Positions 1 to 64,000 of a DNA stretch of 64,000 bases are shown in pieces. The translations under genes and the position numbers were made by a program. The notes beneath the pieces were generated by a model, which saw nothing but the letters and a program-made list of their open reading frames with translations, searched no databases and had not been told where the DNA came from. Source of the stretch: Dongia sedimenti. GTDB taxonomy: Bacteria; Pseudomonadota; Alphaproteobacteria; Dongiales; Dongiaceae. The stretch is from assembly GCA_030715195.1 (NCBI GenBank), contig JAUYVI010000006.1, positions 310,001 through 374,000 of the forward strand, read 5' to 3'. Every line of letters starts with the position of its first letter. Position 1 is the first letter of the stretch.

Positions 1-1
1 C

Positions 2-289
2 CTCTCCGGCCGCCTGACCTTGCTCACGTCGCTCTACGAGCCGACCGAGCTCATGCCCGGCGATAGCGTCTACATCGACAGCACGATGCCGCACGCCTAC
101 CTCTCCTCCGGCGACGCGGACGCGCAGATCCTGGTGAACTGCTCCAGCGCGACCCCGAACCTCGCCCAGACCCTGCGCGAGATTCTGAAGGAGCGCCTGA
201 CCCGGGGCGGTGCCGTCGCGGCAGGAAGTGAGGCAGCGGACGTCGCCAAGACCGCGCGGACACCGCGCGCGAAGAAACGCGGCGCCTGA
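2..289 (+). CDS. C-terminal part of a cupin-domain regulator (5' end outside window)
   Basis: The reading frame is open from the left edge, so the N-terminus is missing. The visible 95 residues show the second half of a cupin barrel: a PGDSVYID turn, then MPHAYLS carrying the typical His, then a strand ending ILVNCSSATP. A short basic tail ends in RAKKRGA. This arrangement is typical of HTH-cupin (XRE family) regulators placed upstream of polyamine-type ABC importers, but the helix-turn-helix cannot be seen. It would be the natural candidate to control the following SDR/ABC operon. It could also be a stand-alone cupin. Confidence 0.6.
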   Translation, partial: LSGRLTLLTSLYEPTELMPGDSVYIDSTMPHAYLSSGDADAQILVNCSSATPNLAQTLREILKERLTRGGAVAAGSEAADVAKTARTPRAKKRGA

Positions 290-317
290 GGCCGAAGAAC
301 ACCCGGGAAGCGTATCA

Positions 318-1022
318 GTGCTGCAAAAACAGGCTGTCGTCATCGGCGGGACCAGCGGAATCGGCCGGGCCATCGCGGACCGTCTGCTGGATTCCGGATT
401 CGAAGTCGTGATCACCGGAGTGAGCGGCAAGGGCGGAGACGGCCTCAAAGCCGGCATGCGCGCGGCGCGGCTCGACGTCTCCGATCTCGCCGCGATCGAC
501 ACGTTCTTCGCCACGCTGGAGCGCGCCGACGTGCTGGTCAATTGCGCCGGCACGAACCGACGCCGCGGCCAGGAGTTCGATCCGGCGGTGTTCGAATACA
601 TCGTCCGGGTCAACCTGCTGGGGACGATGCGGGCCTGCTATGCGGCCTATCCGCTGCTGAAGCGCCAGGGCGGCTCGATCGTCAACATCGCCTCGATGTT
701 CAGCACCTTCGGCTCGGGCAGCATTCCCGCCTATGCGTCGAGCAAGGCGGCGGTGGTGGCGCTCACCAAGTCGCTGGCGATCGCCTGGGCGGCCGACAAC
801 ATCCGCGTCAACGCGATCGCGCCCGGTTTCATCGAGACCAAGCTGACCGCCGACGTCCTCGAGGACGGCGGGCGCGTGGCCGAGATCGTGGGCCGCACCC
901 CGATGCGGCGCTGGGGCAAGCCGGACGATCTCAGCGGCACCGCGAACTTTCTCTGCTCGGCGGACGCCGCCTTCATCACCGGCGCGACCATGACCGTGGA
1001 CGGCGGCTACTCGATCGCCTGA
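318..1022 (+). CDS. SDR family NAD(P)-dependent oxidoreductase
   Basis: A 234-residue classical short-chain dehydrogenase. The dinucleotide-binding motif GGTSGIGRA is near residue 9, the NCAG motif follows in the middle, and the catalytic YASSK has Tyr139 and Lys143. The C-terminal ITGATMTVDGGYS signature is intact. I chose the GTG at 318, with a purine-rich gggaag about 8 nt upstream, because an earlier in-frame ATG would add 36 residues of low-complexity Arg-rich sequence before the Rossmann fold. The substrate is unknown. It sits between the cupin regulator and a polyamine-type importer with a sugar mutarotase, so it may oxidise the imported compound (inference). Confidence 0.85.
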   Translation: MLQKQAVVIGGTSGIGRAIADRLLDSGFEVVITGVSGKGGDGLKAGMRAARLDVSDLAAIDTFFATLERADVLVNCAGTNRRRGQEFDPAVFEYIVRVNLLGTMRACYAAYPLLKRQGGSIVNIASMFSTFGSGSIPAYASSKAAVVALTKSLAIAWAADNIRVNAIAPGFIETKLTADVLEDGGRVAEIVGRTPMRRWGKPDDLSGTANFLCSADAAFITGATMTVDGGYSIA

Positions 1023-1075
1023 TCCGGGCCGGGGCCGCGCGCCCGCTTCCTTTCGGAAAATCCGGTGAATTGCGT

Positions 1076-1105
1076 TTGACAGAAAATATGTCCGATGCAA
1101 TATTT
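1076..1105 (+). promoter_or_regulatory. Promoter with embedded palindrome upstream of the first ABC importer
   Basis: A perfect -35 TTGACA lies at 1076-1081, followed after 17 nt by an AT-rich -10 candidate AATATT (1099-1104). A perfect inverted repeat AAATAT-N10-ATATTT (1084-1089 and 1100-1105) occupies the spacer and -10, so a dimeric repressor bound there would block polymerase. The start codon of the binding-protein gene is at 1227, leaving a leader of about 115 nt. The -10 is weak, so the exact start is uncertain. Confidence 0.5.
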
Positions 1106-1226
1106 ATTTTCCGATAGTAAAAATCTTCACACTGTCGGTCCGCGCGCTCCGTATCGCGGCGCGTGGCTCACGGCAGGAAGAACCGGGTCCGGCCTCGACC
1201 GGCCCGCTCAACAGGGAGTGTGCAAC

Positions 1227-2258
1227 ATGAAGAACAGATTGGCGTCCTTGATCGCCTCCGCCGCGCTGACCGCGGTGGTGGCGTTTTCCGCAAGCGCCCG
1301 CGCGGAGGAACTGCGCATCCTCACGTGGGAGGGCTATGCGGACGATCAGTGGGTGAAGGAGTTCGAGAAGCAGACCGGCGCGACCGTCAAGATCTCCTAT
1401 ACGGGCAGCGTGGACGAGATTTTCGCCAAGATGGAAGGCTCCAAGGGCGCGGACTTCGACGTGGTCGCGATCGAGACCTCTTCCTACAAGCGGCTCTATG
1501 AGCAGAAGCTGATCCAGCCGCTGGATCTGGCGAAGCTGCCGAACTACAAGAATCTCAGCGACGTCTTCCAGCATATCGACTCCATCCAGTTCGACGGCAA
1601 GCCCTATGCGGCGCCTTACGCCTGGGGCTCGCTGCCGCTGATCTATGACAAGAAGGCGTTCCCGACGCCGCCCGACAGCTGGGCCGTGCTTTGGGACCCG
1701 CAATATGCCGGTCATGTCCTGGCGATGGACGACGCCAACAACGAGATCTCGACCGCCGCCATGGTTCTGGGCTTCAAGAATCCCTTCAACCTCAGCGATG
1801 CGGAGTTCGCCGCGGTCAAGAAGAAGCTGCTGGAGCAGAAGGCCAATGTGCTCAGCTACTATGCCGGCTTCGACGACGGCATCAGCATCTTCGCGCAGAA
1901 CGACGTCTCGCTGATGTTCTCCATGGGCGAGCCGCAGGTCGGCATGCTGCAGAAGAAGGGCGTCGATGCGGCGATGACCATCCCGAAGGAAGGCGCCATC
2001 GGCTGGATCGATTGCTGGACCATCAGCAGCGCCACCAAGAATGTGGAGCTGGCGCATAAGTGGATCGATTTCATGCTCGAGAAGCGCGTCGGCACCTACA
2101 TCTCGACCCAGACCGGCTACGGCAACACCACCGATCCGGAAGCCAACCAGAAGATCGGCCTCACCTATGCCGACAAGCTGGTCTTCTTCCAGCCGCCGGA
2201 GGATCCGAAGCGCCGGGTCGCGCTTTGGAACGAGATCAAGGCGACGCCGGTCCAGTAA
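1227..2258 (+). CDS. Polyamine-type ABC transporter substrate-binding protein
   Basis: 343 residues. A Sec signal peptide (MKNR, hydrophobic stretch, cleavage near SARA/EE at residue 26) is followed by the PotD-like start LRILTWEGYADDQWVKEFEKQ. Interior features such as AAPYAWGSLPLIYDKKAF and the WID-CWTISS hinge fit group-1/PotD periplasmic binding proteins. The ATG at 1227 follows an acagggag ribosome site. It is the first gene of a binding protein, ATPase, permease, permease set joined by overlaps. The family binds spermidine, putrescine or related compounds, but the flanking FucU-type mutarotase suggests the ligand may be different. Confidence 0.9.
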   Translation: MKNRLASLIASAALTAVVAFSASARAEELRILTWEGYADDQWVKEFEKQTGATVKISYTGSVDEIFAKMEGSKGADFDVVAIETSSYKRLYEQKLIQPLDLAKLPNYKNLSDVFQHIDSIQFDGKPYAAPYAWGSLPLIYDKKAFPTPPDSWAVLWDPQYAGHVLAMDDANNEISTAAMVLGFKNPFNLSDAEFAAVKKKLLEQKANVLSYYAGFDDGISIFAQNDVSLMFSMGEPQVGMLQKKGVDAAMTIPKEGAIGWIDCWTISSATKNVELAHKWIDFMLEKRVGTYISTQTGYGNTTDPEANQKIGLTYADKLVFFQPPEDPKRRVALWNEIKATPVQ

Positions 2259-3403
2259 TGGCCGTCGGCGATACAGCGTTGCAGGCGTCCGACCGCGACG
2301 GTCGGGCGCCTGGCCCCGTTCAATCCCAATCCCCCGCGGGGGGATCGGTCGCGCTGGCCGGGATCGGGATGCGCTATGGCGCCCTGCGGGTGCTGCATCC
2401 GACCGATCTCTCCGTGCGGGCCGGGGAATTCCTGACGATCCTCGGCCCCTCGGGATCCGGCAAGACCACCATCCTGAAGATCGTCGGCGGCTTCGTGAGC
2501 CCGACCGAGGGGCGCCTGCTGCTCGACGGCCAGGATATCTCCCGGATGCCGGTGACCCAGCGTCCGTTCAACACCGTGTTCCAGGACTATGCGCTGTTCC
2601 CGCATATGACGGCGGAGCAGAACGTCGGCTACGGCCTGATGATCCGCGGCCGGGGCCGCGATGAGATCAAGCGCCGGGTCGCGGAAGTCCTGTCGATCGT
2701 CGGTCTCGCCGATCGCGCCCGGAGCCTGCCGAAGAACCTGAGCGGCGGGCAGAAGCAGCGGGTGGCGCTCGCCCGCGCGATCATTTGCGAGCCGCGGGTC
2801 ATCCTGCTCGACGAGCCGCTGAGCGCTCTCGACGCCGAGCTGCGGCGGCAGATGCAGACCTTCCTCAAGGACCTGCAGCGCCGCATCCGCACGACCTTCC
2901 TGTTCGTGACCCACGACCAGGAAGAGGCGATCACCATGTCCGATCGCGTCGTGGTGATGAATCACGGCCGGATCGAACAGGTCGGCGCGCCGCGCGAGCT
3001 CTACTATCGGCCCGCCACGGAATTCGTGGCCGGATTCTTCGGCGACAACAACATCATCGAGGGCCGTGCCGTGGCGGGTGGGGAAGTCGAGACGCCGATC
3101 GGCCGGCTCGATCTGCAGGGCGACCTGCAGCCCGGCCAGCAGGTCCGGTTGGCGATCCGCCCCGAACACCTGCTCCTGGGCGGCGGTCAATCCCGGCAGG
3201 CCGCCGAGATGACGTTCAGCGCCCAAGTGTTCGACGTCGATTTCGTCGGGGCGCTGACCCATCTGCGGCTGCGGGTCGGCGACGGTCAGACCTTGAAGCT
3301 GAAAGTGCCGACACCGCAGCTTCATGATGATATTCGCCCGGGGTGCGACGTGAGCGTACACTGGAGCCGCGAGAACATGCGGGCGCTTCGGCCGACTTCA
3401 TGA
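2258..3403 (+). CDS. Polyamine-type ABC transporter ATP-binding protein
   Basis: 381 residues; the ATG overlaps the previous stop as TAATG. Walker A GPSGSGKTT, Q-loop FQDYALFPH, signature LSGGQKQRVALARA, Walker B VILLDEPLSALD and the switch His in VTHDQEEA are all present, followed by a C-terminal TOBE-like domain, as in PotA. The first 37 residues are a low-complexity extension whose DNA contains a GC hairpin (2329-2345). It energises the two permeases that follow and overlaps the next gene by 4 nt. Confidence 0.93.
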   Translation: MAVGDTALQASDRDGRAPGPVQSQSPAGGSVALAGIGMRYGALRVLHPTDLSVRAGEFLTILGPSGSGKTTILKIVGGFVSPTEGRLLLDGQDISRMPVTQRPFNTVFQDYALFPHMTAEQNVGYGLMIRGRGRDEIKRRVAEVLSIVGLADRARSLPKNLSGGQKQRVALARAIICEPRVILLDEPLSALDAELRRQMQTFLKDLQRRIRTTFLFVTHDQEEAITMSDRVVVMNHGRIEQVGAPRELYYRPATEFVAGFFGDNNIIEGRAVAGGEVETPIGRLDLQGDLQPGQQVRLAIRPEHLLLGGGQSRQAAEMTFSAQVFDVDFVGALTHLRLRVGDGQTLKLKVPTPQLHDDIRPGCDVSVHWSRENMRALRPTS

Positions 3404-4290
3404 CGGATGACAGCCTCTCCATAGGCATTTCTGCACCGGGCCGGAAGCCGGTCTTCAACGGGCCGGCGCTGTTCTGGTTCGTGATCTGCGCTCTCCCGGT
3501 GGTCGCGGTGTGCCTGCCGCTCGGCTTGTTCCTGGCGACCGGGTTCTGGCACGTGGATAACGGGACCATGGTCCCGGCCCTGTCGCTCGACAACTACGTG
3601 AACTTCTTCTCCAACCCGACCTACGTCTCGGTTCTCCTGCAGACGCTGACGCTGGCCGCAGAGGTCGCCGCCGGCAACATGCTCATCGGCTTCGGGATCG
3701 CCTATTTCATCTGGCGTTGCCCGCCGGTCTGGCATTTTCCGCTGCTGGTCCTGGGCACGATCCCGCTCCTGATGAGCTACATCATCAAGCTCTATGCGCT
3801 ACGGTCCATCCTCGGCAACAACGGCTTCCTCAACCAGGCGCTGGTCGCGGTCGGGCTGTTCGACAAGGCCAGCGATCTGTTTCTGTTCAACCAGACCTCG
3901 ATCCTGATCACCATGGGGATCATCTACCTGCCGTTCTCGATCCTGCCGATCTACCTGACGCTCGAACGGATTCCGCTCAGCCTGCTGCACGCCTCGGCGG
4001 ATCTCGGCGGTTCGGCCTGGCAGACCTTTCGCCATGTGACGCTGCCCTGCAGCCTGCCGGGCACGGTGGTCGGCGGGATGTTCTCGCTGATCCTGGCGCT
4101 GGGCGATTTCGTCACGCCGCAGATGGTCGGGGGCGTCAAGGGCTTCACCTTCGGGCGGCTGATCTGGAGCCAGTTCGGCATGGCCTTCGACTGGCCGTTC
4201 GGCGCGGCGATGGCGACGATTCTCCTGGTCCTCTCGATCGGCGTGATCGTGATCGCCGGCGCGATCATCAAGCGGACGGAAGCGATATGA
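3400..4290 (+). CDS. ABC transporter permease (PotB type)
   Basis: 296 residues with about six membrane helices and a long N-terminal segment before the first helix (FWFVICALPVVAVCLPLGLFLA). The coupling EAA loop is DLGGSAWQTFRHVTLP, which contacts the ATPase. The ATG at 3400 is coupled to the upstream stop through ATGA, favouring it over an earlier in-frame ATG inside the ATPase gene. Membrane component of the importer. Confidence 0.92.
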   Translation: MTDDSLSIGISAPGRKPVFNGPALFWFVICALPVVAVCLPLGLFLATGFWHVDNGTMVPALSLDNYVNFFSNPTYVSVLLQTLTLAAEVAAGNMLIGFGIAYFIWRCPPVWHFPLLVLGTIPLLMSYIIKLYALRSILGNNGFLNQALVAVGLFDKASDLFLFNQTSILITMGIIYLPFSILPIYLTLERIPLSLLHASADLGGSAWQTFRHVTLPCSLPGTVVGGMFSLILALGDFVTPQMVGGVKGFTFGRLIWSQFGMAFDWPFGAAMATILLVLSIGVIVIAGAIIKRTEAI

Positions 4291-5087
4291 GCCCGCGCGA
4301 GCGCATCGTGCACGCGCTGCTGGGTTGCCTCATGGCCGCGGCCTTCGCCGTGCTTTATGCACCGATCATCCTGGTCTCGGTCCTGGCCTTCTTCCCGGCT
4401 CTGCGCGGCAAGGTCGACTGGAGCAATCCCTCGGTCGAAGCGTTCGGAAAACTGGCCGGCAATGCGAGCATCCTCGAGGCGCTGCTGAACACGCTGATCG
4501 TCGGCCTCACCACGGTGGCGGTGTCTCTGGCGCTCGGCACGCTGCTCGCCTATCGCACCAGCCGGCGCAACGACTGGGTCAGCCGGCTGGTGGAGTTCGT
4601 GATCTTCCTGCCCTTCCTGCTGCCGCCGATCATCACCGGACTCTCGTTGCTGTCCTCGCTGCAGCAGGCGGGTATCCCGCGCAGCCTGGTGACCGTCGTG
4701 ATCGGCCATGTCCTGTTCGTGCTGGCGCTGGTCTACCGGCTGCTGCTGAACCGCCTGCGCTCGATCGGGGCCTCGATCGTGGACGCGTCCCACGATCTCG
4801 GGGCCTCCGGATGGCAGACCTTCCGCTATGTTCTGGCGCCCAGCCTCAGCTCCGCGCTGCTGACCAGCGGCGTGCTGGTCTTCGCGCTGTCCTTCGACGA
4901 GACGCTGATCACGGTCTTCCTCAGCGGCGACGATTCGACGCTGCCGATCCGGCTCTGGGCGATGATCCGCGTCGGCTTCAGCCAGGACATCAATGCGCTG
5001 GTCATGCTGGTGCTGGCCTTTTCGGTGGTCATGACGGTGGCGATCGCCTGGCTGCTCCAGGCGCGGCGGTCGCGGGCCGCCGGTTGA
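4287..5087 (+). CDS. ABC transporter permease (PotC type)
   Basis: 266 residues, about six membrane helices, EAA loop DLGASGWQTFRYVLAP. Starts at an ATGA overlap with the previous permease. It pairs with that protein to form the translocation channel of the polyamine-type importer. The C-terminus is short and basic (QARRSRAAG), as usual for PotC-like proteins. Confidence 0.92.
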   Translation: MSPRERIVHALLGCLMAAAFAVLYAPIILVSVLAFFPALRGKVDWSNPSVEAFGKLAGNASILEALLNTLIVGLTTVAVSLALGTLLAYRTSRRNDWVSRLVEFVIFLPFLLPPIITGLSLLSSLQQAGIPRSLVTVVIGHVLFVLALVYRLLLNRLRSIGASIVDASHDLGASGWQTFRYVLAPSLSSALLTSGVLVFALSFDETLITVFLSGDDSTLPIRLWAMIRVGFSQDINALVMLVLAFSVVMTVAIAWLLQARRSRAAG

Positions 5088-5111
5088 GCGAAGTGGAGTA
5101 GGGGACGGCGC

Positions 5112-5537
5112 ATGCTGATCGGCTTGGACATCCTGCTGAACGCCGACATTCTCTATGTGCTCCGCGCCATGGGGCATGGTGACGACATTGCCATCGTCGA
5201 TGCGACCTTCCCGGCCGAGAGCCATGCCCGCAAGCTGATCCGTTCCGAAGGCGCCGACCTGACCCGTATGCTGACTGCGGTTCTCTCAGTCCTGCCGATC
5301 GACCGCGACGCGCCCGATCCGATCGTCGCCATGCAGGTGATCGGCGCCCCTGGAGAGATCCTGCCGATCCATACCGAGATCGAGACCCTGGCGCGGCCGC
5401 GGCTGGCGGGCGGCAACCTCGTGCGCCTCGAGCGGTTTCAGTTCTATGAGCGCGTCAAGCAGTCCTTCGCGGTGATCGCAACCGGCGAGCTGCGCGACTA
5501 TGGGAATGTCATATTGCGGAAGGGCGACAAGGCATGA
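5112..5537 (+). CDS. RbsD/FucU family sugar mutarotase
   Basis: 141 residues, the normal length for FucU. The family motif MGHGDDIAIVDATFPAES contains His22, the position of the catalytic His in E. coli FucU, and the C-terminal QSFAVIATGELRDYGNVILRKG strand is intact. FucU/RbsD proteins interconvert alpha and beta anomers of free sugars. It follows the permease by 24 nt and overlaps the next gene, so it belongs to the importer operon. This argues that the importer carries a reducing sugar or an amino sugar rather than a simple polyamine (inference). Confidence 0.88.
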   Translation: MLIGLDILLNADILYVLRAMGHGDDIAIVDATFPAESHARKLIRSEGADLTRMLTAVLSVLPIDRDAPDPIVAMQVIGAPGEILPIHTEIETLARPRLAGGNLVRLERFQFYERVKQSFAVIATGELRDYGNVILRKGDKA

Positions 5538-6121
5538 GCGATGGCGGGTTCGAGGCACTGCGCTGGCTGAACGCGCCGCTGGAGTCGGAGCTCTCCGATG
5601 GCGCGCTGCGGGTGAAGACGCGGAACGCCACCGACTTCTGGCAGCGCACCTTCTACGACTTTCGCCGCGACACCGGACATTTCCTGTTCAGGGAGGTGTC
5701 CGGAGACTTCACGGCTTCCGTGCGGCTGGTCGGCCGGTTCGAGGCCTTGTACGACCAGGCGGGATTGATGCTGCGCATCGACGACCAGCACTGGGTCAAG
5801 ACCGGCGTCGAGTACACCGACGGCGAGCGCCATCTCTCCGTCGTCGTCACCAATCAGTATTCCGATTGGTCGGTGCTGCCCTATCGATCCGCCGCGCCCG
5901 AAGTTTCGATTCGCCTGACCCGCCACGGCGAAGCGATCCGCGTGCAATATGCCGATCCCATGAGCGGCAAATGGCTCATGGCGCGCCTCGCCTATTTGCC
6001 GCCGCGGGATCCGGTGCAGATCGGCATCATGTGCTGCTCGCCGGAACGAGAGGGTTTCGAAGTAACCTTCCGCGATTTCATGGTCGGGCCGGCGATCGAC
6101 CGCACCCTGCACGCGGACTGA
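5534..6121 (+). CDS. DUF1349 domain-containing protein
   Basis: 195 residues with no signal peptide. Matches the concanavalin-like DUF1349 family: NATDFWQRTFY near the start, GDFTASVRLVGRFEALYDQAG, LMLRIDDQHWVKTGVEY and the PVQIGIMCCSPER strand. The family is related to jelly-roll carbohydrate-binding folds; some members are named regulators of enolase, but a general function is not established. The ATG overlaps the mutarotase stop by 4 nt, so the two are translated together. A cytosolic sugar-binding or sugar-processing role is inference. Confidence 0.8.
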   Translation: MSDGGFEALRWLNAPLESELSDGALRVKTRNATDFWQRTFYDFRRDTGHFLFREVSGDFTASVRLVGRFEALYDQAGLMLRIDDQHWVKTGVEYTDGERHLSVVVTNQYSDWSVLPYRSAAPEVSIRLTRHGEAIRVQYADPMSGKWLMARLAYLPPRDPVQIGIMCCSPEREGFEVTFRDFMVGPAIDRTLHAD

Positions 6122-6133
6122 TGCCGGACACCT

Positions 6134-8065
6134 CTAGAGATAGCGCAACCCGGAACGGGTCAGCAGCGCGGCGTAGAAGTAGAGCTCGGCGTCGAGTGCG
6201 CGACGGATGTTCTCCGCCTTGCGGAAGCCGTGCTGTTCGCCCTCGAACAGGAGATAGCCGACCGGCACGTTCCGATCCTTGAGGCCGTCGACCATCATCT
6301 GGGTCTGGTTCGGCGGCACCACCTCGTCCTCGGTGCCCTGGAAGAAGATCACCGGCACGGTCAGCTGGTCGATGTGATTGATCGGCGAGCGCTCGGCGTA
6401 GATCTTCGCGTCCGCGGGATAGGGACCGATCAGCCAGTCGAGGTAGCGCGATTCGAACTTGTGCGTGTCGCGCGCCAGGGCCGCCAGATCGCTGACCCCG
6501 TAATGGCTGGCGCCGGCGCGGAAGGTCTTGTCGGGCGCGGTCAAGGCCCGCAGCGTCGTGTATCCCCCGGCGCTGCCGCCGCTGATCGCCAGCCGCGCGG
6601 GATCGGCATGGCGTGTCTCGACCAGATAGCGCGCGCCGCTGGCGCAGTCCTCGACGTCGAGGATGCCCCACTCCTTCGCCAGGCGCAGGCGGTAGGCACG
6701 GCCGTAGCCGGTGCTGCCGCGATAGTCCACGTCCAGATAGCCGAAGCCGCGGCTGGTCCAATACTGCACCGAGAGGCTGAGCGTGCCGCCGGCGGCCGAG
6801 GTGGGGCCGCCATGGCTCTTCACCAGGATCGGCACCTTTTCGTCCGCAGGCGCGGCGTAGTCCGGCGAGACCGGCGGGTAATAGAAGGCGTGCGCGGTCT
6901 CTCCGCCGGTGGTGGGGAAGGCGATCGCTTCCGGCGTCGAGATATACGGCCGGATCGCGTCGCTCACCACCGCGGAGGCGCGGATGACGCGCTCGGCGCC
7001 GGTTGCGAGATCGAGCGCGACCAAAGCCTGCGGCTCGGTGCCGCTCCCGCCCAGGAACACCACGCTGCCCGGAATCACGCGCACCTGCGCGATGTCGGTG
7101 TAGCGGGTGGCGATCTCCGTTAGCTTCCCGCTGCCGGTGTCGAGGCTGCCGAGCCGCCAGATACCGTCCTTCACGTAGGAGCAGATGAGCCGGTCGGCGG
7201 CGGCGAAGCCATAGGTGGACATGTTGAAGATCCACTGCGGCTCGGCGAACTCCGCTTCCATCTCCAGCACGCGTTCGACCCGGCCGTCGCGCGCGCGGTG
7301 CAGGTTCCACCAGCCGGTGCCGCGGTCGGAGACGAAGTAGAGCTCGCCGGTCGGAGACCATTGCGGCTGGAACAGGGCCTCGTCCGGTCCGCCGGCGACC
7401 CGCGTCGGCTGACCCAGGCTGCCGTCGGCGCCGACCGCGGCAACCCAGAGATCGGTCGTGACCCAGGGCATGTTCGGGTGGTCCCAGGTTAGCCAGGCGA
7501 GCTGTTTTCCGTCCGGACTGAGTCGCGGCGCGGCGTAGAAGTCATGACCGGAAGCCACGATCTGCGGCGGCGCGGCGCCGTCGAGGCCGACCCGCACCAG
7601 CGCATTCAGCACCGTCCCGGCCACGGTATGGTCCTCCTGCACCAGGAACATCCAGCCGCGAGCGGCATCGATCGTGCCGTCGGCATAGCGCAGTGCCGCC
7701 CGCACGCCGGTCCCGGCGGGCGGCGTGATCGGCACGGGCGCCGCGCCGGATTGCTGGCGATACAGCCGCTGGTCCGCGTAGTTGGAGAAGTAGACCACTC
7801 CGTCGGCCACCGCGAACGCGCCGCCGCCATATTCATGCACCCGGGTGCGGGCGCTCCACGCGTTGGCATCGTCGGGCGTCACGGCCTTGATCGGCGCCTT
7901 GCCGGCCTGTCGATAGACCAGGTAGCGTCCCTGTTTCTCCGGCTGCGATTCCGTCCAGTAGATGTCGGGTCCGTCGACCATGACCTGGTCCAGCCGGACG
8001 GTATCGGCGGTGACGAGATCGGACGTGATGGGAGAAGCCCAGGATCCATAGGGAGCGACCGGCAT
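6134..8065 (-). CDS. S9 family (prolyl oligopeptidase-type) peptidase
   Basis: 643 residues. The N-terminal half is a WD/PD40-like beta-propeller (SPDGKQLAWLTWDHPNMPW, then SPTGELYFVSDRGTGWWNLHR). The C-terminal alpha/beta-hydrolase has the nucleophile elbow SGGSAGGY near residue 495, the acid in QGTEDEVVPP and the His in GEQHGFRK. No signal peptide is seen, so a cytosolic acyl-aminoacyl or oligopeptidase is likely. The start at 8065 has a GAGGAAGG ribosome site. The frame stays open upstream into the ku gene, but that segment has no family match. Tail-to-tail with the DUF1349 gene. Confidence 0.88.
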   Translation of the reverse strand: MPVAPYGSWASPITSDLVTADTVRLDQVMVDGPDIYWTESQPEKQGRYLVYRQAGKAPIKAVTPDDANAWSARTRVHEYGGGAFAVADGVVYFSNYADQRLYRQQSGAAPVPITPPAGTGVRAALRYADGTIDAARGWMFLVQEDHTVAGTVLNALVRVGLDGAAPPQIVASGHDFYAAPRLSPDGKQLAWLTWDHPNMPWVTTDLWVAAVGADGSLGQPTRVAGGPDEALFQPQWSPTGELYFVSDRGTGWWNLHRARDGRVERVLEMEAEFAEPQWIFNMSTYGFAAADRLICSYVKDGIWRLGSLDTGSGKLTEIATRYTDIAQVRVIPGSVVFLGGSGTEPQALVALDLATGAERVIRASAVVSDAIRPYISTPEAIAFPTTGGETAHAFYYPPVSPDYAAPADEKVPILVKSHGGPTSAAGGTLSLSVQYWTSRGFGYLDVDYRGSTGYGRAYRLRLAKEWGILDVEDCASGARYLVETRHADPARLAISGGSAGGYTTLRALTAPDKTFRAGASHYGVSDLAALARDTHKFESRYLDWLIGPYPADAKIYAERSPINHIDQLTVPVIFFQGTEDEVVPPNQTQMMVDGLKDRNVPVGYLLFEGEQHGFRKAENIRRALDAELYFYAALLTRSGLRYL

Positions 8066-8148
8066 CGACCTTCCTCGCTGATTGCCTTGCCGGCGCTCTA
8101 TAGCACGCCGATGCCCCGGGTGGGGCATCGGCGGTCGACCGGCTCCGA

Positions 8149-9018
8149 TCAGGCCCGTTTGCGCTGCGCCGTCTTCTTCGCCGCCGCCTTCGGTGCCGCC
8201 GTCTTGGCCGCCTTCTTCGGCGCGGCTTTCCCGCCGCCCTTCTCTGCGGCGACACTGGCCTTCAGCGCCTCGAACAGGTTGACCACGTTGGAGGGCCGCT
8301 CGACCTCGGTCGGCGCGGTGATCTTCTTGCCCTTCATCTTGGCTTCGACCATGTCCTTCAGCGCCGCCTGATAGCGGTCCTCGAACAGCTTCAGGTCGAA
8401 TGCGCCTTCCATCCGCTCGATCAGCGTCTCGGCCAGCGACAGGTTCTGCTTGTCGACCTTCACATCCTTGATGTCGTCGAAGATCTCCTCCGGCAGCCGC
8501 ACCTCGTCCGGATCGTGCAGGGTGATCAGCAGGAAGCCCTTGCCGCGCGGCTCGACCATGACCGGATGCTCGCGCCGCGCCAGGACCAGGCGGCCGATGC
8601 CGACCACCTCCTTGGCCTTCAGCGCCTCGCGGATGGTCGCGAAGATGTCGAGACCGCTCTTGTCGTCCGGTTCGACGATATAGGGATTCTCCAGGAACAA
8701 GGGATCGACGTCGGACTTCGGCACGACGCGCTCGATGGTGATGATCTCCGAGCTCTCGATCTTCAGCGCCTCGATCTCCTCGGGCTCCACCTTCACGTAG
8801 CGGCCCTTCTCGAACTCGTAGCCCATGATAGTCTCGTCGCGCTCGACCACCTTGCCGGTCTCGGCGTCGATCATCTGCTGGCGCAGCCGGTTGCCGGTCT
8901 TCTTGTTCAGCTTGTGGAAGCGGATGTTGGAACTGCTGGTGGTGGCCGGCGTCAATCGCACCGGGCAGCTCACCAGAGCGAGACGCAGATGCCCCCGCCA
9001 TGTCGGTCGCAACGCCAT
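8149..9018 (-). CDS. ku: Non-homologous end joining protein Ku
   Basis: 289 residues, typical for bacterial Ku. Starts MALRPTWRGHLRLALVSCPV and keeps the core ring segments (FHKLNKKTGNRL, GYEFEKGRYV, ERMEGAFDLKLFEDRYQ). The last 30 or so residues are a Lys/Ala-rich tail (PKKAAKTAAPKAAAKK), known in other Ku proteins to aid DNA binding. It forms a homodimer that loads on double-strand ends and recruits LigD, which is encoded 3 nt upstream in the same operon. Confidence 0.96.
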   Translation of the reverse strand: MALRPTWRGHLRLALVSCPVRLTPATTSSSNIRFHKLNKKTGNRLRQQMIDAETGKVVERDETIMGYEFEKGRYVKVEPEEIEALKIESSEIITIERVVPKSDVDPLFLENPYIVEPDDKSGLDIFATIREALKAKEVVGIGRLVLARREHPVMVEPRGKGFLLITLHDPDEVRLPEEIFDDIKDVKVDKQNLSLAETLIERMEGAFDLKLFEDRYQAALKDMVEAKMKGKKITAPTEVERPSNVVNLFEALKASVAAEKGGGKAAPKKAAKTAAPKAAAKKTAQRKRA

Positions 9019-9021
9019 GGT

Positions 9022-11673
9022 CTATCTCCCTCGACTCTTCTTCATGCGTTCCAGTGCGGTCTGCAGCGGCTTCGCCGACTTGGCGTAGTCGCTCCAGGCC
9101 TTCGATTTCTTCAAGGCGGCCCAGGCCGTCTCGATCGTGTATTTCTTCGGATCCAGCCCGGCCTTCACCTGCGGCCAGTTGAGCGGCATCGCCACGGTCG
9201 CACCCTCGCGTGCCCGCGTCGAGAGCGGCGCCACCGCCGTCGACATCCGGTCATTGCGCAGATAGTCCAGGAAGATCCGGCCCTTCCGCTTCGCCTTCGC
9301 CATGTTGACGACGTATTTCTCCGGCGCATCGGCGGCGATCCGGTCGCACAGTTCTCGACAAAAATCCTTCGTCTCCGGCCAGCCGACCTTTGACTTACCC
9401 GGCGCCAGCGGCACCACGACGTGCAGGCCCTTGCCGCCCGTGGTCTTGCAGAACGGCACCAGGCCCAAAGCCTCCAGCCAGTCCTTGAACAGCTTCGCCG
9501 TCGCGATGACCTCGCTGAAATCGACGCCCGGATCGGGATCGAGATCGAAGACCAGGCGCCCCGGCACGTCCGGCTGGTCCGGCAGGCAGTTCCAGGGATG
9601 CAGCTCCAGCCCGCCCAGCTGCGCCACGGCGGCGAGGCCCTCGACCCGGTTGATCACCACATAGGGCTTCCGGTCGCCGGAGACCTTGATCTCGTCGAGC
9701 ATCTTGGACTGGCCGGGCATGGAATGCCGCTGGAAGAAGGTCTCCTTCTTGAACCCGTCCGGCGCCCGGACGATGGAGCAGGGGATGCCTTTGATATGCG
9801 GCAGCAGCCAGTCGCCGACCTCCTCATAGTAGTGAGCGAGGTCCAGCTTGCTGATTCCCGGCCATAATTCCTTCTCGGGATGGCTGATCAGAACGCCCAT
9901 GACTTCCGGCTTACCGCCTGATTCTCCTGTCGCTTTCTTGGACGTCGAACGGGGCTTGGGCATTTCGACATCAACCTCTTCAGGGGCGGCAGGTTTTTCG
10001 GCCTGGACCTCGGCGGCCGGCTTGTCGGCCCGCAGGTCCTTGAAGGCGGCCTGGCGCATCAAACCGTCGGTGGTCCAGTTGGCGAACTCGACCTCGGCGA
10101 CCAGCTCCGGCTTCACCCAGTTGATTCCGCTCGCGTATCGCGGGGCATTGGGCCCGGTGAAAGGGCTCTTGTCGACCTTCAGGGGCTTGAGCTTCGGCAG
10201 CACGCGCTTGACCTTGGCGGCGCTGTAGCCGGTGCCGACCTTGCCGACATAGACCAGCTTGCCGCCCTTGCGGACCCCCACCAGCAGTGAGCGGAGATGG
10301 GTCCCGTCGCCCCACCAGGCGCCGATGACGACCTCATGCCCCGGCCGGGCCTTGGACTTCTCCCAGCCATGCCCTCGGCCGCCGCGATAGGGGGCTTCGG
10401 CGCGTTTCGAGATCAGCCCCTCGAGCCCGAGCTTCTGGACCTGCGCCCAGACCGCCTTACCGCTGCCCTCGACATGGTCGACATAGCGGATGATGTCGGC
10501 CGCATTGCCCTTCAGGCCGGTGAGCTCCTGCTTCAACCGCGCCTTGCGCGCGACCTGGCCGTCCTGCCGCAAATCGTCCCCGGCCAAGAACAGGGCATCG
10601 AAGGCGAAGAAGATCAGCCGCTCCGTCTTCCCATCGGAGAGTGCCGCCTGCAAAGCGGAGAAGTTGGAAACGCCCTGCGCATCGACCGCGCAGACTTCGC
10701 CGTCATAGATGCCATCGCTCAAATCCCGGCCGGCGGCTTCGGCGATCTCCGGGAATTTCTCCGTCCAGTCGAGACCCTTGCGGGTCCGCAGGCGTGCCTC
10801 GCCGTCCTCGACCCGCAGCTGCATGCGATAGCCGTCGAATTTCAGCTCGTGGATCCAGCCCTCGCCCCCCGGCGGGTGGTCGATGACCGTGGCGAGCTGC
10901 GGCTCGACGAAATCCGGCATGGCAGAAGGTTTCCGGGGCTTCTGCGCCGCTTTCGCGATCTTCTGGCGCAGGGCCTTCTCTTCTTCTCTATGCGCGCTGT
11001 CCCAGACCGCGGCGGCGGTGATCTTCAGCGCCTGGGTCTTCTTCAGCATGAAGGGCTGCGGGGCCTTGCCCTTGCCGGCGGCGATCTGCTCCATCTTTCG
11101 CCCGGAGGCGACCGAAGTCTCCTGCGCCAGCAGCTTCCCGGCGCCGCCTTCCTGGGCGTATTGGTCGCGGTGCTTGATCAGCAGCCAATTGGTGCGTTTG
11201 CTCGCCCCCCGGTTACCACTGCGGTCGAACTTCATCCGCACCAGCACCCAGGAGCCCTTCAGCCGCTCGCCGTCCAGGGTGAACTTGAAGTCGCCCTTCT
11301 TGATCATCTCCTCGGGCGATTTGTCGCCTTCCGGCTCCCAGTAGCCGCGGTCCCAGAGCTGGACCGTGCCGCCGCCATACTGGCCCTTGGGGATGATCCC
11401 TTCGAAATCCCCGTATTCCAGCGGATGGTCCTCGACCTCGACCGCGAGTCGCTTGTCGGCGGGGTCGTTGGACGGACCCTTGGTGACCGCCCAGGACTTG
11501 AAGACGCCGTCCAGCTCCAGCCGGAAATCGAAATGGAGTCGGGTCGCCGCGTGCTTCTGGATGACGTAGCGCCGCCGGTTGGACTTCGCGACCAAGCCCT
11601 CAGAGCCGCTCGGCTCGGCGGTCTGCTCGAAGTCCCGCATCTGGCGGTATTTCGTGAGCTTTTTCTGGGCCAT
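9022..11673 (-). CDS. ligD: Multifunctional ATP-dependent DNA ligase D
   Basis: 883 residues with three modules in the order phosphoesterase, ligase, polymerase. The N-terminal phosphoesterase has HAATRLHFDFRLELDG and PKGQYGGGTVQLWDRG. The ligase nucleotidyl Lys lies in ELKFDGYRM near residue 275, with further ligase motifs such as LEGLISKR. The C-terminal primase-polymerase begins near PEKELWPGISKLDLAHYY and carries the metal-binding FDLDPDPG. This is the order found in Pseudomonas LigD. It processes, fills and seals ends held by Ku. Ku follows after 3 nt, so the pair is one operon. Confidence 0.96.
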   Translation of the reverse strand: MAQKKLTKYRQMRDFEQTAEPSGSEGLVAKSNRRRYVIQKHAATRLHFDFRLELDGVFKSWAVTKGPSNDPADKRLAVEVEDHPLEYGDFEGIIPKGQYGGGTVQLWDRGYWEPEGDKSPEEMIKKGDFKFTLDGERLKGSWVLVRMKFDRSGNRGASKRTNWLLIKHRDQYAQEGGAGKLLAQETSVASGRKMEQIAAGKGKAPQPFMLKKTQALKITAAAVWDSAHREEEKALRQKIAKAAQKPRKPSAMPDFVEPQLATVIDHPPGGEGWIHELKFDGYRMQLRVEDGEARLRTRKGLDWTEKFPEIAEAAGRDLSDGIYDGEVCAVDAQGVSNFSALQAALSDGKTERLIFFAFDALFLAGDDLRQDGQVARKARLKQELTGLKGNAADIIRYVDHVEGSGKAVWAQVQKLGLEGLISKRAEAPYRGGRGHGWEKSKARPGHEVVIGAWWGDGTHLRSLLVGVRKGGKLVYVGKVGTGYSAAKVKRVLPKLKPLKVDKSPFTGPNAPRYASGINWVKPELVAEVEFANWTTDGLMRQAAFKDLRADKPAAEVQAEKPAAPEEVDVEMPKPRSTSKKATGESGGKPEVMGVLISHPEKELWPGISKLDLAHYYEEVGDWLLPHIKGIPCSIVRAPDGFKKETFFQRHSMPGQSKMLDEIKVSGDRKPYVVINRVEGLAAVAQLGGLELHPWNCLPDQPDVPGRLVFDLDPDPGVDFSEVIATAKLFKDWLEALGLVPFCKTTGGKGLHVVVPLAPGKSKVGWPETKDFCRELCDRIAADAPEKYVVNMAKAKRKGRIFLDYLRNDRMSTAVAPLSTRAREGATVAMPLNWPQVKAGLDPKKYTIETAWAALKKSKAWSDYAKSAKPLQTALERMKKSRGR

Positions 11674-11866
11674 GGACCGGGATTCTGCGCGTTTCGACTG
11701 GCAATCAACCGTCTATGGAAGCCTTCGTTGCGGCAACTTGTCCACAGCCCGATACCCACCCACTGCGAATGGGGATCGGTTTCACCGAACCACAATAGGT
11801 TGGGCTCTTGTGCTTGAGGTGCCGGAAGGTTTAGATCGATCGTTCCAAGGGAGTGGGAATGAAAAA

Positions 11867-12727
11867 ATGAGATATGAGCGTCCGACCACGTTGCAGGCCG
11901 CATCGCAGCTGCTTGCCAAAGAAAAAGGCTCGGCCTACGTGCTGGCCGGCGGCACCGACCTGCTGGTCCGCCTGCGCACCGGCTTCATCGAGCCGGACCT
12001 GATCGTCGATATCAAGCGCATCGCCAGCACACGGACGATCGCCAAGACCGCGACCGGCTTCAAGATCGGCGCGGCGGTGTCCGGTGCCGAGCTGGGCGAG
12101 AATGCCGCCTTGAAGAAGGCCTGGCCCGGTGTGGTCGAGGCCGCGAACCTGATCGGCTCGAAGCAGGTCCAGGGTCGCGCCACCATGACCGGCAACCTCT
12201 GCAACGCCTCGCCGGCCGCCGACAGCGTTCCGGCGCTGGTCGCCGCCGCCGCCAAGGTCGTCATCGCGGGCCCCAAGGGCAAGCGCACCATTCCGGTCGA
12301 GCAGGTCCCGGTCGGCCCGGGCAAGACCTCGCTGAAGAAGGGCGAGATCATCGAAGCGATCCTGCTGCCGAAGCGGCCGGCGCGTTCGGGCGACGCCTAT
12401 CTGCGCTTCATCCCGCGCACCGAAATGGACATCGCCGTGGTGGGCGTCGGCGTCAGCCTGACGCTGGACGCGAAGGGCATCGTCACCGCCGCCCGCGTCT
12501 CGCTCGGCGCGGTCGCGCCGACCGTGCTGCTGGTTCCGGCCGCCGCCAAGGCGATCATCGGCACCAAGCTCGACGCGAAAGCGTTGGATGCCCTGGCCGC
12601 GGCCGCTTCCGCAGCCTGCAAGCCGATCGACGACAAGCGCGGCACCAAGGATTATCGCATCAAGGTCGCGGGCGTGCTGGCCAAGCGCGCGGCGAAGATC
12701 GCGCAGCAACGCGCGGGAGGGAAATGA
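11867..12727 (+). CDS. Molybdenum hydroxylase, FAD-binding (medium) subunit
   Basis: 286 residues, CoxM/XdhB type. FAD contacts are visible as VLAGGTDLLVRLR near the N-terminus and TMTGNLCNASPAAD in the middle (a TxGGN variant with Thr in place of the first Gly). The C-terminal CO_deh_flav_C domain includes RFIPRTEMDIAVVGVG. The ATG at 11867 is the first in-frame one after aagggag at 11847-11853. It passes electrons from the iron-sulfur subunit encoded next, with which it overlaps by 4 nt. The order FAD, FeS, Mo matches xanthine dehydrogenase/CO dehydrogenase-like enzymes; the substrate is unknown. Confidence 0.92.
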   Translation: MRYERPTTLQAASQLLAKEKGSAYVLAGGTDLLVRLRTGFIEPDLIVDIKRIASTRTIAKTATGFKIGAAVSGAELGENAALKKAWPGVVEAANLIGSKQVQGRATMTGNLCNASPAADSVPALVAAAAKVVIAGPKGKRTIPVEQVPVGPGKTSLKKGEIIEAILLPKRPARSGDAYLRFIPRTEMDIAVVGVGVSLTLDAKGIVTAARVSLGAVAPTVLLVPAAAKAIIGTKLDAKALDALAAAASAACKPIDDKRGTKDYRIKVAGVLAKRAAKIAQQRAGGK

Positions 12728-13203
12728 TGAGTTCGATTAAAGTCTCCACCACGATCAACGGCGATCCGACCGAATACGTCTGCGAGGCCGATGAGACCCT
12801 GCTCGACGTGCTTCGGAACCGGCTCGGCCTGACCGGCGCCAAGGAAGGCTGCAGCACCGGCGATTGCGGCGCCTGCAGCGTCACCATCGATGGCCGCCTG
12901 ACCTGCTCCTGCTTGGTGCTGGGCGCCGAGATGGACGGCGCCGAGATCGGCACCATCGAGGGCATGGCCAGCGGCGAGAAGCTGCATCCCTTGCAGAAGA
13001 AGTTCATCGAGCATGCGGCGCTCCAGTGCGGGATCTGCACCCCCGGCTTCCTGATCGCCGCGAAGTCGCTGCTCGATCACAATCCGAAACCGACCGAAAC
13101 GGAAGTCCGTTTCGCCCTGGCCGGCAATCTCTGCCGCTGCACGGGCTATGACAAGATCGTGCGCGCCGTCATGGATACGGCCGCCGAAATGCGGAGGGCC
13201 TGA
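12724..13203 (+). CDS. Molybdenum hydroxylase, [2Fe-2S] (small) subunit
   Basis: 159 residues. Two iron-sulfur domains: the plant ferredoxin type with CSTGDCGACSV and a later Cys, and the helical domain with CGICTPGFL and CRCTGYDKI. Length and both cysteine sets fit CoxS/XdhC-like small subunits. Begins at an ATGA overlap with the FAD subunit and ends 2 nt before the large subunit. It carries electrons from the molybdenum site to FAD. Confidence 0.95.
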   Translation: MMSSIKVSTTINGDPTEYVCEADETLLDVLRNRLGLTGAKEGCSTGDCGACSVTIDGRLTCSCLVLGAEMDGAEIGTIEGMASGEKLHPLQKKFIEHAALQCGICTPGFLIAAKSLLDHNPKPTETEVRFALAGNLCRCTGYDKIVRAVMDTAAEMRRA

Positions 13204-13205
13204 TC

Positions 13206-15488
13206 ATGCCGCTCGACAACGCTGAATCCTCGACCCGCAAATACAAAGTCGTCGGCACAAGGCCGAACCGTCCCGACGGCGTCGACAAGGTCACCGGCCG
13301 CGCCCGCTTCGGCGCCGACGCGGTGGCGCCCGGCCAGCTGGTCGGCCTCATCCTGCGCTCGCCCCATCCGCATGCGAAGATCAAGGGCATCGACGCCTCC
13401 AAGGCGCTGAAGCTCGCCGGCGTCAAGGCCGTGGTCACCAGCGCTGACCTGCCGGACAAGACCGACGGCGACGCCATGCTCTATGACGTGCTGGTCAACG
13501 TCATGGCGCGCGAAAAGGCGCTCTATCAGGGCCATGCCGTGGCGGCGGTCGCCGCGACCAGTGCCTCGATCGCCAGGCAGGCGCTGAAGCTGATCAAGGT
13601 CGATTACGAGATCCTGCCGCATGTGACGGATGTCGATGAGGCGATGAAGCCGAACGCACCGTTGCTTTATCCGAAGATGATCACCGACGGCATGGATCCC
13701 AAGCCGAAGAAGCCGTCCAACGTCGTGCGCCGCTACGAGTTCGGCCATGGCGATGTGGAAGCCGGCTTCAAGAAGGCCGAGATCATCGTCGAGCGCAGCT
13801 TCAAGACCGAGGCCACGCACCAGGGCTATATCGAGCCACATGCCTGCCTCGCCAATGTCGGCCCCGACGGCCAGGGCGAGCTCTGGGTCTGCACCCAGGG
13901 CCACTTCATGGTGCGCGACACCTGTGCGCGCCTGCTCGGCATGGACTTCTCCAAGCTCCGGGTCACCGCTTCCGAGATCGGCGGCGGCTTCGGCGGCAAG
14001 ACCACCGTCTTCATCGAGCCGATCGCGCTGGCGCTCTCGCGCAAGGCCAACCGGCCGGTCAAGGTGGTGATGAGCCGCGAGGAAGTCTTCAAGGCCACCG
14101 GCCCGACCTCATCGTCCTCGATCGACGTGAAGATCGGCGCCACCAAGGACGGCCGCATCGTCGCCGGCGATGCCACCCTGCGCTACCAGGGCGGCGCTTT
14201 CGCCGGCTCGCCGGTCGAGTTCGGCGCGATGACCGCCTTCGCCCAGTACGATCTCGACAATGTGCGGGCGGTCGGCTTCGACGTGGTGTGCAATCGGCCG
14301 AAGCAGGCGGCCTACCGCGCCCCCGGCGCCCCGATGGCCAACTTCGCGGTCGAAAGCGTGATCGAGGAGCTGGCCCACAAGGTCGGCATGGAGCCGATCG
14401 ACTTCCGCATCAAGAACGCGGCGCGCGAAGGCACCCATTCCTCCTATGGCCCGGTCTACGGCCCGATCGGGCTGTTGCCCACTCTGCAGAAGGCGCGCGA
14501 GCATCCGCATTTCAAGGCGCCGCTCGGCAAGAACCAGGGACGCGGCATGGCCTGCGGCTTCTGGTTCAATTTCGGCGGCCAGTCCTGCGTCAGCATGAAC
14601 ATCGGCGTCGACGGGACGGTCGGTGTGACGGTGGGATCGCCGGATATCGGCGGCTCGCGGGCCTCGATGTGCCTGATGACCGCGGAAGAGCTCGGCATCC
14701 CCTATGACAAGGTGCGCGCGGTGGTCGCCGACACCGGCACGCTCGGCTACAACGACGTGACCGACGGCAGCCGCACCACCTTCGCGACCGGCATGGCCTG
14801 CATCATGGCCGCGCGCGACGCGATCAAGAAGCTCTGCGCCCGCGCGGCGCAGATTTGGGGCATCCCGGAGGACGCCGTCGTCTGGGAGAACGGCCATGCC
14901 AAGCCGGCCGGCAGCAATGCCGGCAATTTCCCGCCGATGTCGCTGAAGGAGATCGCGGCCCAGGCGCCCTCGACCGGCGGCCCGATCGCCGGCCACCATG
15001 AGTTCAGCGCCGACGGTGCGGGCGTCAGCTTCGCGACGCATATCTGCGACAGCGAGGTCGATCCCGAGACCGGCTTCACCAAGATCCTGCGCTACACCGT
15101 GTTGCAGGACGCGGGCAAGGCGGTGCATCCCTCTTACGTCGAAGGTCAGTTCCAGGGCGGTGCCGTCCAGGGCATCGGCTGGGCCTTGAACGAGGAGTAC
15201 ATCTACGGCAAGGACGGCCGGCTGCAGAATGCGGGCTTCCTCGACTACCGCATCCCGGTCTGCTCCGACCTGCCGATGATCGACACGGTCATCCTGGAAA
15301 TCCCGAACCCGGGCCATCCCTATGGCGTCCGCGGCGTCGGCGAGACGTCGATCGTCCCGCCGCTGGCCGCCGTCGCCAACTCGGTCTCGGCCGCGGTCGG
15401 GGTGCGCATGACCGAGCTGCCGATCTCGCCGCCGAAGCTGCTGGCGGCGCTGGAGAAGCAGTCGGCGATGAAGAAGGCGGCGGAGTAA
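13206..15488 (+). CDS. Molybdenum hydroxylase, molybdopterin-binding (large) subunit
   Basis: 760 residues, xanthine oxidase family. The cofactor motif GGGFGGKTTVF is present, the active-site loop reads AYRAPGAP, and the catalytic Glu is about residue 713 in GVRGVGETS. The loop is not the AYXCSFR of true CO dehydrogenase, so CO oxidation is unlikely. Aromatic, purine or aldehyde hydroxylation is possible. It is the last structural subunit in this operon and is followed by a MoaD-like gene after 23 nt. Confidence 0.93.
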   Translation: MPLDNAESSTRKYKVVGTRPNRPDGVDKVTGRARFGADAVAPGQLVGLILRSPHPHAKIKGIDASKALKLAGVKAVVTSADLPDKTDGDAMLYDVLVNVMAREKALYQGHAVAAVAATSASIARQALKLIKVDYEILPHVTDVDEAMKPNAPLLYPKMITDGMDPKPKKPSNVVRRYEFGHGDVEAGFKKAEIIVERSFKTEATHQGYIEPHACLANVGPDGQGELWVCTQGHFMVRDTCARLLGMDFSKLRVTASEIGGGFGGKTTVFIEPIALALSRKANRPVKVVMSREEVFKATGPTSSSSIDVKIGATKDGRIVAGDATLRYQGGAFAGSPVEFGAMTAFAQYDLDNVRAVGFDVVCNRPKQAAYRAPGAPMANFAVESVIEELAHKVGMEPIDFRIKNAAREGTHSSYGPVYGPIGLLPTLQKAREHPHFKAPLGKNQGRGMACGFWFNFGGQSCVSMNIGVDGTVGVTVGSPDIGGSRASMCLMTAEELGIPYDKVRAVVADTGTLGYNDVTDGSRTTFATGMACIMAARDAIKKLCARAAQIWGIPEDAVVWENGHAKPAGSNAGNFPPMSLKEIAAQAPSTGGPIAGHHEFSADGAGVSFATHICDSEVDPETGFTKILRYTVLQDAGKAVHPSYVEGQFQGGAVQGIGWALNEEYIYGKDGRLQNAGFLDYRIPVCSDLPMIDTVILEIPNPGHPYGVRGVGETSIVPPLAAVANSVSAAVGVRMTELPISPPKLLAALEKQSAMKKAAE

Positions 15489-15511
15489 TCGCCGCCCGAA
15501 TGGACGACTGA

Positions 15512-15757
15512 ATGGCCAAGGTCATCATTTGGAGCTCGCTCAAGTCCCATACCGGGGGCGAATCCAATCTGGAGATCGAGGCCGGTAACGTGAAGGATCT
15601 GCTGGCCCGGCTAGGCGAAACCTATCCGGGCCTGCAGCCCCAACTGAAACGCGGCGTCTCGGTCTCGGTCGACGGTATCATCTTCCGCGACGGCTGGCTG
15701 ACGCCGCTGAAACCCGACAGCGAAGTCGTGCTCCTGCCCCGCATGCAGGGCGGATGA
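15512..15757 (+). CDS. MoaD/ThiS family sulfur-carrier-like protein
   Basis: 81 residues ending in Gly-Gly (LLPRMQGG), as required for C-terminal thiocarboxylation in MoaD and ThiS. The beta-grasp is recognisable: DLLARLGETYPGL, SVSVDGIIF, PLKPDSEVVLLP. MoaD donates sulfur to molybdopterin. Its position directly after the molybdenum hydroxylase genes suggests a dedicated carrier for cofactor assembly or for the terminal sulfido ligand (inference). It could instead serve another sulfur-transfer pathway. Confidence 0.82.
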   Translation: MAKVIIWSSLKSHTGGESNLEIEAGNVKDLLARLGETYPGLQPQLKRGVSVSVDGIIFRDGWLTPLKPDSEVVLLPRMQGG

Positions 15758-15852
15758 GCGCGCCAAGCGCTAGGCATTCATAACGCCTCATCGGAATCGA
15801 TTCGCAAGCGTCCCAAGACGATTTTCTTGTCGCTCGTCACGCTTTGCACTTT

Positions 15853-15878
15853 CAGGAACAAGCTTTTGTCCGTTCCTG
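15853..15878 (+). promoter_or_regulatory. 26-bp inverted repeat in intergenic region
   Basis: Perfect arms CAGGAAC (15853-15859) and GTTCCTG (15872-15878) with a 12-nt centre that itself contains ACAA and TTGT. There is no T-tract after it, so it looks more like an operator than a terminator. It lies about 160 nt upstream of the small gene at 16038. Confidence 0.4.
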
Positions 15879-15997
15879 CTGCATTTGGCGAAAATAACAG
15901 TTCATTCAGTTTTCTGACCCAGCCTGCCTGCACGCGAACCGAGCAGTGATCGCGCGACGTGATCGCCGCGCCTCAATCCGGAGCGCAACAGTAAAGA

Positions 15998-16019
15998 CGG
16001 AGTCTCGGGGGAGACTCCG
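15998..16019 (+). promoter_or_regulatory. 9-bp hairpin in the 5' region of the 16038 gene
   Basis: CGGAGTCTC (15998-16006) and GAGACTCCG (16011-16019) form a perfect 9-bp stem with a GGGG loop, ending 18 nt before the chosen start codon and just before the gtggggaaag ribosome site. It could affect translation or mRNA stability. No U-run follows, so a terminator role is less likely. Confidence 0.45.
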
Positions 16020-16037
16020 TTGCAGTGGGGAAAGACC

Positions 16038-16355
16038 ATGCATGTTCGATTGGCGGAACGCCGCGACCTGATTCAGACCGAGCGCTGGGCAAATCTCGCG
16101 CGCTCGATCGAGCATACCAGCGACAAGGTCACACGGATCTTGGGCGACACGCAGAGCGTCGCGGCCCAGCGTCTGGTTGCGCGGCTGCTCGTTCTGCAGC
16201 GGCATCTTGCCGAGAACGAATATTCGGGCGCGCATCTGACCGCGGCGGTCGCCATGGTCGATGACGTCGCCGCGACCTTGTCCCAGCTGGTCGTCGAGAT
16301 CGGCGTCCTGCCGAAGCCGCCTGTGCCGCAGGCGGACCGCAACGGACCGCCGTAA
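16038..16355 (+). CDS. Hypothetical protein upstream of a chemoreceptor
   Basis: 105 residues with no recognised family. Predicted to be helical throughout, with long amphipathic stretches ([20 protein letters not shown], then [14 protein letters not shown]) and a Pro-rich end. No signal peptide or membrane helix. ATG at 16038 follows gtggggaaag; an in-frame TTG at 16020 is a less likely start. It ends about 100 nt before the chemoreceptor start and may be co-transcribed with it. Confidence 0.6.
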
Positions 16356-16458
16356 CACCGCACCCAACTTCTTCTCACGAACAACAGAGCGCGTTCGCTG
16401 CATGGAGCAGCCACGGGATCGCTCTGCCTCGATCAACGCCGATGCAAAGGAAATGAAC

Positions 16459-18165
16459 ATGCTTAAGCTTGCGAACTGGAAGATCCTCTACAAGCTGCTG
16501 CTGCTGGTCGCGACCATGTCGGTCGTCATCGCCGTGGTGGCGGGAACCGGCCTCTTCAGTCTCCGCGACACCGTCGAGACCACGAAGGAAGTCGCCGACA
16601 ACGGCAAGGTCGCGCTCAACGGCGCGCGCATGAACCAGAACATCCTCGTCCTCACCCGGTCGGAGTTCCGCCTCGCCTCGGATCCCTCGCCCGAAAGCCT
16701 CAAGACAGTCCTGCCGATCATCGAGGAGAACCGGAAGGGGTTGACGGAACGCCTGGAGCAATCGCGGATCGGCGCCGATTCCGAGGAGCTTGCCAAGATA
16801 GACGCGATCGAAGCCAAGCTCGCCGACTACCTGCCGCGCCTTGAGCAGACGCTGGAAACGGTGCGCGAGATCGGCGGCGCCGTGGTCATGGATGATGCCC
16901 AGAAGAAGCTCGCCGCCGCGGTGGTCGAAAGCCGCAACGCGGCGGAGATCGCGTTCAAGGAGATCAAGGCCTACAACCAGTTCCAGTCCGACAAGGCGGA
17001 GGCCGCCGCGGCCTCGGCGGCGACCACCGGCCAGCAGGTGCAGTACATCCTGATTGCTGTTGCGGCCGGCGGCATCGTCGGCGGCGCGGTCCTCGGCTAC
17101 ATGATGGCTTCGCTGGCGATCGCCAAGCCGATCACCGCCGCGGTCGGCAGCCTGAAGCAGCTCTCCGAGGGCAATACCGAGCTCGACATCTTCGGCGTCG
17201 GCCGCAAGGACGAGGTCGGCGAGATCGCCGCGACCATGCAGGTCTTCAAGGAGAATCTGATCCGCACCCGCGAGATGCAGGCCCGCGAGGCGGCGGAGCA
17301 GGAGCAGCGCGTGAAGCGGGCCCAGACCATCCAGTCGCTGACCGACAATTTCGACCGGGAAGCGACCGCGGTGGTGAAGACCGTCTCCTCGGCGGCGACC
17401 GAGATGCAGGCGACGGCACAGTCGATGTCGGCGACCGCAGAAGAGACCTCGCGCCAGGCGACGGCGGTGGCCGCCGCCTCGGAGCAGGCCTCGTCCAACG
17501 TCCAGACCGTGGCCTCGGCCGCGGAGGAGCTTTCCTCCTCGGTCGAGGAGATCGGCCGGCAGGTGGCGGAATCCACCAAGATCGCCGGCGACGCGGTCAA
17601 CCAGGCGAGCCGCTCCGAGCAGCTGGTGCGCGCGCTCTCCGAAGCCGCGCAGCGGATCGGCCAGGTCGTCAACCTGATCAACGAGATCGCCAGCCAGACC
17701 AATCTGCTGGCGCTCAACGCGACCATCGAGGCGGCGCGCGCCGGCGAGGCCGGTAAGGGCTTCGCGGTGGTGGCAAGCGAAGTCAAATCGCTGGCCAACC
17801 AGACCGCCAAGGCGACCGAGGAGATCGGGGCGCAGATCGGCAGCATCCAGCAGGCGACCGGCGAGACGGTCCAGGCGATCTCCGACATCTCGACGATCAT
17901 CAACCGGATCAACGAGATCACCACGACCGTCGCGGCGGCGGTGGAAGAGCAGGGTGCGGCGACCCAGGAGATCGCCCGCAACGTGCAGCAGGCCGCACAG
18001 GGCACGCAGGACGTCTCGACCAACATCGTCAGCGTGACCGAAGCGTCGCAGCATACCGGCGCGGCCGCGACGCAGCTGCTCGGCGCGTCGGGCGATCTCT
18101 CGAAACAGGCCGAGGTGATGCGAACGGAAGTCGAGAAGTTCCTGGCTGCGATCAAGACGGCCTAA
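16459..18165 (+). CDS. Methyl-accepting chemotaxis protein
   Basis: 568 residues. Membrane helix 1 near residues 10-32 ([19 protein letters not shown]), a periplasmic helical sensor of about 160 residues, membrane helix 2 near 195-220, a HAMP domain, then the signalling coiled coil with the conserved tip [20 protein letters not shown]. It relays ligand sensing to CheA/CheW. ATG 16459 has aagg 8 nt upstream; the ATG at 16453 is only 2 nt from that site. The C-terminus lacks an NWETF-like CheR tether. Confidence 0.94.
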
Positions 18166-18469
18166 CCGGGTGGGCCGGGGCGCGAGAGTCGAGACCGCTC
18201 TTCCAGGTCGGAGATTCTCGGGCCTCGGCCGGGACTCCCGGCCTATTCGTACCGAACGTGAAGGATTTCTTCCTGCGGACGCAATCGCGCTGCAGGGCGG
18301 AAGGAATCAAAGCGCAGGAGGTTCGGCGCAACACACCGTCGCTCCTCGCGTCGGGCCGAGCGTCGTATGTCGCCTGCAAGATCCTGCTCAACCCAATGTG
18401 CGCGGAGGTGATGAGGACAATGGCCGTCACCCGAGCCTGGACGATCATCACGTGCCATCTTCCTTTCAG
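18166..18469 (+). other. Intergenic region with terminator-like hairpin
   Basis: About 300 nt between the chemoreceptor and the AraC-type gene. It contains a perfect 7-bp hairpin GGCCGGG-ACT-CCCGGCC (18227-18243) some 60 nt after the chemoreceptor stop, without a T-run. The frame of the AraC gene is open through this stretch, but its translation there is low-complexity and lacks similarity, so I treat it as non-coding leader. Confidence 0.4.
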
Positions 18470-19444
18470 ATGTCAGGACGAATCGTCACCGCGTCGACAG
18501 AAGATGTCCCTCGCGACCGGAGGCGCGAATATTGGGAAGACGTCGTCGCACGGGTTCATCTCCGGATGGAAATGGCGCCGAAATCCGACACCGATTTCAC
18601 CGCATCGCTGTTCGCCGTTTCGCTGGACGACGTCACGCTCGTGCAGATCACATCGACGGCGCATAGTGGGAAACGCAGCAAGCGATCGAAGGACGAGCAG
18701 GGCCGGGAGCGCTGCTTCTTCATCGCCGCGCAGCGCGGCCAGGTCATGCTGCGCCAGGAGGAGCGGGAATCGCTCCTGGAGCCGGGCGACATGGCGCTGC
18801 TCGATTCCCGGCTGGCTTCCGAATACTCGGCCGCCGGTCCCGTTGCATTTCTCGGGGTGAGCTTCCCGCGGACGGAGCTGACACAGCGGATCGGCGGGCT
18901 GGAACGCCTCAATACGAAGGCCCTGGCCCATGGCGCGCCGATGCATCGGTTTACCTATCATTATCTGGAGCGCCTACTCACCTTCGCGCCGGAGATCGAC
19001 ACGCCGGAGCTGTTCCGGATGAAGAGCCACATGCTCGACCTGATCGCCGTGACGGTCGGCCGCCTTCGGGTGGCCGAGGTCACCGGCTCCGCCTACAAGG
19101 CGTCTCTGCTGCACCGGATGAAGGCGTTCGTCGAGGAGCGGCTGCACGATCCGCGGCTCGACATCAGGGCGGTGGCCGACAGATTTCGTGTCTCCCCGCG
19201 CTATGTGAGCCAGTTGTTCCGCGACGAAGCCACGACCTTCAACGGCTTCACGCGGCAGCGAAGGCTCGAGCGCTGCCGCCGGCTGCTCGAGCTTTCGCGC
19301 GCGAATGCGCCCTCGATCGGCGAGATCGCCGCCACGGTCGGCTTCGGCAGCCAGGCCTATCTCAACAAGGCGTTCAAGCGCAGCTTCGGCACGACGCCGG
19401 GCGACTATCGCCGCAGTTTCCAGAGCCGGGCCGGGGAGCCGTGA
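18470..19444 (+). CDS. AraC family transcriptional regulator
   Basis: 324 residues. The N-terminal half resembles the AraC-binding-like (cupin-type) domain, with EPGDMALLDSRLASEYSAAG. The C-terminal 100 residues carry two helix-turn-helix units: DIRAVADRFRVSPRYVSQLF and APSIGEIAATVGFGSQAYLNKAFKR, followed by the FGTTPGDYRR end. ATG 18470 is chosen because residues upstream are low-complexity. Its target is not clear; it lies downstream of a chemoreceptor and tail-to-tail with the sugar importer operon. Confidence 0.88.
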   Translation: MSGRIVTASTEDVPRDRRREYWEDVVARVHLRMEMAPKSDTDFTASLFAVSLDDVTLVQITSTAHSGKRSKRSKDEQGRERCFFIAAQRGQVMLRQEERESLLEPGDMALLDSRLASEYSAAGPVAFLGVSFPRTELTQRIGGLERLNTKALAHGAPMHRFTYHYLERLLTFAPEIDTPELFRMKSHMLDLIAVTVGRLRVAEVTGSAYKASLLHRMKAFVEERLHDPRLDIRAVADRFRVSPRYVSQLFRDEATTFNGFTRQRRLERCRRLLELSRANAPSIGEIAATVGFGSQAYLNKAFKRSFGTTPGDYRRSFQSRAGEP

Positions 19445-19457
19445 TCGCCGGACGGCG

Positions 19458-20576
19458 CTACTGAGCGAGCGGATCCACCGAGCGCGGCACGGCGCGTTCC
19501 TGCGCGTCGAAGGCGTGCACATGCTCCGCCGGGAATGCGAACGAGACGGCATCGCCGCGTTTCAGGCGTGTGCCGCCCTCGGCGCGCGCGACGATCGGCT
19601 CCTTCGCCTCGGCGCAGTCGGCATAGACCAGGGACGAATCGCCGAACCGTTCGACGTTGAGGACGCGCGCGGCGAGCGTATCTCCGAAGGTGACATGCTC
19701 CGGGCGGATGCCGAGGGTGACCGGGTCGCCGATCTTGATTCCGTCCGCGCAGACCGCCGCGGCGATACGCAAACCCGAGGCGGTCTCCGCGACCATCCGG
19801 TCGAAGAAGGCCTCGACCACGCGCGCGGCGATGAAATTCATCCGCGGCGCGCCGATGAAACCCGCGACGAACAGCGAGCGCGGGTGATGGTAGAGCTCGA
19901 GCGGCGTGCCGATTTGGGCGAGGCTGCCTTCGCGCGCGGTGCGCTCGCCGGTGTTCAGCAGCACGATCCTGTCGGCGAGGGTCATGGCCTCGACCTGGTC
20001 GTGCGTCACATAGATCATGCTGCGGCCGGTATCCTGGTGCAGCTTGGCGATCCGCAGGCGAGTATGCACCCGCAAGGCCGCGTCGAGGTTCGACAGGGGC
20101 TCGTCGAACAGGAAGACCTGCGGGTCGCGCAGCATGGCGCGGCCGATCGCGACGCGCTGGCGCTGGCCGCCGGAGAGCTCGCGCGGGCGGCGCTCCAGCA
20201 GGCCGTCCAGTTCGAGATCCTTGGCGACGCCCAGAACCTTGGCGTCGCGCTCCGCCTTCGCGGCGCCGCGGATCTTCAGGCCGAAGCCGAGATTCTCCGC
20301 GATCGTCATGTGCGGAAACAGGGCGTAAGTCTGGAACACCAGGGCGGCGCCGCGCTTGGCCGGAGGGATGTCGTTGGCGCGCTTGCCGCCGATGCGGATC
20401 TCGCCCGCGGTGATGCTCTCGAGGCCGGCGACCATGCGGAGCAGCGTCGACTTCCCGCAACCGGAAGGACCGACGAAGACGCAGAACTCGCCTTCGGGGA
20501 TGGTGAGCGATACGTCGCGCACCACCGGGCCGCCGCCGAAATCCTTCGCCACCTTGTCGAAAACGATCTCAGCCAT
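19458..20576 (-). CDS. Sugar ABC transporter ATP-binding protein (UgpC/MsmK type)
   Basis: 372 residues. Walker A GPSGCGKST, Q-loop FQTYALFPH, signature LSGGQRQRVAIGRA, Walker B VFLFDEPLSNLD, His in VTHDQVEA, and a C-terminal TOBE region with LGIRPEHV. This type serves CUT1 importers for sugars and glycerol-phosphate. It is the last gene of the amino-sugar operon and overlaps the GNAT gene by 8 nt. Confidence 0.93.
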   Translation of the reverse strand: MAEIVFDKVAKDFGGGPVVRDVSLTIPEGEFCVFVGPSGCGKSTLLRMVAGLESITAGEIRIGGKRANDIPPAKRGAALVFQTYALFPHMTIAENLGFGLKIRGAAKAERDAKVLGVAKDLELDGLLERRPRELSGGQRQRVAIGRAMLRDPQVFLFDEPLSNLDAALRVHTRLRIAKLHQDTGRSMIYVTHDQVEAMTLADRIVLLNTGERTAREGSLAQIGTPLELYHHPRSLFVAGFIGAPRMNFIAARVVEAFFDRMVAETASGLRIAAAVCADGIKIGDPVTLGIRPEHVTFGDTLAARVLNVERFGDSSLVYADCAEAKEPIVARAEGGTRLKRGDAVSFAFPAEHVHAFDAQERAVPRSVDPLAQ

Positions 20577-21246
20577 GCAGCACCATGTCGGTCACGGAAT
20601 CGTCGGGTTCGATCCCGGCCAGCCGGCGCACCATGAAGGTGGTGTCCTGCGGCAGGTCGGGCGAGCTCAGATGCGCAAAGCCGAGCTTTTCGTAGAAGGC
20701 CTGGCCGCCGCTATTGGCGGGGCTGACCTGGAGGTGCAGCCCGCCGGCGCCACGGGCCGCCATCCGGGACATCAGGAAGCGCATCATGCGCCGGCCGAAG
20801 CCATGGCCGCGGGCTTCCGGCAGCAGGTCGATATGGGCATGCGCCGGATAGGGCAGCAGCGCCGGCGGGAAGACGAGGCCCGGCTGATGGATCAGCCGGC
20901 GCACCCAGTCGCTCTGCCGCCAGGCGGCGGCATCGGCGCCGGGATCGCGCACCGCGCGGCGCAGCGGCACCAGCCACTCGGACTCGAAGCGGCGGTTGAA
21001 GGCCGGCGTATCGAGCGTGCCGAGCAGGTAGCCGGCTGGACCCGACGGCCCTGCGAGCGTGAATGCCATATCCGGCTCCAGCACGACATAGGGACCGACG
21101 AAGAACTTGCCGAGCAGGGTCGGATCGTCGTGCAGTGCGGTGCCGTCCTTCCCGGAATCGCCGGTCTTCAGGCAGACGGCATAGAGGCCCGGCAGGTCGG
21201 CCTCTGTCGCCGGGCGCAGGCGATAGCCGGTCCGATCAGAGGACAT
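20569..21246 (-). CDS. GNAT acetyltransferase resembling the C-terminal domain of animal O-GlcNAcase
   Basis: 225 residues. GNAT fold with the acetyl-CoA pyrophosphate motif RGHGFG at residues 146-151 and a C-terminal QAFYEKLGF segment. The N-terminal half (GYRLRPATEADLPGLYAVC, a TGDSGKDGTAL segment, GPYVVLEPDMAFTL, GYLLGTLDT, FESEWLVPLR) resembles, from memory, the acetyltransferase-like end domain of human O-GlcNAcase. Unlike that pseudo-enzyme it keeps a standard acetyl-CoA motif. It overlaps the GH84 gene by 11 nt, so the two are translationally coupled. The acetyl acceptor is unknown; an amino sugar or a glycosylated substrate is inference. Confidence 0.85.
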   Translation of the reverse strand: MSSDRTGYRLRPATEADLPGLYAVCLKTGDSGKDGTALHDDPTLLGKFFVGPYVVLEPDMAFTLAGPSGPAGYLLGTLDTPAFNRRFESEWLVPLRRAVRDPGADAAAWRQSDWVRRLIHQPGLVFPPALLPYPAHAHIDLLPEARGHGFGRRMMRFLMSRMAARGAGGLHLQVSPANSGGQAFYEKLGFAHLSSPDLPQDTTFMVRRLAGIEPDDSVTDMVLHG

Positions 21247-22591
21247 GATTCAAATTGCCGTCGCGGTCGCGGGGCAGCAAGGCCTGGAGATCGGCGCCGA
21301 GGCCCTGGCGATAGGTGTTGGGCAGGCGGTCCCCCTCCGGGAACACGGCGTTCGCCGCCGGCCCGGTCGCCAGCCAGTCGAGATATTGCGTCAGCGTGTG
21401 CAGTTCCTCGCGCACTTCCCAGAGGTGCGGCTGGAAAGTGTAGAACAGCTCGCGGTTCTCCAGCTCGGTCATGCGGTCGAACAAAGCCACCACGCGGTCG
21501 TGAAAGGCACGGACCCGGGCCTGGCCCTCGCGCCAGGCGGGCGCCTGCGTATCGGGCCGGGCCTCGTTCAGCAGCGCGCGCGCGGTGGCGACGATGGCGG
21601 TGGACTGCGGCCCCGCTTTGAACGGCTGGTAGAGGAGATCGATCAACAGCGCGACTTCCTCCGGCTTCAGGGTCTCGCCGCCGGCGCTGTAGGCGAGGCG
21701 AAAGCGTGCGCGCCAGGCGCGACCGGCCGCTTCGGCCGCCGCGGCTTCCTCATAGCGCGCCGAGGCCAGGAAGGCGCCGGTCGTGTGCACCGGCACGAAG
21801 TTCGCCTCGAACGCGTTGTTCGGATTGGTGATGAACCCGGCGATCTCGCCGCGGATCGCGGATTCCCGGCCGCCCAGCGGGCCGGCATGGGTGCGGCGGA
21901 TATCGTAATCGTTGGCGTGGAAGTTCTCCCAGATCACCGGCTTGCGGCGCAGCACGGTCGAAAGCCGCCGCAGGGAATCGGCGGTGATCTCCGGAGAGAT
22001 GATCTCCGGGCCGGTCCAGCAGATGTCTATGTTGTTGCAGAGATCGGCGCCGAGGGTGCGGAGATAGGGCGAGCGTTCGGGCTCGCCGCCGGCCATGCGG
22101 CCGCAATACTCGGTCGGGCAGAAGAACAGCCGCGTCCCGCTCTTGGCGCAGAGATGGGCCCAGGCGGCGTTGGCGATGTGGCATTGCGCGGCGGCGAAGG
22201 AGGGGAACTGCGCGGCATCCTCGGGGCGAAGCTGGCTTGGAATGTCGTCGTAGAGCAGGGCGAAGTGCGTGAGTCCCAGGCTGAGGAACTGGTCCAGCCG
22301 CCGCAGCAGATGCGACAGCTCGGCGGGATCGCTGTAGGTGATGTCGAGGCAGGGTGCCAGCGCCGCCATCATGGTGAGCCCGCGCGCCTTCGCGGCCTCC
22401 AGGAGACGGGCGAGCGCCGCCATTTCCTCCGGCGTGTAGGGCTCGCGCCAGCGGGCGCGCAGCTTCACGTCGTCCTTCGGCGCGTAGACATAGAGGTTCA
22501 TGCCGGCGCCGGCGATCCAGTCCATCATCTCGATGCGCTGGGCCTCGGTCCAGGGACGGCCGTAGAAGCCCTCGATGACGCCGCTGATCAT
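21236..22591 (-). CDS. GH84 beta-N-acetylglucosaminidase (O-GlcNAcase-like)
   Basis: 451 residues, no signal peptide, so cytosolic. Starts ISGVIEGFYGRPWTEAQR, the GH84 hallmark, with APKDD (Lys39). The catalytic pair Asp115-Asp116 lies in FALLYDDIP. FCPTEYCGR, NFHANDYD and FITNPNN match substrate-binding segments of human O-GlcNAcase. The last 150 residues are helical. The family removes terminal GlcNAc by substrate-assisted catalysis using the 2-acetamido group. It is encoded with a complete sugar importer, so it probably acts on an imported GlcNAc conjugate. The start lies 2 nt from the stop of the permease gene upstream in the operon. Confidence 0.93.
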   Translation of the reverse strand: MISGVIEGFYGRPWTEAQRIEMMDWIAGAGMNLYVYAPKDDVKLRARWREPYTPEEMAALARLLEAAKARGLTMMAALAPCLDITYSDPAELSHLLRRLDQFLSLGLTHFALLYDDIPSQLRPEDAAQFPSFAAAQCHIANAAWAHLCAKSGTRLFFCPTEYCGRMAGGEPERSPYLRTLGADLCNNIDICWTGPEIISPEITADSLRRLSTVLRRKPVIWENFHANDYDIRRTHAGPLGGRESAIRGEIAGFITNPNNAFEANFVPVHTTGAFLASARYEEAAAAEAAGRAWRARFRLAYSAGGETLKPEEVALLIDLLYQPFKAGPQSTAIVATARALLNEARPDTQAPAWREGQARVRAFHDRVVALFDRMTELENRELFYTFQPHLWEVREELHTLTQYLDWLATGPAANAVFPEGDRLPNTYRQGLGADLQALLPRDRDGNLNHVL

Positions 22592-22593
22592 GG

Positions 22594-23433
22594 TCAATCG
22601 GCCCGCGCCGCGGTGAGGCCGCGGATCACATGCCGCTGGCTGACGAAGTACAGGATCATGATCGGCACCGTGGTGATGGTGAGGGCGGCGAAGACCAGCG
22701 CGTAGTTGGTGCTGTGGAACCCGCTGAAGCGCACGATGCCGGCCGGCAGGGTGCGGCTGGCATCGTCGCTGATGAACAGCAGCGCGAACATCAGCTCGTT
22801 CCAGATATTGATGGTGTTGAGGATGGCGGTGGTGATGATCGCCGGCTTCACCATCGGCAGGATCACGTACCAGAACACGCGGAACGTATCGGCGCCTTCG
22901 AGCCGTGCCGCTTCCTCCATCTCGCGCTTCAGCGTCCTGAAATAGCCGGACATCAGATAGAGCGTGATCGAGAGCGACCAGGCGGCATTGGCGAAGATCA
23001 GCGCCCAGAGCGTGTTCAGCAGGCCCATGTCGCGGAGCTGGGTGAACAGCGCAATGGCGACCGCGGGAGGCGGCAAGAGGAGGCCGATCAGGAAGATCCG
23101 GTAGAGCACGCGGCGGCCGGGAAACTCCAGGCGCGCGAAGGCATAGGCGGCGAGTGTGGCGAAGCCGGCGCAGAGGATCACCGAGGCCGCCGTCACGAGG
23201 ATGCTGTTGACGTAGAGGACGCCGAGCCCGCCTTCGTTCCAGGCCTTGGTCAGATTCTCCCAATGCCAGGTGCCGGGCAGGGCATAGGGCGTGCGGAAAA
23301 TCTCGCGGTTGGTCTTGAAGGACGAATAGATCATCCAGAGTGCCGGGAAGCACATCCCGGCGACGACGACGGCGCCGAGGCCGAATTGCAGCCAGTCGCG
23401 GGGCGTGCCTGGGGCTTCAGTATTCGACCGCAT
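22594..23433 (-). CDS. Sugar ABC transporter permease (MalG/UgpE type)
   Basis: 279 residues, about six membrane helices, the first near residues 15-37. The EAA loop EAARLEGADTFRVFWYVILP couples to the ATPase, and the C-terminus YFVSQRHVIRGLTAARAD matches the typical QRxxxxGLTxGAVKG end of this type. Overlaps the upstream permease by 17 nt. Part of the CUT1 importer. Confidence 0.93.
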   Translation of the reverse strand: MRSNTEAPGTPRDWLQFGLGAVVVAGMCFPALWMIYSSFKTNREIFRTPYALPGTWHWENLTKAWNEGGLGVLYVNSILVTAASVILCAGFATLAAYAFARLEFPGRRVLYRIFLIGLLLPPPAVAIALFTQLRDMGLLNTLWALIFANAAWSLSITLYLMSGYFRTLKREMEEAARLEGADTFRVFWYVILPMVKPAIITTAILNTINIWNELMFALLFISDDASRTLPAGIVRFSGFHSTNYALVFAALTITTVPIMILYFVSQRHVIRGLTAARAD

Positions 23434-24337
23434 GGCTCCGCTCGGCGAAACGCAGGTAGAGCAGCGAGATCAGCGAGACCACCACGGTCAGGATCACCGT
23501 CAAGGCGATGCCATAGCCGAGCTGATCGGAGTCGAAGGCCATCTTCACGATCCAGGTGACCGGCACCTCGGTCGAATTGTAGGGCTGGCCGTTGGTCATG
23601 GTGAAGAAGAGATCGAATCCGGCGAACCCACCTGTCACCGCCAGAAGTCCGCAGATCAGGACGTTCTGCTTCAGGAGCGGGAGAGTGATGCTGAAGAACC
23701 GGCGGATCGGCCCGGCGCCCTCCAGGGTCGCGGCCTCGTAGAGGCTGCGCGGAATGCGGCGGAGCGCCGCGAAGAACAGGATCATGTAGAGGCCGGCGAA
23801 CTTCCAGCCGGAGACCAGCATGACGCAGATGAGCGCGGTCGCGGGCTGCGACAACCAGGGCTGTGCCCAGTCGCCGAGACCGATGCCCTTCAGCATCGCG
23901 TTGACCAGGCCGGTGCGGTAGTCGAACACGAAGTTCCAGAGCACGCCCGCCGCCGACATCGACAGCACGACCGGCGAGAAGAACAGGCCGCGAAGGAGCG
24001 CAAAGCCCGGCCGGTCGCTGTTCAGCATCACGGCCATGACCAGGCCGAAGCTCACCTCGAAGACCAGCGTGCCGAGGATGTAGAGCGTCACATGCACATA
24101 GGAGGCGAGGTGGATGTCGTCGGCGAAGGCGCGGGTGAAATTGGCGAGGCCGACCCAGCGCGGCGCGCCGATGCCGTCCCAATCGGTCAGCGAGTAATAG
24201 AGCGACGAAGCCAGCGGCCAGAGCACGAACAGCGCATAAAGCGTGAGCGCCGGGATCACGAACAGCAGATTCGCGATCCCGGCGCCCTCCCCCGGTCTTC
24301 CCCCACCGAGTCCGTTGTTCTGCGCGGCAATTGCCAC
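23417..24337 (-). CDS. Sugar ABC transporter permease (MalF/UgpA type)
   Basis: 306 residues, six membrane helices (first near 25-45: LLFVIPALTLYALFVLWPLA). Family features YYSLTDWDG and GLANFTRAF follow helix 1, and the EAA loop is YEAATLEGAGPIRRFFSITLP. Partner of the MalG-type permease. It follows the binding-protein gene by 2 nt. Confidence 0.93.
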   Translation of the reverse strand: MAIAAQNNGLGGGRPGEGAGIANLLFVIPALTLYALFVLWPLASSLYYSLTDWDGIGAPRWVGLANFTRAFADDIHLASYVHVTLYILGTLVFEVSFGLVMAVMLNSDRPGFALLRGLFFSPVVLSMSAAGVLWNFVFDYRTGLVNAMLKGIGLGDWAQPWLSQPATALICVMLVSGWKFAGLYMILFFAALRRIPRSLYEAATLEGAGPIRRFFSITLPLLKQNVLICGLLAVTGGFAGFDLFFTMTNGQPYNSTEVPVTWIVKMAFDSDQLGYGIALTVILTVVVSLISLLYLRFAERSHAVEY

Positions 24338-24339
24338 GA

Positions 24340-25626
24340 TTACTTCATGGCCTTCACATGCTCGTCGAGCCAGACCAGGGCGTCATGCGGCGACTTCTCG
24401 CCGCCGGCCACATAAGCGGCCGCCTGGTAATAGGATTCCGCGACCGCGACCGGATAGGTCGTGTCCGGCGGCGGCACCAGCGAGCCGGCATGGCTGAGCA
24501 TGTCGGCCATCTGCTTGGTCTTGTCGTCGAGCTTGGCCTGCTCCATGGCGCCCTTCACCGGACTGAAGCTGCCGGCTTCGGCCCATTTCACCTGGCTGTC
24601 GAGCCGGGTGAAGAATTTCAGGAAGGCGATCGCCTCCTTGGGATGCGCGCTCTTGGCATGGACCGCGAAGCCGGTTGCGGTGCCGATCACGCTGTCCTTG
24701 GTAGGGTTGGCGGGATCGATCAGCGGCGTATTGAACGCGCCGTAGTCGAAATCCTTCTCCGCCATCTCGTTGGCCGAGGGCACCAGCCAGGAGCCGATCG
24801 GATGCATGGCGGCGGCTTCCTGGAAGAACGTGCTCATGGCGGGATCGGCGCCGAGCCCGGCGATGTCCTTGTTGAACGCGCCGGCCTTGCGCAAGTCGTC
24901 GATCAGGGTCAGCGCCTTCTCGAAGCCCGGCTGGCTGAACGGCTCCTGCAGCTTGAAGGCGGCATCGTAATGCGCCGGCTCGACCACGCGGGACGCGATG
25001 TGCGAGGCCCAATTGCCGAGCGGCCAGAGCTCCTGGTTGCCGATCACGATCGGCGTCTCGCCTTTCTCGGCCAAAGTCTTCACCGCGGCCATGAACTCGT
25101 CCCAGGTGGCGGGCGCCTTCACGCCGTCCTCGGCGAAGATCTTCTTGTTGAACCAGATGACATTGGTGACGTCGAGGGTCATCGGCACGAGATAGGGATG
25201 GCCTTCATAGAGCATGCCCATGGAGGGCGACCAGACCGACGGAAGGAAGCTGTCCTTCCAGCCGTCCGCGTCCATCTCGGCCGAGATGTCCTTGGCGAAG
25301 CCTTCCTTGGCGTCCCGCTGCATCGGGAAGCCGGCCCATTGGAAATAGATGTCGGGCGGCGTCGCGCTCTTCAGCTGGGTGATCAGGCCGGTGTCGGAAT
25401 ACTGATCGTCGTCGAACACGACCTGCTTCACCTTGATGTCCGGATTGGCCTTCTCGAAATCGGCGATGATCCCGTCCAGCGCCTCTTTTTGGGTGCCGCC
25501 GGTGATGGAATGCGTGATGCGGATCTCGACCGGCTCCGCCCCAGCCCGCTGGCCAAAGGTCGAAGCCAGCACCGCGGCGGCAATCACGCCGGCCGCCAGA
25601 TTGCGCATCCTTGTCCACGACGCCAT
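24340..25626 (-). CDS. Sugar ABC transporter substrate-binding protein
   Basis: 428 residues. Signal peptide from MASWTRMRNLAAG to about residue 30 (GQRAGA/EP). The mature protein begins EIRITHSITGGTQKEALDGII, typical of family-1 sugar-binding proteins. FQWAGFPM, VTNVIWFNKKIF and GSWLVPS segments support this. ATG 25626 has a GAGGAG site 9 nt upstream. First gene of the minus-strand operon and divergent from the GntR gene. The ligand is probably a GlcNAc-containing glycan, inferred from the GH84 gene in the operon. Confidence 0.92.
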   Translation of the reverse strand: MASWTRMRNLAAGVIAAAVLASTFGQRAGAEPVEIRITHSITGGTQKEALDGIIADFEKANPDIKVKQVVFDDDQYSDTGLITQLKSATPPDIYFQWAGFPMQRDAKEGFAKDISAEMDADGWKDSFLPSVWSPSMGMLYEGHPYLVPMTLDVTNVIWFNKKIFAEDGVKAPATWDEFMAAVKTLAEKGETPIVIGNQELWPLGNWASHIASRVVEPAHYDAAFKLQEPFSQPGFEKALTLIDDLRKAGAFNKDIAGLGADPAMSTFFQEAAAMHPIGSWLVPSANEMAEKDFDYGAFNTPLIDPANPTKDSVIGTATGFAVHAKSAHPKEAIAFLKFFTRLDSQVKWAEAGSFSPVKGAMEQAKLDDKTKQMADMLSHAGSLVPPPDTTYPVAVAESYYQAAAYVAGGEKSPHDALVWLDEHVKAMK

Positions 25627-25660
25627 GACCCAGACTCCTCGTCCCCGGTGCATTTGTAAT

Positions 25661-25749
25661 TGGTATGTTTTGGGTATGCTATTGGAGTTTTATGATCCCG
25701 TCCAGCCGCTAAAAACGCGGCTAACTGGCACAAGACCGAAATCATACCA
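25661..25749. promoter_or_regulatory. Candidate GntR operator half-sites in divergent promoter region
   Basis: TGGTATG (25661-25667) is matched by its exact reverse complement CATACCA (25743-25749). A second copy with one change, GGGTATG, lies at 25672-25678, so the left sites are a direct repeat with 11-nt spacing. HutC-type GntR proteins commonly use GGTAT/ATACC half-sites (established knowledge). A 6-bp hairpin AGCCGC/GCGGCT lies between them (25704-25722). The sites flank the region from which both divergent transcripts must start. Confidence 0.5.
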
Positions 25750-25812
25750 GTCTTGCACCGGAAAACGCCGCGGCCTATGCTCGGCCGGTTTCGCGGGAAT
25801 CTCGAGATTCGC

Positions 25813-26547
25813 ATGAGTTTGGTCACCGAATTGCGCCAGCGCCTCAACCGCCAGCGCGGCCCGCTCGGGCTGCGGCTGATCAATGCGCTGACCTCGGCGA
25901 TCGAGGACGACATGATCGCGGCCGGCGAGGCGCTGCCGCCGGAACGCGAGTTCGCCGAGGAGCTCGGGGTTTCGCGCTCCACCTTGCGACAGTGTCTCGA
26001 GCAGCTAGCGGAAGACGGGCTGATCGAGACGCGGCGCGGCGCGGGGCATTTCGTGGCGCGGCGGATCCTGAAACCGGTCACGCGGCTGACCGGCTTCACC
26101 GACGACATGGTGAGCCGCGGCATCCAGCCGGTCTCGAAGATCCTCGAGAAGACCATCATGCCGGTGCCGCCGGACACCGCTTTCCGCACCGCCTTGCCCT
26201 TGGGCACGCCGGTCTTCGTGCTGGTGCGCCTGCGGCTCGCGGGCGACGAGATCCTCGCCTATGAGCGCTCGATCGTGCCGGTGACCTCGGTCGGCGAGGA
26301 TTACGACGGCACCGGCTCGCTCTATGGGCGGATGGACAAGCATGGCGGCCGGCCGAAACGGATCCTGCAGAGCATGCGCGCGGTGGAGGCCGGACCGGAG
26401 ATCGCCGAGCACTTGAAAGTGAAGCCGAGCACCGCCGTGCTGATGATCCGCCGCATCGGCTACGGCGCCCACGGGGTCGCGGTCGAGGATGCGATCAGCT
26501 GGTATCGCGGCGATCGCTACGACTATGTGGCCGAGATCAATGGATGA
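25813..26547 (+). CDS. GntR family regulator, HutC subfamily (UTRA domain)
   Basis: 244 residues. The winged helix (LPPEREFAEELGVSRSTLRQCLEQLAEDGLIETRRGAGHFV) is followed by a UTRA effector domain ending AVEDAISWYRGDRYDYVAEI. HutC-type members often bind phosphorylated sugars such as GlcN-6-P. ATG 25813 gives the usual short lead before the helix-turn-helix; in-frame ATG 25777 and TTG 25753 would add residues without homology. Divergent from the sugar importer, and the likely repressor of both directions. Confidence 0.9.
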   Translation: MSLVTELRQRLNRQRGPLGLRLINALTSAIEDDMIAAGEALPPEREFAEELGVSRSTLRQCLEQLAEDGLIETRRGAGHFVARRILKPVTRLTGFTDDMVSRGIQPVSKILEKTIMPVPPDTAFRTALPLGTPVFVLVRLRLAGDEILAYERSIVPVTSVGEDYDGTGSLYGRMDKHGGRPKRILQSMRAVEAGPEIAEHLKVKPSTAVLMIRRIGYGAHGVAVEDAISWYRGDRYDYVAEING

Positions 26548-26569
26548 CGTTCGAGGGATGACCAGGGGA

Positions 26570-27307
26570 ATGAGCCTGCTCGACACCTATCGCGACAAGG
26601 TCGTGGACGTGCTCGACCGCCTGGTGGCCGAGCAGCGCGGCGCGCTCGAGACCGCGCAGGGCTGGGTGGCGGATACGCTCCGCGCCGACGGGCTGGTCTT
26701 CGCGACCGGGACCGGCCATTCGCACCTGATCGCGGCGGAGGTGTTCTACCGCGCGGGCGGCATCGCGCCGGTGCAGGCGATCTTCGATCCGCCGCTGATG
26801 CTGCATGAGGGCGCGCAGCGTTCGACCCAGCTGGAACGGGTTGAGGGCTATGCGGCGAACGTGCTGGCCCGATATCCGCTGGGCGCGAGGGACATTCTCT
26901 TCATCATCTCCAATTCCGGGCGCAACGCCTTTCCGGTGGAAGCGGCCCTCTACGCCAAGGCGCGCGGCACGCGGACCGTGGCGATCACCTCGATGGCCCA
27001 TGCCGGCAAGGTCGCCTCGCGGCACAGCAGCGGCCGCAGCCTGCACGACGTCGCCGACCTGGTGATCGACAACGAAGTGGCGCAAGGCGATGCCAGCCTG
27101 GAGATCGCCGGCACCGATCTCCGCATGGGCCCGGTCTCCACCATCGCCGGCGCCTTCATCATGAACATCGTGATGGCCGGCGCGGTCGAAATCCTGGCGG
27201 CGCAAGGCATCGCCGTCGATGTCTACAAGAGCGCCAATCTCGACAACGGCGATGCCGGCGCGGGTGCCATCGTCGAGCGCTGGCGCGGCCGCATCAAGGG
27301 GCTGTGA
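26570..27307 (+). CDS. SIS domain protein (UPF0309-like)
   Basis: 245 residues. A single sugar-isomerase domain with FATGTGHSHLIAAEVFYRAGG, the phosphosugar loop IISNSGRNAFPVE and TVAITSMAHA. Length and sequence fit UPF0309 proteins, often linked to amino-sugar uptake operons. Possible role: isomerase or deaminase on the phosphorylated sugar. Three in-frame ATGs (26540, 26558, 26570) are possible; I prefer the last because MSLLDTYRDKV matches the usual family start. It follows the GntR gene closely and is probably co-transcribed with it. Confidence 0.85.
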   Translation: MSLLDTYRDKVVDVLDRLVAEQRGALETAQGWVADTLRADGLVFATGTGHSHLIAAEVFYRAGGIAPVQAIFDPPLMLHEGAQRSTQLERVEGYAANVLARYPLGARDILFIISNSGRNAFPVEAALYAKARGTRTVAITSMAHAGKVASRHSSGRSLHDVADLVIDNEVAQGDASLEIAGTDLRMGPVSTIAGAFIMNIVMAGAVEILAAQGIAVDVYKSANLDNGDAGAGAIVERWRGRIKGL

Positions 27308-27410
27308 GCCAGGCTCTGCGATCGCCGGTTGATTTCGACCCCCACTTCTGTTATTCACGCGGCCCTTCGTCGCAGAGTTTCGCGGCGTCGAGCACGGCAC
27401 GGAGAGAAAC

Positions 27411-27461
27411 ATGCGTTTCCTAACGTTGCCGGCCTTCCTGATCGCTCTCCCCTTGCATTAG
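27411..27461 (+). other. Very short ORF resembling a cut-off signal peptide
   Basis: ATG 27411 has a good ggagaga site upstream and encodes MRFLTLPAFLIALPLH before a stop. The basic and then hydrophobic sequence looks like the first half of a signal peptide. It could be the remnant of a secreted-protein gene, a leader peptide, or chance. No continuation of the protein is seen in the next 100 nt in any frame. Confidence 0.25.
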
Positions 27462-27572
27462 CAGCAGCGGGCCGGCGGTCCTGACTGCCGGCGGGCTGAA
27501 AATAGAAAAAGCATAGTCGCGGTGCGTTCGCGCGCCTGCGCCATGCTTGTGCAATGCGAGAAAGCGACTGCC

Positions 27573-29612
27573 ATGGTTGTTTCATCCAAGGCGGCGGTGG
27601 CCGCCTATGTCTCCGCGTTCCTGCGCGCGCTCGATCCAGCGTCGCCGGCAGGACGGAGATTGACCGGCTGGCTGCGGTACAACAGCAGCCTGCTCGGACT
27701 CGATTTCGAGGCCGCGATCCGCCCGGCGAAGCGCGCCGGGCGTCGGCCGCGCGCGCCGTCGGCGGATCGCCCGCTCTCTGGGCGCGCTTGGGCGAAGCTC
27801 GGGAAGACGCTCGACGCCATAGCCACGCGCGAAGCCTCGGCCCCGGACCCGATCGCGGAAAACTTCGCGGCCTTCGTCGATGCGATCGGCCTTTCCGTCG
27901 AGCAGGCGGCGGTGCTGCGCTTGGTATTCGAAGCCGCGCGCGACAGCACCTTCGATCGGCTCTGCGACGCCCTGGTGGAGTGCCGCGTCGCGGACAACTA
28001 TGGCCTGATCGCGCTCGGCCTCGGGACCGATTCCGGCGCGGTGGTGCGCGCCGCGAATAGCGCGAATCTCGCCGGTCTGATGAAGATCTATGGCGGGGCC
28101 GGCGAGCGGTTCAGCGCCTATATCCCCTACCGGGTCATCAATGCACTGCTGCCGCCGAACCACGGATTGGCTGCCATCGAACGCAGCCTGATCGGCGCGC
28201 CGATGCCGGCCGAGCTCACCCTGGCGGATTTCGACCACATCGGAAGCGAGTGCGATTTCCTGCTGCGGCTGCTGCGCAATGCGCTCGACCGGCGGAGGCC
28301 CGGCATCAACGTTCTGCTGGTCGGGGTTCCGGGAACCGGCAAGACCGAGCTCTGCAAGACCCTGGCCGCCGAGCTCCGCTGCGCGCTCTTCGCGATCGGC
28401 GAAGCCGATGATTCCGGCGCCGAGCCCGATCGCGGCGAGCGGCTGGATGCACTCAAGCTCGCTGCACCGCTGGCCGCGCGCCGCGGCAACGCGATCCTGC
28501 TGTTCGACGAAATGCAGGATCTGCTGGCCGACGAGTCACCCAACGGCAATGCCCAGAAGGCCGGGTCGAAGGTCTATTTCAACCGCATGCTGGAGCAGAA
28601 TCCGGTTCCCGTCCTGTGGACCAGCAACAGCATCCGTGAATGCGATCCGGCTTTCCTGCGGCGCATGACCTACATCCTGGAGATGCAGGCGATGCCGATC
28701 GCTGCGCGGGCGTCGATGCTCGAGAACGGCGCGCGGCAATGCGGTCTGCGCATCGACCCAGGTCAGGCCAAGCAGCTTGCCCGGCGCTATCCCGTGGCGC
28801 CCGCTATTCTGAAGGGGGCGGTGCAGGCGGTGGCGATTGCCGGCGGCAATGCGGAGGAGATCGACCTCGTGGCCGGGCCGATGAGCCGCTTCGTCGCCGG
28901 CCGTCGTGCCGTTGCACCGGCCAAGTCGGTACCGTTCCTGCCGGAGCTCGCCAACGCGGATATCGATCTCTCGATGATCGAGCGCGCGGCGACGGCATCG
29001 GCCGCATCCGAGCTGTCGCTCTTCTTCTATGGGCCGCCGGGGACCGGCAAGAGCGCTTTCGCCCGTCACCTTGCGGAAACGATGGCGCTCGAGCCGATGC
29101 TGCGGCGGGGCTCCGATCTGCTGTCGAAGTGGATTGGCGATACCGAGAAGCAGCTGGCCCGGGCCTTCGCCGAAGCGCGCAACGATCGGCGCTTTCTCAT
29201 CATCGATGAGGCGGAGCCGTTCCTGTGGAATCGCTCGGCCGAGAGCCGGAGCTGGGAAGTCTCAATGGTGGACGAGCTGCTGATCCAGATGGAGAGCCAC
29301 ACCTTGCCCTTCGCCTGCACCACCAACCTGCCGGAGGCGGTCGACTCGGCGGCACTGCGGCGCTTCAGCCTCAAGGTGAAGTTCGATTATCTGACGCCGG
29401 ACCAGACGGCCAAGGCCTACGCGCATTTCTTCACGCGCGAGGCGCCTCCGTCGCTGCGCCATCTGACGGCGCTGACGCCGAGCGATTTCGCCAGTGTGGC
29501 GAAGCGCTGCCGCTTGCTCAATCTGCCGATGGACCGCGACGCGCCGTTGCTGACGATGCTGGAGGGCGAGGTTGCCGGAAAGCGCCTGCCGACACGGAAG
29601 ATCGGATTCTGA
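27573..29612 (+). CDS. Tandem AAA+ ATPase with unknown N-terminal domain
   Basis: 679 residues. The first 230 residues are helical with no recognised domain. AAA domain 1 has Walker A GVPGTGKT near residue 250, Walker B ILLFDEMQDL and sensor-1 region LWTSNS. AAA domain 2 has GPPGTGKS near residue 487, Walker B FLIIDEAEPFL, sensor-1 CTTN and an arginine pair ALRRF. Both sites appear complete for ATP hydrolysis. The layout is that of Cdc48-like remodelling ATPases, but the N-terminal part is different. It stands alone; the next gene on the strand follows a strong terminator. Its target is unknown. Confidence 0.85.
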   Translation: MVVSSKAAVAAYVSAFLRALDPASPAGRRLTGWLRYNSSLLGLDFEAAIRPAKRAGRRPRAPSADRPLSGRAWAKLGKTLDAIATREASAPDPIAENFAAFVDAIGLSVEQAAVLRLVFEAARDSTFDRLCDALVECRVADNYGLIALGLGTDSGAVVRAANSANLAGLMKIYGGAGERFSAYIPYRVINALLPPNHGLAAIERSLIGAPMPAELTLADFDHIGSECDFLLRLLRNALDRRRPGINVLLVGVPGTGKTELCKTLAAELRCALFAIGEADDSGAEPDRGERLDALKLAAPLAARRGNAILLFDEMQDLLADESPNGNAQKAGSKVYFNRMLEQNPVPVLWTSNSIRECDPAFLRRMTYILEMQAMPIAARASMLENGARQCGLRIDPGQAKQLARRYPVAPAILKGAVQAVAIAGGNAEEIDLVAGPMSRFVAGRRAVAPAKSVPFLPELANADIDLSMIERAATASAASELSLFFYGPPGTGKSAFARHLAETMALEPMLRRGSDLLSKWIGDTEKQLARAFAEARNDRRFLIIDEAEPFLWNRSAESRSWEVSMVDELLIQMESHTLPFACTTNLPEAVDSAALRRFSLKVKFDYLTPDQTAKAYAHFFTREAPPSLRHLTALTPSDFASVAKRCRLLNLPMDRDAPLLTMLEGEVAGKRLPTRKIGF

Positions 29613-29880
29613 TCCCGCCTGTCATCGGAAAGCGACTTGACGTCGCCGGACAACAGGCGTACATCGCCGCCCTCCCGCACAGGTTGCGGGGTAACGTCGA
29701 GATCGAGAGAGCCAGAGAATGCGATTCGCGCACGAACATGCAGAGCCAAGGATGGCGCCGGCGAAAGCCGCGATCGCCGGCGCTCGCATTTTGCGCGCGC
29801 CGCGGCGGGATAATCCCGCTTCCGCGGGCTTGGAGGGTGCGATGACGCGGTAACGCGTCGCCGCAGAGGTCCAATCAGGA

Positions 29881-29925
29881 CCCCGCCGAGCCCCGCGCAA
29901 GCGGAAAGCTCCGGCGGGGTTTTTT
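29881..29925 (+). terminator. Strong rho-independent terminator
   Basis: CCCCGCC (29881-29887) pairs with GGCGGGG (29913-29919). Inside it GAGC pairs with GCTC across a one-base bulge, and CCGC-GCAA-GCGG forms an inner GNRA hairpin. Six T residues (29920-29925) follow at once. It separates the AAA ATPase transcript, or a small RNA, from the tRNA-rtcB unit. Confidence 0.85.
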
Positions 29926-29969
29926 GTTGTCTGAAACGCAACCGTGGAGTGCGCGGCTGCGAAGCAAAG

Positions 29970-30049
29970 CGCTCGACCCCATGGGTGCCCTTTGGCACCG
30001 TCGAGCGTGGAACCGCGCCCGGCTCGCCACCCTCAGGGCGAGCCGGGCG
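29970..30049 (+). ncRNA. Two strong tandem hairpins directly upstream of the tRNA
   Basis: Hairpin A: outer stem CGCTCGAC/GTCGAGCG (29970-29977/30000-30007) stacked on inner GGTGCC-CTTT-GGCACC (29984-29999), with CCCATG bulged on the 5' side. Hairpin B: a perfect 13-bp stem CGCCCGGCTCGCC/GGCGAGCCGGGCG (30016-30028/30037-30049) with an 8-nt loop. There are no T-runs, so terminators are unlikely. They end 15 nt before the tRNA and may form one structured transcript with it, a 5' leader for tRNA processing, or a Y-RNA-like element (inference). Confidence 0.5.
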
Positions 30050-30064
30050 GGGACGTGGAGATCA

Positions 30065-30155
30065 CGGGGTGTAGCTCAGTCCGATCAGAGCGCTCGGTTC
30101 GGATCCGAGAGGCCAGGCTTGGACCATTGGGGTTCAAATCCTCGCACCCCGACCA
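30065..30155 (+). tRNA. Abnormal tRNA, anticodon CGG (Pro), with long variable arm
   Basis: A 91-nt cloverleaf can be drawn: acceptor CGGGGTG/CACCCCG, A73 and encoded CCA; D stem GCTC/GAGC; anticodon stem CTCGG/CCGAG with loop TTCGGAT (anticodon CGG); T loop TTCAAAT. The acceptor end and anticodon fit tRNA-Pro. Three things do not: an 18-nt variable region that folds as GGCCA-GGCT-TGGACC with one bulged A, as in type-II tRNAs; a D-loop AGTCCGATCA lacking the G18-G19 pair; and A37 in place of the G37 normal for tRNA-Pro. An 8+4 acceptor/T-stem fold is also possible. It lies 30 nt before rtcB. Confidence 0.7.
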
Positions 30156-30185
30156 GGATGGTAAAGTGAAGGAAGAGAGGGTCGG

Positions 30186-31397
30186 ATGGAGACCAAGTTG
30201 GAGACCCAGTACGAGCAGTTCGAGACCGGCGCCGCGCCGGTCAAGGCCTGGACCCGCGGCGTGCCGATCGAGGACGCCGCGCGGCGCCAGGTCGAGAACG
30301 TGGCGCGGTTGCCGTTCATCCACGGCCATGTCGCCGTCATGCCCGACGTCCATTTCGGGCGCGGCGCCACCGTCGGCAGCGTGATCCCGACCAAGGGCGC
30401 CATCATCCCGGCCGCGGTCGGGGTCGATATCGGCTGCGGCATGTGCGCGGTGAAGACCAGCCTCACCAGCCACGATCTGCCGGAAACCCTGAAGCCGCTG
30501 CGGAGCGCCATCGAGAAGGCGGTTCCGGTCGGCTTCGGCGACTATGGCGATCACGTGCCGAAGGCTTCGGAGAAGGTCTGGTACCAGCGGCTGAAGGAGC
30601 GCTATGACCTCCTGCAGCAGCAGTATCCGGCGGTGGCCACCAGCAAGAGCCCGGCGCGCCAGCTCGGCACGCTCGGCGGCGGCAACCACTTCATCGAAGT
30701 CTGCCTGGACCAGGACGACGCGGTCTGGGTGATGCTGCATTCCGGTTCCCGCGGCGTCGGCAACCGGATCGGCCAGCACTTCATCGCCGCGGCCAAGGCG
30801 GAAATGGAGCGGTTGGGCGTGTTGCTGCCCGACCGGGACCTCGCCTACTTGAAGGAGGGGTCGGTCCTGTTTGATGACTATGTCGATGCGGTCTCCTGGG
30901 CGCAGGACTACGCGCGTATGAACCGTGCGGTCATGCTGGAGCGGGTGCTGGACGTGCTGAAGGCATCGTTCAAGGACTTCGCCACCAGCGACCACGCGGT
31001 GAACTGCCATCACAACTACATCGCCCGAGAGGTCCATTTCGGCGACAAGGTGTGGGTGACGCGGAAGGGTGCGGTCTCGGCGCAGTCCGGCGAGCTCGGG
31101 ATCATCCCGGGCTCGATGGGGGCGAAGAGCTTCATCGTCCGCGGCAAGGGCAATGCGGAAAGCTTCTGCTCCTGCTCCCACGGCGCCGGGCGGGTGATGT
31201 CGCGCGGCGCCGCCAAGGAGCGGTTCTCGCTTGAGGACCATGCCTTGGCCACCGCGCATGTCGAATGCCGCAAGGACACCGGTGTCATCGACGAGACGCC
31301 GGGGGCCTACAAGGACATCGACGCCGTCATGGCGGCGCAGAGCGATCTCGTCGAGATCGTTTCGACGCTCCGCCAGGTGGTCTGCGTGAAGGGGTGA
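30186..31397 (+). CDS. rtcB: RtcB family RNA-splicing/repair ligase
   Basis: 403 residues, full length. Metal and active-site segments are intact: DIGCGM (Mn-binding Cys), GGGNHFIE, HSGSRG, NCHHNYI and the guanylylated His in CSHGAGRVMSR. RtcB joins 2',3'-cyclic phosphate or 3'-phosphate ends to 5'-OH ends using GTP, as in repair of cleaved tRNA. ATG 30186 follows ggaagagagg. No RtcA, RtcR, Ro60 or archease gene is in the window; the direct upstream neighbour is the abnormal tRNA, probably in the same transcript. Confidence 0.95.
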   Translation: METKLETQYEQFETGAAPVKAWTRGVPIEDAARRQVENVARLPFIHGHVAVMPDVHFGRGATVGSVIPTKGAIIPAAVGVDIGCGMCAVKTSLTSHDLPETLKPLRSAIEKAVPVGFGDYGDHVPKASEKVWYQRLKERYDLLQQQYPAVATSKSPARQLGTLGGGNHFIEVCLDQDDAVWVMLHSGSRGVGNRIGQHFIAAAKAEMERLGVLLPDRDLAYLKEGSVLFDDYVDAVSWAQDYARMNRAVMLERVLDVLKASFKDFATSDHAVNCHHNYIAREVHFGDKVWVTRKGAVSAQSGELGIIPGSMGAKSFIVRGKGNAESFCSCSHGAGRVMSRGAAKERFSLEDHALATAHVECRKDTGVIDETPGAYKDIDAVMAAQSDLVEIVSTLRQVVCVKG

Positions 31398-31403
31398 GCG
31401 GCG

Positions 31404-31429
31404 GCCGGCTCGGGGCGACCCGGGCCGGC
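31404..31429 (+). terminator. Hairpin after rtcB
   Basis: GCCGGCTCGGG (31404-31414) pairs with CCCGGGCCGGC (31419-31429) over 11 bp including one G-U, with a GCGA tetraloop, 7 nt after the rtcB stop. No T-run follows, so it may end transcription only weakly or protect the 3' end. Confidence 0.45.
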
Positions 31430-31511
31430 TGTCATGAATCTCGGCGGGGCCAAGGCCGCGTCCGGATCGAAGGCATCCTCGAGTTCGATGGCAGCGAAAG
31501 AGGGGTGCGTC

Positions 31512-31865
31512 TCACTTCACTGGCAGCGCCATGCTCAATGCATCGAGTAAGTTCTGGGATGGGTAGGCTTGGCAAACCCGGCGCAAGTCAGCATGGAACC
31601 TCGTGATGCGGTCGAGATACTTGCCATCCTTGTGCTCGACATATCGAGCTTCGAAGTAGCCCAGGGCGAAGAAGAACGCGTAGCTGTAGTTCGACCTTTC
31701 CGGCTCTTTGGTCTCCAGGCGACCATGCAAATACTCAGCGCAGGTATAGTTCTGTGCCATCCACCCTTGCGCCATAGTGTCTGCAGCTGCTTCTGTCACC
31801 GCTATAGTGAGGGGTGTTCCCAGAAGGGCACCCGCGCAGGCGAGACTTGCAAGAATCTTCCTCAT
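31512..31865 (-). CDS. Small secreted protein, HdeA-like pattern
   Basis: 117 residues. Signal peptide MRKILASLACAGALLGTPL with likely cleavage near residue 28. The mature part has two cysteines (about 42 and 98) in the spacing style of HdeA acid chaperones: TCAEYLHG, then AFFFALGYFEARY, then RRVCQAYPSQNLLDAL. Similarity to HdeA is by pattern only. GC content is lower than in neighbouring genes and the region upstream is AT-rich, which may signal transfer. The start is uncertain; an in-frame TTG at 31892 would add 9 residues. Confidence 0.6.
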   Translation of the reverse strand: MRKILASLACAGALLGTPLTIAVTEAAADTMAQGWMAQNYTCAEYLHGRLETKEPERSNYSYAFFFALGYFEARYVEHKDGKYLDRITRFHADLRRVCQAYPSQNLLDALSMALPVK

Positions 31866-32111
31866 CCCAAAGGTATCCGCTGTGTTTCGCAATGCATGGA
31901 TGATGACACTAGATGAAGGCTAAAGTGAGACGGACGCCTCCAGACGCCAGGGTCAGCTCCATAGGTGACGACAACTACAATCGACTAGATCGATCATTAT
32001 GGCCAGTTTTATCCATTTTACTAATTATGGAATACGTCTAATTTGCACACAGCGAAGGCGCTTTGCCTCCGTACCTGCCCATTCATTTCAAGCCCTAGGG
32101 AAATTGCCAAC

Positions 32112-32675
32112 ATGTCTCTCGTGAATACCAAGGTTAAGCCGTTCAAAGCGCAGGCTTTCAAGGCCGGCAAGTTCGTCGAGGTGAGCGAAGCCACCATCGC
32201 CGGCAAGTGGGCCGTCTTCTTCTTCTATCCGGCCGACTTCACCTTCGTTTGCCCGACCGAGCTCGGCGACGTCGCCGACCATTACGCGGAGCTGCAGAAG
32301 CTCGGCGTCGAGGTCTTCTCCGTCTCGACCGACACCCATTTCACCCACAAGGCCTGGCATGACGCCTCCGACACCATCGCCAAGGTCCAGTACTTCATGA
32401 TCGGCGACCCGACCCACGAGATCAGCACCAACTTCGAGGTGCTGCGTCCGGGCCAGGGCCTGGCCGACCGCGGCACCTTCATCGTCGATCCGCAGGGCGT
32501 CATCCAGTCGGTGGAAGTGACCGCCGAGGGCATCGGCCGCGACGCGACCGAACTGCTGCGCAGGATCAAGGCCGCGCAGTACGTGGCGGCGCATCCGGGC
32601 GAGGTCTGCCCGGCGAAGTGGAAAGAGGGTGCCAAGACCCTCGCGCCGTCCCTCGAACTGGTCGGCAAGATCTAG
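32112..32675 (+). CDS. ahpC: Alkyl hydroperoxide reductase subunit C (peroxiredoxin)
   Basis: 187 residues, typical 2-Cys Prx1 type. Peroxidatic Cys47 lies in DFTFVCPTE, resolving Cys166 in GEVCPAKW, and the C-terminal tail is present. It reduces H2O2, organic peroxides and peroxynitrite using electrons from AhpF, encoded 103 nt downstream. The 245 nt upstream are unusually AT-rich for this window and must hold the promoter, but I could not assign clear -35/-10 boxes or an OxyR site. Confidence 0.96.
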
Positions 32676-32778
32676 GCCGGCTTCGGAACCGGCCTTCCCC
32701 GTCGCGGGGAAGGCCGCGTGCCCACCCAATCCAAGAACTCAGATTACCGGTCTCAAGAAGACGGTCGGAGGGATGACC

Positions 32779-34362
32779 ATGCTCGACGAAACGATGAAGA
32801 CGCAGCTGAAGGGCTACTTGGAGCGGGTGGTGCGCCCGATCGAGATCGCGGCCCGCGTCGATGGCAGCGAGAACGCGCGGGAGATGATGGCGCTCCTCAA
32901 CGACATCGTTCCGCTCTCCGACCGGATCACCCTCACCGAGCACCGCGCTGCCGACAACGAGCGCGCGCCGTCGTTCTCGCTCACCAGCCCGGGCGTCGAC
33001 ATCCATCTCACCTTCGCCGGCCTGCCGATGGGCCATGAGTTCACTTCGCTGGTGCTGGCGCTGCTGCAGGTCGGCGGCTATCCGCCGAAGGTCGAGCAGG
33101 CGCTGATCGACCAGATCAAGGCGCTGGACGGCGACTACACCTTCGAGACCTATTTCTCGCAGTCCTGCCAGAACTGCCCGGACGTGGTGCAGGCGCTGAA
33201 CCTGATGGCGGTGCTGAATCCGCGCGTGAAGCACGTCGCCGTCGATGGCGCCTTGTTCCAGTCCGAGGTCGAGACCCGCCAGGTGATGTCGGTGCCGACC
33301 GTGTACCTCAACGGCGCGGTGTTCGGCCAGGGCCGCATGGATGCCGAGCAGATCGTCGCCAAGCTCGACACCGGCGCCAATGACCGCGCGGCCGAGCGCA
33401 TCAAGACCATGGAGGCGTTCGACGTGCTCGTCGTCGGCGGCGGCCCGGCGGGTGCCGCAGCCGCGATCTATGCGGCGCGCAAGGGCATCCGCACCGGTGT
33501 CGCGGCGGAACGCTTCGGCGGCCAGGTGCTCGACACGATGGGCATCGAGAACTTCATCTCGGTGCCCTACACCGAAGGTCCGAAGCTCGCGGCGGCGCTC
33601 GAGCAGCATGTGAAGAGCTATGACGTGGAGGTGATGAACCTGCAGCGCGCGGTGAAGCTCATCCCCGGCGATGTCGTCGAGGTGCAGCTCGCCAATGGCG
33701 CGTCCTTGCGCTCGAAGACGGTGATCCTTTCGACCGGCGCGCGCTGGCGGCAGATGGGTGTCCCCGGCGAGGAGGCCTATCGCAACAAGGGCGTCGCCTA
33801 TTGCCCGCATTGCGACGGCCCGCTGTTCAAGGGCAAGCGCGTCGCGGTGATCGGCGGCGGCAATTCCGGCGTCGAGGCGGCGATTGACCTCGCCGGCATC
33901 GTCGCGCACGTCACCCTGATCGAGTTCGACGTGAAGCTCCGCGCCGACGACGTGCTGCAGCGGAAGCTCCGCAGCCTGCCGAACGTCACCGTCATCACCT
34001 CCGCCAAGACCACGGAAGTGACCGGCGACGGCCAGAAGGTGACCGGCCTGGTCTACGAGGACCGCGCCGGCGGCGAGGTGCACCGCATCGCGCTGGAAGG
34101 CATCTTCGTGCAGATCGGCCTGCTGCCCAACACCGAATGGCTGAAGGGCACGCTCGACCTCTCGCCGCGCGGCGAGATCCTGGTGGACGATCGCGGCCAG
34201 ACTTCGGTGCCGGGCGTGTTCGCCGCCGGCGACTGCACCACGGTCCCGTACAAGCAGATCGTCATCGCCATGGGCGAAGGCTCGAAGGCCGGGCTCGCCG
34301 CCTTCGACCACCTGATCCGCACCTCCGCCCCCGCCGCGACGGCGGAGGCGAAGGTCGCTTGA
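32779..34362 (+). CDS. ahpF: Alkyl hydroperoxide reductase subunit F
   Basis: 527 residues. The N-terminal tandem thioredoxin-like domain has a CQNC redox pair. The FAD motif [12 protein letters not shown] comes next, the second redox centre CPHCDGP near the middle, and the NAD site [12 protein letters not shown]. It moves electrons from NADH to AhpC. ATG 32779 has ggaggg 6 nt upstream; ATG 32773 sits directly on that site and is less likely. Confidence 0.96.
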
Positions 34363-34369
34363 ACCTCGG

Positions 34370-34399
34370 CGTCACCCGCGGATTCGCCCGCGGGTGACG
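34370..34399. terminator. Perfect hairpin between convergent genes
   Basis: CGTCACCCGCG (34370-34380) pairs with CGCGGGTGACG (34389-34399), an 11-bp perfect stem with an 8-nt loop. It fills the 39-nt gap between the ends of ahpF and the isochorismatase-type gene. It is symmetric, so it could act in both directions, but no T-tract is visible on either side. Confidence 0.5.
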
Positions 34400-34401
34400 G
34401 C

Positions 34402-35049
34402 TTACTGCAGCTCCGCGATCACCTGATCCGTCGTGCGCTGCCGGCAATAGCCCTTGATCGCGTTGATCGAGAAGTCGTGCCGCTCCTGCGTGTAGGTGGC
34501 GCAGGCATCGGTCACCTGGGTCACCAGATAGCCGAGGTCGCAGGCGTCGCGGATGGCGCTCTCCACGCATTGGTCGGTGACGATGCCGGAGAGCACCAGC
34601 TGCTTCACGCCCAAGTTCCGCAGGATGTAGTCGATGTGGGTCGACACGAACACGCTGCTGGAGACCTTGGGCAGCCAGATCTCGTCGCCTTCCGGGGCCA
34701 GCTCGTCGATCACCTTGCCGTCCCAGGAGCCCTTCGGCACGTTGAAACCGGTGATCTTGTAGTCGAGGCTGCGGTCGCGCCCGTCCAGGGTCAGGCTCTC
34801 GATCGTGGTGTACATGACCTCGACCCCGGCCTGGCGCGCCGCCTTCTGCAGCCGCTGCATGTTGGGGACGACCCGGGTCTCGAGCTGCTGGAAGTACCAG
34901 GCGTATTTCTGCTCGAACTCTTGCGGCGTCGTGTCCTTGAACTCGGACCCGTTGCGCTTGGCGGCGAAGTTCTGGACGTCGATGAACAGCAGGGCGGTCT
35001 GCTTCGGCTGGATCGGGACGTCGCGGGAGAGAGTGGTTGCGGTGGTCAT
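34402..35049 (-). CDS. Isochorismatase-fold cysteine hydrolase
   Basis: 215 residues. The catalytic triad is visible: Asp24 (LLFIDVQ), Lys128 (LPKVSSS) and Cys161 (GIVTDQCVES), with the usual cis-peptide context before the Cys. The family includes amidases acting on ureido, biuret and nicotinamide-like substrates. Start at 35049 (MTTATTLSRDV); upstream residues in the frame have no homology. Divergent from the N-formylglutamate amidohydrolase-family gene, so an amide- or urea-type substrate in one pathway is plausible. Confidence 0.85.
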   Translation of the reverse strand: MTTATTLSRDVPIQPKQTALLFIDVQNFAAKRNGSEFKDTTPQEFEQKYAWYFQQLETRVVPNMQRLQKAARQAGVEVMYTTIESLTLDGRDRSLDYKITGFNVPKGSWDGKVIDELAPEGDEIWLPKVSSSVFVSTHIDYILRNLGVKQLVLSGIVTDQCVESAIRDACDLGYLVTQVTDACATYTQERHDFSINAIKGYCRQRTTDQVIAELQ

Positions 35050-35172
35050 GGTCGCTCGCTGAAAGTGGCCCCCAATTTTGTGGCCGCATGATTGCCGAAC
35101 ATGGGATTCAATCAAAGCGGAATCCTGTAAGGTGGCGAACCGACAGCCGCCTTCCCGAGGATCTTGAGTTCG

Positions 35173-35937
35173 ATGTCACAGCCTGCCACCACCGTTCCGG
35201 CCGCCCTTCCGCCCTTTACGGCCATTTCCGGCGATTACGGCCGCGGCCTGATCGTCATCTGCGATCATGCGAGCAACGCGATCCCCGCGGACCTCCAAGG
35301 CCTCGGTCTCTCGGCCGCCGATCTCCAGCGCCATATCGCCTGGGATATCGGCGCGGCGCGCGTCTCGGCCTTGCTGGCGGCGCGATTCAAGCTGCCGGCG
35401 ATCCTCGCCGGCGTCTCGCGGCTGGTGATCGACTGCAACCGGGATCCCGGCGATCCGGCATCGATCCCGTCCGAGGTCGACCGGACGCCGATCCCCGGCA
35501 ATGCCCATCTGACGGTCTGGGACCGGGCCGAGCGGATGTCGCGCTGGTTCGTGCCCTATCACAACGCGATCGAGGCGATGATGACGGCGGCGCTGGCGGC
35601 TGCGCGCGATCCGGTGGTGCTCTCGGTGCATTCGATGGCGCCGGAGCTCGGCGGCGAGCTCCGGACCTGGCCGGTCGCCCTCTCGTCCCACGAGGACAAG
35701 CGGCTGGCGACGCCCATGCTCGTCGCCTTGCGCAAGCGCGTCGGCTTCCTGGTCGGTGACAACCAGCCCTACGCGCTCGATCCGGCCGAGGATTACACCG
35801 TGCCGGTGCATGCCATGCGCCGCGGCCTGCGGCATCTGCAGGTCGAGTTCCGGCAGGATCTGATTGCGAGCGACCCCGGTGCCGCCAAATGGGCGGCGCT
35901 GTTCGGCGATGCGCTGGCGGAGGTGCTGGGGCTCTAG
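35173..35937 (+). CDS. N-formylglutamate amidohydrolase family protein
   Basis: 254 residues, matching the FGase family through VICDHASNAIP, DIGAARVSALLA, VIDCNRDPGDP and HSMAP, which carry the likely metal ligands. In histidine breakdown this family frees formate from N-formylglutamate, but many relatives act on other N-acyl amino acids. No hut genes are nearby. ATG 35173 has a gagga site about 12 nt upstream; TTG 35164 is an alternative. Ends 4 nt from the stop of the convergent DDAH-like gene. Confidence 0.85.
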   Translation: MSQPATTVPAALPPFTAISGDYGRGLIVICDHASNAIPADLQGLGLSAADLQRHIAWDIGAARVSALLAARFKLPAILAGVSRLVIDCNRDPGDPASIPSEVDRTPIPGNAHLTVWDRAERMSRWFVPYHNAIEAMMTAALAAARDPVVLSVHSMAPELGGELRTWPVALSSHEDKRLATPMLVALRKRVGFLVGDNQPYALDPAEDYTVPVHAMRRGLRHLQVEFRQDLIASDPGAAKWAALFGDALAEVLGL

Positions 35938-35941
35938 GCGC

Positions 35942-36895
35942 TCAGTCCGCGGCGCGCTTCAGCGCCTGCGCCATGCAGTGGATGCCGCCGCCGGTCTTGG
36001 AGATCTCGCTCATATCGACCTCGGCGACCTCGAAGCCGCGGGCCTTCAATTGCTGGATCAGGGTCCGGCTGATCTTCGGCGCGATCACCCGGTCGCGCCC
36101 GAGCGACATGAAGTTGCAGCCGAGATTCATCGTGTCCTGGAACGGCACGTCGATGATCTCGTGGCCCTTGCCCTTCAGCCAGTCGACGATGCCGGGCTCG
36201 GTGCAGGCCAGGCAGACCGCGGTCAGCTTCGGCGCGATCGGCACCACCATCAGGTCGATGTGGACATAGTACTCGTCGATGAAGGCGAGGCGGGTTTCCC
36301 AGCCCTCCTTCTTGAACCAGCTCTCGACCTGGCGGGCGCCTTCCTCCTGGGTGCGGGCGCCGCCGCAGCCGATCAGCACCACGCCCTCCTCGATCACGTT
36401 GAAGTCGCCGCCCTCGAAGGTGCCGGCGGTCACCATGTCGTAGATCGGGATGCCGAGCGCCTCATAGGTGCGGATCGCGGCGTAGTTCTCGCCGCGCCGC
36501 CACCAGTTCGCCATCGCGGTGATGATCGCGCCATAGGGCGTCATCACGCTGGAATCGCGCGAATAGACCTGCATCGGCAGTTCCGGCGTCGGCTTGTGCC
36601 AATGCACCTTCACGCCGAAACCTTCATAGGCCGCGACCAGGTCCTTGTGCTGGGCCTGGGCGGTCTGGATGTTGGACGGGTTCTCGCGCAGATGCTTCTT
36701 CGACAGCGAGCTGGTCGCGAGATGGCGCAGGAAGGCGGGCGAGCCCAGCAGCACGTCGGTCAGCGGGTCGGTCTCGTTGCGGAAGCCCCATTGGCTGAGC
36801 GGCTTGGTGCCGCCATCGGGATTGCGCCGCTGCAAGGAGAAGGCGTCGGAGCCGAACAGATTGGGCTCGGACTTGGCACGCTGCTGGACGGTCAT
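35942..36895 (-). CDS. Amidinotransferase / dimethylarginine dimethylaminohydrolase-like protein
   Basis: 317 residues of the guanidino-modifying superfamily. The GTFEGGDFNV motif, catalytic His in YYVHIDLMVV and nucleophile Cys307 in GGGIHCMAQ are present. Family members hydrolyse or transfer the guanidino group of arginine derivatives. ATG 36895 follows GGGGAG. Divergent from a LysR gene, with a dyad operator between them; a polyamine-type importer lies just beyond. Use of a methylated or other guanidino compound is inference. Confidence 0.86.
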   Translation of the reverse strand: MTVQQRAKSEPNLFGSDAFSLQRRNPDGGTKPLSQWGFRNETDPLTDVLLGSPAFLRHLATSSLSKKHLRENPSNIQTAQAQHKDLVAAYEGFGVKVHWHKPTPELPMQVYSRDSSVMTPYGAIITAMANWWRRGENYAAIRTYEALGIPIYDMVTAGTFEGGDFNVIEEGVVLIGCGGARTQEEGARQVESWFKKEGWETRLAFIDEYYVHIDLMVVPIAPKLTAVCLACTEPGIVDWLKGKGHEIIDVPFQDTMNLGCNFMSLGRDRVIAPKISRTLIQQLKARGFEVAEVDMSEISKTGGGIHCMAQALKRAAD

Positions 36896-36960
36896 GGCGG
36901 CGAACTCCCCGTTCGGTGGCTTTGAAAAACAATAATCGGTGAATCCGGCGCGCCGAAAGT

Positions 36961-36980
36961 GATAGTTTCTATCCGCTATC
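36961..36980. promoter_or_regulatory. LysR-type operator with three GATAG/CTATC half-sites
   Basis: GATAG (36961-36965) is followed by CTATC twice, at 36969-36973 and 36976-36980. This gives inverted repeats with 3-nt and 10-nt spacers. It lies in the 118-bp gap between the divergent DDAH-like and LysR genes, 34 nt from the regulator start, as expected for an autoregulated LysR protein. Confidence 0.55.
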
Positions 36981-37013
36981 GACAAATTCCGTTCACCTTT
37001 GGCGGGGTTCGCC

Positions 37014-37949
37014 TTGCGCACACCTTCGACCCAGGCCCTCCGTGCCCTCGATGCCTTCGCCCGGCATGGCAGCGTCTGGCGGGCCGCCGACGAGCTGCGC
37101 CTGACCCGCAGCGCGGTCAGCCATCAGCTGCGGCTGCTGGAGCAGGCGCTGGGATTCACGCTGTTCGAGCGGATCGGCAAGGGCGTCGGCTTGACCGCCC
37201 GCGGCCGCCGCTACGCGACCGATATCCGCAAGGCCCTGGCGCTGATCGGCGAGGCCGGCCAGCAGCAGGACGATCGCGGCATCGGCGGCCCCTGCGTGGT
37301 CAGCTGCACGCCGGGCTTCGCCTCGCTCTGGCTGTGCACCCATATCGCCGAGTTCGCCGCGCTTTACCCCGACGTCGCGCTGAAGATCCGCACGCCGCGC
37401 CGGCTCGACGAGGTGGTGAGCCCGGAGGTCGATGTCTTCATCGCCTTCGGGGACGGCAACTGGCCGAACCGCTCGGTCGAGCTCTTGAGCGAGGTCGGGT
37501 TCACGCCGCTCTGCAGCCCGGTGCTGCTGAACAAGGCGGGCGGCCTCAACGAGCCCGCCGATCTCCTGAAGGTTCCGATCCTCCATTTGACGGATGCCGA
37601 GGACTGGACGCGCTGGTTCTCCCAGGCCGGCGTCGAAGTGCCGGACCCGGAGGCGGGCATCGTCTTCTCCGACATGAACCTGCTGCTGGCCGCGACCACG
37701 GCCGGGCAGGGCGTGGCGATGGGCGACGAGCTCACCTGCGGCCCGGCGATGGCGGCCGGCACCCTGATCCGGCCGTTCGACATGACGGTCAAGTCGCCGC
37801 GCGCCTATTATCTGGTGATGGAGCCGCAGAAGAGCGCCAATCCGACGATCGGCGCCTTCGCCGATTGGCTGCGCCGGCGGCTGGCCGAGACGGCAACGGT
37901 TCACCGCAGCCTGCGGCGCGCGAGCGTGCAAGGCGAACCATTCGGGTGA
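37014..37949 (+). CDS. LysR family regulator (GcvA-like)
   Basis: 311 residues. The N-terminal winged helix TQALRALDAFARHGSVWRAADELRLTRSAVSHQLRLLEQ is followed by a substrate-binding-type sensor domain. The start is probably TTG at 37014 (LRTPSTQ), with ggcgggg 7 nt upstream; TTG 36999 is also in frame. No ATG is available before the helix-turn-helix. Likely controls the divergent DDAH-like gene and perhaps the importer downstream. Confidence 0.87.
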   Translation: MRTPSTQALRALDAFARHGSVWRAADELRLTRSAVSHQLRLLEQALGFTLFERIGKGVGLTARGRRYATDIRKALALIGEAGQQQDDRGIGGPCVVSCTPGFASLWLCTHIAEFAALYPDVALKIRTPRRLDEVVSPEVDVFIAFGDGNWPNRSVELLSEVGFTPLCSPVLLNKAGGLNEPADLLKVPILHLTDAEDWTRWFSQAGVEVPDPEAGIVFSDMNLLLAATTAGQGVAMGDELTCGPAMAAGTLIRPFDMTVKSPRAYYLVMEPQKSANPTIGAFADWLRRRLAETATVHRSLRRASVQGEPFG

Positions 37950-37982
37950 ATGAGATTTGCCGTCCGGACCAATATTATTTGT

Positions 37983-38011
37983 TTGTCGTGAGAGAAATTG
38001 GCGCTTAGCAT
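37983..38011 (+). promoter_or_regulatory. Probable sigma-70 promoter of the second polyamine-type importer
   Basis: TTGTCG (37983-37988) and TAGCAT (38006-38011) with a 17-nt spacer, inside an AT-rich patch that begins after the LysR stop. It would start transcription about 27 nt before the ATPase start at 38045. Confidence 0.45.
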
Positions 38012-38044
38012 TTTGAAAAAAGCACGGGAAACAGGCGAGGTCGG

Positions 38045-39142
38045 ATGTCGAAACGCGGAGCTGCCGCGAGTCTCACCGTGCGCGGCGTCAGCAAGCGCTT
38101 CGGCTCCTTCAGCGCGCTCAATGACATCTCCCTCGATATCGCCCGCGGCGAGTTCCTGACCCTGCTCGGGCCGTCCGGCTCCGGCAAGACCACTCTGCTG
38201 CTGATCCTCGCCGGGTTCGAGGCGCCGACCGAGGGGCGGCTGCTCAGCGACGACCGCGACATCACCGAACTCCCGGCCGAGACCCGGTCCTATGGCATGG
38301 TATTCCAGGGCTACGCCCTGTTCCCGCATATGTCGGTCGAATCCAACATCGCCTTTCCACTCCAGGTGCGGCACACCGCGCCGGCCGAGATCAAGCGCCG
38401 GGTCGGCGAGATGATCGAGCGGGTGGGGCTGCGCGGCCATGAGAAGAAACTCCCGGCGAAGCTTTCCGGCGGCCAGCAGCAGCGGGTCGCGCTGGCCCGC
38501 GCGCTGGTCTTCGAGCCCGGCGTGCTGCTGCTCGACGAGCCGTTCTCGGCCCTCGACAAGAACCTCCGCGAGCAGATGCAGGCGGAGGTGAAGCGCCTGC
38601 ACCAGGAGACCGGCACCACCTTCGTCTTCGTGACCCACGACCAGAGCGAGGCGCTGGCGCTGTCGACCCGGGTCGCGATCTTCGACCACGGGCGCCTGCA
38701 ACAGATCGGCAGGCCCGACGAGGTCTATGAGCGCCCGGAGAACCGCTTCGTGGCGGAGTTCCTGGGCGAGATCAACCTGCTGCCTTTGCAGGATCTCCGG
38801 GTGGAGAGCGGCGTCGCCAGCGGGATGTTCGAGGATCGCCGGCTGACCGTGCCGGCCGAGGCGGCGAACGGGGCGGGCGCCATTCTCGCGATCCGGCCGG
38901 AACACCTCGGCATTGCCGCGAATACTCCGGCGCCGCAATCGGGCAACGCGATCCGCGCCGCGCTCGACGACGTCGTCTACCAGGGCGGCATCACGCGGCT
39001 GAAGCTCCGAACCGCGGGCGGGGCGCCGATCACGCTCTCGCTGGCGAGCGGGCAGGCGGCGTCGCTGCTCCAATCAGGCGGTCCGTTCTGGATCCATTGG
39101 CCGACCGACCAAGGCCGGCTGCTGCCGGCACCGAAATCTTGA
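38045..39142 (+). CDS. Polyamine-type ABC transporter ATP-binding protein
   Basis: 365 residues. Walker A GPSGSGKTT, Q-loop FQGYALFPH, signature LSGGQQQRVALARA, Walker B VLLLDEPFSALD, switch VTHDQSEA and a TOBE-type C-terminus (AIRPEHLGI). First gene of ATPase, binding protein, permease, permease. The order differs from the importer at 1-5 kb, so the two are separate systems rather than a local duplication. Confidence 0.92.
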   Translation: MSKRGAAASLTVRGVSKRFGSFSALNDISLDIARGEFLTLLGPSGSGKTTLLLILAGFEAPTEGRLLSDDRDITELPAETRSYGMVFQGYALFPHMSVESNIAFPLQVRHTAPAEIKRRVGEMIERVGLRGHEKKLPAKLSGGQQQRVALARALVFEPGVLLLDEPFSALDKNLREQMQAEVKRLHQETGTTFVFVTHDQSEALALSTRVAIFDHGRLQQIGRPDEVYERPENRFVAEFLGEINLLPLQDLRVESGVASGMFEDRRLTVPAEAANGAGAILAIRPEHLGIAANTPAPQSGNAIRAALDDVVYQGGITRLKLRTAGGAPITLSLASGQAASLLQSGGPFWIHWPTDQGRLLPAPKS

Positions 39143-39171
39143 ATCAACGAACACAAACAGGGAGAACGACA

Positions 39172-40299
39172 ATGACCAATCACAGCGACCGGGCCTTTCA
39201 GCGCGATTGCCTGGAGATCCTTTCCACGAAAGTGGCGCGCGGCGAAATCAGCCGCCGGCGCTTCACCCAGATCGCGGCCATGCTGGTGGCCGGCGCGCCG
39301 CTGGCGCTGAAGGGCCGCAGCGCGGAAGCGGCGGCCAACGAGCTCGTGCTGGTGAACTGGGGCGGCGACGCGATCAAGGCCTATGACGAGGCCTATGGCA
39401 AACCGTTCCTGGCCGAGACCGGCATCACGGTGAAGGAAGACGGCACCGGCCCGACCGAGGGCGCGATCGCCGCCCAGGTGAAGAGCGGCAAGCCGACCTG
39501 GGACCTGGTGGATGCCGATCCGTTCTCGGCGATGACGCTCGGCAAGCAGGGCATGATGGAGCCGATCGACTACAACGTGGTCGACAAGAACAAGATGCGC
39601 TCGGGCTTCGGCTGGGAATATGCCGCCTCCACCTACTTCTACAGCTATGTGATCGCCTACGACGCGAAGAAATTCGGCGACAAGGCGCCGACCGGCATGG
39701 CCGACTTCTTCGACGTCGAGAAGTTCCCCGGCAAGCGCTCGCTCTACAAGTGGGGCTCGGCGATGTGGGAAGCCGCGCTGCTGGCCGACGGCGTCGCGCC
39801 GGACAAGCTCTATCCGCTCGACCTCGATCGCGCCCACAACAAGATCAAGGCGTTCAAGGACAACATCGTCTCCTTCTGGGGCGGCGGCGCGGACAGCCAG
39901 TCGGTGCTGATGAACGGCGACGCCTCGATGGCGATCGTCTGGTCGACCCGGGCCAGCATCATGGAGCAGGACAGCGGCGGGCAGATCAAATTCGTCTGGG
40001 ATCAGGGACTCCTGTCGCCGGGCGCGCTCGCGGTGGTGAAGGGCAATCCGGGCGGCAAGGACAATGCGATGAAGTTCATCGCCAGCGCCCAGGATCCGAA
40101 GAAGCAGCTGGTGATCTTCGACATGCTGGGCCAGGGCCCCGCCAACCCGGCCACCGACGCGCTGATCCCGGCCGACAAGCAGAAGTTCAACTGCGTCGAC
40201 CCGGCCAACGCGAAGAAGCAGATCACCCTCGATATGCCCTGGTACTCGGAGCATTACTCGGCGGCGCTCGACGCCTACACGGCGATCATCTCCGCCTGA
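39172..40299 (+). CDS. Tat-exported polyamine-type ABC substrate-binding protein
   Basis: 375 residues. The N-terminus carries a twin-arginine signal, SRRRF at residues 27-31, then a hydrophobic stretch and likely cleavage near SAEAAA. The mature domain (LVLVNWGGDAIKAYDEAYGKPF) is PotD/AfuA-like. A Tat signal suggests folding before export, unlike the Sec-type binding protein at 1227. ATG 39172 follows agggagaac. Confidence 0.91.
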   Translation: MTNHSDRAFQRDCLEILSTKVARGEISRRRFTQIAAMLVAGAPLALKGRSAEAAANELVLVNWGGDAIKAYDEAYGKPFLAETGITVKEDGTGPTEGAIAAQVKSGKPTWDLVDADPFSAMTLGKQGMMEPIDYNVVDKNKMRSGFGWEYAASTYFYSYVIAYDAKKFGDKAPTGMADFFDVEKFPGKRSLYKWGSAMWEAALLADGVAPDKLYPLDLDRAHNKIKAFKDNIVSFWGGGADSQSVLMNGDASMAIVWSTRASIMEQDSGGQIKFVWDQGLLSPGALAVVKGNPGGKDNAMKFIASAQDPKKQLVIFDMLGQGPANPATDALIPADKQKFNCVDPANAKKQITLDMPWYSEHYSAALDAYTAIISA

Positions 40300-40326
40300 G
40301 GCGGGATTGATCCGTCCGCTCCAAGA

Positions 40327-40367
40327 CCGCCCGGATGCCGTGCCGACGAGGCTCGGCATCCGGGCGG
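40327..40367 (+). terminator. 14-bp hairpin between binding protein and permease genes
   Basis: CCGCCCGGATGCCG (40327-40340) pairs perfectly with CGGCATCCGGGCGG (40354-40367), with a 13-nt loop. It sits 28 nt after the binding-protein stop and 22 nt before the permease start. With only gattt after it, it may act as a partial terminator or 3' stabiliser that keeps binding-protein mRNA above permease mRNA, a known arrangement in ABC importer operons. Confidence 0.55.
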
Positions 40368-40389
40368 GATTTCATCAAGGCCCGGCGGC

Positions 40390-41223
40390 ATGAGCCGGCG
40401 CGCCGCCTTCCGCGCCGGGCTGGTGCTGCTGGTCCCGTTGCTGCTGTTCGTGCTGCTCGCTTATGGCATTCCGTTCTTCGGCGTCGTCGAATGGAGCGTC
40501 ACCGAGCCGACATTCGGCTTCACCCAATATGTGCGCCTGACCCAGGACCCGCTGGTGCTCTCGGTCTTCGTCCGCACCTTCCGGATCTGCGCCGTCGTCA
40601 CCGTTTGCGCGGTGGTCGGCGCCTATGCGATCGCCTATCTCTGGGTGCGCGGGACCCCGCTGCAGCGGAACATCGCCGAGTTCTGCATCCTGGTCCCGTT
40701 CTGGATCTCGGTCCTGACCCGGGCCTTCGGCTGGCTGGCGCTGCTCTCCAGCCGCGGCCTGATCAACACCTGGCTGCAATCGATCGGCTTCGTGTCGGAG
40801 CCGCTGACCCTGGTGCGGAACGAGTTCGGCGTCATCGTCGGCATGACGCATTTCCTGCTGCCCTATGCCGTGTTCCCGATCGCCTCGGCGATGCGCAACC
40901 TGGATGACCGGGTGTTGATGGCGGCGCGCGGCCTCGGCGCCCGGCGCAGCCGCGTGTTCTGGACCGTGTTCGTGCCGATGACGGCCTCGGGCGTGCTGGG
41001 CGCGGCGCTCATCGTCTTCGTCTTCGCGCTCGGCTTCTTCGTGACCCCGGCGATCCTCGGCGGCGGGCGCAGCGTGATGATCGCCGAGCTGGTCTATCTG
41101 CGCATGTTCCAGAGCATCGATTGGGGCCTGGGTGCGGCGATGAGTGTGGCACTGCTGCTGATCGTCGGCCTGCTGGCCGCCCTCATGTTCCGCTTCCTCA
41201 AGCCCGCCGGGCTGGTGCGATGA
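40390..41223 (+). CDS. ABC transporter permease (PotB type)
   Basis: 277 residues, six membrane helices, first near residues 9-31 (GLVLLVPLLLFVLLAYGIPFF). EAA loop MAARGLGARRSRVFWTVFVP. Follows the intra-operon hairpin and overlaps the next permease by 4 nt. Confidence 0.92.
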   Translation: MSRRAAFRAGLVLLVPLLLFVLLAYGIPFFGVVEWSVTEPTFGFTQYVRLTQDPLVLSVFVRTFRICAVVTVCAVVGAYAIAYLWVRGTPLQRNIAEFCILVPFWISVLTRAFGWLALLSSRGLINTWLQSIGFVSEPLTLVRNEFGVIVGMTHFLLPYAVFPIASAMRNLDDRVLMAARGLGARRSRVFWTVFVPMTASGVLGAALIVFVFALGFFVTPAILGGGRSVMIAELVYLRMFQSIDWGLGAAMSVALLLIVGLLAALMFRFLKPAGLVR

Positions 41224-42029
41224 TCGGGTACCGGCCCGGGCCCGTCGCCATCCTCGCCGCCATCCTGGTGGCGGTGTTCCTGCTGATGCCGCTGCTGGCC
41301 GTGGTGCCGGTCTCGTTCACGCCGGCGCGGTTTCTCTCCATGCCGGCGGGGGAGCTTTCGCTGCGGCATTACCGGGAGCTGTTCGACAACCCCGCCTGGG
41401 GCAGCGGCCTGCTGCTCAGCCTGCGGATCGGGCTGGTCAGCAGTGCCATCGCAACCACGCTGGCGGTCATGTTCGGCCTCGGGATCTGGATGCTGCGCCC
41501 GGCTTTCGCCGGGCTGCTGGTCGGGTTCGTGCTGCTGCCGATGGTGGTCCCGCCGGTGGTCTCGGCGATGACTCTCTATTTCCTGCTGACCGGTCTCTCG
41601 AAGATGAACGATCTGGTCGGCTACGACACCTGGCTCGGCGTCGCGCTCGCGCATGTGGTCATGATCGTGCCCTTCGCCGTGGTGCTGATCCTGGTTGCCC
41701 TCAGCCAGGTGGACCGGCGGATCGATCTCGCGGCGCGCGGCCTCGGCGCCTCGGTGGCGCAACGCGCCTTCAAGGTCATCCTCCCCAACATAAAGTTCGG
41801 CATCGTCACCGCCGCGCTGCTTTCCTTCGTCCTCTCATGGGAGGAGATCGGCGTCACGCTGTTCGTGACCAGCGTCAATGCCATCACCCTGCCGCGGCTG
41901 ATGTGGATGGGCCTCCGGGATAATATCGATCCCGCGATCGCGGCGATTTCGGTGCTGCTGATCCTGCTGACCGTGGCGCTGCTGCTGGTCCGGCTGGTGG
42001 TCCGCCGGCTGATCGCCCGCCGTGCCTAG
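41220..42029 (+). CDS. ABC transporter permease (PotC type)
   Basis: 269 residues, six membrane helices, EAA loop LAARGLGASVAQRAFKVILP. Starts at an ATGA overlap with the previous gene, which decides against in-frame upstream codons. Its stop overlaps the stop of the convergent gene by 3 nt. Confidence 0.92.
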   Translation: MIGYRPGPVAILAAILVAVFLLMPLLAVVPVSFTPARFLSMPAGELSLRHYRELFDNPAWGSGLLLSLRIGLVSSAIATTLAVMFGLGIWMLRPAFAGLLVGFVLLPMVVPPVVSAMTLYFLLTGLSKMNDLVGYDTWLGVALAHVVMIVPFAVVLILVALSQVDRRIDLAARGLGASVAQRAFKVILPNIKFGIVTAALLSFVLSWEEIGVTLFVTSVNAITLPRLMWMGLRDNIDPAIAAISVLLILLTVALLLVRLVVRRLIARRA

Positions 42030-42523
42030 GCGCGGGGAAAGGCCAGCACCTGGGCTGGCTTCCGCGGGGCCGGCAGCGCCGGCAGCAGGTCTTCCGCCGT
42101 CACCGTCACGCGCATGCCGGGAAGCGCCAGCTGCAGGGACGGGACCGCCCGCGACACCAGCGCTTCGAGCATCGCCCGCCCGAGCAGCACCGCATCGCCC
42201 TGGCCGGGAAGATCGGTCAGCATGAGGCCGCCATCGGCCTGCGTGGTCGCGGTCATCGGCATGCAGGCGGTGCGGCGCACTTCCAGCTCGCCGCGGCGCC
42301 AGCTCTCGCGGGCCGGCGCGATCCATTCGACCAGGACGTAGATCTCGGCGCCGAGCGGAACGCGCTGCGGGAGCAGCGCGCGATGCGCCGCCAGGCTGGC
42401 GACGCCAAGCGGCAGCTCGGCCGGCGCGGCGAGTTTCGGCGTCGCCTTCTTGCCCGTGCTCTTCTTCGCGACGGTCTTTTTGGCGGTTCGTTTTTGGGGG
42501 AGTCGTGCGCGGGTAGCGTGCAT
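42026..42523 (-). CDS. Hypothetical protein with basic N-terminus
   Basis: 165 residues, no recognised family. The first 35 residues are Lys/Ala/Thr-rich (KRTAKKTVAKKSTGKK), like histone-H1-type or DNA-binding tails. The rest looks like a compact beta-rich domain (GAEIYVLVEWIAPARESW, MPGMRVTV-like segments) without cysteines or membrane helices. Possibly nucleic-acid associated (inference from charge only). Convergent with the permease gene. Confidence 0.6.
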   Translation of the reverse strand: MHATRARLPQKRTAKKTVAKKSTGKKATPKLAAPAELPLGVASLAAHRALLPQRVPLGAEIYVLVEWIAPARESWRRGELEVRRTACMPMTATTQADGGLMLTDLPGQGDAVLLGRAMLEALVSRAVPSLQLALPGMRVTVTAEDLLPALPAPRKPAQVLAFPRA

Positions 42524-42984
42524 CGGTTCCCGTCTCTCCTCGAGTCTCTCAGGCGCGGACGGGAAGCGGGTTGGGCGCCGCGCCGCGCTCCATCCCGCAA
42601 TCGCTATATGCGGCCACGCTTCCCGCGCTGCAAGAGTTTTTTTGCCACTGCAGCGTCCTCAAGTGTGCGTGAACGCACAAACCTTTCCGGCGCCCTTCGC
42701 TGTCCCGGAATGTGGCGACAAAGCGGCGATCCGGTTGAACGCGGAACCCGAGCTTGTAGCGATGGTTCTCCCTCCATCTGCCGCGGCGAAGCGGGGCGTG
42801 CTCGCGACGCGGACGGTCCTTGTGTCCAATCGCGGCTTCGTGAGCGCCGGCGCTGCCTTCCATCCTCGGAACAGTTTCAACCGGCGAGCCTTGGTTCAAC
42901 ACGCGGCCCCTCAAGCCGATTTTTGGGGCAGCCCCGAGACGGTCTCTCGCGGCGGCCGCAACGCTATAATAAAGGAGACAGGAA
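42524..42984 (+). other. Intergenic region upstream of PRC-barrel gene
   Basis: About 460 nt with no convincing gene. Open frames on both strands have shadow-like composition. A TATAAT (42965-42970) lies directly before the ribosome site of the next gene and is too close to serve as its -10. A short dyad GAGAC-G-GTCTC lies at 42936-42946. The promoter of the PRC gene is probably within this stretch but was not resolved. Confidence 0.4.
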
Positions 42985-43632
42985 ATGATGAAGCGCCTGT
43001 TAATGACGACCGCGGCGGCATCGCTTCTGGCGATCGGCGCCAGCGCTTACGCGCAGGACAGCAACACCGGTGCGAGCGGCCAGAGCCAGCAGCCACCCGT
43101 GGTGACCCCGCCGGCCTCGAACGAGAGTGGCGGCACGACCGACATGAACAACCCGGCGCAGCCGCCGGCCGCGGATCAGTCCACGGCGCCGGCCACGCCG
43201 GCCCCGGCTCCGGCCGCCGAGGCGGTACCGGCCAACCCGCCTCCGAGTGACGCGGTGATTTCGGCCCAGAGCGACGGCGAGATTCGGGCCGATCAGGTCA
43301 TCGGCATGACCGTCTACAACGCCGAGGGCGAGAAGGTCGGCACCGTGCACGACATCCTGCTCGACAAGGAGGGCAAGGCCACCGGCGTCGTCCTCTCGGT
43401 CGGCGGCGTGCTCGGCGTCGGCGCCAAGTCGGTCGGTCTGACCTGGAAGGAGATCGACGTGAATCCGGAGCAGCAGCAGGTCCAGATTTCTTACACCAAG
43501 GACCAGCTGGAAGCGGCCCCGGACTTCAAGACCACGGAACAGATCAACTCCGAGATGAACGCGGCCGCACCGCCGGCACCGGCTGCGCCGGCCGGCACGA
43601 CCGGAACGGGCGGCACCACGACCCAGCCGTAA
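42985..43632 (+). CDS. Secreted PRC-barrel domain protein
   Basis: 215 residues. Signal peptide MMKRLLMTTAAASLLAIGASAYA, about 23 residues. A Pro/Ala/Gln-rich linker to about residue 90 leads to a PRC-barrel (IGMTVYNAEGEKVGTVHDILLDKEGKATGVVLSVGG) and a second Pro/Ala/Gly/Thr-rich tail. PRC-barrels in periplasmic proteins are common in alphaproteobacteria, but their role is poorly known. ATG 42985 has aaaggagacagg upstream. A strong terminator follows. Confidence 0.82.
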   Translation: MMKRLLMTTAAASLLAIGASAYAQDSNTGASGQSQQPPVVTPPASNESGGTTDMNNPAQPPAADQSTAPATPAPAPAAEAVPANPPPSDAVISAQSDGEIRADQVIGMTVYNAEGEKVGTVHDILLDKEGKATGVVLSVGGVLGVGAKSVGLTWKEIDVNPEQQQVQISYTKDQLEAAPDFKTTEQINSEMNAAAPPAPAAPAGTTGTGGTTTQP

Positions 43633-43653
43633 AGCTCGGTCGATGCCTCGAAG

Positions 43654-43691
43654 GAACCGGCGGCGCGGCGACGCGCCGCCGGTTCTTCTTT
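43654..43691 (+). terminator. Rho-independent terminator after PRC-barrel gene
   Basis: GAACCGGCGGCGCG (43654-43667) pairs perfectly with CGCGCCGCCGGTTC (43672-43685), a 14-bp stem with a GCGA tetraloop, followed by TTCTTT. It ends at the stop of the convergent chemoreceptor gene. Confidence 0.8.
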
Positions 43692-45363
43692 ACGCGGCGC
43701 GCACCACTTCGATAAAGCGGGAAAGCTCGCCGCGCAGCAGCTCCGCCTGATGCGACAGCTCCTCGGCGGAACTCAGCACCTGACCGGCGGCGGCGCCGGT
43801 ATCGTTGGCGGCTTGGCTCACGCTGACGATGTTCTCGGTGACCTCCGCGGTGCCCTGGGCCGCCTGCTGGACATTGCGGGCGATCTCGCGGGTCGCCGCG
43901 GTCTGCTCCTCCACCGCGGCGGCGATGGTGCCGGAGATGGTGCTGATCGTCCGGATGGTCTCGCCGATCCCGTTGATCGCCGTGACCGAGTTCTGGGTGG
44001 CGGCCTGGACCGCGGCGATCTGTCCGCTGATCTCCTCGGTCGCCTTCCCGGTCTGGGTGGCCAGCGTCTTCACTTCCGAGGCGACCACCGCGAAGCCCTT
44101 GCCGGCTTCGCCGGCGCGCGCCGCCTCGATCGTGGCGTTGAGGGCCAGCAGGTTGGTCTGGCTGGCGATCTCCTCGATCAGGCGGACCACGTCGCCGATC
44201 TTCTGGGCGGCGGTGGCCAGGCTCGCCACCTCGCTGTTCGTGGTCTCGGCCTGGCGGACCGCCGTCGAGGCCACATCGTTCGACTGGGAGATCTGGCGGG
44301 CGATCTCATCGACGGTGGAGGACAATTCCTCGGCGGCCGAGGCAACGGTCTGGACGCTGGTCGCCGCTTCGTTGGAGGCCGAGGCGACCGACTGCGCCTG
44401 CTTGTTGGTCTCCTCGGCGGTCGAGGACATCGACTGGGCGGAGGCACGCAACTCGGTGGCGGCCGAGGCGACGGTCTTCACGATGCCGCCGACCGCCTGC
44501 TCGAACTGGTCGGCCAGGCGCGTCATATCGACCCTGCGCTGGGCGGCGGCTTCCGTCTTCTGCCGCTCCTGCTCGGTCCGAAGCCGTTCGGCCTCGACCA
44601 TGCTGTCCTTGAAGATCTGCACCGCCTGGGACATCTCGCCGATCTCGTCCCTGCGCGCGGTGCCGGGGATTTCCGCGCTCATGTCGCCGCGGGACAGCCG
44701 GCCCATGGTCGCCGTCATCGCCTTGACCGGGCGGACGATGGCGCGGGCCAGCAGGAAGGCGATCGCCAGGCCAAGCACGACCGCAAGGCCACTCAGGATC
44801 ATCGAATGCAGCGCGCCTTCGGCGCCCCGCGCGTCGAACGCCGCATCGCTCTCGTCGGCAGTGGCGATCTCGATGTCCCGGATCTTGCGCATGCCCGTTG
44901 CCAGGGCCGCCGCCTGCTCGTCGATCTTGCCGTCCAGGTCGCGCATTTCCGGCGTGAGATCCGCCGTCTCCTTCAGCTTCGGCAGCATCTCGTTCTCGAA
45001 GATGGCGACCATGTTGCCATAGGCGGCCTTGGCTTCGCCCATCGCCGCCTTTTCCGCCTCGGTGATCGCGGTTGCGGCGACGGCGGCCAGGTCCTGCTCC
45101 GCTTCGGCCTTCTTGTCGGCCCAGTCCTTGGCGGTCTGGTCGAGCGCGCGGTTGATCTCGGCATCGGCGATGATCTGGTACATCTCCGCGCCGAGCGCCG
45201 CGGCCTCGGTCACCTCGACCGCGTTCTTGTAGCTGGTCGCCCCCTCGTCCTGCATGCCGCGCATGTCGTCAATGGTCCAGAGCGCCGAGCCGGCCAGCAG
45301 AAGAATGAGCGTGATATTCGTGATGGAGCCGCCGGTGAGCTTGGCGGCAATGGTGAGCTTCAT
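43690..45363 (-). CDS. Methyl-accepting chemotaxis protein
   Basis: 557 residues. Membrane helix 1 near 13-30, a four-helix-type periplasmic sensor, membrane helix 2 at 187-210, HAMP ([20 protein letters not shown]), then the signalling domain with tip [20 protein letters not shown]. The sensor region is rich in Glu/Asp/Ala ([20 protein letters not shown]). No CheR/CheB tether. The ribosome site is aaggggga on the minus strand. It shares its signalling tip with the receptor at 16459, so both probably feed the same chemosensory array. Confidence 0.94.
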
Positions 45364-45752
45364 GGTTTTTCCCCCTTGGTTGCGGCCAAGCTAACTGCAA
45401 GGGGTTTTACAAAAGTTAATTGGATTATTCGGGCCATGAGTTTTCTTGCCCTCATCCTTGAGAACGATTCCGGCAGGTCTCGCGAAAAATGCGGCTTTCC
45501 GTATGGCGCCCGCGCCGCGAAATTCCTATTTGTTAACCAGTGGCGGCGCAGATTGACGCCCTTACGGTGGCCGTGGCGGCAGCGGCGGCATTCGTGTCGC
45601 CATCGGCCAAGTGCCCATGCCCGAGCGTCGGTTACAGTGGCTGCGACGCCCTTTGATAGATTTTGCTTATCAAGCGATCGGCGGGACAACCTTGACCGCA
45701 AACCTTTGCAGGTTCACGGTTTTCTGCTGAATTTTGCGGGAGTATCCGACCA
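45364..45752. other. Divergent intergenic region between chemoreceptor and fds operon
   Basis: About 390 nt with start sites at both ends. The first 100 nt next to the chemoreceptor are AT-rich and probably hold its promoter. The end nearest fdsG has a gggag ribosome site (10 nt before the ATG) and AT-rich tttctgctgaattttgc. No clear consensus promoter, riboswitch or repeat was found. Confidence 0.35.
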
Positions 45753-46286
45753 ATGACCACTGCCGGTCAGGGCGAGGCCAAAGCCGCTTCCCACGGGACA
45801 ACTTCCCTTTGGGATGCCGCCGAAGCCCGCCAGATCATGGAAACCTATCGCGGCCTGGACGGCGCCTTGATGCCGATCCTGCATGCCCTGCAGGAGCGCT
45901 TCGGCTATGTCGATGACGCCGCGGTGCCCGATCTCGCCGATCTGCTGAATCTCAGCCGCGCCGAAGTGCACGGCGTCATCACCTTCTATCACGACTTCCG
46001 CCGCACGCCGCCGGCACGCCATGCGCTGCATCTCTGCCGCGCGGAAGCCTGCCAGTCGGTCGGAGCGCGGGCGCTGGAAGCGCATGTGAAGCGGAAGCTC
46101 GGCGTCGACTACCATCACCAAACCCCCGACGGGCGCTGGTCGCTGGGCGCGATCTACTGCCTCGGCAATTGCGCCTGCGGCCCCTCGGCGCTGATCGACG
46201 GCGAGACGGTGGGACGGCTCACCCCGGAGAAGCTGGACGCGCTGATGCGCGAGGCGGAAGCCGGTCGCCTGGAGGCCGCGGAATGA
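45753..46286 (+). CDS. fdsG: NAD-dependent formate dehydrogenase, gamma subunit
   Basis: 177 residues, NuoE-like [2Fe-2S] protein. The four-cysteine thioredoxin-like cluster is seen as CRAEACQ and later CLGNCACGP. The N-terminal helical part (ILHALQERFGYVDDAAVPDLADLL) is standard. It passes electrons within the diaphorase module of soluble formate dehydrogenase. Overlaps fdsB by 4 nt. Confidence 0.93.
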   Translation: MTTAGQGEAKAASHGTTSLWDAAEARQIMETYRGLDGALMPILHALQERFGYVDDAAVPDLADLLNLSRAEVHGVITFYHDFRRTPPARHALHLCRAEACQSVGARALEAHVKRKLGVDYHHQTPDGRWSLGAIYCLGNCACGPSALIDGETVGRLTPEKLDALMREAEAGRLEAAE

Positions 46287-47839
46287 GTGCGGTGCGCGTC
46301 TATGTGCCGGGTGATTCCTCCGCGGTGGCGGTCGGCGCGAACCGCGTCGCCCATGCCCTCGAGCGTCTCGCCCGCGAGAAGAAGGTCGAGATCGAGATCG
46401 TTCGCAACGGCTCGCGCGGCCTTTATTGGCTGGAGCCGATGGTCGAGGTGACCACGTCCGAAGGCCGCATCGCCTATGGCCCGGTTGCGCCGGGCGATCT
46501 GGCCGGCCTGTTCGAGGCCGGCTTCCTGAGCGGCGGCCAGCACGCGCTGCGCCTGGGCCGCCCGGAGGATATCCCGTTCCTGAAGAACCAGGAGCGGCTG
46601 ATGTTCGCCCGCTGCGGCATCACCGACCCGCTCTCGGTCGAGGAATACAGGGCCCATGGCGGCTTCCGCGGCCTCGCCAAGGCGCTGCGGATGCAGCCCC
46701 AGGAGATCGTCTCCGAGGTGACGGAGTCCGGCCTGCGTGGCCGCGGCGGCGCCGGCTTCCCGACCGGCATCAAGTGGAAGACCGTGCTGGAGACGAAGGC
46801 CGAGCGGAAGTACATCGTCTGCAACGCCGACGAGGGCGACAGCGGCACCTTCGCCGATCGCATGATCATGGAAGGCGATCCCTTCCTGCTGATCGAAGGC
46901 ATGACCATCGCCGGCATCGCCACCGGCGCGACCAAGGGCTTCATCTACATCCGCTCGGAATACCCCGACGCCTTCCGCCAGATGGGCCGGGCGATCGAGA
47001 TCGCGCGCAACACCGGCTATCTCGGACCGAACGTGCTGGGCTCGGGCAAGGCCTTCGATCTGGAGACCCGGCTCGGCGCCGGCGCCTATATCTGCGGCGA
47101 GGAAACTTCGCTGCTGGAGAGCCTCGAAGGCAAGCGGGGCGTCATCCGCTTCAAGCCGCCGCTGCCGGCCATCAAGGGCCTGTTCGGCCAGCCGACCGTC
47201 ATCAACAACCTGCTCTCCTTCGCCAGCGTGCCGGTCATCATGGATGACGGGGCCAATTTCTATAAGAACTACGGCACCGGCCGGTCGCGCGGCACCCAGC
47301 CGTTCCAGCTCGCCGGCAACGTGAAGCAGGGCGGGCTCATCGAGAAAGCCTTCGGCGTCACGCTGAAGGAGCTGATCTATGATTTCGGCGGCGGCACCTT
47401 GAGCGGCCGGCCGGTCCGCGCGGTGCAGGTCGGCGGGCCGCTGGGCGCCTATCTGCGCGCCGACCAGCTCGACATTCCGATGGACTACGAAGCCTTCGCC
47501 GCGGTGAAGGCCATGCTCGGCCATGGCGGTATCGTGGTGTTCGACGACACCGTCGACATGGCGCAGCAGGCGCGCTTCGCCATGGAGTTCTGCGCCGTCG
47601 AATCCTGCGGCAAGTGCACGCCCTGCCGCATCGGCTCGACCCGCGGCGTCGAGGTGATCGACCGGATCATCGCCGACCAGGACCGCGCTAAGAATCTCCG
47701 GCTGCTCGACGATCTCTGCGAGACCATGGTCGACGGATCGCTCTGCGCGCTCGGCGGATTGACGCCGTTCCCGGTGCAAAGCGCGATCCGCTATTTCCCC
47801 GAAGATTTCGACAAACCCAGCCGTAAGGCCGCCGAATAA
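46283..47839 (+). CDS. fdsB: NAD-dependent formate dehydrogenase, beta subunit
   Basis: 518 residues, a NuoF-like flavoprotein with an extra N-terminal thioredoxin-like part of about 100 residues. NAD/FMN motif GRGGAGFPTG, ICGEETSLLESLEG, and the [4Fe-4S] CGKCTPCRIGS near the C-terminus. It is the NAD+-reducing subunit. ATG 46283 overlaps the fdsG stop. Confidence 0.95.
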   Translation: MSAVRVYVPGDSSAVAVGANRVAHALERLAREKKVEIEIVRNGSRGLYWLEPMVEVTTSEGRIAYGPVAPGDLAGLFEAGFLSGGQHALRLGRPEDIPFLKNQERLMFARCGITDPLSVEEYRAHGGFRGLAKALRMQPQEIVSEVTESGLRGRGGAGFPTGIKWKTVLETKAERKYIVCNADEGDSGTFADRMIMEGDPFLLIEGMTIAGIATGATKGFIYIRSEYPDAFRQMGRAIEIARNTGYLGPNVLGSGKAFDLETRLGAGAYICGEETSLLESLEGKRGVIRFKPPLPAIKGLFGQPTVINNLLSFASVPVIMDDGANFYKNYGTGRSRGTQPFQLAGNVKQGGLIEKAFGVTLKELIYDFGGGTLSGRPVRAVQVGGPLGAYLRADQLDIPMDYEAFAAVKAMLGHGGIVVFDDTVDMAQQARFAMEFCAVESCGKCTPCRIGSTRGVEVIDRIIADQDRAKNLRLLDDLCETMVDGSLCALGGLTPFPVQSAIRYFPEDFDKPSRKAAE

Positions 47840-47863
47840 GCGGCAGAGGCAAGGAAAGCCCCC

Positions 47864-50761
47864 ATGAACGCACCCGTGACCAATCCGATCGTCGCTCCCG
47901 CGGTTTCCCCTGGGCCCCTGACGCTCATCAAGGAACCGGATTACGGCACGCCTGAACGCACCGCCGAGAAGCTGGTGACGCTGGAGATCGACGGCGTCGC
48001 GGTTTCGGTGCCGGAAGGCACCTCGGTGATGCGGGCGGCCGCGGAGATGGGCTTCTCCATTCCGAAGCTCTGCGCGACCGACAGCGTCGAGCCGTTCGGC
48101 TCCTGCCGCCTCTGCCTGGTCGAGATCGAGGGCCGCCGCGGCACCCCGGCCTCCTGCACCACGCCCGCCGAGCAGGGCATGAAGGTGAAGACCCAGACGC
48201 CGAAGCTGGCCAAGCTCCGCCGCAACGTCATGGAGCTCTACATCTCCGACCATCCGCTGGACTGCCTCACCTGCGCCGCCAACGGCGACTGCGAGCTGCA
48301 GGACATGGCGGGTGCCGTGGGCCTGCGCGAGGTGCGCTACGGCTATGAGGGCGCCAACCATCTCGACGCCGTCAAGGACGAGAGCAATCCCTATTTCACC
48401 TTCGATCCCGCGAAATGCATCGTCTGCTCGCGCTGTGTGCGGGCCTGCGAGGAGGTGCAGGGCACCTTCGCGCTGACCATCGACGGCCGCGGCTTTGCCT
48501 CCCACGTTTCGGCGAGCCAGGACGAGGATTTCCTCGCCTCCGAATGCGTCTCCTGCGGCGCCTGTGTCCAGGCCTGCCCGACCGCGACCCTGATCGAGAA
48601 GAGCGTCATCGAGGCCGGCCAGCCGGAGCACAGTGTCGTGACGACCTGCGCCTATTGCGGCGTCGGCTGCTCCTTCAAGGCCGAGATGCGCGGCACCGAA
48701 GTCGTGCGCATGATGCCGTACAAGGACGGCGGTGCGAACCATGGCCATTCCTGCGTGAAGGGCCGCTTCGCCTGGGGCTATGCGACCCACAAGGACCGCA
48801 TCACCAAGCCGATGATCCGCGCCAAGATCACCGATCCCTGGCAGGAAGTCTCCTGGGAGGTTGCGATCAACCACGCCGCTTCCGAGTTCAAGCGGATCCA
48901 GAAGCAGTACGGCCGCGGCTCGATCGGCGGCATCACCTCGTCGCGCTGCACCAACGAGGAAACCTACCTCGTGCAGAAGATGGTCCGCGCGGCCTTCGGC
49001 AACAACAACGTCGATACCTGCGCCCGGGTCTGCCATTCGCCGACCGGCTACGGCCTCGGCACCACGCTCGGCACCTCGGCCGGCACCCAGACCTTCGACT
49101 CCGTCATGGAAGCCGACGTCATCCTGGTGATGGGCGCCAACCCGACCGACGCCCATCCGGTGTTCGGCAGCCGCATGAAGAAGCGGATCCGCCAGGGCGC
49201 CCGCCTGATCGTGATCGATCCGCGGCGCATCGACCTGGTGAAGGACGCGCATGTCGAGGCCGATTATCACCTGGCGCTGAAGCCCGGCACCAACGTCGCG
49301 ATCGTCAACGCGCTGGCCCACGTGATCGCGACCGAGGGCCTGATCAACGAGGCCTATGTGAAGGAGCGCTGCGAGCCGGAGGACTTCGCGCTGTGGCGCG
49401 CCTTCGTCTCCGAGCCGCGCAACTCGCCGGAAGCGACCGAGAGCCTGACCGGCGTGCCGGCGGCCGACGTGCGCGCCGCGGCACGGCTCTATGCGACCGG
49501 CGGCAACGCGGCGATCTATTACGGCCTCGGCGTCACCGAGCACAGCCAGGGCTCGACCACGGTCATCGGCATCGCGAACCTCGCCATGGCGACCGGCAAT
49601 ATCGGTCGCATGGGCGTCGGCGTGAACCCGCTGCGCGGCCAGAACAACGTGCAGGGCGCCTGCGACATGGGCTCGTTCCCGCATGAATTCTCCGGCTATC
49701 GCCACGTCTCCAACGATGCGGTGCGCGAGAGCTTCGAGGCGCTCTGGGGCGTCAAGCTCGAGAGCGAGCCGGGCCTGCGCATCCCGAACATGCTCGACGC
49801 CGCCATGGATGGCAGCTTCAAGGGCATCTATATCCAGGGCGAGGACATCGCCCAGTCCGATCCGGACATCAAGCATGTCACCGGCGGTCTGGAGGCGATG
49901 GAATGCGTGGTGGTGCAGGATCTCTTCCTGAACGAGACCGCGAACTTCGCCCATGTGTTCCTGCCGGGCACCACCTTCCTGGAGAAGGACGGCACCTTCA
50001 CCAATGCCGAGCGCCGCATCAACCTGGTGCGCAAGGCGACACCGCCGGTGCCGGGCTATGCCGATTGGGAAGTGACCATGCTGCTCAGCAACGCGCTGGG
50101 CTACAAGATGGACTACAAGCATCCGTCCGAGATCATGGACGAGATCGCCGCCATGACCCCGACCTTCAAGAATGTCAGCTTCAAAAAGATCGAGGAGATG
50201 GGCTCGGTGCAGTGGCCCTGCAACGACGCGTCGCCGGACGGCACGCCGATCATGCATATCGGCAAGTTCGTGCGCGGCAAGGGCCGCTTCGTGCTGACCG
50301 AATACGTGCCGACCGACGAGAAGAGCACGGCCAAGTTCCCGCTGCTCCTGACCACCGGCCGAATCCTGTCGCAGTACAATGTCGGCGCCCAGACGCGGCG
50401 CACCGAGAACGTCGCGTGGCATGACGAGGACATCCTGGAGATCCATCCGCACGACGCGGAGCAGCGCGGCATCCATGACGGCGACATCGTCTCCGTCATC
50501 AGCCGCGCCGGCGAGACGGCGCTGGCGGCGCTGATCTCCGAACGCATGCAGCCGGGCGTGGTCTACACCACCTTCCACCACTTCGGCAGCGGCGTGAACG
50601 TGGTCACCACCGACTTCTCCGACTGGGCCACCAACTGCCCGGAATACAAGGTGACCGCGGTCGAGGTGCGCGCGACCAACCGGCCGTCGGAATGGCAGCT
50701 GAAATACGCCAAGCTGCGCGACGACACCCGCCAGATCGCCGGCAAGACCGCGGCGGAGTAG
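47864..50761 (+). CDS. fdsA: NAD-dependent formate dehydrogenase, catalytic alpha subunit
   Basis: 965 residues. A NuoG-like N-terminus with [2Fe-2S] (GSCRLCLVE, then ASC), a His-Cys cluster (HPLDCLTCAANGDCELQ), two [4Fe-4S] sets (CIVCSRCVRAC; CVSCGACVQACPT), then CAYCGVGCSFKAE and the molybdopterin domains. The metal ligand is Cys390 in ARVCHSPT, coded TGC, so no selenocysteine is needed. It oxidises formate to CO2 or runs in reverse. It ends 14 nt before fdhD. Confidence 0.96.
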   Translation: MNAPVTNPIVAPAVSPGPLTLIKEPDYGTPERTAEKLVTLEIDGVAVSVPEGTSVMRAAAEMGFSIPKLCATDSVEPFGSCRLCLVEIEGRRGTPASCTTPAEQGMKVKTQTPKLAKLRRNVMELYISDHPLDCLTCAANGDCELQDMAGAVGLREVRYGYEGANHLDAVKDESNPYFTFDPAKCIVCSRCVRACEEVQGTFALTIDGRGFASHVSASQDEDFLASECVSCGACVQACPTATLIEKSVIEAGQPEHSVVTTCAYCGVGCSFKAEMRGTEVVRMMPYKDGGANHGHSCVKGRFAWGYATHKDRITKPMIRAKITDPWQEVSWEVAINHAASEFKRIQKQYGRGSIGGITSSRCTNEETYLVQKMVRAAFGNNNVDTCARVCHSPTGYGLGTTLGTSAGTQTFDSVMEADVILVMGANPTDAHPVFGSRMKKRIRQGARLIVIDPRRIDLVKDAHVEADYHLALKPGTNVAIVNALAHVIATEGLINEAYVKERCEPEDFALWRAFVSEPRNSPEATESLTGVPAADVRAAARLYATGGNAAIYYGLGVTEHSQGSTTVIGIANLAMATGNIGRMGVGVNPLRGQNNVQGACDMGSFPHEFSGYRHVSNDAVRESFEALWGVKLESEPGLRIPNMLDAAMDGSFKGIYIQGEDIAQSDPDIKHVTGGLEAMECVVVQDLFLNETANFAHVFLPGTTFLEKDGTFTNAERRINLVRKATPPVPGYADWEVTMLLSNALGYKMDYKHPSEIMDEIAAMTPTFKNVSFKKIEEMGSVQWPCNDASPDGTPIMHIGKFVRGKGRFVLTEYVPTDEKSTAKFPLLLTTGRILSQYNVGAQTRRTENVAWHDEDILEIHPHDAEQRGIHDGDIVSVISRAGETALAALISERMQPGVVYTTFHHFGSGVNVVTTDFSDWATNCPEYKVTAVEVRATNRPSEWQLKYAKLRDDTRQIAGKTAAE

Positions 50762-50775
50762 GCGGGCAGGGTCCG

Positions 50776-51648
50776 ATGACCGCGGCGCGCCCGCTGGAAA
50801 CCAAACCCGCACCCTCCCCCTGCGGGGAGAGCGCGGGCGCGGGTCTGCCGCAGCCGACGGCGGAAGCCGCCTATCAGCTGCTGCGGCGGGATACCGCCGG
50901 CGCCGAATCCCATGCCGAGCCGGTCGCCGAGGAAGTGCCGGTGGCGATGGTCTATAACGGCTTGAGCCATGTCGTGATGATGGCGAGCCCGACCGATCTC
51001 GAGGACTTCGCGCTCGGCTTCTCGCTGACCGAAGGCATCATCGACTCCAAATCCGAGCTGACCGACTGCGAGATCCACGCGGCCGGCGAAGGCGTCGAGG
51101 CGCGGATCGAGATCAGCGCGCGCGCTTTCTTCCGCCTGAAGGAGCATCGGCGCGCATTGCAAGGCCGCACCGGCTGCGGTCTCTGCGGCGTCGAAAGCCT
51201 GGACCAGGCGCTGCGCGATCTGCCGAAGCTCAATTCCGAGCTCCGCGTGCGGCCGCAGGCGATTCACCGCGCCCTCGACGCGCTGCCCGCCTTGCAGGGC
51301 CTCAACCGCATCACCCATGCGCTGCATGCCGCGGCCTTCTGCACGCCCGACGGCGAGATCGTCGGTGTGCGCGAGGATGTCGGCCGGCACAACGCGTTCG
51401 ACAAGCTGATCGGAACCTTGGCCAAGGACGAAGTCGACACCGGCAGCGGCTTCGCCCTGATCACCAGCCGCTGCTCCTTCGAGATGGCGCAGAAGGCGGT
51501 CTCCGCCGGCATTCCGGTCCTGGCCGCGGTCTCCGCGCCGACCCATCTTGCCATCAAGCTCGCCCGGAGCTACGACCTCACCCTATTGGCGCTGGCGCGC
51601 TCGGACAGCATGAAGCTGTTCTCCGGCGCGCGCCGGCTGCAACCCTGA
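50776..51648 (+). CDS. fdhD: Formate dehydrogenase accessory sulfurtransferase FdhD
   Basis: 290 residues. The conserved CxxC pair lies in TGCGLCGVE, with GFSLTEGII upstream and REDVGRHNAFDKLIG downstream, all standard. It transfers sulfur to the molybdenum cofactor of FdsA. The first 30 or so residues are a variable extension whose DNA holds a small GC hairpin (50814-50829). It lies between fdsA and fdsD as in other fds operons. Confidence 0.95.
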   Translation: MTAARPLETKPAPSPCGESAGAGLPQPTAEAAYQLLRRDTAGAESHAEPVAEEVPVAMVYNGLSHVVMMASPTDLEDFALGFSLTEGIIDSKSELTDCEIHAAGEGVEARIEISARAFFRLKEHRRALQGRTGCGLCGVESLDQALRDLPKLNSELRVRPQAIHRALDALPALQGLNRITHALHAAAFCTPDGEIVGVREDVGRHNAFDKLIGTLAKDEVDTGSGFALITSRCSFEMAQKAVSAGIPVLAAVSAPTHLAIKLARSYDLTLLALARSDSMKLFSGARRLQP

Positions 51649-51664
51649 ACCGACGGTCCTTGCG

Positions 51665-51919
51665 ATGAAAACCACCGGAGAAAAGCTGGTCTACATGGCC
51701 AACCAGATCGGCGACTTCTTCAAGAGCTATCCGCACGACCAGGCGGTGAAGGGGATCACGGAGCATATCCACAAGTTCTGGGATCCGCGGATGCTGAAGC
51801 AGATCTTCGAGATCATGGAGAAGCCGGAGCACGGCTTGAAGCCGTATCCGCTCGAGGCCTTGCAGACCCTGGCCCAGGAGTCGCAGCGCGCCCATTCCGA
51901 CGTCGAAGCCAGCGGCTGA
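51665..51919 (+). CDS. fdsD: NAD-dependent formate dehydrogenase, delta subunit
   Basis: 84 residues, matching the small FdsD family (KLVYMANQIGDFFKSYPHDQAV, then HIHKFWDPRMLKQIFE). FdsD is needed for active enzyme or cofactor handling, but its exact role is not settled. It is the last gene of the operon, 16 nt after fdhD. Confidence 0.93.
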   Translation: MKTTGEKLVYMANQIGDFFKSYPHDQAVKGITEHIHKFWDPRMLKQIFEIMEKPEHGLKPYPLEALQTLAQESQRAHSDVEASG

Positions 51920-51945
51920 ACCCTGATCCGCGGGCCGCGCGTCGT

Positions 51946-52305
51946 CTATTCCGCCGCGGCCTTCTTCGCCGCGAACTGATCGAACGCCTCGACCGCCTGG
52001 GCGGCGTACATCACGCTGGGTCCGGCGCCCATATAGATCGCCATCCCCATCGTTTCCATCACCTCGTCGCGCGTCGCCCCCTGCCGGACGGCGGCTTCGG
52101 CGTGGAAGCCGACGCAGGCATCGCAGCGGGTGGCGACCGAGATGGCGAGCGCGATCAGCTCCTTGGTCTTGGTGTCGAACGCCTTCGGCTCCAGCGCCGC
52201 TTTCGCCAGCGCCGAGAAGGCCTTCATGGTTTCCGGCGTTCCCCCGCGCAGTTCCTTGAGCGCCGGGGAAAGACCGCTGGTCAGCGCCGCCCAGTCCTGA
52301 TGCAT
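51946..52305 (-). CDS. Carboxymuconolactone decarboxylase / AhpD-like protein
   Basis: 119 residues. Contains the AhpD-like redox motif CDACVGFH, with the His three residues after the second Cys, in a helical fold (KTKELIALAISVATR; MGMAIYMGAGPSVMYAAQAVEAF). Such proteins are peroxidase-like thiol enzymes. It is third in the operon after the SQR and YgaP-like genes, so a role in thiol or persulfide handling is plausible (inference). Confidence 0.88.
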   Translation of the reverse strand: MHQDWAALTSGLSPALKELRGGTPETMKAFSALAKAALEPKAFDTKTKELIALAISVATRCDACVGFHAEAAVRQGATRDEVMETMGMAIYMGAGPSVMYAAQAVEAFDQFAAKKAAAE

Positions 52306-52315
52306 GACCGGGTCC

Positions 52316-52519
52316 TCAGCGGAACGCCTGGCCGGGCTTCATGCCCAGCGCCTTGAAGATCATCGCGGCGGGGCAGAAGCCGGTGAAGCCGGCCTGCAGC
52401 ATGTTGGCGCCGACGAAGGCGGTCAGCCAGAACCAGTACGGGCTGACCCAGAGGCCGAGGGCGAGGCTCACCAGCACCATGACACCGGCGAACGAGAGAA
52501 CGGCATTGTCGATCTTCAT
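52316..52519 (-). CDS. DUF2892 (YgaP-like) membrane protein
   Basis: 67 residues, two membrane helices (VLSFAGVMVLVSLALGLWV and YWFWLTAFVGANMLQAGFTG) followed by CPAAMIFKALGMK. This matches the DUF2892 segment found at the C-terminus of the rhodanese YgaP. Here it is a separate gene, while the rhodanese is encoded in the divergent operon. AAGGAG ribosome site. Between the SQR and AhpD-like genes. Confidence 0.88.
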   Translation of the reverse strand: MKIDNAVLSFAGVMVLVSLALGLWVSPYWFWLTAFVGANMLQAGFTGFCPAAMIFKALGMKPGQAFR

Positions 52520-52534
52520 TTGGAGACTCCTTGG

Positions 52535-53815
52535 TTACTCGGCGGGTTCTTTCAGCTTGCGGATCTTCAGCGTGTCGAGCAGGAAGCGCTCGTAGAACGG
52601 ATCGCTCTTGCCGCTGCGGATCTTCCTGAGGAAGTATTTCTCGAAGCCGACCTTGGCGAGATGCACCCATTCGCCCTTGGCCGACCAGTTGAGGTTGCGC
52701 GGCGGGATCTGCGGCTGGGCCACGAACACCACGCCGCCGTCACCGAAATCGGCCAGGCAGAACGCGTTCCAGGTGGCCTGCGACTTCGGCTCGGTGCCGC
52801 GCAGCAGCGCGCCGATGTTGTGCGCCGTCGCGGTCACCATGGATTCGATCATGAAGCCGGTCTTCGGCACGCCGACCGGAACCGGGGTCGGACCGATCGG
52901 CGGGATGGCGACGCAGACGCCGATCGAGAAGACGTTGCGGAAGGTCGGGTTGCGCTGGTGCTTGTCCACCAGGATGAAGCCGCGCGGGTTGGTGAGATTC
53001 TCGATGCCGCGCACCGCCTCGACGCCGCGGAAGGCCGGCAGCATCATCGAATAGGCGAAGGGCAGCTCGTGGGTCTTCTTCAGCCCGCCGTCCTCGCCCA
53101 GTTCCTCGACGCTCATCTTGCCCTCGGCGACTTCCTTCACCTTGGCATTGGTGACCCACTTGATGTGGCGCTCGCGGAACTCGCTCTCCAGCAGGCCCTT
53201 GGTGTCGCCGACCCCGTCGAGGCCGAGATGGCCGATATAGGGCTCCGAGGTCACGAAGGTCATCGGCACGCGGTCGCGCAATTTCCGCTTACGCAATTCG
53301 GTCTCGAGGATCAGGATGAACTCGTAGGCCGGGCCGAAGCAGGAGGCGCCCTGCACGGCGCCGACCACGACCGGGCCGGGATTGGCCGCCAGCTTGTCGA
53401 AGGCGGCCTTGGCGTTCACCGCATGATCCACGTGGCAGACCGACTGCGTGAAACCCTGCGGCCCCAGTCCCGGAATCTCGTCGAAGGCGAGATCGGGCCC
53501 GGTCGCGATGATCAGGTAGTCGTAGGGAACCGACCCACCGTCCATCAACTCGACCCGGTTCTCCGTGGGATGCACCCGTTTCGCGCCGGTGCCGAGATAG
53601 CGGATCTTCTTCTTCGCCATCACCTCCGGCAGCGTGACCTCGATCGACTCGCGGTCGCGCCAGCCGACCGCGACCCAGGGATTGGACGGCACGAAATGAT
53701 AGGTGTCGCCCTGGCCGATCAGGGTCAGGCGATCCTCTTTCCGCAGCTTCGCATTCATCTCGAAGGCCATCAGCGTCCCGCTGAGGCCGGCCCCGAGCAC
53801 CACAATCTCCGCCAT
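52535..53815 (-). CDS. sqr: Sulfide:quinone oxidoreductase
   Basis: 426 residues, FAD-dependent. The N-terminal dinucleotide motif LGAGLSGTLMA is followed by the three cysteines expected of true SQR at 127 (SVCHVDHA), 159 (GASCFGP) and 353 (NAFCLADFG). A fourth is at 301 in IGVCVAIPP. The C-terminal helices should bind the membrane. It oxidises sulfide to a persulfide or polysulfide and feeds quinone. The start has a GGAGGGAA site. Divergent from the BigR-type repressor. Confidence 0.9.
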   Translation of the reverse strand: MAEIVVLGAGLSGTLMAFEMNAKLRKEDRLTLIGQGDTYHFVPSNPWVAVGWRDRESIEVTLPEVMAKKKIRYLGTGAKRVHPTENRVELMDGGSVPYDYLIIATGPDLAFDEIPGLGPQGFTQSVCHVDHAVNAKAAFDKLAANPGPVVVGAVQGASCFGPAYEFILILETELRKRKLRDRVPMTFVTSEPYIGHLGLDGVGDTKGLLESEFRERHIKWVTNAKVKEVAEGKMSVEELGEDGGLKKTHELPFAYSMMLPAFRGVEAVRGIENLTNPRGFILVDKHQRNPTFRNVFSIGVCVAIPPIGPTPVPVGVPKTGFMIESMVTATAHNIGALLRGTEPKSQATWNAFCLADFGDGGVVFVAQPQIPPRNLNWSAKGEWVHLAKVGFEKYFLRKIRSGKSDPFYERFLLDTLKIRKLKEPAE

Positions 53816-53960
53816 GGCGTTCCCTCCAAGAACTTTTCCGGCGGCTTCGCGGCCGCCTTGATGTCGCTCAATGCCGGGCTGCGAGGATCTTGCGATCCTG
53901 CACGCCCGTGCCGCCGACCGCTTTGATCCTGCGCAAAACCGCGCAGGGCGCGTTCGGCCC

Positions 53961-53994
53961 TTGACGATATATACGTACTATCGTAGATACGCAA
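53961..53994. promoter_or_regulatory. Overlapping divergent promoters with central operator
   Basis: Plus strand: TTGACG (53961-53966), 17 nt, TAGATA (53984-53989). Minus strand: TTGCGT (53994-53989), 17 nt, TATATC (53971-53966). Both promoters occupy the same 34 bp face to face. A dyad ATATACG-N6-CGTAGAT (53969-53975 and 53982-53988, one mismatch) lies in the centre, so one bound repressor dimer would close both. The plus transcript would begin at about 53996, making the regulator mRNA leaderless or nearly so. Confidence 0.7.
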
Positions 53995-53996
53995 AT

Positions 53997-54359
53997 ATGA
54001 AAGTAGACGTCGAGACGATGCGAAATGCCGCAGGGGCGGCGAGCGACCTCTTGAAGGCGCTGGCCAATCCGCACCGGCTGATGATCGTGTGCCAGCTGAT
54101 CGAGGGCCCGCGCTCGGTCGGGCAGCTGGCGGAATTCCTGGGCATCCGCGATTCCACGGTGTCCCAGCACCTGGCGCTGCTGCGCCGCGACGGCCTGCTC
54201 TCGGCGACCCGCGACGGGCAGACCATCTGGTACGCGATCAGCAGCCCGCAGGCCAAAGCCTTGTTGGAAACGCTCTACCGGCTCTACTGCGCCCCGTCGC
54301 CGCTTTGCGCGCCGGAGCGGAAGTCGGCCCCCAGACCCAAGAGGAGCTCCCGGAAATGA
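53997..54359 (+). CDS. bigR: ArsR family repressor, BigR/SqrR type (persulfide sensor)
   Basis: 120 residues. Winged helix with SVGQLAEFLGIRDSTVSQHLALLRRDGLL. Cys32 (MIVCQL) and Cys98 (RLYCAP) are 66 residues apart, the spacing of the two persulfide-sensing cysteines in BigR (42 and 108), in matching contexts. A third Cys is at 104. The neighbours (SQR, rhodanese, YgaP-like protein) support a sulfide-response role. ATG 53997 begins right at the predicted transcript start. The stop overlaps the rhodanese start. Confidence 0.9.
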   Translation: MKVDVETMRNAAGAASDLLKALANPHRLMIVCQLIEGPRSVGQLAEFLGIRDSTVSQHLALLRRDGLLSATRDGQTIWYAISSPQAKALLETLYRLYCAPSPLCAPERKSAPRPKRSSRK

Positions 54360-54700
54360 CCAAGATCCACGATCTCACCCCGGCCGAAGTCGATGCCCGC
54401 ATGAAGATCGGCGGCGTCGAGCTGATCGACGTGCGCGAGCCCGCCGAATACGGGGCCGAGCGCATCCATGGCGCGCTGCTGTTCCCGCTCTCGAGCTTCG
54501 ACCCCCATGCCTTGCCGAAGAATGTCGACATCATCTTCCAATGCGGCACCGGCAAGCGTTCGGGCATGGCGGTCGCCCGCTGCCAGGCCGCGGGGCTGAA
54601 GCACGCCGCCCATCTCGCCGGCGGCCTGCAGGCCTGGAAAGCCGCCGGCCTGCCGACCATCGCCATCGATCCCGCGACCGGCAAGCCGCGGGAAAAGTAG
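54356..54700 (+). CDS. Single-domain rhodanese sulfurtransferase
   Basis: 114 residues. Active-site loop CGTGKRS with Cys63; the family start ELIDVREPAEY and LAGGLQAWKAAGLP are intact. It moves persulfide sulfur to thiols or cyanide. Overlaps the repressor gene by 4 nt, with a gaggag site inside that gene. It corresponds to the rhodanese half of YgaP, whose membrane half is encoded at 52316 on the other strand. Confidence 0.92.
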   Translation: MTKIHDLTPAEVDARMKIGGVELIDVREPAEYGAERIHGALLFPLSSFDPHALPKNVDIIFQCGTGKRSGMAVARCQAAGLKHAAHLAGGLQAWKAAGLPTIAIDPATGKPREK

Positions 54701-54709
54701 AGGTCTCCG

Positions 54710-55707
54710 ATGCGCCCGCTCCACATCGCGGTACTCGCTGCCTTCGCGCTGGCGTTTAGCTTCGCCGGCCGCGCCTTCGCCGCCGACACCTTCACCGTCG
54801 CGCCGGTCACCTTGACCGATGAGAAGGCGGTCTTCGCCACGGTCGAGAGCGTCAACGTCGTGCCGGCGCGCGCCCGGATCGCGGGCACCATCGCCGAGCT
54901 GACCGTGCGCCAGGGCGACCGGGTGGAACGCGGCCAGGTGATCGGCACGGTCGGCGACGAGAAGCTGGTCTTGCAGCTCCGCTCGCTCGACGCGCAGATC
55001 GCCGGGCTGAAGGCGCAGCTTGCGCAGGCGAACATCGACCTCGATCGCGCGCAGCGGATCTTCAAGACCGGTGCCATTCCCAAGCAACAGCTCGACCAGG
55101 CGCAGACCAATGTCGATGTGGCCAGCAACAGTCTCAAGGCCCAGACCGGCCAGCGCGCCGTGGTCGAGCAGCAGCTCACCGAAGGCCAGGTGTTGGCGCC
55201 GTCTTCCGGCCGCGTGCTGACGGTTCCGGTGATCGCCGGCACCGTGGTGATGTCCGGTGAGCCGCTGGCCACCATCGCCGAGCAGGACTTCGTGCTGCGG
55301 ATCCGGGTGCCGGAGCGCCATGCGCGCTTCCTCAAGGTGGGCGACCCGATCCGGCTGGACGGCGAGGCCGCCGGCCTTGCCGAGTCCGACCAGGGCACGA
55401 TCACCCTGGTCTACCCGCGGATCGAGGACGGACGGGTCGTGGCCGACGCCAAGGTGCAGGGTCTCAGCGATTATTTCGTCGGCGAGCGCGTCCGGGTCTG
55501 GGTCTCCGGCGGCGAGCGCCGGAGCTTCGTGGTTCCGGCTGCCTTCGTCACCACCCGCTTCGGCACCGATTACGTGACCCTGCGGCTGGCGGACGGCAAG
55601 ACCATCGACGCGCCGGTGCAGCGCGGCCGCGACGCCGCGCTGGCGGACATTCCCGAAGGCATCGAGATCCTCTCCGGCATCGCCGCGGGTGACGTGCTGG
55701 TGCGGCC

Positions 55708-55711
<4 letters not shown>
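54710..55711 (+). CDS. RND efflux periplasmic adaptor (membrane fusion protein)
   Basis: 333 residues. Signal peptide of about 24 residues (MRPLHIAVLAAFALAFSFAG, cleavage near AFA/AD). A lipoyl-type half (VVPARARIAGTIAELTVRQGDRVERGQ), a helical hairpin (LDAQIAGLKAQLAQANIDLDR) and beta-barrel follow. No lipobox Cys. It links the inner-membrane pump encoded next to an outer-membrane channel, which is not in the window. Second gene after the repressor. Confidence 0.91.
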
Positions 55712-58992
<3,281 letters not shown>

Positions 58993-59082
58993 AGCCGCGG
59001 CGATATTGACGCCACCACTGTGGGGTCGTACTCATCGGCCATGGGTGGTGCCGGTCGAGAGGCCGGCCGCAAGGGTGAGTGC

Positions 59083-59820
59083 ATGCGTTTTCAGAACAAG
59101 ACGGCGATCGTGACCGGCTCGAGCGGCGGGATCGGCGCCGCCATTGTCAAGCGGCTCGCCGCCGAGGGCGCCCGCGTCGTCATGGCGGATCGCTCGCAGG
59201 AGAATGCCGCCGCGATCATGGCGCAGGCGAAGGCGGCAGGCGCGCCCGAGGTCTGGCTGTCTCCGTGCGACGTCGCCCGCGAGGCCGACGTCGCCGCCAC
59301 CGTCCAGGGCGCGATGGACCGTTTCGGGCGTCTGGACCTGGTGGTGAACAACGCCGCCATCGAGTCCTTCAAGAAGATCGAGGACCTCACCACGGACGAT
59401 TGGATGAAGGTGCTCGGCGTAAATCTACTCGGGGCGTTCTATTTCACCAAGCAAGCCTTCGGAACGATGCAGCCGGGCGGCGCCATCGTCAACATTGCCA
59501 GCATCCACGCCGTACAGACCGACGGCCTGTTGGCGCCCTATGCCGCAGCCAAGGCGGCCATGCTCTCGCTGACCCGCACGGCGGCGATCGAGGGCAAGCC
59601 GAAGGGAATCCGCAGCAACGCCATCCTGCCGGGTGCAATCGATACCCGCATGTTGTGGGATAATCCGAACGTCAAATCGGGCGTCGAGAAGATCGAGGAG
59701 TCGGAGGTCGGCCAGCCGGAAGACATCGCCGCCGCCGTCGCCTTCCTCGGCTCCGACGACGCCAAGTTCATCACCGGAACGACACTCAACGTGGATGGCG
59801 GGCGCCTGGTCAAGCTGTGA
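59083..59820 (+). CDS. SDR family oxidoreductase
   Basis: 245 residues. Cofactor motif GSSGGIGAA near residue 12, NNAA, catalytic YAAAK, and the C-terminal FITGTTLNVDGG. ATG 59083 follows aagggtgag; an in-frame ATG at 59020 would add 21 residues without homology. The family is broad and the substrate cannot be named. It stands alone after the RND operon and is followed by a hairpin. Confidence 0.88.
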   Translation: MRFQNKTAIVTGSSGGIGAAIVKRLAAEGARVVMADRSQENAAAIMAQAKAAGAPEVWLSPCDVAREADVAATVQGAMDRFGRLDLVVNNAAIESFKKIEDLTTDDWMKVLGVNLLGAFYFTKQAFGTMQPGGAIVNIASIHAVQTDGLLAPYAAAKAAMLSLTRTAAIEGKPKGIRSNAILPGAIDTRMLWDNPNVKSGVEKIEESEVGQPEDIAAAVAFLGSDDAKFITGTTLNVDGGRLVKL

Positions 59821-60234
59821 CCTGGGGTGCCGCTGGGCCTACGTCGCCCGCGCGTTCGCCAAAAATGCGAAGGGCCTCCCGGAGGAGGCCCTTCCATTGT
59901 CCTGCCTAGAGGCGGCAGCTCAGCGAAGCCCAACCCCGACTGTGGAGGCCGCGCTCATGAGAACCGCCATCCGCGGCATATGACAATGAGACATCTGACC
60001 ACCTCCTTTCCATTGTTGAACGAGCATAATGTAGGAGGTGCCTGGGTTTTTACAATCACGATCGCGTCTGCGGCGGCGCTTGGGCCGCCGGCTGATCGCC
60101 AACTTCTCCGGCGGCGTCACATAGGGCGCTGACGAGACTTGCCCCCATTTCGCGAGAGCACTTGTCAGGCGCGGCGTCCCGCCCTAATGATGGTGGCTGC
60201 ACGGCGGGGTTGAGTTTCTCAGGGGACCGAACGA
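59821..60234 (+). other. Intergenic region with hairpin and SD/anti-SD inverted repeat
   Basis: About 410 nt without a convincing protein gene. It holds the hairpin at 59870-59893 and a perfect 8-bp inverted repeat CACCTCCT (60000-60007) / AGGAGGTG (60033-60040), where the right arm is a perfect Shine-Dalgarno sequence and the left arm its complement. A short T-run (gggtttttac) follows. No start codon with a sustained frame lies at the right distance after it. Confidence 0.45.
59870..59893. terminator. Perfect 10-bp hairpin downstream of SDR gene
   Basis: AAGGGCCTCC (59870-59879) and GGAGGCCCTT (59884-59893) with a CGGA loop. On the plus strand the following sequence is ccattgtcc, a weak tail. 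On the minus strand it is followed by cgcattttt. It could terminate in both directions. Confidence 0.55.
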
Positions 60235-60459
60235 TTGCTCGGCATTATCTTTTTTACGCCCGTCGCCACAGGCTTCCTGGTCGGCTATTTCGTACCGACC
60301 CGCATCATGGTGACGTGCCTGGTCCCGGTGGCGGTGCTCGCCGTGAATATTCTTGTCGCCGTGGTGCTGCACAGCCACTGGAGTTTGTTCGGCGTCCTGA
60401 TCGGCATTGTCATCGCCTACCCCACGGCATTCTCAATCAACCACTTCATGCACGACTGA
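60235..60459 (+). CDS. Small membrane protein, unknown
   Basis: 74 residues with three hydrophobic segments (LGIIFFTPVATGFLVGYFV, MVTCLVPVAVLAVNILVAVVL, LFGVLIGIVIAYPTAFSI). The start is TTG at 60235, with aggggaccg 8 nt upstream; no ATG is available before the first hydrophobic stretch. No family recognised. The hydrophobic pattern makes chance unlikely, but the start is unconfirmed. Confidence 0.55.
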   Translation: MLGIIFFTPVATGFLVGYFVPTRIMVTCLVPVAVLAVNILVAVVLHSHWSLFGVLIGIVIAYPTAFSINHFMHD

Positions 60460-60663
60460 GGCGGAAGAACCGGTCATTGTTTTTGGCCATACACGCCTCG
60501 CCCACGACTGGCTCTAGGGTCCGACGCCGATGGGTTTCGGCGGATAGGCGGCTAAGACGGATTCGAATCCCTCGAACATGTCCCGTTCCTCATGAAACTG
60601 CGGAGCGCGGGAATTCTGTTGCGCGTCCTGGTCAACGGATGAGCGGAGCACGCGTTTCCTCCA

Positions 60664-60693
60664 GCGAATTCATCGCCCCCGCGAATTCATCGC
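60664..60693. repeat. 13-bp direct repeat with 4-nt spacer
   Basis: GCGAATTCATCGC occurs at 60664-60676 and again at 60681-60693, separated by CCCC (17-bp period). The period is close to 1.6 helical turns. It lies 30 nt upstream of the promoter at 60724, a position suited to an activator or phage-type regulator. Confidence 0.6.
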
Positions 60694-60723
60694 ACTGCCA
60701 GACGACGATATGGTGTCCGTCAC

Positions 60724-60752
60724 TTGCCGGCGCGCACGGATGCAACTATAAT
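60724..60752 (+). promoter_or_regulatory. Near-consensus sigma-70 promoter
   Basis: TTGCCG (60724-60729), 17-nt spacer, perfect TATAAT (60747-60752). Predicted transcript start is near 60759, just before a series of hairpins. One of the best sigma-70 matches seen in the window. Confidence 0.65.
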
Positions 60753-60789
60753 CCTCGCGCATAGGCTGCACTCAGTCCGCAGCCTCTGC

Positions 60790-60872
60790 GCCGTGCCGGG
60801 CCTGATGTCCCGATAACGCGGCGCCCCAATCAGCATTCCGCCGTGCCGGGCATTTGCTCCCGATAACGCGGC
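60790..60872 (+). repeat. Two 33-nt repeats with conserved stems and variable loops
   Basis: Copy 1 is at 60790-60822 and copy 2 at 60840-60872, 17 nt apart. Both read GCCGTGCCGGGC, seven variable nt, CCCGATAACGCGGC. The variable parts are ctgatgt and atttgct. Each copy folds as outer GCCG/CGGC, internal loop TGC opposite ATAACG, inner CGGG/CCCG, and a loop made of the variable bases. In copy 1 the outer stem extends to GCGCCG/CGGCGC. Conservation of stems and internal loop with a changed apical loop suggests an RNA element. Confidence 0.6.
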
Positions 60873-61053
60873 CATTCCGACCACGCATTGCAGCGACCGA
60901 TGCCGCGCGCATCGGCGTTGCCGAAGCTTGCATGCGTCACGTCCGGACCGCACACGGACAAAATGCACCCGCGCGGCTGATGCCGTCCACGTCGTCCGCC
61001 GCAGAAGCTCAACCCCGCGCAACTTGTACCGGGCTTTTACAGGAAGACAATCG

Positions 61054-61812
61054 ATGCCGACCCTCACCGATGAGATCAAGACCTTCATCGTCAAAGGCTT
61101 AGCCTGCTACGACACCCCCTCCCAAGTGGCGGAGGCCGTCAAAGCCGAGTTCAATGTCGAGATCACCCGACAGCACGTCTACGCCTACGACCCCAACGCC
61201 TCGCAACACATGGCCCCGCGCTGGCGGGAACTGCATGCGGCGACCCGCGCGGCCTTGCTGCGCGAGCTGGCCGAGATCGGCATCGCCCATCGGGCGGTGC
61301 GGCTCCGGAGATTGGATCGCTTGGCCAGCCGCTCCGAACGCAACAATGTCCTGACGGCGCTCAAATGCTTCGAGATGGCCGCGAAAGAGTGCGGCGGCAT
61401 GTACGAAAACCGCAAGCCCATCGTCTTGCAACCCACCATGCAGCCCGCGCTGCCGGAACCGCCCCCGGCGCAGCCTGCGGCCGCACACACGGAAGCGCCG
61501 CAACCTGCGGCGACACAGCCGGCAACGCTTCCTGCGCCGCCGCCGGCCGTGATGAAGCCGTCTTCATTGGGGGAGCGCACCGCGCCACAGGCTCCCGCGC
61601 CACGGCCGCAGGCCACCGTGCTTGCAGCGCCGCGGCCTTTGGCCGTGCTGGCGCAGCCGCCACAGTCTCCGGCGTTACCGGAAGGGCGGCCGCTCAGCCG
61701 GGAGGAACGCTACCGTGCCTGGGCGCGTGACCGGGATGCGCGCGACCGGGCGATCGCCGCCGAGGCGCTCTTGGCCAGCGGGCGAAGTTCGACCCTGCCG
61801 CCGGCTTCGTGA
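61054..61812 (+). CDS. DUF2280 protein (phage terminase small-subunit-like)
   Basis: 252 residues. The first 110 residues match DUF2280, a family found in prophages and thought to include terminase small subunits: DEIKTFIVKGLACYDTPSQVAEAVKAEF, ITRQHVYAYDPN, then NVLTALKCFEMAAKECG. The rest is a Pro/Ala/Gln-rich linker and a charged tail (SREERYRAWARDRDARDRA). ATG 61054 has aggaaga upstream. No other phage gene is near, so this is a stranded phage gene or a domesticated regulator. Confidence 0.75.
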   Translation: MPTLTDEIKTFIVKGLACYDTPSQVAEAVKAEFNVEITRQHVYAYDPNASQHMAPRWRELHAATRAALLRELAEIGIAHRAVRLRRLDRLASRSERNNVLTALKCFEMAAKECGGMYENRKPIVLQPTMQPALPEPPPAQPAAAHTEAPQPAATQPATLPAPPPAVMKPSSLGERTAPQAPAPRPQATVLAAPRPLAVLAQPPQSPALPEGRPLSREERYRAWARDRDARDRAIAAEALLASGRSSTLPPAS

Positions 61813-61826
61813 CGCCGTCCAGTGCT

Positions 61827-62306
61827 CTAGCAGGGCAGCAGCACGCGGATGCCGTAGATCTGGCAGAACCAGGCGTCGCCCGGCCGCACGATCTGCATGT
61901 ACTGCGCGACGGTCTTGAAGTCGCGTGCCAGGCCGGCCTTCGCGTCGGCGCTGAGCCGGTCGCCGACATTCTGCTCGAGGGCCGCCGCAAGCTGGGTGAT
62001 CTGCGTGGCGGCCGCGTCGGCCGCGGCCCGGTGGGCCGAGTCCCGCGCCATGGCGACGCCGTTCGGGTCCTGCAAGGCGGCGCGGACTTCCGCTATTTTG
62101 GCCTTGTCCTGGTCCGGCGCGGCCGAAGTCGGTGCGATATTGGTCGTGGCCGAAACCAGCTCGTTGAAATCGGCCACCAGTTCGGCCGCGGGATCGGCCT
62201 TGGCCAGCGCCCGGTCGAGCTCGGGCAGGCCCTGCGCCAGAACGCCGTGTCCGATCAGTACCATGGCCGCCAGCACTGTCGCGCCGGTAAGCAAACGCGT
62301 CCTCAT
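61827..62306 (-). CDS. Secreted hypothetical protein
   Basis: 159 residues. Signal peptide MRTRLLTGATVLAAMVLIGHGVLA, about 24 residues. The mature part is helical and Ala/Asp-rich, ending with WFCQIYGIRVLLPC, where the two cysteines could form a disulfide. No family recognised. Of two in-frame ATGs, the second (62306) is preferred because ggaggaacgg precedes it; the first is at 62318. Confidence 0.65.
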   Translation of the reverse strand: MRTRLLTGATVLAAMVLIGHGVLAQGLPELDRALAKADPAAELVADFNELVSATTNIAPTSAAPDQDKAKIAEVRAALQDPNGVAMARDSAHRAAADAAATQITQLAAALEQNVGDRLSADAKAGLARDFKTVAQYMQIVRPGDAWFCQIYGIRVLLPC

Positions 62307-62399
62307 CCGTTCCTCCATCGCTGATCGCCGGCGTTAATGTTTGGCCAGCGCTGGAGTGTAGAACACCGAGGCGGACAATAGGATGCAAGACGCATGAAA

Positions 62400-63371
62400 C
62401 TAGCGCTTCAGCTTGCCCGCGACCTTCCGGTTGCGCATCAGGCAGATCATGTCGACCGCGACATGGGCGGCGGCGAGCGCGGTGATCTCGGCATGGTCGA
62501 ACGGCGGCGAGACCTCGACCACGTCCATGCCGCAGATGTCGAGATCGCCGAAGCCGCGCAGGATGCTGAGCGCCTGCGCGCTGCTCAAGCCCCCGGCGAC
62601 CGGCGTGCCGGTGCCGGGTGCGAAGGCCGGATCGAGGCAGTCGATGTCGAAGGTGAGATAGGCGGTGTGGCCGCCGACCACGCGCTTCACCTCCTCGATC
62701 ACCGCCTTGGTGCCGTTGTCATGCACCCATTGGGCGTCGAGGATGCGGACCCCCATGAAATCGTCGTTCCAGGTGCGGATGCCGATCTGCACCGAGCGCA
62801 GGGGATCGATCAGCCCTTCCTTCACCGCCTTGTAGAACATGGTGCCGTGGTTGAGTGATTCCGGCGTGTCGTCCGCCCAGGTGTCGCAATGGGCGTCGAA
62901 ATGAATGAGCGACAGCGGCTTGCCGAACTTCTCCACATGCGCTTTCAGCAGCGGATAGGTGATGTAATGGTCGCCGCCCAGGGTCAGCATGCGCGCGCCG
63001 CTGGCGAGGATGGTGCGCGCATGGTTGGTGATGGCGTCCGGGATCGTCATCGGGTTGTGCACGTCGAGGAAGCAGTCGCCGTAATCGCTGACCGCGAGAT
63101 CGGCGAACGGATCGAAGCCCCAGGGATAGGGGAACAGCGATGCGACCTCGGCCGAAGCGGCGCGGATGCCGTTGGGGCCCAGCCGGGCGCCCGGCCGGTC
63201 GGTGACCGCAAGATCGAAGGGCACGCCGCTGACCACCAGGTCGGCGCCGGTCAGATCCTTGGTGAAGGTGCGGCGCATGAAAGAGAGCACGCCGCCGAAG
63301 GTCATCTCGTAGTTGGAGCCCAAGAGGCCCTTGCGCTGGATGGCGCCGTCACCCTGGAAATCGTTGCTCAT
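62400..63371 (-). CDS. speB: Agmatinase/arginase family ureohydrolase
   Basis: 323 residues. All manganese-binding motifs are present: LGGDHYIT, IHFDAHCDTW, and TFDIDCLDPAFAPGTGTPVAGGLS. Agmatinases turn agmatine into putrescine and urea. Relatives act on guanidinobutyrate or other guanidino compounds, and the exact substrate cannot be told from motifs. The symbol is by family similarity. It could link to the polyamine- and guanidino-type genes elsewhere in the window. Confidence 0.88.
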   Translation of the reverse strand: MSNDFQGDGAIQRKGLLGSNYEMTFGGVLSFMRRTFTKDLTGADLVVSGVPFDLAVTDRPGARLGPNGIRAASAEVASLFPYPWGFDPFADLAVSDYGDCFLDVHNPMTIPDAITNHARTILASGARMLTLGGDHYITYPLLKAHVEKFGKPLSLIHFDAHCDTWADDTPESLNHGTMFYKAVKEGLIDPLRSVQIGIRTWNDDFMGVRILDAQWVHDNGTKAVIEEVKRVVGGHTAYLTFDIDCLDPAFAPGTGTPVAGGLSSAQALSILRGFGDLDICGMDVVEVSPPFDHAEITALAAAHVAVDMICLMRNRKVAGKLKR

Positions 63372-63418
63372 GATCCTCGATCCACCTTCGATCCGCCGGT
63401 TGATTCATTGCGGGGCAG

Positions 63419-63457
63419 CCCGGAATATCCGGGACGATCGCGCGGCGATGCTATAAT
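63419..63457 (+). promoter_or_regulatory. TATAAT box preceded by a palindrome
   Basis: TATAAT at 63452-63457 lies 33 nt before the DUF1499 start codon. The -35 position is taken by a perfect inverted repeat CCCGGA-ATA-TCCGGG (63419-63433) instead of a consensus box, which would suit an activator or repressor site. Confidence 0.4.
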
Positions 63458-63490
63458 TTCGCCGCAGCTTTTGCCATGGAATAGACGCTC

Positions 63491-63991
63491 ATGAAACGGC
63501 GGACCCGCATCGTGTGGAACATCCTGATCGTCCTGCTCATCCTGGTCGCGGGCACGATCGCGACCGTCCGCATCCTGGTGCAGCCGGCCCTGACCGACTT
63601 CGTCGACTTCGCCGAATTGAAGCGCAGCCCGACCCGCAACGACGCGCTGGCCTGCCCGCCCGGGCTCTGCACGGCCAAGGTCGATCTCACCATCGCGCCG
63701 GTCGCGATGTCCGCCGCGGCGCTGGCCGCCAAGATCAAGGCGCTGCCGGATACCGAGCCGCGCACGATCATCGTCGGCGAGAACGACGCGGAATTTCGCT
63801 ACGTGCTGGTGCAGCGCTCGGCCCTGTTCAATTTCCCGGACACGATCAACATCGCGATCCAGCCGCTGGATGCGAGCCATGCCGCGCTCGCCATCTACAG
63901 CCGGTCGCGCTACGGCAAGGGCGATCTCGGCGTCAACATGAAGCGCCTGCAGCGCTGGCTGGAATTATTGGGCGTCGGCGTGCTCGGATAG
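63491..63991 (+). CDS. DUF1499 family membrane-anchored protein
   Basis: 166 residues. One N-terminal membrane helix (IVWNILIVLLILVAGTIATVRIL), then the DUF1499 domain with CPPGLC, TEPRTIIVGENDAEFRYVLVQRSALFNFPDTINI and a C-terminal helix (GVNMKRLQRWLELL). The function of the family is unknown. It is probably exposed to the periplasm. No operon partner is visible before the window ends. Confidence 0.8.
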   Translation: MKRRTRIVWNILIVLLILVAGTIATVRILVQPALTDFVDFAELKRSPTRNDALACPPGLCTAKVDLTIAPVAMSAAALAAKIKALPDTEPRTIIVGENDAEFRYVLVQRSALFNFPDTINIAIQPLDASHAALAIYSRSRYGKGDLGVNMKRLQRWLELLGVGVLG

Positions 63992-64000
63992 CGTGACTGC

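Follow-up and report, generated by a model that had tools for sequence, protein, structure and literature searches.

A tRNA gene of unusual build lies directly before rtcB, the gene for an RNA ligase, in the 64,000-nt stretch of the Dongia sedimenti genome analysed here (the window; the genome is called G000), which raises the question of what such a tRNA does at such a place. The original prediction had suspected a functional link to RNA repair and had offered a long variable arm, an inserted segment processed by RtcB and a decoy of tRNA cleavage as possible keys to it. The suspected link is strengthened by the present analysis; the long arm, the insert and the decoy are not the best supported explanations. 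The anatomy of the sequence, sibling units elsewhere and the supernumerary status of the window tRNA were observed directly. With a confidence that falls just short of even, we favour a ribosome-attenuated operon that would be triggered by tRNA shortage and would make a replacement tRNA together with repair enzymes. The features of the locus are collected in Table 1.

Table 1. Features of the rtcB locus, in window positions
Feature	Position	Strand	Basis
Promoter-like site TTGACG-17-TACATC	29637..29665	+	TTGAC-17-TAnnnn pattern
Leader ORF of 33 codons, MAPAKAAIAGARILRAPRRDNPASAGLEGAMTR; the loop of hairpin 1 contains its stop codon	29752..29853	+	Sequence, comparison
Predicted antiterminator strand GCTTGGAGGGTG, complement of the terminator 5′ arm	29828..29839	+	Duplex of -15.1 kcal/mol
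Hairpin 1, enclosing the leader stop codon	29838..29865	+	Sequence and fold
Hairpin 2, GGTCC/GGACC	29868..29882	+	Read by eye
Intrinsic terminator of the attenuator	29881..29925	+	Sequence, fold, covariance model R1
Supernumerary tRNA-Pro(CGG), A37, encoded CCA	30065..30155	+	ARAGORN, Rfam, comparison with resident genes
18-nt variable region; about 30115-30127 is a 13-nt insertion relative to G015	30110..30127	+	Alignment with G015
rtcB, RNA ligase, 403 aa	30186..31397	+	PF01139, E 2.9e-131

A supernumerary tRNA-Pro(CGG)

The gene is the sole ARAGORN tRNA in the 64-kb window and was matched by Rfam RF00005 at 30065-30152 with 51.1 bits (cut-off 29), which ranks 45th among the 48 RF00005 matches of the genome. 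The acceptor, read by eye, consists of a 7-bp stem with C1:G72, A73 and an encoded CCA, C1:G72 and A73 being identity elements of tRNA-Pro; together with the cloverleaf and the CGG anticodon, these bases identify a tRNA-Pro(CGG). Also read by eye were the anticodon loop TTCGGAT with A37, GA at the usual GG place of the D loop and, in the 18-nt variable region, a possible 5-bp stem with one bulge. Of these traits, the encoded CCA, the Pro-type acceptor and anticodon, A37, the altered D loop and the 18-nt variable arm had been predicted and are confirmed, as are the gap of 30 nt between the tRNA end and the rtcB start codon and the identity of RtcB. The T stem contains G-U pairs. The energy of the cloverleaf is -34.2 kcal/mol with the variable-arm stem and -28.6 kcal/mol without it, the unconstrained minimum (-36.6 kcal/mol) is a different fold, and the folding energy is unremarkable (z of -1.46; 15 of 200 shuffles equally stable). 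Since G000 has tRNA-Pro genes with the anticodons CGG, GGG and TGG elsewhere, the window tRNA is supernumerary. A second, distant RtcB (36-37%) is encoded in the same genome at G000:C24:203462-204778.

Allo-tRNAs and type II tRNAs are known for a long variable arm and an unexpected anticodon, and the window tRNA resembles them in both respects. Unlike them, it combines a 7+5 acceptor/T arrangement with Pro-type C1:G72 and A73, and its arm is not conserved; the non-canonical 8/4 or 9/3 acceptor-T branch that marks allo-tRNAs is absent, the acceptor having 7 bp and the T stem 5 bp. At 30065-30152, where RF00005 matches, no match was obtained with RF02553 for a Y RNA (YrlA).

Beside G36 the window tRNA lacks G37, the target of TrmD, and has A37 instead. 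A37 is found in all five tRNAs linked to the leader units described below (two Pro, two Arg and one His), all of which read CNN codons and thus belong to the class with G36. Among the genes of G000 compared with them, G37 is carried by the resident ProCGG (L119), ArgACG (C24) and His genes. Since some other bacteria ordinarily have A37 in their Arg(ACG) and His tRNAs, only the Pro case is truly odd. In E. coli, trmD mutants adapt partly via A37 tRNAs recoded to CCG, as described in PMC8643618, which suggests that A37 replacements can work and that A37 backups could therefore relieve a loss of m1G37.

Among 61 genomes, the only strong match to the window tRNA outside G000 was found in G015, which belongs to the same family (75%, E 3.3e-12), and four further matches were weaker (E 2.6e-6 to 8.5e-4). 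The G015 copy, read by eye, has the loop start TTCGGA with A37, a 5-nt variable region and GG in the D loop, and the window arm therefore looks like a 13-nt insertion on the window side. The anticodon-stem pair is C28:G42 in G015 and T28:A42 in the window tRNA (by eye); the stem has therefore been kept through a compensatory change. A further tRNA-Pro(CGG) of G015 has the same sequence as the ordinary gene of G000, and G015 has no match to the window RtcB. Of the conservation in relatives on which the original prediction had counted, the fold thus held up in G015, through the compensatory pair, but the linkage to rtcB did not, and neither the arm nor the adjacency to rtcB is conserved. The copy without the arm rules out the long variable arm, formerly put forward as the key feature, as a conserved functional element, and the arm is probably not the point of this tRNA. 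No support was found for a removable insert spliced by RtcB. The D-arm/anticodon/T-arm pattern with CGG and A37 was matched in 2 of 385 genomes of the class, G000 included, in a sample that left out G015.

That the window tRNA is a decaying or recently acquired copy, for example from a phage, which stands here by chance, is quite unlikely. Its odd D loop, T-stem G-U pairs and insertion would suit such a copy, as would the lack of a match in 6 further genomes of the genus and the 68 of 74 aligned bases shared with the tRNA-Pro(CGG) of phiCbK among the phage tRNAs compared (62 of 77 for the resident gene). However, its stems are still paired and include the compensatory change relative to G015, the leader unit occurs with other tRNAs at repair loci, and tRNA genes are enriched beside rtcB in the best 80 of 589 loci. 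A phage origin, despite this similarity, is unproved because the resident tRNA also matches phage tRNAs. Two further candidate origins were rejected: a plasmid, with a single 48-base match of 83% among 72,556 plasmid records (E<=1e-3), and a genomic island by composition, with a GC content of 0.61-0.69 over 24-38 kb and no step at the tRNA.

Leader, attenuator-like element and sibling units

Upstream of the tRNA the anatomy of an attenuator is present, namely a leader ORF, an intrinsic terminator and an alternative antiterminator overlapping the end of the leader; this is sequence anatomy, for which the shuffle controls are weak. A gene for a tandem AAA ATPase (696 aa, window 27522-29612) lies directly upstream of the leader promoter. 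The TTGAC-17-TAnnnn pattern recurs upstream of the leader in all four tRNA-linked loci, and the whole 64-kb window holds 5 sites of the TTGAC/17 type on both strands (TTGAC, a spacer of 17 and at least 3 of 6 matches to TATAAT). By eye, a K-A/T-A/V stretch is similar among the leaders of the window, G015, G000:C2 and G014, and hairpin 2 has counterparts in C2 (GGTTCC/GGAACC) and G014 (GGTCTTC/GAAGACC). Within the window leader, another stretch (centre -47) pairs slightly better than the predicted antiterminator strand (-16.9 vs -15.1 kcal/mol). For the upstream element, nothing near gathering score was found in Rfam.

The alignment of the window with G015 continues upstream of the tRNA into this structured element, and the leader/attenuator unit precedes tRNAs at four places: Pro in the window, Pro in G015, Arg in G000:C2 and His in G014. 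A covariance model, R1, was built from the sequences of the window, G015 and G000:C2 and matches the window, one of its training sequences, at 29829-29926 with 93.4 bits. Over 17 genomes of the order, R1 found one further convincing copy, in G014, with 42.9 bits (E 2.8e-9 by a rough calibration). As the sole unit found by the model and not by selection, G014 is the main independent support. In the three-sequence alignment, covariation is no stronger than in shuffles, 161 of 500 of which reach its level, and a four-sequence alignment was not used for the model because its hairpins were out of register.

Matches of R1 in the order below 42.9 bits were left out of the counts; a 29.9-bit match in G006 sits between ABC-transporter-like genes, and 12 weak matches scanned for tRNAs yielded one with a tRNA (L190), on the opposite strand. 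Over 385 genomes of the class, searched with stricter Infernal filters, R1 gave only two weak matches beyond G000 (26.4 and 23.4 bits), and no ARAGORN tRNA was present at their loci. Over 84 sources, weak matches were located just upstream of rtcB in several loci.

RNA repair follows three of the four units. Besides rtcB in the window, the unit of G000:C2 stands before a second tRNA-Arg(ACG), which is followed on the same strand by a Y-RNA-like stretch (RF02553, 43.7 bits, E 2.6e-8, below gathering score), Ro60, Hen1 and Pnkp; the other ArgACG gene, on C24, is presumably the original G000 copy. The G014 unit precedes tRNA-His, then Y-RNA-like stretches and Ro60, with RlaP just upstream. The G015 unit leads into tRNA-Pro, a broken SEC-C-like fragment (by eye) and tRNA-Arg(ACG), and no intact repair gene was seen after it. 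Supernumerary copies are established for the Pro genes of the window and G015 and for ArgACG in G000, with G014 His and G015 ArgACG outside this set. It had been noted that no Ro60 gene is seen here, which holds for the window ORFs examined, but not for the genome, where contig C2 carries the Ro60/Hen1/Pnkp operon. The presence of the same kind of putative switch and of an extra tRNA of its own at this sister repair operon suggests that the cell may replace tRNAs while repairing broken ones.

Y-RNA-like sequences were also observed beside Ro60 at L179:11818-11953, L212:2300-2756, L213:7469-7599 and L037:4100-4960, with the T arm before the D arm by eye (a permuted tRNA module). The YrlA cut-off is exceeded by the copy at L213, and the matches in the sibling loci L179 and L212 are below gathering score.

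Antiterminator pairing was examined in 27 leaders, 4 of them tRNA-linked and 23 located before rtcB (from the best 80 of 589 rtcB loci). In 19 of the 27, against 5.2 expected, the stretch most complementary to the terminator arm is located 2-26 nt ahead of the leader stop; no probability is attached to this count, since the stops were chosen by eye and related sequences are numerous. The window and C2 leaders have their best complement elsewhere than in this zone. In an earlier, weaker test, only 5 of the 28 terminator-bearing rtcB loci had a duplex with z < -2 against shuffled segments.

At -4/-5 before the antiterminator strand, the amino acid of the linked tRNA is encoded in all four tRNA-linked leaders (window Pro CCC, G015 Pro CCG, C2 Arg CGA, G014 His CAT), a match that was noticed post hoc with anchors set by eye and for which permuting the labels among the four loci yields only 1 in 12. 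In the G015 leader, Arg CGA stands beside Pro CCG, and the pair matches both tRNAs there. The CCC at -4 of the window leader is not expected to be readable by a CGG anticodon; a CCG is located at -9. Of 22 other leaders, 2 encode Pro at -4 and 1 encodes Arg at -5. From general amino-acid frequencies, the chance of the codon match is roughly estimated at 1e-4.

A candidate circuit and its known counterparts

In the favoured attenuated operon, transcription would start downstream of the promoter-like site. With plentiful tRNAs, a ribosome would reach the leader stop and cover the antiterminator strand, the terminator would form and the operon would be off. If a tRNA were cleaved, undermodified or uncharged, the ribosome would stall a few codons before the stop, the antiterminator strand could pair with the 5′ arm of the terminator, and RNA polymerase would read through. 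The readthrough transcript would provide a structurally divergent spare tRNA, with A37, an altered D loop and a long variable arm, together with rtcB, the product of which would reseal broken tRNAs. From this arrangement we infer co-transcription and attenuation, charging of the tRNA with proline, and resistance to nucleases or independence of TrmD. More doubtful is the further proposal of a self-correcting circuit, in which the leader would count one tRNA by its codon, the operon would supply a damage- or TrmD-independent A37 replacement along with the mending enzymes, and the units would be tuned to Pro, Arg or His.

The his, trp and ilv attenuators comprise a leader ORF, an antiterminator, a terminator and cognate codons before the antiterminator, and the unit described here resembles them in the first three, with its candidate cognate codons as a possible fourth likeness. 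Unlike them, it would control a tRNA and repair enzymes instead of biosynthesis, and its candidate sensor codons are few and do not form a run.

Other parts of the arrangement are known separately, as RtcR repair operons, as spare tRNAs and rtcB in Anabaena and as nuclease-evading phage tRNAs. According to PMC7790460, the rsr-yrlBA-rtcBA operon of Salmonella is controlled by RtcR and induced by damaged tRNA; rtcB, Ro60 and Y RNAs are common to it and the loci studied here, but a sigma54 activator binds 5′ halves of cut tRNAs there, whereas a leader ORF with a terminator is predicted here and a full tRNA precedes rtcB. In Anabaena, according to PMC10272220, TrcR represses spare tRNAs and rtcB together and releases them under translational stress; in contrast to its 26 tRNAs on a megaplasmid, chromosomal rtcB and DNA-binding repressor, the present locus has one tRNA within the repair locus and an attenuator-like leader. 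For phages, PMC10264068 proposes that extra tRNAs with divergent anticodon loops replace cleaved ones. Like such nuclease-insensitive tRNAs, of which the tRNA-Pro(CGG) of Sphingobium phage Lacusarx also has A37 (sequence read by eye), the window tRNA is divergent in its loop; unlike those phage tRNAs, it is chromosomal and tied to repair genes.

Among the matches listed in the literature on RtcB and attenuators, on repair operons and on spare tRNAs, no report was found of a leader-attenuated operon joining a spare tRNA with RNA-repair genes, and the sensing of tRNA damage in bacteria without RtcR seems little explored there. If the favoured reading is true, a leader that reads stalls and releases a spare tRNA with repair enzymes would be a compact answer to this task, would go some way towards accounting for the tRNA genes next to rtcB in several lineages, and would provide chromosomal counterparts to the nuclease-evading phage tRNAs.

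tRNA genes and leaders at other rtcB loci

Within the best 80 of 589 rtcB loci, 7 have a same-strand ARAGORN tRNA or tRNA-like gene within 250 nt of rtcB, against an expectation of 0.62 based on how densely such genes occur in the rest of these loci, the tRNA-rich L073 being left out of this background (Poisson 4e-6). This comparison is a guide only, because the distance was set post hoc, the Asp genes of L044 and L048 are alike, and the genes of L101 and L112 are tRNA-like. Together with the sibling units at Ro60-Hen1-Pnkp and Ro60, it speaks for the functional link to RNA repair that had been suspected. In the class sample, rtcB was detected at E<=1e-30 in 31 of 385 genomes. A scan of 29 other loci of the class gave three ARAGORN calls, two on the opposite strand (L219, L222) and one on the same strand (L237), which is 289 nt upstream of rtcB in an apparent Y-RNA array. 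Compared with 7 of the best 80, one same-strand call among 29 indicates that the linkage of tRNAs recurs and is uncommon.

A role of the window tRNA purely in processing, with RNase P/RNase Z cleavage releasing the rtcB mRNA and any capacity to decode a by-product, is very unlikely. The distance of 30 nt from the tRNA end to the rtcB start would agree with such a role, and the layout in Methylotenera (L107), one of the seven loci, is similar, with a tRNA-Pro(TGG) 22 nt before the likely rtcB ATG and two other tRNA-Pro(TGG) genes in that genome. However, a processing signal leaves unexplained why different tRNAs stand behind one leader type, why A37 occurs in all five linked tRNAs, and why the tRNAs of L044, L048, L053 and L090 lie downstream of rtcB; that of L090, also among the seven, is a tRNA-Pro with A37 located 9 nt after rtcB.

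Use of the window tRNA as bait, a sacrificial or signalling mimic cut by anticodon nucleases in place of cellular tRNAs and not meant for decoding, is unlikely. Elsewhere, bait would fit the tandem tRNA-like pair at ten rtcB loci of Luteimonas, Lysobacter, Pseudoxanthomonas and kin, the second member of which has, by eye, 9 different anticodon loops in 10 loci and no clear CCA and keeps D and T arms in 9 of 10, L096 having another body. The YrlA tRNA-like domain has moreover been suggested as a possible competitive inhibitor of an anticodon nuclease by Hughes et al. (PMC7790460). The window tRNA, by contrast, still has a complete acceptor stem with A73 and CCA, as well as G35-G36 and a compensatory pair in the anticodon stem, and its A37 would alter rather than copy the usual target loop. 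The tandem pairs (L065, L072, L078, L080, L088, L093, L096, L098, L103, L116) lie at 2.5-3.5 kb within the locus, which places them some 1.5-2.5 kb ahead of rtcB.

As to the leader of the favoured attenuated operon, 28 of the best 80 of 589 loci carry a terminator within 330 nt upstream of rtcB; 25 of these 28 are alphaproteobacterial by record title, and 26 of the 28 have a candidate leader ORF under loose rules. A GAFTGA-type motif (rtcR, sigma54 activator) is absent from the six frames of the window, L176, L179 and L212; it occurs in 17 of the best 80 of 589 rtcB loci and in 1 of 26 loci classed as attenuator-like, a class that was assigned partly by eye and is confounded by taxonomy. In Caulobacter, Hyphomonas and others, many of the loci between L041 and L092 have an attenuator-like leader ORF and terminator within 330 nt before rtcB and no tRNA.

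Further tRNA genes were observed after rtcB. L048:6240-6912 holds a five-tRNA array straight after the gene, which includes a tRNA-Pro whose D loop is odd and an 87-nt type II tRNA that has a CAT anticodon on a body of the Tyr type. At L107:1634-1712 in Methylotenera, a tRNA with A73 and the anticodon ACA, which is unusual for bacteria, is located downstream of rtcB. Two tRNA-like genes with anticodon loops of 6 nt and 4 nt, read by eye, follow rtcB at L101:6385-6531.
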